A DNA stretch of 34,211 nt from Bacteroidia bacterium (GTDB taxonomy: Bacteria; Bacteroidota; Bacteroidia; JADZBD01). Of this stretch, positions 1 through 34,211 are shown one piece after another. A model generated the notes under the pieces. That model was given only the letters and a program-made list of their open reading frames with translations. It was not told the DNA's origin and ran no database searches. The first letter of the stretch is position 1. The number at the start of each line of letters is the position of its first letter. Where the stretch lies: assembly GCA_020054095.1 (NCBI GenBank), contig JAGVMA010000027.1:1-34211 (forward strand). Reading direction: 5' to 3'. The translations under genes were made by a program, and so were the position numbers.

Positions 1-1116
1 AAAAATGAGAATGCCCAGAATTTGGTGGTTAACCCCTCTTTTGAGCAATACACAGCTTGCCCCACCGGATCAAATGGAATTGCTGCGGGATGGTTGGTGG
101 GCTGGAGCGCAATAGATAGTCCGGATTTTTTTAATGTATGCTCCTCTGTGGCATCAGAAGTGAATGTCCCTGATAATTTTTTTGGGTTTCAATATGCAAA
201 AAACGGATATGGCTATGCTGGAGTTATATCATATACTCAATCAAATAATGTAAGAGAATTTATTCAATCACAACTTAGCCAAACATTATCTTTAGGAATT
301 CCATACTGCGTAAAATTTTATATAAATTTTGGCGATACATCCTATTTTTCCATCAATAAATTTGGTGCACTTTTTTCTGATACTGCTGTAGTTCCTTTTT
401 CAATATCGTATGGCTATCCATTTCTTTTGCCCTTTACGCCACAAATACAATATACCGGAAACATAATTTCAGATACATTAAATTGGATAGAGGTCTCGGG
501 TACATTTTATGCAAATGGCACAGAAAATTATATTACACTTGGGAATTTTGAATATGATTCTTTAACATCGGTAGCAATTTTTGATAGTGTTAGTGGGTGG
601 GCTGCAAATTATTTTTACATAGACGACATATCGGTAGAAGAAGTGAAAACAGCAAGAGCAGTAAACGATACGCTGCTGTGTGTGAATGCCGATAGCGTGA
701 TGATAGGCATAAACGTAACAGAGAATGCAAGTTACAGTTGGCAACCAAGCACAGGGCTAAGCGATGCTAATGCGCCCAACCCAAAAGCAAAACCAACAGT
801 TACTACTACTTATTATGTAACCAAAACACAGTGTAGCGTGGTGAGTACCGATAGTGTAACCATAAGTATTTACGATTGTACTATTTATCCAATACAAATA
901 CCCACACTAATTACAGCCAATGAATATTGGGAACTAAAACATTTAGAACCTAATACACAAGTGTGGGTTTACAATAGCATAGGTCAACTTGTGTATAAAG
1001 AAAGCAACTACCAAAACAAATTAAACGCCCAACTATTAGCATCAGGCATTTATATTTACAATATAGAAACAGCGCGCGGAGATTTTTATAAAGGAAAATT
1101 AGAAGTGGTGAAATAG
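1..1116 (+). CDS. T9SS-sorted surface protein with NPSFE-type N-terminal domain (5' partial)
   Basis: The frame is open to the left edge, reading KNENAQNLVVNPSFE, so the TTG at 22 is internal and the signal peptide and start lie outside the window. The mature protein begins with the NPSFE motif typical of Bacteroidota carbohydrate-binding-like secreted domains, running to about residue 205 and ending YIDDISVEEV. An Ig/PKD-like segment of about 65 residues follows (motifs SWQPSTGLSDANAPNP and TTTYYVTKTQC). The last 65 residues resemble a T9SS C-terminal sorting domain (NTQVWVYNSIGQLVYKE, then SGIYIYNIE and GKLEVVK). The expected location is outer membrane surface or secreted. The C-terminal half and the 3' flank are repeated almost exactly in the gene ending at 2911. 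The binding target cannot be told from sequence. Confidence 0.8.
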   Translation, partial: KNENAQNLVVNPSFEQYTACPTGSNGIAAGWLVGWSAIDSPDFFNVCSSVASEVNVPDNFFGFQYAKNGYGYAGVISYTQSNNVREFIQSQLSQTLSLGIPYCVKFYINFGDTSYFSINKFGALFSDTAVVPFSISYGYPFLLPFTPQIQYTGNIISDTLNWIEVSGTFYANGTENYITLGNFEYDSLTSVAIFDSVSGWAANYFYIDDISVEEVKTARAVNDTLLCVNADSVMIGINVTENASYSWQPSTGLSDANAPNPKAKPTVTTTYYVTKTQCSVVSTDSVTISIYDCTIYPIQIPTLITANEYWELKHLEPNTQVWVYNSIGQLVYKESNYQNKLNAQLLASGIYIYNIETARGDFYKGKLEVVK

Positions 1117-1171
1117 AATTGTGAATTATTAATAGTGAATGAAAAATTACACAAAGCACTGTGTTGCAAAA
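616..1171 (+). repeat. Direct repeat copy A: C-terminal cassette plus 3' flank
   Basis: From about 616 to 1171 the sequence aligns with 2411-2966 at a constant offset of 1795 bases with no indel. It covers the Ig-like segment, the sorting domain, the TAG stop and 55 further non-coding bases up to GTGTTGCAAAA. Only 4 of the last 58 bases differ, and about 6 of the roughly 160 encoded C-terminal residues differ. Upstream of this point the two genes have diverged strongly. Confidence 0.85.
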
Positions 1172-1790
1172 TTTTTACAGTGCAGCACAAAACAGTTGCT
1201 TCGGAAAACTTTTGGTGGTAGAAGAAAAAATTGAGTTGGGTTTATTTAATGAAGCGCTTACTCTTAATAGCAGTATATTTGCAAGTAACATAGTGGAGCA
1301 AAACCTGCAAACGGCTAATAATATGCTTTTAAAAAAATTAACAAACTATAACTACTCATATACCGGTGGTGATATTGTGGAGTTAAATTTAATAGCAGCC
1401 CAATGCGAAATGGAAGGCGGCAAAGGTGTGATATTGGCACGTAATATACTAATGCAATTAAGCAAAGGCATAATTGCTTTTGCAAATAATTGCAACAGTA
1501 ACGGGCGCATAGGAGATGATACTGAGCAAAGGACTGGAAATACAGAAGATAATTTTACACTTTACCCCAACCCGAATGATGGTAATTTCACATTAAATTA
1601 TACAATTGCTCTAGATGCACAATTAAACATAACCGATGTAACGGGTAAAGTTATATGCACATACAATTTACTTTCAAATGCTAATAGCATTGAGGTAAAT
1701 TGTAAAGAGTTAAGCAACGGTTGTTATTTATACAATATTTTATTAGGAGGTAGTGTGATTAAATCAGATAAGATTATAATTATAAAATAG
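1161..1790 (+). CDS. 5'-truncated T9SS type A sorting-domain protein
   Basis: The 209-codon frame has only a GTG (1161) as possible start, lying inside the 3' flank repeat of the preceding gene, with an in-frame stop at 1140. It has no signal peptide. Residues 25-100 (NEALTLNSSIFASNIVEQN, then IAAQCEMEGGKGVILARN) match the final helical segment found just before the sorting domain in very large Bacteroidota surface proteins. Residues 130-209 are a canonical type A sorting domain (FTLYPNPNDGNFTLNY, TDVTGKV, LSNGCYLYNIL, KIIIIK). I infer that this is the 3' end of a much longer gene whose N-terminal part has been lost by deletion or recombination, so it is probably not expressed as a secreted protein. 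Confidence 0.6.
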   Translation: MLQNFYSAAQNSCFGKLLVVEEKIELGLFNEALTLNSSIFASNIVEQNLQTANNMLLKKLTNYNYSYTGGDIVELNLIAAQCEMEGGKGVILARNILMQLSKGIIAFANNCNSNGRIGDDTEQRTGNTEDNFTLYPNPNDGNFTLNYTIALDAQLNITDVTGKVICTYNLLSNANSIEVNCKELSNGCYLYNILLGGSVIKSDKIIIIK

Positions 1791-1930
1791 ATGCTTTTGA
1801 AAATAATGCCCAAAATATAGTAAGCAATGGTTCGTTTGAGAATTTTAAAAATTGCATAGATTTTTATGCGAACAACGCAACGGGATGGATTGCGATAGGC
1901 ACCTCCGATTTTTATAATCCTTGTTTTGCT

Positions 1931-2911
1931 ATGGATACGAATGGAGTTCCTTCTAATTTTGCAGGATACCAGTATGCATACCATGGTCAATCGTACACAG
2001 GTTTAGCTGTGTTTTATAAAATCGCTCCTAATTACAGAGAGTATGTGCAATCAAAATTAACACAGCCTTTAATTCAAAATAATATCTATTGTACAAAGTT
2101 TTTTGTCTCCTCGTCCGATAGTTGTCGTTACTCATCAAAACAGATTGGAGCTTATTTTTCTGACACTTTGATATTCTCAAGTGATACTAATCTATTTCAA
2201 TTTTTTTATTTATCATCACCATATTATTCACCACAAGTGGAAAATAACCAAGGATTTATAAGCGATACAGTGGGATGGACGGAAGTAAATGGAATATTTA
2301 CAGCACAAGGCGGTGAAGAATATATAATAATAGGCAATTTTAAAAATGATACTCTAACGGACACGCTATTCACCCAAAACACATCCCCAGGATTTAGTGC
2401 CGCCTACTACTACCTCGATGATGTATCAGTAGAAGAAGTAAAAACAGCGCGGGCGGTAAACGATACACTGCTGTGTGTGAATGCAGATAGCGTGATGATA
2501 GGTATAAACGTAACAGAAAATGCAAGTTATAGTTGGCAGCCCAGCACAGGGCTAAGCGATGCCAATGCGCCCAACCCCAAAGCAAAACCAACGGTTACAA
2601 CTACTTATTATGTAACCAAAACACAATGCAGCGTGGTAAGTACCGATAGTGTAACCATAAGTATTTATGATTGTAATATATACCCATTAGCAATACCCAC
2701 ACTAATTACAACCAATGAATATTGGGAACTAAAACATTTAGAACCCAACACACAAGTGTGGCTTTATAACAGCATAGGACAACTTGTGTATAAAGAAGGC
2801 AATTACCAAAACAAATTAAACGCCCAACTATTAGCATCGGGCATTTATATTTACAATATAGAAACAGCGCGCGGAGATTTTTATAAAGGAAAATTAGAAG
2901 TGGTGAAATAG
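1931..2911 (+). CDS. T9SS surface protein paralogue lacking signal peptide and start (probable silent cassette or pseudogene)
   Basis: This is a paralogue of the gene ending at 1116. Homology to that protein's mature N-terminus begins at 1793 (AFENNAQNIVSNGSFE), in the same frame and well upstream of the only ATG (1931). Between the in-frame stop at 1769-1771 and 1931 there is no ATG, GTG or TTG, so no normal start can produce the full domain and the signal peptide is missing. The N-terminal domain is divergent, but from VEEVKTARAVND onward the protein is nearly identical to its neighbour, including the Ig-like segment and the sorting domain ending GKLEVVK. It abuts the stop codon of the preceding truncated gene. 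It is either a recombination donor cassette or a decayed copy; an assembly artefact cannot be excluded. Confidence 0.6.
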   Translation: MDTNGVPSNFAGYQYAYHGQSYTGLAVFYKIAPNYREYVQSKLTQPLIQNNIYCTKFFVSSSDSCRYSSKQIGAYFSDTLIFSSDTNLFQFFYLSSPYYSPQVENNQGFISDTVGWTEVNGIFTAQGGEEYIIIGNFKNDTLTDTLFTQNTSPGFSAAYYYLDDVSVEEVKTARAVNDTLLCVNADSVMIGINVTENASYSWQPSTGLSDANAPNPKAKPTVTTTYYVTKTQCSVVSTDSVTISIYDCNIYPLAIPTLITTNEYWELKHLEPNTQVWLYNSIGQLVYKEGNYQNKLNAQLLASGIYIYNIETARGDFYKGKLEVVK

Positions 2912-2966
2912 AATCGTGGATTATTAATAGTGAATGAAAAATTACTCAAAGCAGTGTGTTGCAAAA
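2411..2966 (+). repeat. Direct repeat copy B: C-terminal cassette plus 3' flank
   Basis: This is the partner of 616-1171 at a constant offset of +1795. It includes the last 500 coding bases, the stop and 55 bases of non-coding flank, ending at GTGTTGCAAAA. After that the two flanks differ completely: copy A runs into the truncated gene at 1161, and copy B runs into non-coding DNA. Confidence 0.85.
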
Positions 2967-2997
2967 ACTGATTAGCCTCTTCGGATAATTGTGTGTT

Positions 2998-3061
2998 GTC
3001 ATATTGAGCTTGTCGAAATATGTGCGCTGGCAGCCGCTTCCTTCGACAAGCTCAGGATGAC
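2998..3061. repeat. REP-like imperfect inverted repeat
   Basis: The arm GTCATATTGAGCTTGTCGAA at 2998-3017 is the reverse complement, apart from two bases, of TTCGACAAGCTCAGGATGAC at 3042-3061, with a 24-base spacer. The TGAGCTTGTCGAA core resembles a dispersed palindromic element that recurs in intergenic DNA of many bacteria. It lies between the converging T9SS gene and atpG, where it could act as a bidirectional transcript end. The rest of 2912-3210 holds no gene I can support. Confidence 0.65.
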
Positions 3062-3210
3062 CCAACTCTTTTTACAAAAAATAGTATTTACCGCAGAATT
3101 TTATCTTACAAATAACACCTCGTGCGCATTCTAAAACTTTTCGTAGAAAAACTATTTTGATTTACACTTCTCAAGAGGGAAGCGTACAAAGGCAAAGTTT
3201 ATTTTAAGTA

Positions 3211-4095
3211 TTAATTATTAAGCGCTTCTGCACCGCCCACAATCTCAAGTATTTCGCCTGTAATGGCAGCTTGCCGAGCTTTGTTGTAATGAAGTTTTAG
3301 TGCTTTAATTAATTCTTTTGCATTATCGGTTGCTTTGTGCATGGCGGTCATGCGTGCCCCGTGCTCTGCCGCATGCGAATCGAGCAGCGCTTTATAAAAT
3401 TGTGTTTTTAACGAGCGCGGTATAAGGTCGTCAACTATTTCTTTTTTACCGGGTTCAAAAATATAATCGGTAACGGCATTGCTCTTTTTGTTTTCTTGCG
3501 AGGCCGGTGCAACAGGCAAAAACTGTTCTACGGTGGTTACTTGCACTGCTGCGTTTTTAAATTGGTTGTAAATAATATCTATTCTATCAAACTGTCCTTT
3601 TGCAAATGCTTCCATAATTTTTTCGGCAACAGGCGCCACATTATCAAAAGTTAACTTGTCGAAAAGTTCGCTTGCGTTGCGAGGTAAATCAGAACCTACA
3701 ATTTTATATTCTGTTTTCTTAAAAAAGTCGGCCGCTTTTTTTCCCACACATAGCACCGATATTTGTTTGCCCTTGTATTGCTTTTTTGCCAAAAAATTAG
3801 CTTGTTTTATTGCATTGGCATTAAATGCACCACACAAACCCCTGTTAGATGTAACTACAATAAGCAACACATTATTCGCTTCGCGCTGACGAGAAAAAAC
3901 TCCTTCGCTGCTATCTAAACTTGCACTAAGGTTTTCTAAAATTTCTTTTAGCTTACCTGCATACGGGCGCATTTGTGTAACGGCATCTTGCGCTCTGCGT
4001 AACTTTGCAGCACTCACCATCTTCATCGCGCTGGTAATTTGTTGCGTTGATGATACTGATACTATACGGTTACGAACCTCTTTTAAATTTGCCAT
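3211..4095 (-). CDS. atpG: F1Fo ATP synthase subunit gamma
   Basis: This is the central-stalk subunit that rotates inside the alpha3beta3 head and couples proton flow to catalysis. At 294 residues it has the usual length. Both diagnostic ends are present: the N-terminal helix MANLKEVRNRIVSVSSTQQI followed by TSAMKMVSAAKLRRAQ, and the C-terminal helix ending ARQAAITGEILEIVGGAEAL. The central Rossmann-like region has VTSNRGLCGAFN. The ATG at 4095 lies 15 bases after the atpA stop, and this is the last gene of the ATP synthase run. The protein acts at the inner membrane, cytoplasmic side. Confidence 0.98.
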   Translation of the reverse strand: MANLKEVRNRIVSVSSTQQITSAMKMVSAAKLRRAQDAVTQMRPYAGKLKEILENLSASLDSSEGVFSRQREANNVLLIVVTSNRGLCGAFNANAIKQANFLAKKQYKGKQISVLCVGKKAADFFKKTEYKIVGSDLPRNASELFDKLTFDNVAPVAEKIMEAFAKGQFDRIDIIYNQFKNAAVQVTTVEQFLPVAPASQENKKSNAVTDYIFEPGKKEIVDDLIPRSLKTQFYKALLDSHAAEHGARMTAMHKATDNAKELIKALKLHYNKARQAAITGEILEIVGGAEALNN

Positions 4096-4110
4096 TGCCT
4101 GTATTCTCTT

Positions 4111-5694
4111 CTAATTGGTTTTGTATTTTTTAGAAAGGTCTTTTGCAACTGCCTCTATCGTGCCTGTTAACTCATCATTAAACTGGCCTGCTTTGAGTTG
4201 ATCCAAAACATTTTTGTGTTTTGTTTCCAAGAAACTTAACAACTCTGTTTCAAATTCTTTAACTCTGTTAACCGGCACATCTCTCAACAGTCCTTTTGTG
4301 CCGCAATAGATAATTGCAATTTGCTGTTCTACGCGCTGTGGCGAAAACTGACCTTGTTTTAAAATTTCTACGTTACGTGCTCCTTTATCTAAAACCGATT
4401 TTGTAGCAGCATCTAAATCAGAACCAAATTTTGCAAACGCTTCTAATTCGCGATACTGTGCTTGGTCGAGCTTCAATGTACCTGCCACTTTTTTCATTGA
4501 TTTAATTTGAGCATTACCACCCACACGCGATACCGAGATACCCACGTTAATTGCCGGACGAACACCTGCGTTAAATAAATTTGATTCCAAGAAAATTTGT
4601 CCATCGGTGATTGAAATCACATTGGTAGGAATGTATGCCGAAACGTCTCCGGCTTGTGTTTCAATAATTGGTAATGCTGTTAACGAACCACCGCCTTTTA
4701 CAATTCCTTTAATTGATTCGGGCAAATCGTTCATTTGTTGTGCAATGTTATCGTTAGCATTTATTTTTGCTGCACGCTCCAATAAGCGGCTGTGCAAATA
4801 AAACACATCGCCAGGGTATGCCTCGCGGCCCGGAGGTCTGCGGAGCAACAATGAAACTTCGCGGTAAGCTACTGCTTGTTTCGATAAATCATCGTAAATA
4901 ATTAATGCCGGGCGGCCGGTATCGCGGAAATATTCGCCAATGGCAGCGCCCGCAAACGGAGCATAAAACTGCATTGGAGCAGGATCGGAAGCATTTGCGG
5001 CAACAATAGTTGTATAGGCCATTGCACCGTTTTCTTCTAATACGCGTTGTACGTTAGCTACTGTTGATCCTTTTTGTCCAACCGCAACATAAATACAATA
5101 AACGGGTTTTCCTGCTTCAAAAAATTCTTTTTGGTTAATAATCGTATCAATACAAACGGCCGTTTTTCCGGTTTGGCGATCGCCAATAACTAACTCACGC
5201 TGTCCGCGTCCGATTGGAATCATGGCATCAATAGCTTTAATTCCCGTTTGTAATGGCTCGTTAACCGGTTGGCGATAAATTACACCCGGTGCTTTGCGCT
5301 CTAATGGCATTTCGTAAAGCTTGCCGGCAATTGGCCCTTTGCCGTCAATCGGCAAACCAAGTGTGTCAACCACGCGGCCAAGCATTCCTTCGCCCACGTT
5401 AATTGATGCAATTTTGCGTAAGCGTTTTGCGGTATCGCCTTCTTTAATTTCTTTTGATGAGCCCAAAATTACAGCGCCCACATTGTCTTCTTCCAGGTTA
5501 AGTACAATGCCTTTAAATCCGTTTTGGAATTCAATCAATTCACCCGATTGTACGTTCCCAAGTCCGTAAATGCGCGCAATTCCATCGCCCACTTGCAATA
5601 CGGTTCCCACCTCTTCTAAATCAGAGGCGGTTTTAAAATTTGATAGTTGCTGGCGCAATATTGCTGATACTTCAGCCGGTTTAATTTCTGCCAT
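4111..5694 (-). CDS. atpA: F1Fo ATP synthase subunit alpha
   Basis: This is the regulatory nucleotide-binding subunit of the F1 head. At 527 residues it is slightly longer than the roughly 510 of E. coli. The P-loop GDRQTGKT is at residues 171-178, preceded by [18 protein letters not shown]. The beta-barrel domain has [21 protein letters not shown], and the alpha signature region [17 protein letters not shown] is intact. It lies 16 bases downstream of atpH and 15 upstream of atpG, so it belongs to the same transcript. The catalytic beta partner is not in the window and must be encoded elsewhere, which is normal for Bacteroidota. Confidence 0.99.
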
Positions 5695-5710
5695 TTTTAT
5701 TTTTGTTTAA

Positions 5711-6265
5711 TTAAAATTCTTTTATGTAAGGGTTTTCTTTAAATGCCCTGTTTAACTTCATGATTTTTGTACGTATGCTTGTGTCGTCTTGTTTATCGCC
5801 CACTCTTATTATAAATCCGCCAATAATCTTTTTATCTACTTTTTCTATTAATTCCACTTCGCTATTCGAACTTGCTTTTACTACTTCTAAAACTTTCTTG
5901 CGCAAATCGGCATCTAAACCAAAAGCGGTAGTAATTACAGCTGTAAGTATTTTTTTATGATTTCGATATTGCGCTACAAATGCATTGGCTATCGCTTCCA
6001 AATACAATTCTCTGCGCTTGCGAACTATCACTTTTAAAAACTCGTTGGTTATTTTATTGGCCGATGAAAAAATTGCCAGCAAAATAGTTTCTTTTTTGTC
6101 GGATTTAATTACCGGACTTTTAAGCATTAAAACCAAGTCGCGATTTTGTTTGCACGATTCGGCAATCAATTTCATGTCGGTATGCACTTGCTCTAATTGT
6201 CCTTTTTCGAGCGACAAGTCGAGCAGTGATTTTGCGTATCGGTTAGCTACTTTAGTTCCTTGCAT
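5711..6265 (-). CDS. atpH: F1Fo ATP synthase subunit delta (OSCP)
   Basis: This is the peripheral-stalk subunit linking the b subunits to the top of F1. At 184 residues it matches the family length. It has the N-terminal helical-bundle motif VANRYAKSLLDLSLEKGQLE and the C-terminal signature IGGFIIRVGDKQDDTSIRTK. The ATG at 6265 is 2 bases after the atpF stop, which suggests translational coupling. The central region is divergent, as is usual for this subunit. Confidence 0.96.
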   Translation of the reverse strand: MQGTKVANRYAKSLLDLSLEKGQLEQVHTDMKLIAESCKQNRDLVLMLKSPVIKSDKKETILLAIFSSANKITNEFLKVIVRKRRELYLEAIANAFVAQYRNHKKILTAVITTAFGLDADLRKKVLEVVKASSNSEVELIEKVDKKIIGGFIIRVGDKQDDTSIRTKIMKLNRAFKENPYIKEF

Positions 6266-6267
6266 TT

Positions 6268-6762
6268 TTAGTTCAGATTAACATCATCTAAAAGCGCTTT
6301 TACAAGTTGCTTTTGTTTTTCTTGCGATGATAATTCTTCTTTTAAAATTCGTTCCGCTATTTCTATTGATAGGGTTGCTACCTGATTTTTTAGTTCGGTG
6401 ATGGCCGCCATTTTTTCGTTTTGAATATTTTCGCGCGCTGCGGTTAATAATCGTTCGCCTTCTTTTTTTGCAGCGTCTTTTGCTTCTGCTACTATGCGGT
6501 CTTTGGTATCGCGCGCATCTTTAAGCAAAGCGTCTCTTTCGGCACGAGCTTCGGCTAAAATTTTATCGTTGCTCGATTTTAAAGCCGCCATTTCTTCTTT
6601 TGCTTTTTTAGCAGCATCAAGCGCGTTTTGAATAGAATCTTCGCGCTCTTTAAGCATGGTTAAAATTGGCTTCCAGGCAAACTTTTTTAAGAGGAAAAAA
6701 ATTATTCCGAATGAGATGAGCATCCAGAAAATAAGTCCAAAGGCGGGTTTTACTAATTCCAT
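6268..6762 (-). CDS. atpF: F1Fo ATP synthase subunit b
   Basis: This is the peripheral stalk subunit. It has one N-terminal membrane segment (residues about 8-27, LIFWMLISFGIIFFLLKKF), then WKPILTMLKEREDSIQNAL and a long charged, Ala/Lys/Glu-rich coiled coil to the C-terminus. The length of 164 residues is typical. It is separated from atpE by 80 bases that contain a perfect 13-bp hairpin, and sits 2 bases from atpH. Confidence 0.97.
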   Translation of the reverse strand: MELVKPAFGLIFWMLISFGIIFFLLKKFAWKPILTMLKEREDSIQNALDAAKKAKEEMAALKSSNDKILAEARAERDALLKDARDTKDRIVAEAKDAAKKEGERLLTAARENIQNEKMAAITELKNQVATLSIEIAERILKEELSSQEKQKQLVKALLDDVNLN

Positions 6763-6793
6763 TTTATATTATTTTTCAATTAACTTTTTTAAA

Positions 6794-6826
6794 ATCGGCA
6801 TTGCAACCAACCGTTGCAATGCCGAT
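6794..6826 (-). promoter_or_regulatory. Strong hairpin between atpE and atpF
   Basis: This is a perfect 13-bp inverted repeat (arms 6794-6806 and 6814-6826, ATCGGCATTGCAA and its complement) with a 7-base loop, starting 16 bases after the atpE stop on the minus strand. In the RNA it is followed by UUUAAAAAAG, a poor U-tract, so it looks more like an RNA-stability or partial-termination element than a full terminator. It would separate the highly needed c-subunit message from the rest of the operon. Confidence 0.7.
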
Positions 6827-6842
6827 AATTTTTGTTGTCGGG

Positions 6843-7121
<279 letters not shown>

Positions 7122-7144
7122 TTATTTTTCTCTGATTTATTTTA

Positions 7145-7175
7145 TTGCCCACTGCCAGAGAAACTCAGCGGGTAA
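7145..7175 (-). promoter_or_regulatory. Imperfect hairpin between atpB and atpE
   Basis: The arms at 7145-7154 and 7166-7175 pair over 10 positions in the minus-strand RNA, with one G-U pair and one mismatch, around an 11-base loop. It lies between the atpB stop (7183) and the atpE ATG (7109). Together with 6794-6826 it brackets the atpE message. Confidence 0.4.
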
Positions 7176-7182
7176 TTTTTTA

Positions 7183-8313
7183 CTAATGATGGTCATCGTG
7201 GTGGTGCTCCTCTACTGCTGCACCAAAGTACATTGCCGCTAGCAGTGTAAAAACATACGCTTGTAAAAATGCCACAAGCAATTCAAGCGCTCCCATGAAA
7301 ACCGTAAATGCAATTGACAAAATAGAAACACCAAAACCAAGGCCGGTGTTCATTTCGGCAAAAATAAATATCAAGCTAAAAAACGATAGTGCAATAATGT
7401 GACCCGCCATTATGTTTGCAAACAATCGAATCATTAAAACAAATGGTTTTAAAAACACTCCTATTATCTCAATAGGAGTTAGCAGCGCTAATACGCCCAC
7501 AGGCACACCGGGCATTGCCAAAATATGTTTCCAATAATTTGCATTACCGCTAACGGTGGTAATAATAAATACGATGGTGGCAAGTGTAAGCGCTACGGCA
7601 ATGTTTCCGGTTACATTTGCTCCACCGGGTAAAATTGGAATAAGACCAAGTAAATTGCTAAACCATATAAAGAAAAACGAAGTGAGTAGAAAAGGCAAAT
7701 ATTTCTGGTATTTTTTTTCGCCTATTGAAGATTTTGCAATGTCATCGCGCACAAAAATAATGAGTGGCTCTACAAACGACTGTATGCCTTTTGGTGCCGA
7801 ACCCTGATTGCGAGCATACATTCTGGCGGCCGAAATAAATATCCAGGCCATTAAGCCCATGGTAATAAAAATAGAAAATACGTTTTTGGTTATTGATAAG
7901 TCCCATGTTTGGGCAGTAAGTTCTTCGTTAATGGTTGCGCTGAGGGCATCAACCGATTCTTGTTCGTTTACCGCAACAATATGCCTATTGTGAAGCATAT
8001 AGCCATTATAAGTTTTGTGGCCGTGATCGAACTTGCTTGACAAGAAAACACTCAGCCCTTTTTCAGATGAATAAAGAATAACCGGAAGCGGGAGCGAGAG
8101 ATTACCTGCAATATGCCAACCGTGCTCATCGGTAATGTGACCTATAATTAGTTCCCCGGCATTAAATTTTTCTTCTTTTGTTTCGTGGTGGCTTTCGGTT
8201 GTGCGATGCTCTTCGTCTGAATCGGCAAAAGCAAATTGATTAAAATAAACAAAAAGGGTGGCTATTGCCGATAACACAAAAATCTTTCTGAAACCCTTAA
8301 TTTTACTAATCAT
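7183..8313 (-). CDS. atpB: F1Fo ATP synthase subunit a
   Basis: This is the stator channel of Fo that carries protons to and from the c ring. The 376-residue protein has the Bacteroidota-type N-terminal extension: a signal-like segment (residues 8-30), a His/Glu-rich stretch, then a periplasmic domain with LSLPLPVILYSSEKGLSVF and a HGHKTYNGYML motif before the first conserved membrane helix (about 145-163). The essential channel arginine is Arg296 in FVLMIRLFANIMAGH. The last helix carries LLVAFLQAYVFTLLAAMYF, and the C-terminus is His/Asp-rich (EEHHHDDHH). It is the first gene of the core operon and has a good promoter match upstream. Confidence 0.98.
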   Translation of the reverse strand: MISKIKGFRKIFVLSAIATLFVYFNQFAFADSDEEHRTTESHHETKEEKFNAGELIIGHITDEHGWHIAGNLSLPLPVILYSSEKGLSVFLSSKFDHGHKTYNGYMLHNRHIVAVNEQESVDALSATINEELTAQTWDLSITKNVFSIFITMGLMAWIFISAARMYARNQGSAPKGIQSFVEPLIIFVRDDIAKSSIGEKKYQKYLPFLLTSFFFIWFSNLLGLIPILPGGANVTGNIAVALTLATIVFIITTVSGNANYWKHILAMPGVPVGVLALLTPIEIIGVFLKPFVLMIRLFANIMAGHIIALSFFSLIFIFAEMNTGLGFGVSILSIAFTVFMGALELLVAFLQAYVFTLLAAMYFGAAVEEHHHDDHH

Positions 8314-8352
8314 TTGAGAAATTTATCCTTCTTTGTTTTTAAAAATCGAGTG

Positions 8353-8387
8353 CAAATCTATACTTTTATTTGAATACGAAAAACAAA
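8353..8387 (-). promoter_or_regulatory. Putative Bacteroidota-type promoter of atpB
   Basis: On the minus strand a -7 box TAGATTTG (8360 to 8353) fits the TAnnTTTG consensus, and TTTG at 8387-8384 starts 27 bases upstream, the expected -33 position. Transcription would start near 8346, leaving a leader of about 30 bases before the atpB ATG. This is a motif match only. Confidence 0.45.
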
Positions 8388-8472
8388 AAATGAGGGCAGT
8401 TTTGCACATTTACACGAAAGGGATTTAGCGACAAACAAAGCACTATTTTAATGCGACAAATTGCGATTTTGG

Positions 8473-8850
8473 CTATTTACGGCTGCTAAAAATTCGCATA
8501 AGCGAAACCGCTTCAAAAATCAAAAACGGAATGTAAAGCACTAAAAAGCTAAGTATAAATTTCACGGCTTTGTTGCGATGTAAAAAGCAAACAACTATGA
8601 TGGTAAGCAAGTAGAAAAAAAATTTAAGAACTGTGCTTAACATAAAAGCGCGCACAAAGTTTTGTGCATTGGCCGATTGTGCTGTTCTGAGCAAAATGGC
8701 GTGTATGCCGGCGGTGGTAAAAAAGAAAAAGGCAAGCAAATACCACGGCAGATTTGTTTTGTATGCGAGCGGAGCCAATTGATTCCAACAAAAAATAAGC
8801 GCAGCTAAAAGCAATGAGAAAAAAAATAGGTTAACGATGAACTGCTTCAT
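8473..8850 (-). CDS. Small four-helix membrane protein upstream of atpB (AtpI-like position)
   Basis: This 125-residue protein has about four hydrophobic segments (residues about 5-25, 35-55, 65-90 and 95-118) and a basic C-terminus (MRIFSSRK). I recognise no catalytic motif. Its place immediately upstream of atpB, in the same direction, is where Bacteroidota usually encode a poorly conserved AtpI-like membrane protein, so a role in ATP synthase assembly is a reasonable but unproven inference. A TAGCTTTG box lies 7 bases before the ATG, and 159 bases separate it from atpB, so it may be transcribed separately. Confidence 0.75.
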   Translation of the reverse strand: MKQFIVNLFFFSLLLAALIFCWNQLAPLAYKTNLPWYLLAFFFFTTAGIHAILLRTAQSANAQNFVRAFMLSTVLKFFFYLLTIIVVCFLHRNKAVKFILSFLVLYIPFLIFEAVSLMRIFSSRK

Positions 8851-8857
8851 TGGCGTG

Positions 8858-8865
8858 CAAAGCTA
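8858..8865 (-). promoter_or_regulatory. Candidate -7 box for the 125-aa membrane protein
   Basis: TAGCTTTG on the minus strand matches TAnnTTTG and ends 7 bases before the ATG at 8850, which would give a leaderless or nearly leaderless message. No TTTG stands at the ideal -33 distance; a TTG lies 3 bases further out. Confidence 0.35.
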
Positions 8866-8966
8866 TCAATTTTGCAGATATTAATGTTTGACCAATTTTA
8901 ATACACTTTCTATTTTGGCGTTGAAGTCCTTGGGCGAAATATGGGCATTTTTGTATTTTCGGAACA

Positions 8967-8974
8967 TAATTTTG
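8967..8974 (+). promoter_or_regulatory. Candidate -7 box for the helicase gene
   Basis: TAATTTTG matches TAnnTTTG and ends 7 bases before the GTG at 8982, again implying a very short leader or none. No good -33 element is visible. It faces away from the box at 8858-8865, so the two genes are divergently transcribed. Confidence 0.3.
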
Positions 8975-8981
8975 TTTACTT

Positions 8982-11468
8982 GTGACAGAAATAAAACATA
9001 CCGAAGCCCTTGACCTTGCTTTTAAGTTTGTGAGCGAAACCAACCTGAATATTTTCCTTACGGGAAAAGCGGGGACTGGGAAAACCACGTTTCTGAAATA
9101 CTTGCGACAAAACAGTTTTAAAAAAATGGTAGTAGCTGCCCCAACAGGAGTTGCGGCTATTAACGGAGGAGGAGTTACCTTACATTCATTATTTCAATTG
9201 CCATTCGCTCCGTTTGTTCCATCAAAAAATTCGAGCGATGGAATTAATAGCCATTCGTTGCTTTCACAAATCCGTTTCAACAAAGAGAAACTTAATCTTT
9301 TTCGTAATCTCGAATTATTGGTGATTGACGAAACCAGTATGGTTGCCTCACACACCGTTGATGCGATTGATGCCATTTTACGAAGTGTAAGAAGGCGTAG
9401 CCAGTTACCGTTTGGTGGTGTGCAGGTTTTGTTCATTGGCGATTTGTATCAGCTTCCACCAGTTGTAAAAAATCACGAGTGGGATTTTCTGAAAAATTAT
9501 TACCCGTCAATCTTTTTCTTTGATAGCATTGTGTTGCGCGAACATGTTCCCGTAATGGTTGAACTGAAAGAAATTTTTCGTCAGCAGGACAACACTTTTA
9601 TTGATGTGCTTAATGGAATAAGAAACAACAGCCTTTCGCAGGCAAACTTTGAATTGCTGAACTCAAGATTACAGAGAAATTTTATTCCGCCCGATAATGA
9701 AGGCCACATCACACTAACTACCCACAACAATCAAGCGGATGCTATCAATAAAAAGAAGTTGGAAACGTTGAAAGAGCGTTCAAAAATCTATTACGCGAAA
9801 ATCAATCGCGATTTTCCTGAACATATTTTTCCTGCCGAAAGTGAATTGGAATTAAAAGTAGGAGCGCAGGTTATGTTTCTGAAAAATGATACAGAAGGAA
9901 AACAATATTTCAACGGAAAAATCGGAACTGTTACCGCGCTTAATGATGATGGAATAAAAGTGCGCTGTAAAGGTGAACACTACGATATTGATGTAAAAAA
10001 ATACGAGTGGAAAAACACAAATTACTCGCTTAACCCAGACACACGTGAGATTGTGGAAAATGAACTTGGTAGTTTTGAACAATATCCTTTGCGGTTGGCA
10101 TGGGCAATTACCATTCACAAAAGTCAGGGTTTGACTTTTGACAAATTAGTAATTGATGCCGAAAATGCTTTTGCAAACGGACAGGTATATGTTGCCCTGA
10201 GCCGCTGCACTTCATTGGAAGGATTAGTGCTTACATCGTCTGTTAATCAAAGTTTTTTGGGTGCGCACCAAAGTTTGAAAGAGTGGCAGGGAAAAAATCA
10301 GGACGACACAAAGTTGTCTCAAAAGTTTAAGGAAGCCAGAGAGAAATATGCGTTACAAGAACTTCAAAATGTTTTTTCATTTTACCGTTGGTATTATGGG
10401 TTAAAAGATTTTAGTGAGGAACTAAATGATAATCGTGAAGAGTTTTCAGAACCAAGTATAGTTTGGCTTAGAGAATTAGCTGAAACTCAGGAGAAGATAC
10501 AAACGGTTGCAGATAAGTTTAAAGAGCGGCTAACTTTTCTTGCCAATGATAATCCAAATGTTGAAGAAAATGACGCATTACAGAAGAGAGTAAAAGATGC
10601 TGCCAATTATTTCTCTGCCGAACTACAAAAATGGAAGGAGAGGTTTTATGCACATCCTTTTTCAACTGACAAGAAGAAAATTTCCCGTTTTCTTGATGCC
10701 TCATTGACTGAAGTTGCCTTCATTCTACACGAAATTCTTCATCGGGTAAACCATTGCAAAAATGGTTTTACGTTGAATGAATATCTGAAATCGGGTAAAA
10801 AAGTTGAAACGGCAGCCGATAAAATTCAGGCCTCTTATGCACAAAATCAGGAGAAAGAGGTTGCGGCTGAAGGAACCGCAAATGAAGAATTATACAGCCG
10901 GCTTGCATTATTACGTAAGCAAATGGCAAGCGAAGCTAATACTCCATTGTATATGATTTTCAGCAGTGATGCCATTCAAAATATTTGCAAATATTTACCG
11001 CAAAGCAAAGAATCGCTTTTGAAAATAAAGGGTTTTGGTAAAGCAAAGGTTGCTCAATACGGTGATGAAGTAATTGGATTGATTCGTGATTATTGCGAGG
11101 AATACAATCTTCAGCCCAAAGAAGTTGTTCCTGCTAAACGAGAGCGAAAAAGCAGTGAAAAAAAAATATCAACGGTCCAGGAAACAATCAATTATTTTAA
11201 AAACGGAAAAAGCATCATTGAAATTGCCGCTGAAAGAAATTTAACCATTTGGACTATCGAGGAGCATATCGCAAAAGCAATACAAAGCGGTGTTATTCAA
11301 ATAGAAGATTTTATGCCCATCGAAGAAGCGCAACAAATTGCCAATTATTTTCCAGATGTTGTTAAGCCCCCCGTTTTACTCGCGCCAATCAAAGAAAAAA
11401 TTTCGGCTGATGTTTCTTATGCTAAACTGAAGGCGGTTTTAGCGTGGCTTCAACATGCCAAAAATTAA
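8982..11468 (+). CDS. PIF1/RecD2-like SF1 helicase with C-terminal HRDC and HTH modules
   Basis: This is a DNA helicase of the SF1B group (COG0507 type). It has a Walker A GKAGTGKT (residues 28-35), APTGVAAI motif Ia, Walker B LLVIDETS (Asp116-Glu117), GDLYQLPPV motif III, AWAITIHKSQGLTFDKL in the RecD/PIF1-type motif V region and VYVALSRCTSLEGLVL motif VI. The C-terminal third adds an HRDC-like domain (about 640-700, SLLKIKGFGKAKVAQYGDEV) and a RecQ-type helix-turn-helix (about 725-770, IIEIAAERNLTIWTIEEHI). The GTG at 8982 is the only plausible start: an in-frame TAA lies at 8967 and the next Met is inside motif Ia. It is expected to act on recombination or replication intermediates; the substrate is unknown. 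Confidence 0.9.
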   Translation: MTEIKHTEALDLAFKFVSETNLNIFLTGKAGTGKTTFLKYLRQNSFKKMVVAAPTGVAAINGGGVTLHSLFQLPFAPFVPSKNSSDGINSHSLLSQIRFNKEKLNLFRNLELLVIDETSMVASHTVDAIDAILRSVRRRSQLPFGGVQVLFIGDLYQLPPVVKNHEWDFLKNYYPSIFFFDSIVLREHVPVMVELKEIFRQQDNTFIDVLNGIRNNSLSQANFELLNSRLQRNFIPPDNEGHITLTTHNNQADAINKKKLETLKERSKIYYAKINRDFPEHIFPAESELELKVGAQVMFLKNDTEGKQYFNGKIGTVTALNDDGIKVRCKGEHYDIDVKKYEWKNTNYSLNPDTREIVENELGSFEQYPLRLAWAITIHKSQGLTFDKLVIDAENAFANGQVYVALSRCTSLEGLVLTSSVNQSFLGAHQSLKEWQGKNQDDTKLSQKFKEAREKYALQELQNVFSFYRWYYGLKDFSEELNDNREEFSEPSIVWLRELAETQEKIQTVADKFKERLTFLANDNPNVEENDALQKRVKDAANYFSAELQKWKERFYAHPFSTDKKKISRFLDASLTEVAFILHEILHRVNHCKNGFTLNEYLKSGKKVETAADKIQASYAQNQEKEVAAEGTANEELYSRLALLRKQMASEANTPLYMIFSSDAIQNICKYLPQSKESLLKIKGFGKAKVAQYGDEVIGLIRDYCEEYNLQPKEVVPAKRERKSSEKKISTVQETINYFKNGKSIIEIAAERNLTIWTIEEHIAKAIQSGVIQIEDFMPIEEAQQIANYFPDVVKPPVLLAPIKEKISADVSYAKLKAVLAWLQHAKN

Positions 11469-11559
11469 AATCTGGTTCGGTTTTTAGCGTATCGTATATA
11501 AATGTGAGATTTTTTTAAAATATTTTTTTGTTTCTACCGACAATGTAAATTATAGAACT

Positions 11560-12339
11560 ATGAAAAAAACTGCATTAATTACCGGAGCATCTTTGGGCAT
11601 AGGCGAGGCCTTTGCACATGTGTTTGCAAAAAACAATTACGATTTAATTTTGGTTGCGCGCAATGGCAGCAAGCTACTGCAATTAGCAAAAACATTGGAA
11701 ACAAAATACAAGGCAACTGTTTATCCTCTTGCAAAAGACCTCAGCAAACAAAATGCTGCCGAGGACGTTTTTACCGAAGTGAAATTGAAAAACATAAGCG
11801 TGCACACATTGGTTAACAATGCGGGCTTTGGCGACTATGGCCTGTTTCGCGAAAGCAAATGGCAAAAGCAGCGCGAAATGATTGACTTAAATATGATGGC
11901 TTTAACGCACTTAACACATTTATTTTTACCTTCAATGGTTGCGCAAAAAAGCGGTGGCGTAATTAATGTGGCATCTACTGCTGCCTTCCAGCCTGGTCCA
12001 CTAATGAGCGTGTATTATGCCACCAAGGCTTATGTTTTGTTTTTTACCGAGGGCATTGCCAATGAGTTAAACGGAACCGGTGTGCGTGTATCTGCACTGT
12101 GCCCGGGTCCCACAGAAAGTGGTTTTCAGCAGGCGGCAGCTATGGGAGAAAGCAGACTTGTAAAAGGCAAAAAAATGCCTTCATCATACGAGGTTGCAGA
12201 ATACGGTTATCGGGCGCTTCAAAAAAACAAAACAGTTGCAATACATGGCACAATGAATTATTTCATGAGCCTTTCGCCACGTTTTGTTTCGCGAAAAATG
12301 GCTGCCGGTGTGGTGCGTAAAATGCATGAAAAAAAATAA
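11560..12339 (+). CDS. Short-chain dehydrogenase/reductase (SDR)
   Basis: This is a classical SDR of 259 residues, an NAD(P)-dependent oxidoreductase of unknown substrate. It has the cofactor motif TGASLGIG (8-15), NNAG (86-89), catalytic Ser139 in NVASTAAF, and the Tyr152-xxx-Lys156 pair in VYYATKAY. ALCPGPTESGF is the usual loop after the active site. It looks like the DltE/YqjQ-like group. It is transcribed alone, 91 bases after the helicase, and converges with the gene at 12343 with only 3 bases between stops. Confidence 0.92.
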   Translation: MKKTALITGASLGIGEAFAHVFAKNNYDLILVARNGSKLLQLAKTLETKYKATVYPLAKDLSKQNAAEDVFTEVKLKNISVHTLVNNAGFGDYGLFRESKWQKQREMIDLNMMALTHLTHLFLPSMVAQKSGGVINVASTAAFQPGPLMSVYYATKAYVLFFTEGIANELNGTGVRVSALCPGPTESGFQQAAAMGESRLVKGKKMPSSYEVAEYGYRALQKNKTVAIHGTMNYFMSLSPRFVSRKMAAGVVRKMHEKK

Positions 12340-12342
12340 GCC

Positions 12343-14763
12343 CTATTTTCCTCTTAGCAACTGCACATAACCCTTTTTAGTGGTGGTTGTGTTTGGGTCG
12401 CACCTATTAATGTAAGTACAAATCCAGTAGTAGGTTCCCTCTGAGCAAATTTTTCCGTTAAACCTTCCATCCCACTGTGGGTTGTAATCGGTGGTTTCGT
12501 ACATGAGTTTGCCCCAGCGATCAAATATTTGCATCATAAATTCTTTGGCGTAATACTCTATGCTATTGGCAGCGTAAACTGTGCTGCGATAGGGATAAAA
12601 CACATCGTTCACATTGTCTCCGTTTGGAGAAAACACGTTGCTTGTGTTATCATCGGGCATAAAATAGGGCATAGGCACTGTAACCAAAACTGCCGATGTA
12701 ATTCTTATACAACCATTAAGCAGCCAAGTAACGGTATATCCGGCCGTGTTGGTGTTGTTAATCACTATTGAATCTCCGGTTCCAACCAATGTGCTATTGT
12801 AATACCACGAATAAGAGCTTTGCCCTTGCGGTGCGTGTAAAACGGCAATTGAATCTCCGGCACAAAACTCGGCCGTAATGGTTAGCGTGTCGGCCGGTGG
12901 CGGTGGTTGCGATACGGTAATGGTATCGGCAACGGTACAGCCATTAGCATCAGTAACAAAAACCACATACTGTCCGGCAGAAAGACCCGTAACGGTTTGT
13001 GTGGTTTGCGTATTGTTAATCCACAAATAAGTAAATGGCGGCAGTCCGCCCGATGGTGTAATGGTGGCGGTTCCATCGCTTCCGCCAAAGCAATTTGTAC
13101 CCACCGATGATGAATTAAAGTTAATTGCATTGGGCTGCGTAACAATTACCGCAATGGTCATGCTGCATCCGTTAGCGTCTGTAATCACCACGCTATATGT
13201 TCCGGCACCTAAACCGGTTGCAATTTGTGTTGTTTGCGATGGTGATGTGCTCCAGCTATAAGTGTAAGGCGAACTTCCCCCTGTTGGAAATGCCGCTGCA
13301 GAACCATCATTGTTTCCAAAGCAACTTGCACCCGCTGGTTGCGTACTTGCAATTAGCGGTTGTGGTTGTGTAATTGTAATCGTATCTGATTGTGTACAAC
13401 CATTGCCATCGGTAATAATAACAATGTATGTTCCTGCTGTTAATCCGGTAGCAACTTGGGTGGTTTGCGATGGTGATGTGCTCCAAAAGTATGTAAAGGG
13501 TGATTGGCCGCCCACTGGCGTAGTGGTTGCGGTGCCATTATTTCCGCCCCCACAAGTTACGTTTGTTTGAGAAGTGGTGGTTGTATATGCGTTAGATGGC
13601 GATACCGTAATTGTATCTGTGCCTAAGCCACAACCCGATGCATCGTAAGCAAATACAGTATAAATGCCGGGGCATAGTCCCGTGGCCGCTTGTCCCGTTT
13701 GCGATGGATTGGTTGTCCACGAATAGGTGTAAGGCGCTGTTCCTCCGTTTGGAGTTGCGGTTGCGCTGCCATTACAGTTATTACAAGTGGGCTGAGTTAT
13801 ATTGGTTGAAACCGTGAACGAAGACGAAGGTATGGGCGTACACGTAACGCAGTTTCCTGTTTGATAATAAATGCCAACTACGGCAAAAGTAAAGCAGTCG
13901 CCACTCAAGCCGTCTGTTGCCATGTTTGCATTGTTTTGGTTGTTATTTATAGTAGTATTCGCCAAATCAAAATTGTAAAAGTCGTTGTTGTATGTTTGTG
14001 TGTTACCGTTAACAGTAGATGGGTGCGAGCCTCCGTTTACATTCGATTGCATGTCTGACACAAGCACAAAGCCATTGCCTGCCGAAGAGGCGGCACAAGC
14101 AGTAAATCCGGTTATGTTTTGTGTCTGCAAACCCCAATTACCTGTCATGTTTCCGTCCCAAACCTCTAACGAGCCTTGGTAGGTTGCGAGCGGGTCTCTG
14201 TAAACAATGAAGAGCGTAACCCCATCTATTTCCCAGTTTTTATTACTAAAGCCCGTTATGTCTATGTTGTAAGCCCCGTTGCCCGAAATATTAGATGTTA
14301 CGTCAGCCCGATAAACCGCAGAACCAGTTTCGCCCCAGCATTTGCTTGGACCCTGACCTACCATGGCGGCATTAAATACTCCGTTTTGTGAATTTGGATT
14401 TGTAATTGATACTGTAGAGGCTGGCGGAACACCCGATTGGTAAGAGGCAATAAACCATACATAAGCCCTCACAATTATTGAGCAGGTTGGTAATCCCGCA
14501 ATATTACAAGTGGTGGGCAAGCCCGTTCCGTTTGCATTAAAATTAAATTGCGCGCTTCTTGTTTGAGTTAAAACCGAGGCTTGTACATAGTTTAATCCGC
14601 AGGTGTCTTGGGTAAAAGTGGCGCCCAAAAATCCGCTGCCATCAAAGGGCTTTGGGGTAGATGATTTTCCGTTAAGGCAATTGTCGCAAGTGCCATTTTG
14701 TTGAGCGCTAAGGTTTATAAATAATAAAGAAGCAATTAAAACCGGGAGTAATTTTTTAATCAT
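12343..14763 (-). CDS. Secreted SprB-repeat protein with gliding-motility-type C-terminus
   Basis: The ATG at 14763 starts a clear signal peptide (MIKKLLPVLIASLLFINLSA); an upstream in-frame TTG at 14799 would put charged residues before it and is unlikely. The protein has about 806 residues. The N-terminal 310 form a Cys-containing secreted domain (GSLEVWDGNMTGNWG region). Then come four SprB-type repeats (roughly 12890-13810), each with a C-x-G-x-x-x-G start, a GG-x-x-PFTY-x-W core and an AGTY-V-ITDANGC end. The last 90 residues are a CHU_C/type B sorting domain (FSPNGDNVNDVFYP, FDRWGKLMYET, WDGRFNGK, GTYYWICTY). It is expected to be exported by T9SS and cell-surface attached; a role in adhesion is inferred from the family. 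Confidence 0.9.
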   Translation of the reverse strand: MIKKLLPVLIASLLFINLSAQQNGTCDNCLNGKSSTPKPFDGSGFLGATFTQDTCGLNYVQASVLTQTRSAQFNFNANGTGLPTTCNIAGLPTCSIIVRAYVWFIASYQSGVPPASTVSITNPNSQNGVFNAAMVGQGPSKCWGETGSAVYRADVTSNISGNGAYNIDITGFSNKNWEIDGVTLFIVYRDPLATYQGSLEVWDGNMTGNWGLQTQNITGFTACAASSAGNGFVLVSDMQSNVNGGSHPSTVNGNTQTYNNDFYNFDLANTTINNNQNNANMATDGLSGDCFTFAVVGIYYQTGNCVTCTPIPSSSFTVSTNITQPTCNNCNGSATATPNGGTAPYTYSWTTNPSQTGQAATGLCPGIYTVFAYDASGCGLGTDTITVSPSNAYTTTTSQTNVTCGGGNNGTATTTPVGGQSPFTYFWSTSPSQTTQVATGLTAGTYIVIITDGNGCTQSDTITITQPQPLIASTQPAGASCFGNNDGSAAAFPTGGSSPYTYSWSTSPSQTTQIATGLGAGTYSVVITDANGCSMTIAVIVTQPNAINFNSSSVGTNCFGGSDGTATITPSGGLPPFTYLWINNTQTTQTVTGLSAGQYVVFVTDANGCTVADTITVSQPPPPADTLTITAEFCAGDSIAVLHAPQGQSSYSWYYNSTLVGTGDSIVINNTNTAGYTVTWLLNGCIRITSAVLVTVPMPYFMPDDNTSNVFSPNGDNVNDVFYPYRSTVYAANSIEYYAKEFMMQIFDRWGKLMYETTDYNPQWDGRFNGKICSEGTYYWICTYINRCDPNTTTTKKGYVQLLRGK

Positions 14764-14782
14764 ACAGGGGCAGATTTGTTTT

Positions 14783-14799
14783 TTGTCTAAGATAGACAA
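14783..14799. promoter_or_regulatory. Short palindrome in the divergent T9SS intergenic region
   Basis: TTGTCTA-AGA-TAGACAA has 7-bp perfect arms around 3 bases and lies 20 bases upstream of the SprB-repeat gene start, between two divergent secreted-protein genes. Its size and position would suit an operator, but nothing in the window identifies a regulator. Confidence 0.25.
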
Positions 14800-14884
14800 G
14801 TAAACGATAATTTCGTTGCTTTGCGTGTATGTTTTTTTTCTGTTAAAAATTAGTCTCCGTTATCTATCGCAACTGGCATTTGGG

Positions 14885-14892
14885 TATATTTG
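14885..14892 (+). promoter_or_regulatory. Candidate -7 box for the PKD-domain T9SS gene
   Basis: TATATTTG fits TAnnTTTG exactly and lies 18 bases before the ATG at 14911, giving a leader of about 12 bases. No clear -33 TTTG is present. Confidence 0.4.
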
Positions 14893-14910
14893 CCAAAATT
14901 AAAATACAAA

Positions 14911-16305
14911 ATGAAAAAACTTTTACTTCCTCTATTTGCTTTGACTTTTGTATTGACCGATGCTCAAATTACAGTTACAAGCGCGGTGGTTCCGTTATTT
15001 ATGCAAGGCAACTCCACAACAAATAATAACAGAGTAGCTATTTATTTTTGGGCCGATATTTCGGGATTAACCCCGGGTGCTACTTACAGATATTACACTT
15101 CGATGGATACGCTTAACTCATCTCCTACATCAAACGGAGCCGGCAACCCCTATTTAATAAACAGAGCCAGCGGCACGGTTCGCAGAACCACTAATCCCTC
15201 GCTGGTTAATGCGGCCGGACACGACTCTATACAGGCAAACAATGCCGGAGCCTATTCTGGCTGGTTTGCGGTAGAGCCAACTGGTAACGGTCGCTATACA
15301 CCGGGCAGGCAGGTGCATCCCCAAATTCAGTTTAATAATGGCGCAGGTGGAACTTCGGTGGCAACGCGTTTAAAATTTACTTCGCTTTTAGTGGATGTAA
15401 TAAATTTCGGCACCACGAGTGGCTCTCCGTTACAGGGCTCTGCCCTTTACGACACTTCTGTTTCGCCATCAAAAAGCTTTGCTGTATTGTTTGATAATCA
15501 AACCGGCAGCGGAAGACCCATTAGTATTGGAATAGTAGAAGATGACGGTAACGATCTTTTTGCTGTTACATCTATCGCTAATTTTTATCGCACGCTTGTG
15601 GATACCATCGGGCAAAGTTGGGGTGTTATCATTCCAAATAATTTACCTAACGGCATTCAGCGTGTAGAATATCGCGATTTTTTAGCCGGTCAAATGTTGC
15701 TGAGCATGGTTGACGATAATGGAATTTGGTGTTCGCTTACCAATACAATTAATCCGGCAAACGGAACTACGGGCGTTATGCTTGACGAATGGTTTTCGCT
15801 TGCGGGCAACGGTTCGGCAAATTTAGATACTGCCCAGGTTTTACAAAACATAACCTTTGCCGGAACTTCAAACGATGTTAACGCCACTTACACCTGGAAT
15901 TTTGGGGACAATTCGCCAACAAGCAACAGCAATCCGGTAATCCACAACTATACTGCGGGCGGCTGGTACTACTACTCGCTTACAATTAACAATGGCGAGT
16001 GTTATCAAATTATAACCGATAGTATTTACATTGAGGGCACAGTGGGGCAAAGCGATTTATCTGCTAACATAATTGCTTCGGTTTATCCTAATCCGGCTGC
16101 CGATTATATTCAATTGAATTTTGGTAATAATGCTAATTTACAAATTGAAATTTTTGATGCGCTCGGAAATTTAACTCACGCACAAAGCAATATAGAAAAC
16201 CAGGTTCGCCTTGATGTTTCTGCACTAAGCGAAGGGTTTTATTTTGTAAAAATAACCGATGCTGCCACCAAACAAATTGGTGTTGCAAAATTTCTGAAGC
16301 ACTAA
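14911..16305 (+). CDS. Secreted protein with PKD domain and T9SS type A sorting domain
   Basis: The ATG at 14911 begins the signal peptide MKKLLLPLFALTFVLTDAQ; the in-frame TTG at 14890 overlaps the -7 box and can be set aside. The mature protein has about 445 residues. Its N-terminal 270 form a domain I recognise only as recurring in Bacteroidota secreted proteins (SGWFAVEPTGNGRYTPG). A PKD domain follows (YTWNFGDNSPTSNSNPVIHNY, YSLTINNGECY). The last 80 residues are a type A sorting domain (VYPNPAADYIQLNF, IEIFDALGN, LSEGFYFVKI). It is probably exported through T9SS. It diverges from the SprB-repeat gene and converges with the lipoprotein gene at 16307. Confidence 0.88.
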   Translation: MKKLLLPLFALTFVLTDAQITVTSAVVPLFMQGNSTTNNNRVAIYFWADISGLTPGATYRYYTSMDTLNSSPTSNGAGNPYLINRASGTVRRTTNPSLVNAAGHDSIQANNAGAYSGWFAVEPTGNGRYTPGRQVHPQIQFNNGAGGTSVATRLKFTSLLVDVINFGTTSGSPLQGSALYDTSVSPSKSFAVLFDNQTGSGRPISIGIVEDDGNDLFAVTSIANFYRTLVDTIGQSWGVIIPNNLPNGIQRVEYRDFLAGQMLLSMVDDNGIWCSLTNTINPANGTTGVMLDEWFSLAGNGSANLDTAQVLQNITFAGTSNDVNATYTWNFGDNSPTSNSNPVIHNYTAGGWYYYSLTINNGECYQIITDSIYIEGTVGQSDLSANIIASVYPNPAADYIQLNFGNNANLQIEIFDALGNLTHAQSNIENQVRLDVSALSEGFYFVKITDAATKQIGVAKFLKH

Positions 16306-16306
16306 A

Positions 16307-16900
16307 TTATTGGTCAATCGGACTTAGCTCAAGCGTAAGTATTTCGTTTATTTTGTCGAGCAGCGGCCTACAGCTTCCCGACTCAGTTCGCAAATGATAT
16401 ATTCTGTTTTGTATGCGCCAAAATGTAAATGGCGATCGTAAAAAGCGCTCCTGAGTTTTATCGGCAAGCGGTGCTGTTAGTGCGTTTTCAATATTTAATG
16501 CCGTGCTTATGTCAGCAAAAGTCCATTCTTCTGCAAATACAAAACAGCCGGGCGTTTTATATTCAATAGTTGCCGATTGTGAATTTTTAATGAGCTCAAT
16601 TTGGTTGTATGAAAAAACACTATTGTTGTCATTGAGAGAAAATAAATGGCTCCCATTTTTCTCGCAAGGCAAAAAACTATCGGCAGCCAAACCGCTAATT
16701 GTTTTTAAAATTTTTTGTGTTGCTTTTTTAAATTGAGCCGATGGACTTGGAATTTCATTTTTTATTTCCGAGGAGCCGCTAACTGTTTTTTGCCGCTCGG
16801 TATAATTATTTTCAATATCCATTTTTTCTTCGCTGTTCCCGTAATTATCACATGAACAGGCAAAAAAAATAATTGAGCAAAAAATTAAAATGCGCCACAT
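16307..16900 (-). CDS. Small putative lipoprotein, unknown function
   Basis: This 197-residue protein has an N-terminal hydrophobic segment (RILIFCSIIFFACSC) ending in a lipobox-like FFAC, with Cys15 as the likely lipidation site and Cys17 as an alternative. A polar, Asn/Glu/Ser-rich linker follows, then a compact domain with cysteines at SFLPCEKN, TPGCFVF and GSCRPLL. I do not recognise the family. Its stop is one base from the stop of the converging T9SS gene, and no terminator hairpin is visible between them. Confidence 0.65.
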   Translation of the reverse strand: MWRILIFCSIIFFACSCDNYGNSEEKMDIENNYTERQKTVSGSSEIKNEIPSPSAQFKKATQKILKTISGLAADSFLPCEKNGSHLFSLNDNNSVFSYNQIELIKNSQSATIEYKTPGCFVFAEEWTFADISTALNIENALTAPLADKTQERFLRSPFTFWRIQNRIYHLRTESGSCRPLLDKINEILTLELSPIDQ

Positions 16901-16932
16901 GTTACTGATATGAACAATGCAATGATAATAAA

Positions 16933-16989
16933 ATGAACACGAAAAACTTGCTGCTTCTGTTATTAATTATGACCTTAGCCATGAATTAG
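16933..16989 (+). CDS. Possible 18-residue hydrophobic peptide upstream of bactofilin
   Basis: The sequence ATG...TAG encodes MNTKNLLLLLLIMTLAMN, a signal-peptide-like or single-pass small membrane peptide, ending 6 bases before the bactofilin ATG. It may be a leader peptide, the remnant of a signal sequence, or chance. There is no independent support. Confidence 0.25.
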   Translation: MNTKNLLLLLLIMTLAMN

Positions 16990-16995
16990 ATAAAA

Positions 16996-17424
16996 ATGTT
17001 TGGCAACTCAAAAACAACCACCATGTCAAAAACAAATTTACCCGAAACTGGTACCGTAAATATTATAGGTGCCGGAACTGTTATAACAGGCGATATAAAC
17101 ACTAATGGCGATATCCGTGTGGACGGAACTATTAACGGAATGCTTAATGTAAAAGGCAAACTGGTGCTTGGTAATACCGGCATTGTTGAGGGCGAGGTGA
17201 GTTGCCAAAACGCTGATATATCTGGCACCATAAAAGGCAAAATCACAATTACGGAATTACTCTCATTAAAAAATTCGGCTAAACTTAATGGCGATATAAT
17301 AACCAATAAACTTGCCATTGAGCCGGGCGCTACATTTACGGGCTCGTGCAGCATGGGCGGCATCATAAAAGATATTAAACATGCAGCAGAACCAAAACTC
17401 CAGGAAAAAGCAGCAGCCTACTGA
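16996..17424 (+). CDS. Bactofilin (polymer-forming cytoskeletal protein)
   Basis: This 142-residue protein is built almost entirely of the bactofilin beta-helix, with successive short turns of the form G-x-I-x-x-x-G-x-I/V (GTVITGDINTNGDIRVDGTI, GKLVLGNTGIVEGEV, DISGTIKGKITI, AKLNGDIITNKLAIEPGA). Short polar tails flank it, as in other bactofilins, which self-assemble into membrane-associated filaments. It overlaps the AtpZ gene by 44 bases. In many Bacteroidota a bactofilin gene precedes atpZ and the atp operon, and here that pair is kept while the rest of the operon is elsewhere. Confidence 0.93.
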   Translation: MFGNSKTTTMSKTNLPETGTVNIIGAGTVITGDINTNGDIRVDGTINGMLNVKGKLVLGNTGIVEGEVSCQNADISGTIKGKITITELLSLKNSAKLNGDIITNKLAIEPGATFTGSCSMGGIIKDIKHAAEPKLQEKAAAY

Positions 17425-17611
17425 TTGGGTTAAATATTCTGCCATGGGTTTTCAAATGGCGGCAATAATTGGCATTGGCACTTTTGCGGGAATAAAAACC
17501 GATGCGTGGCTCGGGTTTACTAAAATTCCAATTTTTACTTTGGCGTTTGCTTTACTTTCTGTTTTTGCTGCGCTTTGGTATTTCGTGAAAGATTTTTTGA
17601 AAAAGAAATAG
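17381..17611 (+). CDS. atpZ: AtpZ/AtpI-family ATP synthase accessory membrane protein
   Basis: This 76-residue protein has a basic N-terminus (NQNSRKKQQPTDWVKYSAMG) and two hydrophobic helices (about 22-40 and 49-68) with the family pattern FQMAAIIGIGTFAGIKTDAWLG between them and a lysine-rich end. Members of this family lie beside atp operons and have been linked to Fo assembly or Mg/Ca transport. The ATG at 17381 lies inside the bactofilin gene in another frame. The next Met would delete the conserved WVKYSAMGFQM start, so the overlap is probably real. Confidence 0.88.
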   Translation: MQQNQNSRKKQQPTDWVKYSAMGFQMAAIIGIGTFAGIKTDAWLGFTKIPIFTLAFALLSVFAALWYFVKDFLKKK

Positions 17612-17658
17612 CAGCTTAAAGATTTTCACAATTAATACTTTAAAACATTGGCGTAATG

Positions 17659-17692
17659 TTTGTATTGTCGCCATGCAAATTTTGTAATATTG
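17659..17692 (+). promoter_or_regulatory. Putative promoter of the OmpA-family lipoprotein gene
   Basis: TTTG at 17659-17662 and TAATATTG at 17685-17692 (one mismatch to TAnnTTTG) are 26 bases apart, close to the expected -33/-7 spacing, with the ATG 17 bases further on. A small inverted repeat AAACATT-GGCGT-AATGTTT (17643-17661) overlaps the -33 element and could be an operator or the end of the atpZ transcript. Confidence 0.4.
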
Positions 17693-17708
17693 CCAAAATA
17701 AAAACAAC

Positions 17709-18722
17709 ATGATTAAAGCATTCCGTATATTTTCAGTAGCTGCCGTATTAATGTCGCTAACTTATGTATCGTGCGTACCCGCCCGCAAATACGAAGAAGA
17801 ACAGGCGCTAAAAAAACAATACAAAGACAGTTTATACACCGAGCGCAATTTTAGCAAAAACTGCAAAGAGCAGCTTGCATCGGAAACGGCAAAAAATGCC
17901 GACATCACAAAACAAATAATTGGCTTACAAAAAGACACCGCAATAATTGGATCGAACTATAGAAATTTAACAAGCAAATACGACAAACTAAATCAAATAA
18001 ACGAGCAATTGCTTGCACAGATTTCGAAGCTTACGCAAAACGCCAATAACGAAAACACTAAGCTGGTTGGGCAATTGCAAATGACACAAGAAGAGTTACT
18101 AAAAAAAGAAGACGCGCTAAAAAAGCTACAAATGGAATTAGAGTTGAAAAAGAAATCGCTTGATGAACTTCAGCTTGAGCTTGATAAACGTGCCGCACGA
18201 ATAAAAGAATTAGAAGAGTTGCTAAAGAAAAAAGATGATGCGATAAAAGACTTGAAGAAAAAGGTGTCGGATGCGCTGGTTGGTTTTGAGGGAAACGGAT
18301 TAACTGTAACGCAAAAAAACGGAAAAATTTATGTGTCGATGGACGAGAGTTTGCTTTTCGCAAGCGGAAGCACCAAGGTGGAAGCAAAAGGGGTGGAGGC
18401 ATTAAAAAAATTAGCCAAACTACTTGAGCAAAATATTGATATTAATGTAATGGTGGAAGGCCACACCGATGATGTGCCCATGAAAGGAACCGGAGAAATA
18501 AAAGACAACTGGGATTTATCAGTGGTGCGAGCAACTTCGGTTGTAAAAATTATGTTGAGCGGAGCCACCATTGATCCAAAAAGAATTACAGCAGCGGGCC
18601 GTGGCGAGTTTTTCCCGATTGAATACGCCAAAACACCGGAGGCGCGTAAGAAAAACCGAAGAACCGAAATTATTTTAACACCCAAGCTGGACGATTTATT
18701 TAAAATGCTTGAAACAAACTAA
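17709..18722 (+). CDS. OmpA-family lipoprotein with long coiled coil
   Basis: This 337-residue protein has an export signal ending in a lipobox (LTYVSC, Cys22). Residues about 35-190 form a charged coiled coil, rich in Lys/Leu/Glu heptads around LQMELELKKKSLDELQLELD. Residues about 205-330 are an OmpA/MotB peptidoglycan-binding domain (LLFASGSTKVEAKG, VEGHTDDVPMKG, RITAAGRGEFFPI, KKNRRTEIIL), with the Asp and Arg that bind diaminopimelate present. It probably spans the periplasm, anchored in the outer membrane by lipid and gripping peptidoglycan. It is monocistronic and converges with the gene at 18731. Confidence 0.92.
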   Translation: MIKAFRIFSVAAVLMSLTYVSCVPARKYEEEQALKKQYKDSLYTERNFSKNCKEQLASETAKNADITKQIIGLQKDTAIIGSNYRNLTSKYDKLNQINEQLLAQISKLTQNANNENTKLVGQLQMTQEELLKKEDALKKLQMELELKKKSLDELQLELDKRAARIKELEELLKKKDDAIKDLKKKVSDALVGFEGNGLTVTQKNGKIYVSMDESLLFASGSTKVEAKGVEALKKLAKLLEQNIDINVMVEGHTDDVPMKGTGEIKDNWDLSVVRATSVVKIMLSGATIDPKRITAAGRGEFFPIEYAKTPEARKKNRRTEIILTPKLDDLFKMLETN

Positions 18723-18730
18723 GCGGCTGT

Positions 18731-19114
18731 TTATTTAAATTTTAGCAACCATTTTATCGCATCTTTCTGATTAGAAAAAAATCGAGTGGGAGAGCCCGGT
18801 TTATTAAAATTGATGAAAAAATTAGCAATCATTTTTCCAGCCAATGATTTTGAAACAATTGCAACTGCCTTGCAATGCTTCATCACCTCTTCGCTTGAAT
18901 TAAACTCACGCGACTCGGCATCGTGCGATGTAAATGTGCCGCCTGTAATTAAAATAGGCGCTTGGGCATTCCCCCTAAATTCTAACGAACGCTTTAGTAT
19001 TTCTCTGTTTTCTTTAATTGTATAGGTTTCGTTTTCGGCATAATTAATATGAAAAATGCCGTCTGCTCGCTTGGTCAGCGTTGCTTTTTCTACCGTAATG
19101 CTTTCCTCTTTCAC
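18731..19114 (-). CDS. STAS/SpoIIAA-like domain protein
   Basis: This 127-residue protein resembles the short STAS/SpoIIAA-like proteins common in Bacteroidota. It has an N-terminal beta segment with YAENETYTIKENREIL, a central APILITGGTFTSHDAESREF, the helix EEVMKHCKAVAIVSKSLAGK, and the family ending FNKPGSPTRFFSNQKDAIKWL. It starts with a GTG at 19114, four bases after a TATTTTTG box. Its function is unknown; some STAS-like proteins act in regulatory switches. Confidence 0.78.
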   Translation of the reverse strand: MKEESITVEKATLTKRADGIFHINYAENETYTIKENREILKRSLEFRGNAQAPILITGGTFTSHDAESREFNSSEEVMKHCKAVAIVSKSLAGKMIANFFINFNKPGSPTRFFSNQKDAIKWLLKFK

Positions 19115-19118
19115 GCAC

Positions 19119-19126
19119 CAAAAATA
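19119..19126 (-). promoter_or_regulatory. Candidate -7 box for the STAS-like gene
   Basis: TATTTTTG on the minus strand matches TAnnTTTG and ends four bases before the GTG start, implying a leaderless message if used. Confidence 0.35.
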
Positions 19127-19209
19127 AACAATGAGCGCAATCTTATACAGAAAAAAACGCTGCCACTATATGTCTTATTTTTTACTATCTTCGCTACCCT
19201 TTTAAAAAA

Positions 19210-20142
19210 ATGGCTACAGAAAGTAAAATATTTGCAGGACCAGTTACAAAAGTTTTGGCCGAAAAAATTTCAGCCAAATTTGGACAACCGCTGGGCAATG
19301 TAAACGTAATGCGTTTCAGCGATGGCGAAATACAAACCTCCCTCGAAGAAACTGTGCGCGGTGCAAATGTTTTTTTAATTCAATCTACCACGCCACCTGC
19401 CGATAATTTAATGGAACTTCTGTTGATGATTGATGCCGCCAAGCGCGCTTCGGCAAAGCAGGTAATAGCCGTTATGCCTTATTTTGGCTATGCGCGCCAA
19501 GACAGAAAAGACCAGCCGCGTGTAGCGATAGGCGCAAAGCTTGTTGCCAATATGCTTGCCGCAGCCGGAGTTGATCGCGTGATGACAATGGATTTGCATG
19601 CTGATCAGATACAAGGATTTTTTGATGTGCCCGTTGACCATCTTTATGCTTCTACTATTTTTCTTCCATACATCAGTAGTTTAAATTTACCCAACCTTAC
19701 CATGGCCGCGCCAGACATGGGCGGATCAAAACGCGCAAATGCTTATGCAAAACATTTGAAAGCCGACATTGTTATCTGCTACAAGCAACGATCAAAAGCA
19801 AATGTGGTTGACAGCATGACTGCAATTGGTGAAATAGAGGGCAGAAACATTGTGCTGGTAGATGACATGATTGATACCGGTGGAACAATTGCCAAAGCGG
19901 CCGATATGATGATAGAGCGAGGCGCGGCAAGCGTTAGGGCTTGCATCACACATCCTGTTTTGTCGGGTAAGGCTTATGAGAATATAGAAAAATCAAAAAT
20001 TACTGAGCTGATAGTTACCGACACCATTCCCGTTGTGAAACAGAGTTCGAAAATAAAAGTTATTTCAGTGGCCGACTTGTTTGCCGATGTGTTTCACCGC
20101 GTAATTAACCACGAGTCCATCAGCAAACATTTTGTGTTTTAA
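19210..20142 (+). CDS. prs: Ribose-phosphate pyrophosphokinase (PRPP synthetase)
   Basis: This enzyme makes PRPP from ribose 5-phosphate and ATP for purine, pyrimidine, His, Trp and NAD synthesis. At 310 residues it has the family length. It has RFSDGE (35-40), MPYFGYARQDRKD (ATP and metal site), TMDLHADQIQGFFDVPVDHL, and the PRPP-binding loop VLVDDMIDTGGT (215-226). The cytosolic enzyme is usually hexameric. A near-consensus TATCTTCG box at 19186-19193 precedes the ATG by 16 bases. It is followed by rplY after 72 bases, an order conserved in many bacteria (prs, ctc, pth). Confidence 0.98.
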   Translation: MATESKIFAGPVTKVLAEKISAKFGQPLGNVNVMRFSDGEIQTSLEETVRGANVFLIQSTTPPADNLMELLLMIDAAKRASAKQVIAVMPYFGYARQDRKDQPRVAIGAKLVANMLAAAGVDRVMTMDLHADQIQGFFDVPVDHLYASTIFLPYISSLNLPNLTMAAPDMGGSKRANAYAKHLKADIVICYKQRSKANVVDSMTAIGEIEGRNIVLVDDMIDTGGTIAKAADMMIERGAASVRACITHPVLSGKAYENIEKSKITELIVTDTIPVVKQSSKIKVISVADLFADVFHRVINHESISKHFVF

Positions 20143-20214
20143 AAAATTGTTAGGCGTTAAACTTCCGCGCGCCAAACAAACCAAAAACAAAAGCGGAAAT
20201 AAAAAACAAGAAAA

Positions 20215-20877
20215 ATGAAAACAGTATCTATTAGCGGTTCGTCAAGAGCGAACGTAGGGAAAAAAGATGCTAAAGCTTTGCGCAGAGCTGGCAACGTGCC
20301 TTGTGTGCTTTACGGTGGTAAAGAACAAGTAACATTTTATGCTCAAGAAAGTGCGTTTAAAAAGCTGGTATATACTCCCGATGTGCACATTATTAATCTC
20401 GACATTAATGGCGTAAAAACCGATGCCATCATGCAAGACATTCAATTTAATCCGGTTACTGACCGTATTGCACACATTGATTTTTTACAAATAGTTGCCG
20501 GAAAGGCGGTAATAATGAATGTTCCTATTTCGTGCACAGGCACTGCCGTGGGCGTGCGCGAGGGCGGAAAACTACAAGTGAAAATGCGCACCATAAAAGC
20601 AAAGGGGCTTGTTGAAAAAATGCCCGAAAAAATTAGCTTAGATGTGAGCAACATGAAAATTGGCGACACGGTTCGTGTTAGCGATTTAAAATATGATGGA
20701 ATTAGTTTCCTTGAATCGGAGAACGTAACGGTGGTGGCCGTTCGTGTTACACGTAACGTGGCAGAGGAAACACCGGCTGCAACAGCTACTGCTGCAGCAA
20801 CACCTGCCGCGGGCGCCACTCCTGCTCCGGCTGCTGATGCTAAAAAAGAAGAGAAGAAAGACGAGAAGAAAAAATAG
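20215..20877 (+). CDS. rplY: 50S ribosomal protein L25/general stress protein Ctc
   Basis: This is a 5S rRNA-binding ribosomal protein of the long Ctc type, 220 residues. The N-terminal L25 domain has ARANVGKKDAKALRRAGNVP and CVLYGGKEQVTF; the C-terminal TL5 domain (about 95-185) has VPISCTGTAVGVREGGKLQ and LDVSNMKIGDTVRVSDL. A low-complexity Ala/Pro-rich and then Lys/Glu-rich tail (about 180-220) ends KKEEKKDEKKK; such tails are frequent on this protein in Bacteroidota. It lies between prs and a strong terminator. Confidence 0.96.
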   Translation: MKTVSISGSSRANVGKKDAKALRRAGNVPCVLYGGKEQVTFYAQESAFKKLVYTPDVHIINLDINGVKTDAIMQDIQFNPVTDRIAHIDFLQIVAGKAVIMNVPISCTGTAVGVREGGKLQVKMRTIKAKGLVEKMPEKISLDVSNMKIGDTVRVSDLKYDGISFLESENVTVVAVRVTRNVAEETPAATATAAATPAAGATPAPAADAKKEEKKDEKKK

Positions 20878-20902
20878 TTGTGTAAAAACCAACGCCTTTT
20901 TG

Positions 20903-20936
20903 CCGCCTCGTAAAAATTACGGGGCGGTTTTGTTTT
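20903..20936 (+). terminator. Rho-independent terminator after rplY
   Basis: The arms CCGCCTCGTAA (20903-20913) and TTACGGGGCGG (20917-20927) form an 11-bp stem with one G-U pair and a 3-base loop, followed by TTTTGTTTTG. This is the clearest terminator in the window and ends the prs-rplY transcript 26 bases after the rplY stop. Confidence 0.85.
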
Positions 20937-20943
20937 GTATAAT

Positions 20944-20951
20944 TACATTTG
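20944..20951 (+). promoter_or_regulatory. Candidate -7 box for pth-folB
   Basis: TACATTTG matches TAnnTTTG, lies just after the rplY terminator and ends only three bases before the pth ATG at 20955. If used, the transcript would begin at or inside the start codon region. Confidence 0.3.
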
Positions 20952-20954
20952 TGC

Positions 20955-21521
20955 ATGAGTAAGTTTTTAATTTGCGGACTCGGAAATATTGGTGATGAAT
21001 ATGCAAACACGCGCCACAATATTGGCTTTGATGTGGTGGACGAAGTGGCAAATAATTTGGGTGGATTGTTTACGCTTGACCGCCTCGCAAATGTGGCACA
21101 CGTAAAACACAAAGGAAAAATTTTGGTTTTAATTAAGCCAACCACTTACATGAATCTTAGTGGCAAGGCGCTAAACTATTGGTTACAACAAGAAAAAATT
21201 GAAATTAAAAACACGCTGGTTATAACCGATGATATTGCATTGCCCGCAGGTGCACTTCGCATGAAAATGAAAGGAGGCGATGGCGGACACAATGGTTTAA
21301 AAAGCATACAGGAAACTATTTTAAGCGCTGATTATGCCCGGCTACGATTTGGTGTTGGAAATAATTTTTCTAAAGGAAAACAATCGGATTATGTTTTGGG
21401 AAAATGGACGAGCGAAGAATTAAAAATTATTAATGAACGCATTTTTGTTGCCGCTGAAATGGTTAAAAGTTTTTGTACAATTGGCGTTCAATTAACGATG
21501 ACAAATTTTAACAATAAATAA
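20955..21521 (+). CDS. pth: Peptidyl-tRNA hydrolase
   Basis: This enzyme releases peptides from prematurely dropped peptidyl-tRNA. The 188-residue protein has GLGNIGDEYANTRHNIGFD, including the catalytic His of RHNIGF, then KPTTYMNLSGKAL, and DDIALPAGALRMKMKGGDGGHNGLKS. The Asn of YMN and the Asp of the DDIALP region match the family active site. I take the ATG at 20955 (MSKFLICGLGN) over the TTG at 20949. It is followed by folB with a one-base gap. Confidence 0.97.
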   Translation: MSKFLICGLGNIGDEYANTRHNIGFDVVDEVANNLGGLFTLDRLANVAHVKHKGKILVLIKPTTYMNLSGKALNYWLQQEKIEIKNTLVITDDIALPAGALRMKMKGGDGGHNGLKSIQETILSADYARLRFGVGNNFSKGKQSDYVLGKWTSEELKIINERIFVAAEMVKSFCTIGVQLTMTNFNNK

Positions 21522-21522
21522 A

Positions 21523-21873
21523 ATGGCGATAATTAAAGTAGAAGACATTAGAGTATATGCTTACCACGGATGTATGGACGAAGAGGGCGTGGTGGGCGGA
21601 AACTACAGGGTGGACGTGTGGGTAGAGGCAAATACGGATGATGCCGAACTGTCAGACGACTTAAGGCAAACGGTTGACTATGTTTTGATTCACGATATTG
21701 TAAAGCGCGAAATGGCAATTCGCTCAAAACTAATTGAGCATGTGGGGCGCAGAATTGCCGATGCAATTAAAACTTCTGCTAAAAATATCTACATAGGCGA
21801 AATAACCGTTGCGAAATTAAATCCACCAATAAATGGTGTGGTGGGAACGGTATCGGTAACTATCGGAATTTAA
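21523..21873 (+). CDS. folB: Dihydroneopterin aldolase
   Basis: This folate-pathway enzyme cleaves 7,8-dihydroneopterin to 6-hydroxymethyl-dihydropterin and glycolaldehyde. The 116-residue protein has VYAYHGCMDEEGVVGG with the pterin-contacting region, QTVDYVLIHDIVKRE, LIEHVGRRIADAI, and the catalytic lysine in VAKLNPPINGVVG. It is coupled to pth (gap of 1 base). Its 3' end overlaps the converging response regulator by 4 bases, with no terminator between them. Confidence 0.95.
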   Translation: MAIIKVEDIRVYAYHGCMDEEGVVGGNYRVDVWVEANTDDAELSDDLRQTVDYVLIHDIVKREMAIRSKLIEHVGRRIADAIKTSAKNIYIGEITVAKLNPPINGVVGTVSVTIGI

Positions 21874-22625
21874 ACCTGATTGATTTTGCTTTGTAACTCT
21901 TCTTTATAAGAGCCGCCAATAGGAACCTGTTTTTTGTCGTTTTCTAAAATTACATTTGAATGATCAATTGCAACAATTTTGTCTATACGCACAATAAACG
22001 AGCGATGAACACGCACAAACTCTGATGGTGTAAGTTTTTTCTCAATATCTTTCATCGTGGAGTGAATGGTGTAACGAGAGTGCTCGGTGTTAATCACCAC
22101 GTAATCTTTTAGCGCCTCCACATAATAAATGTCCTTGGTTTTTACTTTTATAAGCTTTTGATTGGCTTTAACAAATATGATGTCTTTGCTGTCTTTGTTT
22201 TCAACTAAAGAGTAAAGGAAATCGCGCTCTTTTTTAATGTCAGTATTTTTCTTGTGCTTATAAAGCGCCATTTCAATTGATGTGTGTAAATCAATTTCCT
22301 TGAATGGTTTTATAATGTATCCGTATGGTTCGGTAACTTTTGCTTTTGCCAACGTGCTTTCATCGGCATAAGCTGTTAAAAATATAATTGGAATATTTAA
22401 TTTTTGACGAATTGCGTCTGCCGCATCTATCCCGCTCATTTCTCCTTTTAGCATAATGTCCATTAAAATTATGTCGGGGGTTTTTTCATCTGCCGCCACT
22501 ATAGCGTCTTCGCCCGATGAGCAAATGCCCACAACATTGTAGCCAAGTTTTTTCAAATTCATTTGAATGTCTTTTGCAACTATGCTTTCGTCTTCGGTAA
22601 TTAATATGTTTGCTTTTGATGACAT
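21870..22625 (-). CDS. LytTR-family response regulator
   Basis: This is a 251-residue two-component regulator. The receiver domain (about 5-125) has acidic residues Glu11-Asp12, phosphoacceptor Asp56 in DIILMDIMLKGEMSG, Thr84 in FLTAYAD and Lys106 in GYIIKPFKE. The DNA-binding LytTR domain (about 150-251) has KTKDIYYVEALKDYVVINT and PSEFVRVHRSFIVRIDKI. Its ATG overlaps the kinase stop (TAATG at 22627-22623), so the two are translationally coupled and form a pair. Its target sites are not identifiable here. Confidence 0.95.
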   Translation of the reverse strand: MSSKANILITEDESIVAKDIQMNLKKLGYNVVGICSSGEDAIVAADEKTPDIILMDIMLKGEMSGIDAADAIRQKLNIPIIFLTAYADESTLAKAKVTEPYGYIIKPFKEIDLHTSIEMALYKHKKNTDIKKERDFLYSLVENKDSKDIIFVKANQKLIKVKTKDIYYVEALKDYVVINTEHSRYTIHSTMKDIEKKLTPSEFVRVHRSFIVRIDKIVAIDHSNVILENDKKQVPIGGSYKEELQSKINQV

Positions 22626-25363
22626 TATATTCTTGATTTTACGGGTTGGTGTTTAAATGCGATGGTAAATTTAGTGCCTTTTTTTCTAAATAGCTTAATA
22701 TTTCCGCTTAATTGTTCGGTGAGTGTAACTACTAATTGTAACCCAAGCGAATCGGTGTTTTTGTAATCAAATTTTTCGGGCAAACCCACACCATTATCTG
22801 CAACAGTTATAGATATGTAATCATCTTTGCCTTGCTTCACCTCCACATTAATTTCGCCACGCTTTCTGCCTTTAAATGCATATTTAAGCGCATTTGAAAT
22901 CAGTTCATTCACAATTAAACCGCACGGTATAGATTGGTCGAGGTTGAGCATAATGTTATCTACTTCGGTATTCAGTTTAATATTGCTGTTTTGCATTTCG
23001 TAAGAGTAAACCAAATTTTGAACCAGCTTAGTGAGGTATTCTTGAAAATTAATTTTCGAAAAGTCTTTTGTTTGGTATAAGCTTTCGTGAATAAATGCCA
23101 TTGACTTAATTCTGTTTTGACATTCTTTTAACATATTTATTGTGTTCGCGTCTTTTACGTAAGAAGATTGCAGATTAAGAATGGATGAAATTACCTGAAT
23201 GTTATTCTTAACGCGGTGGTGCACCTCTTTTAGCAACACCTCTTTTTCTTTTAATGACTGTCTAATTTGTTCTTCCGATATTTTTTTCTCTGTTATATCA
23301 TGTCCTATTCCCGAAACTTCATTTATTGCACCATCGGCACCGACAATTGGATTTAAATAAACTTCGAGCCAAGATGCTGTTCCGTTTTTTTCAATAAACG
23401 ATGCTTCAAATTGCTGTGATTTTCCGGCAAACGCCTCTTTATATTTTTTTTGCCAATAGTTATTGTATTCGGCAGATGAGTTATACTTGGCCGAGCTAAC
23501 TATGTTGTCGCCAATTTTTACCCAGCTTTGGTAGCGCCTATGCATTAGCTCTGAGTAGTTTCGGTTAAATGATGTTAAGGCCATGTCGCCATTAATCGTC
23601 CAAATATGGTGGGAGCTGCTTTCTATAATTGCATTTAATTTTGCCGCCTGAGTTTTTATTTGCCGATCGGCCTTTTTCTTTTCGGTAATGTCCTGTATTA
23701 CAACAATTGCATAATCGGGCTTGTTTTTTTCGTCTCTAACTATCGACATTGTTACACTTGCAAACACAATTGCTCCGCTGCTGTGTATGTATCTTTTTTC
23801 GATGGTTGTGTTTTCTTTTTCGCCAATAATAAACGCCTTGTTCTTATTTCCTTTTTTGTTTCTATCGTCCGGATGCGTTAGGTCTGTAATGTTTTTCAGC
23901 AAAAGTTGTTTGCTTGAGTATCCTATAATTTTTGAAAGCTGATCGTTAACCTGCAAAAAATTTCCCTCTCTGTCAATCTGGGCAATTGCAATGTATGCCT
24001 GATTATATATGGCCCGGTAGCGCTCTTCCGATGCTTTTATATTTTGTTCGGTTTTTTTTATTTCGGTAATGTCGCGCGAAACGCCCATGGCGCCAATAAT
24101 ATTACCACTCTCATCTTTTAAAGCCGATGCGGATAAAAATGCAGGAAAAGACGTTCCGTCTTTTTTCTTATTAATCACCTCGCCTGCAAAAGCACCGTCT
24201 TTATATAGCTTGTCGTTTGTTATTGCTTTACGGTCGTCCGGATTAGAATACAGCATACTAACGTGCTTGCCCATTACCTCGTTTGCTTTATAACCGAATA
24301 CTTTTTGTGCGGCCGGGTTAAATTCGGTTAAAAGTCCTTCGCGGTCGGTGGCGCATATCATGTCAATTGAGCTATCAATTAACATACGCGTATATTTTTG
24401 TGTTTCGCGCAAATTTCGCTCGGCATTTCTGCGCTCAGTAACTTCTTGTTGTAATTTTTTATTATTCTGTTCTGCCGCTTCGGCCCTAATTTGTTCGCGC
24501 TCTAATTCGCGCTCGGTGCTGGTGTCTCGCCACACAACCAAAAAGGCTTTTTCACCCTCGTAGTTTATCAAGCTAATTCTTGATTCCACCTCTAAGCTTT
24601 CGCCATTTTGACGATTAACAATTGTTCGCACAAACGGAACTTGCTGCCCCGAAGCAACAAGTCTTCTGCGCTCAAGCGCCATTTCAATTTTTGATGGATG
24701 AATATTGTCTTGAACCAAATGTGATTTTAATTCTTTAATGCTATGAATGCCAAATATTTTTAATGCCGCAGGATTAATGAATTGAATTATATTATTAAAA
24801 TCGTGTATTAATATTCCATCGGGAATGTTTTCGAAAACGCTTTTGTAGTTTTCGTTATTTTGTTTTATGCGCCCCTCGTATTCTTTTCTATCGGTTACAT
24901 CAGTTATAAAGCCCTCTAAAAACAATAGGTTTTTATTTTCATCAAAAACCGGCTCCCCCTTTTCCCAAACCCACCTTACTTCTCCTGCTTTATTTATAAT
25001 TCTATATTCAATTTCAAAAGGCTTTCGCGTTTTAAGTGATTGTGAAATTTGTTCGCGACCAACGAATTTGTCTTGCGGGTGAACAATGTCTGAATAGGTT
25101 GTGTGCTCGTTATGCAGCAGCTCTTCCGATTTGTATCCCGTTAAATCCAGGCAGCCGCTACTTACAAAAAGCATAGTCCAGTTTTCGTCATACAAGCAAC
25201 GGTATGCCATGCCCGGCAAATTACTCATCAGGGTAGATAGGGCTCTTTCACTTTCTTTTAGCGCTTTTTCTGATTTAACGCTCGATGTTATTTCTACAAG
25301 CGTGCCTTCGTTGCAATAAAATCCTGTTTCTCTGTCGAATGTTAGTGCCGCATTTACAAGCAC
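22625..25363 (-). CDS. PAS multi-sensor histidine kinase, C-terminal part (HisKA_2 and HATPase)
   Basis: This 912-codon frame begins with a GTG in the middle of a PAS domain (LVNAALTFDRETGF, residues 1-28, then the coil). Five complete PAS/PAC modules follow (about 40-160, 170-290, 325-435, 448-562, 575-693), each closing in a DIT-type motif. A HisKA_2 dimerisation domain with LLKEVHHRVKNNIQVISSIL (His715/716) and a HATPase domain complete it: N box VNELISNALKYAF, G1 VADNGVGLPE, G2 DSLGLQ. No membrane segment is seen, so a cytosolic sensor is likely. The frame joins the upstream PAS protein perfectly after a -1 shift at the A8 run, so this is probably the second half of one 1801-residue kinase rather than a separate gene. 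Confidence 0.85.
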   Translation of the reverse strand: MLVNAALTFDRETGFYCNEGTLVEITSSVKSEKALKESERALSTLMSNLPGMAYRCLYDENWTMLFVSSGCLDLTGYKSEELLHNEHTTYSDIVHPQDKFVGREQISQSLKTRKPFEIEYRIINKAGEVRWVWEKGEPVFDENKNLLFLEGFITDVTDRKEYEGRIKQNNENYKSVFENIPDGILIHDFNNIIQFINPAALKIFGIHSIKELKSHLVQDNIHPSKIEMALERRRLVASGQQVPFVRTIVNRQNGESLEVESRISLINYEGEKAFLVVWRDTSTERELEREQIRAEAAEQNNKKLQQEVTERRNAERNLRETQKYTRMLIDSSIDMICATDREGLLTEFNPAAQKVFGYKANEVMGKHVSMLYSNPDDRKAITNDKLYKDGAFAGEVINKKKDGTSFPAFLSASALKDESGNIIGAMGVSRDITEIKKTEQNIKASEERYRAIYNQAYIAIAQIDREGNFLQVNDQLSKIIGYSSKQLLLKNITDLTHPDDRNKKGNKNKAFIIGEKENTTIEKRYIHSSGAIVFASVTMSIVRDEKNKPDYAIVVIQDITEKKKADRQIKTQAAKLNAIIESSSHHIWTINGDMALTSFNRNYSELMHRRYQSWVKIGDNIVSSAKYNSSAEYNNYWQKKYKEAFAGKSQQFEASFIEKNGTASWLEVYLNPIVGADGAINEVSGIGHDITEKKISEEQIRQSLKEKEVLLKEVHHRVKNNIQVISSILNLQSSYVKDANTINMLKECQNRIKSMAFIHESLYQTKDFSKINFQEYLTKLVQNLVYSYEMQNSNIKLNTEVDNIMLNLDQSIPCGLIVNELISNALKYAFKGRKRGEINVEVKQGKDDYISITVADNGVGLPEKFDYKNTDSLGLQLVVTLTEQLSGNIKLFRKKGTKFTIAFKHQPVKSRI

Positions 25364-25365
25364 AA

Positions 25366-28029
25366 TTATTTCTCTGTTTTTTTTGTTTTAAGTCTTAATT
25401 GATAGTTCACCAGCCTTTTTTCAACATTAAGTTTGGCTATGTATCGCTCGCGCTCATCTGTATCAAAATATAAATTGATAGAGTTTATGTTTTTTAATTC
25501 ATCGGGCGATTGATATTCAAAAATATCGGCAAAGGCCTGATTACATTCAATAATTTTTCCTTCCAAACTTACGCGATAAACACCCGCCATGTTATTTTCA
25601 AATAACTGCCGATAGCGCAATTCGTTTGCAATTATTTTTTCTTGGTCTTCTTTTCGTTTCGAAATATCTTCTATAGTGCCCACCCAGCCAATTAATTTTT
25701 TTTCGACCGACCACACGGTGGTCGCCTGAAATTTAATCCACTTTGCGCCCAATAAGTTTCTTACTCTAAATTCTTCCGAAAAATCTATTTCGTTTATTAC
25801 GCTATCACGAACTCGCCTTGCTACGGTTTTTGCATCATCGGGATGAATGTGCTTAAACCATGATTTATTTATAATGCTCTCGAGCGAGAGGCCGGTTATT
25901 TCTTCTAATTTTTTGTTGGCATAATAGGGCACGCCACGCTCGTCTGATAAAAAAATACCTATAGGAGCCGAGTTGCTGAGTAATACAAATTTTTGTTCGC
26001 TGCGCTTTAATTCTTCTTCGGCAATTTTTCTTTCGGTTATGTCGCGCGATATTCCTTCGATGGCAATTACTTTGCCCGATTCGTCAGCTATTATTTTATT
26101 GAGGGTTTCTGTCCATATAATGGTGCCATCTTTTTTTATCCAGCGTATTTGTAAACTTTTCGGAGTGGTGCCGCTTGCCCGGTGTTTGCTCTCGATAATT
26201 TCTCTTGATGATTGCACCATGTGCCTATCATCGGGGTGAATTAAATCAAAGCCCAAAAGCGGGTTGGCGTAAAAATCTTCTGCTTTATATCCCGTAATAT
26301 GCTCGGCCGAGCGACTAACGTATTCGTATTTCGGCTCTGGATAAAGAGAATAACGATAAACAATGTCAAGCGCGTTTTCGGCAAGCATCCTAAATTGTTC
26401 TTCACTTGCTTTTAGCTGTTGTTCTTGTTTGAAAAATTCTGAAATATCGCGCGTTACTCCAAAGTTACCAACGTGTTTTCCGTCTTCATACTGTGGATAC
26501 ACCCACTCTTCAACCCAAATGTATTCATCGGTTTTTTGGTGTTTAAACCTATATTGATAGCGCTGCGCTCGCTTCTCTTTTAGTAGTTTTTCTGAAACCA
26601 ATTTTATACTTGCTACGTCATCGGGGTGTACTCGCTTAATGAGGTTTTTGCGCGTTACGCTTTCCCTAAACTCTTCTTTGGTAACTCCCAAAATTTCTTC
26701 TACTTTATCGTTGATAAAAACAACCTGGGTTTTTTCTGCGGGTATTTTAAAATTTAGGTAGTAAACAATTTCTTCAATATTGTTTAGTACTATTGAAAGC
26801 TGCTCTTTGGTTTTTGTAATTTCTTCTTCGTAAGTTATTCGGTCGTTTACGTTTCGGGTAATCCCAAAATTGCCAACGTGCACACCGTCTTCTATACGTG
26901 GAAAAACTCGCTCTTCTATCCAAATATATTCATTGGTTGCTCCGTGTTTAAACCTATAAACATATCGCTGCGGGGCTTTTTCTTTCTTTAGTATTATTGA
27001 TCTCTCAATCACCCTTGGTAAATCATCGGGGTGGCATCTTTCTGACAACAAGTGGGTTTTTTCAATGTAATCTTCTTGCGAAATACCAAGCACTTTTGTT
27101 ATTTGAGGGCTAATATATTTTACCTGTTTTGTGTTGTCGGGCAAGACGTCTACATAGTAAATTAAGTCTTCAATATTGGTAAGAATCTGTGTAAGCTTTT
27201 CTTCGTTTTCCGATAGACGCTCCTGTATTTTTAACTGATTAGTGCTGTCAAAGAACGCAGTTTGAATTGCCGTTTTGTCGCCAAAGCGAACGATGCTTGA
27301 TTTTGTTTCTAAAAAAATTACTCTGTTGTCAAAGGTTTGACACTCAATAGAAAGAAACGGAATGTCTTCTCCGGCTTTTAGTCTTTCAATTCTTTCTTTT
27401 ACCGCATCGTGGTATTCGGGTAAAATAAAATCGTAAATAGATGGCGCTTCAAAATCTTCGAGCTTGGCTCCTTTTGCGCCCAATATTTCAAAACCATAGT
27501 CATTTAGAAATACTATTTCGTTTTCGAAATGTATAATTAGCCCGGCAGGTATATTCGACATTAATGTTTTATACCTGTCTTCGCTTTCTACAATTATTTT
27601 TTGGTATTGTTCGCGAATGGTTACATCGCGAACAAGTACCACACGGGCTTCTTTGCCAAGATATTTAATTGTTTTTGCTGTTACTTCGGCAATAAATGTT
27701 TCTCCGCCTTTCTTTTTTCCTTCAACTAAAAAGGGTGATTCGCTTTTGGTTTGCAGTTGCTCCTTGGCTTGTGTGATATAGCCATCAGTTATAAAATTAA
27801 AAACGGTAAGCCCTATCACTTCCGATTCGCTTCCGTAATTTAAAAGTTTTATAAATGCTTCGTTTGCGTTTATAATTTTTCCGCCTTCGTGTAAAAAAAT
27901 TGCTTCGGTAGTGGCTTCAGAAAAAATTTTGTTGCGCTCGGGTAATTTATTTTTTAAATCATCAACGGTGCGAACAAGTTCGGCTATTTCTTTTAATAGT
28001 TCTTCTTTTGTTTTTTCTGCGGGGCTCAT
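25366..28029 (-). CDS. PAS multi-sensor histidine kinase, N-terminal part (seven PAS domains)
   Basis: This 887-codon frame has a short coiled start followed by PAS domains at about 35-138, 152-265, 278-396, 410-530, 545-668 and 680-793. A seventh begins at 805 and is cut off by a TAA after VNYQLRLKTKKTEK. It has no output domain of its own. The missing end of the seventh PAS domain is the first part of the next ORF, in the -1 frame. PAS domains 3 and 4 are close copies of each other (YRFKH...EYIW-EE-V-P, EDG-HVGNFG-TR). It starts 5 bases after the MORN-repeat gene's stop. Expected role: signal input for the kinase and LytTR regulator; the ligand is unknown. Confidence 0.85.
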   Translation of the reverse strand: MSPAEKTKEELLKEIAELVRTVDDLKNKLPERNKIFSEATTEAIFLHEGGKIINANEAFIKLLNYGSESEVIGLTVFNFITDGYITQAKEQLQTKSESPFLVEGKKKGGETFIAEVTAKTIKYLGKEARVVLVRDVTIREQYQKIIVESEDRYKTLMSNIPAGLIIHFENEIVFLNDYGFEILGAKGAKLEDFEAPSIYDFILPEYHDAVKERIERLKAGEDIPFLSIECQTFDNRVIFLETKSSIVRFGDKTAIQTAFFDSTNQLKIQERLSENEEKLTQILTNIEDLIYYVDVLPDNTKQVKYISPQITKVLGISQEDYIEKTHLLSERCHPDDLPRVIERSIILKKEKAPQRYVYRFKHGATNEYIWIEERVFPRIEDGVHVGNFGITRNVNDRITYEEEITKTKEQLSIVLNNIEEIVYYLNFKIPAEKTQVVFINDKVEEILGVTKEEFRESVTRKNLIKRVHPDDVASIKLVSEKLLKEKRAQRYQYRFKHQKTDEYIWVEEWVYPQYEDGKHVGNFGVTRDISEFFKQEQQLKASEEQFRMLAENALDIVYRYSLYPEPKYEYVSRSAEHITGYKAEDFYANPLLGFDLIHPDDRHMVQSSREIIESKHRASGTTPKSLQIRWIKKDGTIIWTETLNKIIADESGKVIAIEGISRDITERKIAEEELKRSEQKFVLLSNSAPIGIFLSDERGVPYYANKKLEEITGLSLESIINKSWFKHIHPDDAKTVARRVRDSVINEIDFSEEFRVRNLLGAKWIKFQATTVWSVEKKLIGWVGTIEDISKRKEDQEKIIANELRYRQLFENNMAGVYRVSLEGKIIECNQAFADIFEYQSPDELKNINSINLYFDTDERERYIAKLNVEKRLVNYQLRLKTKKTEK
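25377..25384 (-). other. A8 slippery run joining the two kinase frames
   Basis: On the minus strand the first frame reads ACA AAA AAA ACA GAG AAA TAA. The heptamer A-AAA-AAA is in the phase required for -1 slippage. Reading on in the -1 frame gives AAC AGA GAA ATA ATT GTG, which continues the PAS domain (KTKKNREIIVLVNA). It is a ribosomal or transcriptional slip site, a phase-variable tract or a one-base sequencing error. Confidence 0.6.
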
Positions 28030-28034
28030 TATTA

Positions 28035-29603
28035 TTATTCAATGTCGGAAATATCAGAAAGGGGAACTACGGTAGTTCCATCGAAGCGCTCTTCTTTGCC
28101 GTTTTTGTAAGTGATTATTAAATACTCGGGCAATTGTTGTTCTGTGCCATCGGCTGCAACATAAAACATGTATTTCCAGTCACCATCTTTTTTTCCGGCA
28201 AAATATTTTCCGGCTGCGCGCAGCTTTCCGTTTTCGTAATAATATTTGTGTTCTCCTTCGGGCGAGCCGTCAATAAAATTTCCTTCAAATCGCAGTTGTC
28301 CATTTGTAGTATAATAATGTTTCCACAATCCCACCCGTATGTCTTCTCTATATTCTCCTTCTTCTTTGTAATCGCCCTGTGTGTAAATCCATTTTCCTAT
28401 TTTCATTCCTTCGCTGTATTCGCCTTTGGTAATAACGTTTCCCTTTTCAGAATATTCTGTCATTTGTCCTTCGCGCAATCCTTTCACGTATGTTTCTTCG
28501 CGCAACAAATCTCCGTTTTCATAATACCATTTCCAGTCTCCTGTTGGCCGACCCTTTGTATCGTATTTCCCTTTTTGCTCTAATTTTCCTGATGGGTGAT
28601 AATATGTCCACTCGCCAACTTTTAATCCGTTCTTGTAATCTCCTTTTCCTTTTATTTGTCCATCAATATGATATTCTACCCATGGTCCATCGAGCGCGCC
28701 CAATTCATCAAACCTGCCTTCGCCAATTAAAATTCCATCTTTAAATAATTGTGCTTTGGTAATTATTCCGCTTGTGTCATAGTCTTTAAATGTTCCTTCG
28801 GGCTTGCCCTCTTTGTTATATGATTTTTGTGATTTTGGGCGGCCATCGGGATAATATTCATTTACAAAATCTAAAACCGAAAGTTCGGGTGCATCTTTTA
28901 CATACTTACCCATTTCGTATTTGTTGATGCTGATTAGTTTTCCGGGTTCATCAAATTCTTTTATAAAACCGTTAAGTGTATCGTTAACATAAATTAATTC
29001 GTAATGAACACTGCCTGTTTTATAAAATTCTTTCCACTTTCCTTGCTTTAGTTTTTTTTCATCGCGCCTGTTTATTTTTTCCTGGCTTTGCAGAAAACCA
29101 TTTTTATAGGTGCTTTGTGTTATAATGTTTCCTTCTTCATCATATTCAAATGCGCTTCCTTCTTCTATTCCGTTTACAAAGTTTATTGTGGCTTTTAATT
29201 TACCCGATTCATAAAAATATTTAGTGTTACCTTGTTTCACATCAGCCACAAAATTTTCTTCCGATAAAAGTTTACCCTGCTTATCGTAATTTTTTTTTGC
29301 CCCCGACTTTTTTCCTTTCAAATAATTTATCTCTGTACTAATAATTCCCTTTTCATCATAAAATTTCCAGGCGCTATCCAATTCAAAGTTTTTACGATTG
29401 CCTTCTGATTTTAATTTTCCGGTAACATAATATGTTTTCCAATATCCATCGGGCTTGCCATTACGCATATTTCCTTCGCTCGATATTTTTCCGTTATCGT
29501 AATAAAATTTATTATACCCATTCGGATTTATGTCTTTATTGGTTTGCGCCAATAAAAGTAATTGAGTAAATAAAAACAATATAACAACTAAATTTTTTCT
29601 CAT
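28035..29603 (-). CDS. Exported MORN-repeat (YwqK-like) protein
   Basis: This 522-residue protein has a signal peptide ([20 protein letters not shown]) followed by about 18-20 MORN_2 variant repeats of 20-24 residues with the pattern Y-x-x-G-K-x-x-x-E-G-x-Y-x-x-G-x-x-x-G-x-W-x-x-Y (for example [20 protein letters not shown]). Database entries often name such proteins YwqK-family antitoxins, but no toxin is nearby and export argues against that label here. MORN_2 repeats form extended beta-rich rods; the role is unknown. Its ATG overlaps the nadA stop (ATGA), and it precedes the PAS kinase by 5 bases. Confidence 0.88.
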
Positions 29604-30550
29604 AAACCAAACTTTGCTGATAGCTCTAACATTTTATTAATTGGCTTTACGGCTTGTTCTATAATTACTTTTTCCAATTTAATTTCCGGACTTTCGTCTC
29701 TCAAACAAATATACAGTTTTTCGAGTGTATTTAATTTCATGTGGGGACAATCGTTACAAGCGCACGAATTATTAGGGGGTGCCGGAATAAATGTTTTAAA
29801 TGGTGCTGCTTTTTCCATCTGATGTATTATTCCGGTTTCGGTTGCTACTATAAATTCTTTTGTATTAGATTTTGTTGCATAATTTAATATACCGGTAGTA
29901 GAACCAATGTAATCTGCAATATCTAATATTGCTGCTTCACATTCAGGATGCGCTAAAAGTTCGGCTTCGGGGTGTTTTAATTTTATTTTCAATATTTTTT
30001 CTAATGAAAATATTTCGTGAACCATACACGCTCCATCCCACAAAACCATATTTCTCTCTGTCTTTTTATTTATATATGCTCCTAAATTTTTGTCTGGTGC
30101 AAATATTATCTTTTGGTCTTTTGGCAATGACTCCACAATTTTTTCAGCATTTGAAGATGTACAAACTATATCTGTCATTGTTTTTATTGCTGCCGAGCAG
30201 TTTACGTACGATATCACCAAATGATTGGGGTGTGAATTTTTAAATTCTGAAAATTTATCGGGCGGACAACTATCAGCTAATGAGCAGCCTGCTTTTAAAT
30301 CGGGTAATATTACTTTTTTACTTGGCGATAATATTTTTGCTGTTTCGGCCATAAAATGCACTCCAGCAAATATTATAATATCTGCTTCTGTTTTTGCAGC
30401 TTGTTGCGATAATCCCAAACTATCACCAATATAATCTGCAATATCTTGTATATCTGCATTTTGATAATAATGTGCCAGCAAAACAGCATTTTTTTCTTTT
30501 TTGAGTTTTTTTATTTCCTCAAATAAATCTATTTCTAAATCAACTTTCAT
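29600..30550 (-). CDS. nadA: Quinolinate synthase
   Basis: This is the Fe-S enzyme of de novo NAD synthesis, condensing iminoaspartate with dihydroxyacetone phosphate. The 316-residue protein has [21 protein letters not shown], then three cysteines placed as cluster ligands: Cys89 in KAGCSLAD, Cys204 in LAHPECEAA and Cys268 in CNDCPHM. It also has [24 protein letters not shown] and [13 protein letters not shown]. nadB and nadC are not in the window. It heads the run of overlapping minus-strand genes leading to the two-component pair, so its promoter in the AT-rich upstream region probably drives them as well. Confidence 0.97.
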
Positions 30551-30741
30551 ATTTTTACTTTCAACAAACTATAATATATATATCTTTTTATTTTAAATAA
30601 ATATACTTCTATTATTATGCTGTTAATAGCTGTATAATTTTATTATTAAAGTGGTTTTATAATTAAGACACTTGGTATTATTAACAAATAAAATAGATTT
30701 ATAAATTTGATTATTAATAGCTTATAAAGTTATTAACTTAT

Positions 30742-30761
30742 TGTTATTAGAGCTAATAACA
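30742..30761. promoter_or_regulatory. Palindrome, possible operator
   Basis: TGTTATTAG-AG-CTAATAACA has perfect 9-bp arms with a 2-base centre. It is about 190 bases upstream of nadA and 220 upstream of rpiB. The dyad is of operator size, but high AT content raises the odds of chance palindromes. Confidence 0.3.
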
Positions 30762-30957
30762 GCAAAAATTTTATATTAGTTTTTAATAGTTTAAGTAAGA
30801 CGATTATTGATTCTGCGATTATATTTTCTAAATAGAAAGTGCTAATTGTTAATAAACGCACATCTGTAATTTTTAAAACAAATAAAACCTCGTTTTTTAA
30901 GAAATTAATAACAGTAATTAACACTAATTTAAAAGTGCTATGTTAAAAAGCAATGGT

Positions 30958-30965
30958 TAAATTTG
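30958..30965 (+). promoter_or_regulatory. Candidate -7 box for the rpiB operon
   Basis: TAAATTTG fits TAnnTTTG exactly, 18 bases before the ATG at 30984, with an AAAGGA sequence in between. No TTTG is found at the -33 position. Confidence 0.4.
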
Positions 30966-30983
30966 TAGCAAGATAAAGGAAAA

Positions 30984-31412
30984 ATGAAAATTGCATTAGG
31001 AGCCGACCATGCCGGTTATTTATTAAAAGAAAAAATAAAGGCGCTTTTATCAGCAAATAACATTGAGGTAAATGACTTTGGGTGCTATTCAGAAGAACGA
31101 GCCGATTATCCGGATTTTGCACACCCGGTTGCCGATGCAGTAGAATCCGGGATGTTTAATTTTGGGGTATTAGTTTGCGGCAGCGGAAATGGGATAAGTA
31201 TGGCAGCAAATAAACACAAAGGCATAAGAGCCGCTATATGCTGGAATAACGAGCTTGCATTGCTTGCGCGCCAACACAATGATGCCAATATTATATCGTT
31301 GCCCGCTCGTTTTATATCAACCGAAGAGGCAGAAAAAGCAGTAATAAGTTTTATAAAAGAAAAATTTGAAGGCGGACGACACGCAGCTCGAGTAGAAAAA
31401 ATAGGATGTTAA
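30984..31412 (+). CDS. rpiB: Ribose 5-phosphate isomerase B
   Basis: This enzyme interconverts ribose 5-phosphate and ribulose 5-phosphate in the pentose phosphate pathway. The 142-residue protein begins MKIALGADHAGYLLKEKI, with the ADHAG phosphate/substrate loop, and has YPDFAHPVADAV, the catalytic Cys in LVCGSGNGISMAANK, and RAAICWNNELALLARQHNDAN. The C-terminal helix EGGRHAARVEKI is typical. The stop overlaps the start of the M28 peptidase gene by 7 bases. Confidence 0.97.
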   Translation: MKIALGADHAGYLLKEKIKALLSANNIEVNDFGCYSEERADYPDFAHPVADAVESGMFNFGVLVCGSGNGISMAANKHKGIRAAICWNNELALLARQHNDANIISLPARFISTEEAEKAVISFIKEKFEGGRHAARVEKIGC

Positions 31413-32431
31413 AAACAAAAACACTCACAGTCTTTTTAGTTAGTTTTTGTGCACTATTGTTTGCACAAAAAAAAGATAATAGGATAGAAAAATATGCCGC
31501 CTTTATAGATACGGCAGAAATTCGCACTCATATTTTTACGCTTGCCTCCGATTCTTTTTTGGGTAGAGAAACCGGAACTCCATCACACATGCTTACAGTT
31601 AATTACATGAAAGACAATTTTCTAAAATGCGGCATACAATCTAAAACAGATAGCGCGTTTTTGCAGCCATATACCATACAATACAGTAACAGAAAAGACA
31701 CGACAGACAAAAAAAAGAAATCGCTAAGCGGATATAATATTTTAGCGTTTATCGAGGGAACGGATTTAAAAGAAGAAATTATTGTATTATCGGCACACAA
31801 CGATCACCTGGGATTGCACGATGAAAAAATATTTAAAGGCGCAGACGATGACGCTTCGGGCACAGTTGCGCTTTTAGAAATCGCGCAAGCATTTATGAAA
31901 GCAAAAGCCGAAGGAAATGGCCCGAGAAGAAGCATTTTATTTATTTCATTTTCGGGAGAAGAAAAAGGATTACTTGGATCGGAATACTATTCCGAAAACC
32001 CAACCTATCCATTAAAAAACACCAAATGCAATTTGAATATTGACATGATAGGCCGAGTGGACGATGAGCACAAAGATTCTATAAATTATATTTACATCAT
32101 TGGCTCAGATATGCTTAGCACCAAGCTGCACAATACTAACGCATGGTGCGCGCGCAACTACACCGACCTAAAAATGGACTATAAGTATAACTCAAAAACC
32201 GACCCTAATCGCTATTATTACAGGTCGGACCATTATAATTTCGTAAAAAAAAATATTCCTGTTATTTTTTATTTTAATGGAGTACATGCCGATTACCATA
32301 AAGCAACCGACACACCTGAAAAAATAAATATACCGCTCATGCAAAAGCGCATACAATATATTTTTTCTGTTGCTTGGACAATAGCTAACATGAACGAAAA
32401 GCTAATGGTTGACGTAAAACAAAAGGACTAA
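31406..32431 (+). CDS. M28-family zinc peptidase, exported
   Basis: This 341-residue putative aminopeptidase has a signal peptide (KTLTVFLVSFCALLFAQ). Zinc-site motifs of the M28 fold are in order: SAHNDHLG (131-134 region), GADDDASG (bridging Asp), GEEKGLLGS (catalytic Glu and ligand Glu, 185-186), NIDMIGR (Asp213) and the final His in DYHKATDT. The first motif has Asn where the family usually has Tyr (AHYDHLG), which does not remove a metal ligand. It is expected in the periplasm or outside. It overlaps rpiB, and lutB follows after 2 bases, so the three are likely co-transcribed. Confidence 0.93.
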   Translation: MLKTKTLTVFLVSFCALLFAQKKDNRIEKYAAFIDTAEIRTHIFTLASDSFLGRETGTPSHMLTVNYMKDNFLKCGIQSKTDSAFLQPYTIQYSNRKDTTDKKKKSLSGYNILAFIEGTDLKEEIIVLSAHNDHLGLHDEKIFKGADDDASGTVALLEIAQAFMKAKAEGNGPRRSILFISFSGEEKGLLGSEYYSENPTYPLKNTKCNLNIDMIGRVDDEHKDSINYIYIIGSDMLSTKLHNTNAWCARNYTDLKMDYKYNSKTDPNRYYYRSDHYNFVKKNIPVIFYFNGVHADYHKATDTPEKINIPLMQKRIQYIFSVAWTIANMNEKLMVDVKQKD

Positions 32432-32433
32432 CA

Positions 32434-33813
32434 ATGGCTCACGCAGAAGATTTTTTAATTGATTCAGAAAAAAAAGTGTTTGATGCCGAGCACAGAAGAA
32501 AGCTCGGCTTTAACATTTCGCAGTACGATAAAAAAGTAGTGGACGGAAAGCTGGGTTACTCAAATTTAGAATTAGCGCGCTCGCGAGCATCGGCACTTAA
32601 AACGCGCGTAATTGAAAACTTAGATAAATATTTAATTGAGTGGGAGGCTAATTTTATAAAGCGAGGCGGAAAAGTTATTTGGGCGCAAGATGCAGAAGAA
32701 GCAATGCGCGAGATTGTTGCTATTATGAAACGAGCTGAAGCCAAAACGGTTGTTAAGTCAAAATCAATGACAACCGAAGAGGTACATTTTAATAAGCATG
32801 CCGAAGCCGCAGGAATTGAATCGCTGGAAACAGATTTGGGAGAATACATAGTGCAGATACGAAACGAACACCCGTATCACATTGTAACTCCGGCAATGCA
32901 CTTATCTAAAGAAGATGTGGCAAAAACATTTCACGAAAAACAAGGCACACCACCTGACTGGACTCCGCCCGAAATAGTAGCACACGTTAGAAAATTGCTT
33001 CGCGAAAAATACTTACAAGCCGAGGTGGGCGTAACCGGAGGTAATTTTTTAATTGCCGACACAGGAGCCGTTGCCGTTACAGAAAACGAAGGAAATGCCC
33101 TGATGTCTGTTGCGTTTCCTAAAACACAAATTTCAATTGTGGGAATTGAAAAATTAATTCCATCGCTGGCAGACATAGATTTATTTTGGGGCATGTTAGC
33201 CGTGCACGGCACGGGCCAGAGCGTAACAGTATATAATAATATAATGTCGGGCCCTCGCCAGCCGGGCGAAGCCGATGGCCCCGAAGAAATGTATGTAGTG
33301 CTTTTAGATAATGGCAGAAGTTCGTTATTAGAAAAAGTTGAACAACGCAGAGCGCTAAATTGTATAAGGTGTGGCGCATGTCTTAACGGATGCCCGATAT
33401 ACCAAGGCGTGGGCGGACACGCTTACGAAACAACTTACAGCGGCCCAATTGGTTCGGTAATTACGCCTAACATGAAAGGCCTTGCCGAATGGAAGCACCT
33501 TAGCTTTGCATCATCGCTTTGCGGAAAGTGCACGGAGGTTTGTCCGGTAAAAATAGATTTGCATAATTTGCTTTTATACAATCGCAGAGATTCTGTTACC
33601 GAAAAAACAACCACCAAAACCGAAAACTGGACTTGGTATTTTTGGAAAACCGCTATGCTAAAACGAAGCACAATGGAAAAGGGCGGAGCCAAACTGAAAA
33701 ATTTTATGCTAAAACAATTTTTTAGAAAAGCATGGGGCGACAGAAGAGATATGCCCGCAGTTGCCCAAAAATCATTCAACCTAAAATGGAAAGAAATAAA
33801 AGGAGTAAAATAA
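32434..33813 (+). CDS. lutB: LutB-like LUD-domain ferredoxin protein (lactate utilisation)
   Basis: This 459-residue protein has an LUD domain (about 70-300, with KSKSMTTEEVHFN, DLGEYIVQI, GGNFLIADTGAVAVTENEGN) and a C-terminal pair of 4Fe-4S motifs: Cys310/313/316/320 (CIRCGACLNGCP) and Cys363/366/370 (CGKCTEVCP). This matches LutB of the LutABC L-lactate oxidation system in domain order and length. lutA and lutC are not adjacent in the window, so the complex would need partners encoded elsewhere. It sits in the rpiB operon. Confidence 0.93.
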   Translation: MAHAEDFLIDSEKKVFDAEHRRKLGFNISQYDKKVVDGKLGYSNLELARSRASALKTRVIENLDKYLIEWEANFIKRGGKVIWAQDAEEAMREIVAIMKRAEAKTVVKSKSMTTEEVHFNKHAEAAGIESLETDLGEYIVQIRNEHPYHIVTPAMHLSKEDVAKTFHEKQGTPPDWTPPEIVAHVRKLLREKYLQAEVGVTGGNFLIADTGAVAVTENEGNALMSVAFPKTQISIVGIEKLIPSLADIDLFWGMLAVHGTGQSVTVYNNIMSGPRQPGEADGPEEMYVVLLDNGRSSLLEKVEQRRALNCIRCGACLNGCPIYQGVGGHAYETTYSGPIGSVITPNMKGLAEWKHLSFASSLCGKCTEVCPVKIDLHNLLLYNRRDSVTEKTTTKTENWTWYFWKTAMLKRSTMEKGGAKLKNFMLKQFFRKAWGDRRDMPAVAQKSFNLKWKEIKGVK

Positions 33814-33995
33814 GTGCAGCATTTTTTGCGATTCTTTTTTTGTTTTCCTGTGGCGAAACAAAAGTAAAAGAAACAAAAGCGGGAGATACCCCAAGCGTAC
33901 AATCTGGGCAAAGTGCCGAGCCGATTGTAGTGCTTGAATTATTTTCTTCAGAGGGATGTGGCGATTGCCCCGATGCCGAAGCTATTATTAAATAA
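33786..33995 (+). pseudogene. Truncated DUF1223-like lipoprotein
   Basis: The ATG at 33786 overlaps the lutB end by 28 bases and gives a lipoprotein signal (KISAAFFAILFLFSC). A polar linker follows, then VVLELFSSEGCGDCPDAEAI, which matches the first strand and Cys-x-x-Cys-Pro motif of the DUF1223/thioredoxin-like family. The frame then stops at 33995, whereas family members run on for some 200 residues. None of the three forward frames downstream shows a recognisable continuation, so the gene is broken by deletion, insertion or misassembly rather than by a simple frameshift. Total coding length is 69 residues. Confidence 0.6.
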
Positions 33996-34211
33996 AATTA
34001 CACTTAAGGCAATGGCCGACAAATCCCAATCGCTAGCGCAAATATTGCGATGCACTTAAATACGAAGTTGTTTGCACGCCACAATTTAGTGACTGTTTAA
34101 AATTATGTTGAGAAAAAAGTTATAAGGGTTCAAAAAAGGCAAAGGCAATGAAATTATTTAGGGTTTACAACAATCTTAAATAAAATGAAAGCAAATGCCC
34201 TAAGTGAACCA
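33996..34211. other. Non-coding right edge
   Basis: No supported gene. A stretch around 34055-34110 reads KYEVVCTPQFSDCLKLC before a stop and may be a gene remnant. An ATG at 34185 stays open to the edge for nine codons, which is too short to judge. Confidence 0.4.

Follow-up and report, generated by a model that had tools for sequence, protein, structure and literature searches.

Shared 3' cassettes behind divergent heads in type IX secretion cargo genes of Bacteroidota

Two small genes and a large-gene fragment

The window analysed here is a whole contig (C71; 34,211 nucleotides) of a Bacteroidia bacterium. Because it starts inside the first of two small genes, the 5' end of gene 1 is missing. 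Both small genes consist of an N-terminal head and a tail comprising a stalk and a type IX secretion system (T9SS) sorting domain, and the 3' fragment of a large gene lies between them (Table 1).

Table 1. Coordinates of the two small genes and of the sequences around them in the window
Feature	Position	Strand	Basis or remark
Gene 1; 5' end and signal peptide lost at contig start	1-1116	+	
Gene 1 head, predicted CBM-like jelly roll	1-633	+	phmmer map, AlphaFold2 model, PDB matches
Gene 1 tail, shared cassette	634-1113	+	92% DNA identity to 2429-2908, 91% to C79; CHU_C PF13585, TIGR04183
Gene 1 tail: stalk	about 634-873	+	
Gene 1 tail: type IX sorting domain	about 874-1113	+	
Shared 3' flank (seam) after gene 1	1117-1171	+	~28 intergenic bases, then start of large-gene fragment
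Large-gene 3' fragment: C-terminal region and T9SS type A sorting domain	1145-1790	+	TIGR04183 above cut-off
Expected site of gene 2 signal peptide	1791-1801	+	comparison with C79:6635-6703
Gene 2 head	1802-2428	+	phmmer map; 40-41% protein identity to head 1
Gene 2 tail and stop codon (stalk, T9SS sorting domain), shared cassette	2429-2911	+	
Copy of 3' flank (seam) after gene 2, ending in vestige of large-gene fragment	2912-2966	+	51/55 bases identical to 1117-1171

An intact version of the large gene is found on contig C79 of the same genome (C79:3034-6633), where it encodes a 1199-aa protein. The fragment in the window shares 65% protein identity with the end of this protein, lacks the large gene's 5' part and signal peptide, and forms a patchwork of near-identical blocks among divergent ones when compared with C79. 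An ATG at 1791 lies immediately 3' of the fragment's stop codon, and the sequence that follows is 46 nt shorter than in C79 and out of frame. The in-frame open frame of gene 2 contains no ATG, GTG or TTG before position 1931, and no signal peptide was found in gene 2 as assembled. The C79 copy begins MKTLKKILLGLLLSSIFFNTNAQ, which is signal-peptide-like as judged by eye. The gene 2 signal peptide is missing exactly where C79 carries a strong hairpin.

P0001 and P0002 matched PF13585 and TIGR04183 above the cut-offs, identifying T9SS sorting domains in both and bearing out the earlier note, which had placed a stalk and a sorting domain in the constant part. TIGR04183 or TIGR04131 was present in 9 of the 10 relatives scanned, and the tenth (L189) has an OmpA-like C-terminus. 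An initial contig scan with P0002 as query returned no match. The AlphaFold2 model of the head shows high pLDDT across most of residues 60-210 and is a jelly roll of the CBM type. Its top PDB matches were CBM16, CBM61, CBM4 and CBM22, together with HpiC1 and Kgp adhesin domains, and comparison with CBM4/16/22/61 structures gave VIA-align Z values of 10.7-12.7. Unlike these families, to which the predicted fold is similar, the proteins scanned did not match any Pfam CBM family above cut-off: C71 gene 1 gave no more than an HpiC1-like match (E 0.016), L097 reached 17.5 bits for CBM_4_9 (cut-off 25.9), and a sequence search with the A3 profile found no solved structure at E of 1 or below. Both proteins are probably exported and their heads probably bind sugars; given the predicted fold, the head would be the exposed binding part.

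Divergence along the copies

The earlier note had described the two copies as aligning without gaps at a fixed offset of 1795, including 55 bases after the stop codons, with N-terminal halves that are far less alike, and all of this was confirmed. A repeat search of positions 1-6000 recovered one direct-repeat family, 616-915 and 2411-2710, spaced by 1795, and positions 616-1171 used as a DNA query matched 2411-2966 at 92% across all 556 bases (E 4e-231). At the protein level, the tails are 96% identical, far above the identity of the heads given in Table 1. Identity plotted along both copies, as had been proposed, changes where the head domain ends: with both copies cut into blocks of 30 bases at offset 1795, the heads mostly have 3-13/30 identical bases (16/30 and 18/30 in the first 60 bases), block 601-630 has 16/30, the blocks of 631-1170 have 23-30/30, and identity beyond 1170 is 8/30. 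The search for further copies of the cassette in the genome yielded a third one, C79:7307-7818, with 91% identity to 616-1171 over 512 bases.

Synonymous sites show this break as well. In the three own-genome pairs, including those with C79, the heads have reached saturation in synonymous differences (0.76-0.77; 0.77 for head 1 and head 2), whereas the tails have values of 0.28-0.31 (Fisher p 2e-12 to 2e-14). This contrast excludes uniform divergence, shows that tail sharing needs recombination and not selection alone, and supports the gene conversion or cassette exchange proposed in the earlier note. With a tail dS of 0.35-0.39, exchange at C71/C79 has not been recent and must have been either old or slow.

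The similarity of the flank is real, but its description as plain non-coding sequence did not hold, since positions 1145-1194 are 86% identical to C79:5988-6037 within the coding sequence of the large gene. An amplification seam is the best interpretation of the shared flank. Upstream sequence reappears just after the small-gene stop codon in 14/36 multi-gene loci, compared with 1/74 single-gene loci; these 14 comprise not only large-gene fragments but also simple tandem repeats of the signal-peptide region belonging to the following gene. At L144, the seam follows all three small genes.

Recurrence in other Bacteroidota

The same pattern occurs in other Bacteroidota and is sharper there than in the window. 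The comparison covered 79 named loci, taken from the best 80 of 244 found, and 20 regions hand-picked from a list, mostly for their tandem look. Every genome is a draft assembly and almost all are MAGs, and the order-level search covered 2 genomes. Once heads containing N, incomplete heads and exact duplicates had been removed, 157 remained. DNA identity was counted for 199 pairs and synonymous differences were tabulated for 170 pairs with tails of 60-399 aa; since within-genome pairs are not independent, counts are also given by genome. DNA identity of at least 90% was seen in 12/196 within-genome pairs for the tail (4 genomes), in 4/185 for the 5' flank (4 genomes), and in 0/199 for the head; seven genomes have a tail or 5' flank pair at 85% or above. 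Tail identity is below 80% in 179/196 within-genome pairs; most pairs thus lack a homogenised tail and exchange is occasional. The opposite modularity, in which the heads are alike but the tails differ strongly, was seen in several pairs; tails have therefore also been swapped for foreign ones.

At L125 in MAG Cfx3-09 (JACABE), 499 bases on the 5' side are 98.6% and 513 bases on the 3' side 98.2% identical around heads that cannot be aligned as DNA. Tails in this genome are 83-94% alike across three contigs. One of its copies shares the sorting domain only: compared with the L210 and L209 copies, synonymous differences are 0.19-0.26 in the C-terminal domain and 0.56-0.68 in the stalk. Among all 14 pairs in which the break was located, 11 have it no more than 45 nt from the DDVS motif.

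Of four tests on a tree of 32 hand-chosen heads (six JACABE copies and 26 others), three rejected the grouping of the tails, namely those for G054 (p 0.00019), C30a/C83 (p 0.0008) and JACABE (p 0.017). The clade formed by the window's own trio of heads was not rejected (support 67); hence, at C71/C79, an old duplication followed by tail-only conversion is indistinguishable from tail transfer between old genes.

Probable recombination, its alternatives and known systems

We consider it likely that ectopic gene conversion and unequal crossing-over in a modular family of T9SS cargo proteins produced this pattern. Its members join a CBM-like head to an exchangeable tail of stalk and sorting domain. 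Homologous recombination between paralogues, tandem or distant, would have repeatedly copied the tail and adjoining DNA, with breaks falling near the conserved YYYIDDVSV codons that close the head, and the heads would have escaped copying and gone on diverging. The array itself would have grown by unequal crossing-over, and the large-gene 3' end, repeated as a vestige after the small gene, would allow the unit of large-gene 3' end and small gene to be duplicated or lost. We infer that RecA-type homologous recombination is the agent, and likewise the direction of copying and crossing-over at the vestige. The heads may bind different glycans or surfaces.

Somewhat unlikely is head replacement, in which the whole unit was duplicated and a divergent head was then recombined in at its NLVPN and YYYIDDVSV ends. 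This would explain why L125 differs in the head alone between flanks that are both about 98% identical, why its head 1 shows 89% identity to one found on a different contig with a more diverged tail, and why the 5' flanks of L147 and L152 are homogenised up to the head start. However, the best possible donor found in its genome for L125 head 2 is only 58% identical, JAIPBJ is homogenised on the 3' side only, for which tail conversion is the simpler account, and the window offers no 5' side for gene 1.

It is improbable that an active variation system is at work, in which silent copies feed heads to an expressed locus. Borrelia vls, according to the available parts of its published descriptions, resembles our case in its constant flanks, variable part and segmental conversion between copies, as does the silent-cassette antigenic variation of Neisseria pilE/pilS. 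C71 gene 2, which has no signal peptide and comes after a truncated gene, in contrast to the intact C79, would fit a silent copy. Unlike in those systems, most relatives look intact here and the heads are far more divergent. At C71/C79, a tail dS of 0.35 indicates divergence too old for exchange to be frequent. Near-identical donors combined with an expression site were not found in the search of the own genome, where the head closest to head 1, on C79, is 58-60% identical. Moreover, judging by eye, copies in the arrays of G054, JACABE and JAIPBJ have retained starts that resemble signal peptides.

Selection alone, with constraint keeping the tail and the head free to diverge, would agree with the low dN/dS of the tails (about 0.05 to 0.09) but is very improbable: conservation extends to synonymous sites and to the flank, the C30a/C30b tails have diverged at synonymous sites within the same genome (0.68), head trees rejected tail groups in three cases, and a JACABE copy combines a converted sorting domain with an unconverted stalk. 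Equally improbable is a chimeric or duplicated contig end. The contig does start inside gene 1, and the signal peptide of gene 2 is lost at the C79 hairpin site; yet the copies, 8-10% apart (~8% from each other and ~9% from C79), are neither a simple assembly duplicate nor read copies of one another, and the same architecture recurs in independently assembled genomes. DGR hypermutation of the heads after a recent duplication would limit divergence to the head but is hardly credible, given many indels between heads, similar G054 heads in two arrays, and no reverse transcriptase (PF00078) in the own genome (0/1; a draft listed as 100% complete; controls positive 3/14). Regarding a viral origin, viral contigs contained five pattern-matching stretches, none encoding a relative.

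Type IX secretion exports very many surface proteins of Bacteroidota. To our knowledge, diversification of its cargo has been little described outside Porphyromonas. In the available text of PMC5266723, the arrangement of the adhesin domains of Porphyromonas gingivalis gingipains and HagA varies from strain to strain within a few large proteins. Like the family studied here, these are T9SS cargo with jelly-roll adhesin domains and modular mosaics made by recombination, and the Kgp K1-K3 structures match the predicted head fold. In contrast, as far as that text goes, our case involves small two-part genes in arrays, with a constant tail and 5' flank, an unhomogenised head and a large-gene seam. 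Polymorphic toxins with exchangeable C-terminal domains, as presented in the accessible portion of PMC3482391, also combine one constant and one exchangeable module in an exported protein, but here the constant part, the export signal, lies at the C-terminus and the variable one at the N-terminus. We found no paper on this array in the open-access literature searched, which is weak evidence of absence; in the parts of PMC5808330 and PMC5714932 available, "gene conversion" appears in reference titles only.

Homogenised tails and 5' flanks around unhomogenised heads in several unrelated draft genomes would represent a general route to new surface binding specificities with the export signal kept. 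The design can be tested directly through its constant DNA borders, mappable break point and seam repeats, which predict gain and loss in arrays. More speculative, and in our view doubtful, is a general head-exchange system for surface display in Bacteroidota, many of them known from metagenomes only. In it, arrays pairing a sorting-domain fragment of a large exported protein with a CBM-like head protein would expand and contract through crossing-over at seam repeats. Heads would change places at the conserved motifs of their N- and C-terminal ends, with the 5' and 3' DNA around them staying constant, and each lineage would thereby continually renew its surface binding specificities on one export tail. 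Hairpins where the signal-peptide codons end, which is the head's 5' border, may mark this border or regulate it.

Hairpins scoring at least 10 precede 23/155 heads (two of the 157 lie too near a locus end), compared with 3/775 shuffles and 2/155 head-body windows. A similar rate was found downstream of stop codons (29/142). Signal-peptide hairpins as recombination sites were therefore left out of the explanation, and most hairpins are probably ordinary terminators.

Layout of the array and the shared tail

The genome to which the window belongs is a 3.17-Mb draft of 87 contigs, one of which (C71) is covered here in full. Two small genes and a large-gene fragment occupy the first 3 kb, followed on the opposite strand by what we take from its sequence to be an ATP synthase operon. 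Each small gene codes for a head of roughly 210 residues and a 160-residue tail that ends in a type IX secretion system (T9SS) sorting domain (PF13585 and TIGR04183 over cut-off in a profile scan). AlphaFold2 modelled the head as a jelly roll, with high confidence across most of residues 60-210, and the stalk and sorting domain poorly. The closest solved structures to the head, among the matches listed (Z 10.6-12.7), belong to carbohydrate-binding module families 16, 61, 4 and 22, to the HpiC1-type cyclases and to the Porphyromonas Kgp adhesin domains; the fold suggests a putative binding role.

Locations of the array genes and associated features
Feature	Location	Strand	Remark
Gene 1	C71:1-1116	+	head and tail; 5' end cut
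Large-gene fragment	C71:1145-1790	+	
Gene 2	C71, head from 1802, stop at 2911	+	
Large gene, intact	C79:3034-6633		1199 aa; T9SS sorting domain
C79 small gene	C79:6635-7807		directly after large gene
Terminator-like 12-pair stem	C71:1022-1052, C71:2817-2847, C79:7713-7743	-	within sorting-domain codons
Dispersed intergenic repeat	C71:2977-3100		palindromic arms; just past the large-gene remnant after gene 2; 95% identical to C11:9181-9305, shorter matches on many other contigs
Damaged-looking C12 paralogue	L014:2139-2773		in-frame TAG within head match
Damaged-looking C83 paralogue	L078:1-220		stop in signal-peptide region
Head with OmpA-like C-terminus	L189:6001-6900		Winogradskyella eximia; no sorting domain
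5' hairpins, examples	L008:6645-6689; small-gene 5' ends in L082, L111, L160, L144, L185, L149		

As the earlier note had described, the 3' parts of genes 1 and 2 align without gaps at an offset of 1795. We measured 92% identity across 556 bases; beyond the stop, 51 of 55 bases agree. Identity rises sharply at about base 630 and drops at 1171. The noted pattern, a near-identical cassette next to divergent heads, is confirmed. Our search of the same genome for further copies yielded a third on contig C79 (91% across 512 bases), whose flank match extends only 14 bases beyond the last codon of the tail. The shared flank had been called non-coding, which needs amending: the fragment joined to the 3' flank of gene 1 is the 3' part of a large gene such as that on C79 (65% protein identity), presumably of beta-helix character to judge from its sequence, and the shared 55 bases therefore cross the seam into large-gene sequence.

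Synonymous divergence and head phylogeny

Compared codon by codon, the three pairs formed by these copies differ at synonymous sites by 0.77, 0.76 and 0.76 over the head and by 0.28, 0.28 and 0.31 over the tail (Fisher p = 2e-14, 6e-14 and 2e-12). Tails of other pairs in this genome have diverged further, for example C30a and C30b at 0.68. Positive selection on the heads would not account for more synonymous change there, nor would constraint on the tail protein account for so little of it in the tails, which argues for recombination. The tail dS of 0.35-0.39 in this genome indicates that exchange there is not recent; the window is an old, partly damaged example of a process that relatives show more clearly. 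A diversity-generating retroelement acting on the heads is unlikely, since no reverse transcriptase was found in this genome and the heads differ by indels.

On a tree of 32 heads, groups defined by tails were rejected for the relative G054 (p = 0.00019), for C30a with C83, both from the window's genome (p = 0.0008), and for MAG Cfx3-09 (JACABE; p = 0.017); the heads of genes 1, 2 and the C79 gene already fall together, with a weak support of 67, and are not rejected as a group. Heads group by genome in the JACABE, JAIPBJ, G054, CANIQT and CANJYB sets, which argues for diversification within lineages, not import. Those of the window's genome are scattered across the tree. Gene conversion or cassette exchange, as first proposed, is supported by the synonymous contrast and, in three other groups, by the head tree, and is extended by its recurrence in relatives.

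Recurrence in relatives

We drew on 60 genomes including that of the window (54 with a match), on 20 regions of our own choice and on named records, from which the best 80 of 244 loci were taken, giving 79. Most of the relatives are Bacteroidota MAGs; the titles include one isolate genome, that of Winogradskyella eximia. From this set, 157 complete heads from 81 genomes were retained. Over 199 pairs within genomes, DNA identity of at least 90% was found in 12 of 196 tail pairs (4 genomes), 4 of 185 5'-flank pairs (4 genomes), 3/168 for the 60 bases past the stop and 0/199 for heads. At 85% or more the counts were 14/196 for tails, 4/185 for 5' flanks and 1/199 for heads, with tails or 5' flanks reaching this level in 7 genomes. 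Synonymous counts point in the same direction: tails below 0.5 with heads of at least 0.6 occurred in 14/170 pairs, the converse in one. The opposite modularity, at the protein level, was seen in 11/170 pairs (heads at least 60%, tails below 60%). Two or three heads per open frame occur in L153, L158 and L190; the head thus multiplies within one protein too.

Two tandem units of JACABE are 98.6% identical over 499 bases 5' of the head and 98.2% over 513 bases 3' of it, and their heads give no DNA alignment (47% protein identity). JACABE tails are 83-94% alike across three contigs. One further copy has only the sorting-domain half in common with the others (synonymous 0.19-0.26 against L210 and L209, 0.39 against L207; stalk 0.56-0.68), as explained by conversion tracts with different ends. 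Tandem G054 copies are nearly identical in their tails and in the DNA where the signal-peptide codons end, and have saturated heads between; two of these heads are 78-79% identical to heads in another array with very different tails. In the Flavobacteriales MAG Tobar13m (JAIPBJ), three tails differ synonymously by 0.09-0.12 and their heads by 0.72-0.86, each tail leading into the same seam with large-gene sequence.

No paper on this head-tail array was found in the open-access full-text literature searched. Conversion with constant flanks around a variable part, the likeness to our array, is already known from vls. Porphyromonas gingivalis T9SS cargo (PMC5266723) resembles the array in its modular adhesin domains and recombination.

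Break points, the large gene and damaged-looking copies

No more than 45 nt separated the estimated break from the DDVS-type motif that closes the head in 11 of 14 homogenised pairs; in two the break lay deep inside the head, and in one the motif was not found. Upstream sequence reappears just past a small-gene stop in 14/36 multi-gene versus 1/74 single-gene loci, and past the last gene's stop in 4/36 multi-gene loci. Of the 157 genes, 98 had an upstream frame that could be tested; for 36 small genes, from 21 genomes, the sequence immediately upstream is a homologue of the large-gene C-terminal region. Tandem copies are preceded by short large-gene fragments with open frames of 158 (L144), 242 (L138), 269 (L135) and 269 aa (L107), and the preceding large-gene copies measure 1428 (L138) and 1968 aa (L135). 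In the window, the seam start recurs after gene 2 as a vestige that lacks the rest of the fragment; compared with the C79 large gene, the fragment is a patchwork of near-identical blocks within divergent sequence. The simplest model is unequal crossing-over of the large-gene 3' region with the vestige that follows the small gene, which would duplicate a unit of large-gene 3' end plus small gene.

The C79 small gene starts with ATG and codons for a signal-peptide-like stretch. After the equivalent ATG at 1791 of C71 the sequence is 46 nt shorter and the frame is lost; no ATG, GTG or TTG occurs before 1931 in gene 2's own open frame. Gene 2 as assembled could not be exported. Its tail dN is low against dS (0.019 vs 0.35), so it was probably functional through most of its history. 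Paralogues on C12 and C83 also look damaged. Contigs C9, C12, C30, C71, C77, C81 and C83 end within or beside family members, which is where repeats would be expected to interrupt an assembly.

In many small genes, strong hairpins lie on or beside the codons of the signal peptide (score at least 10 in 23/155 versus 3/775 shuffles). Some, such as that of C79, contain or precede a T run and are terminator-like; those of JAIPBJ have no T run, lie where the signal peptide ends and carry paired changes in the stems.
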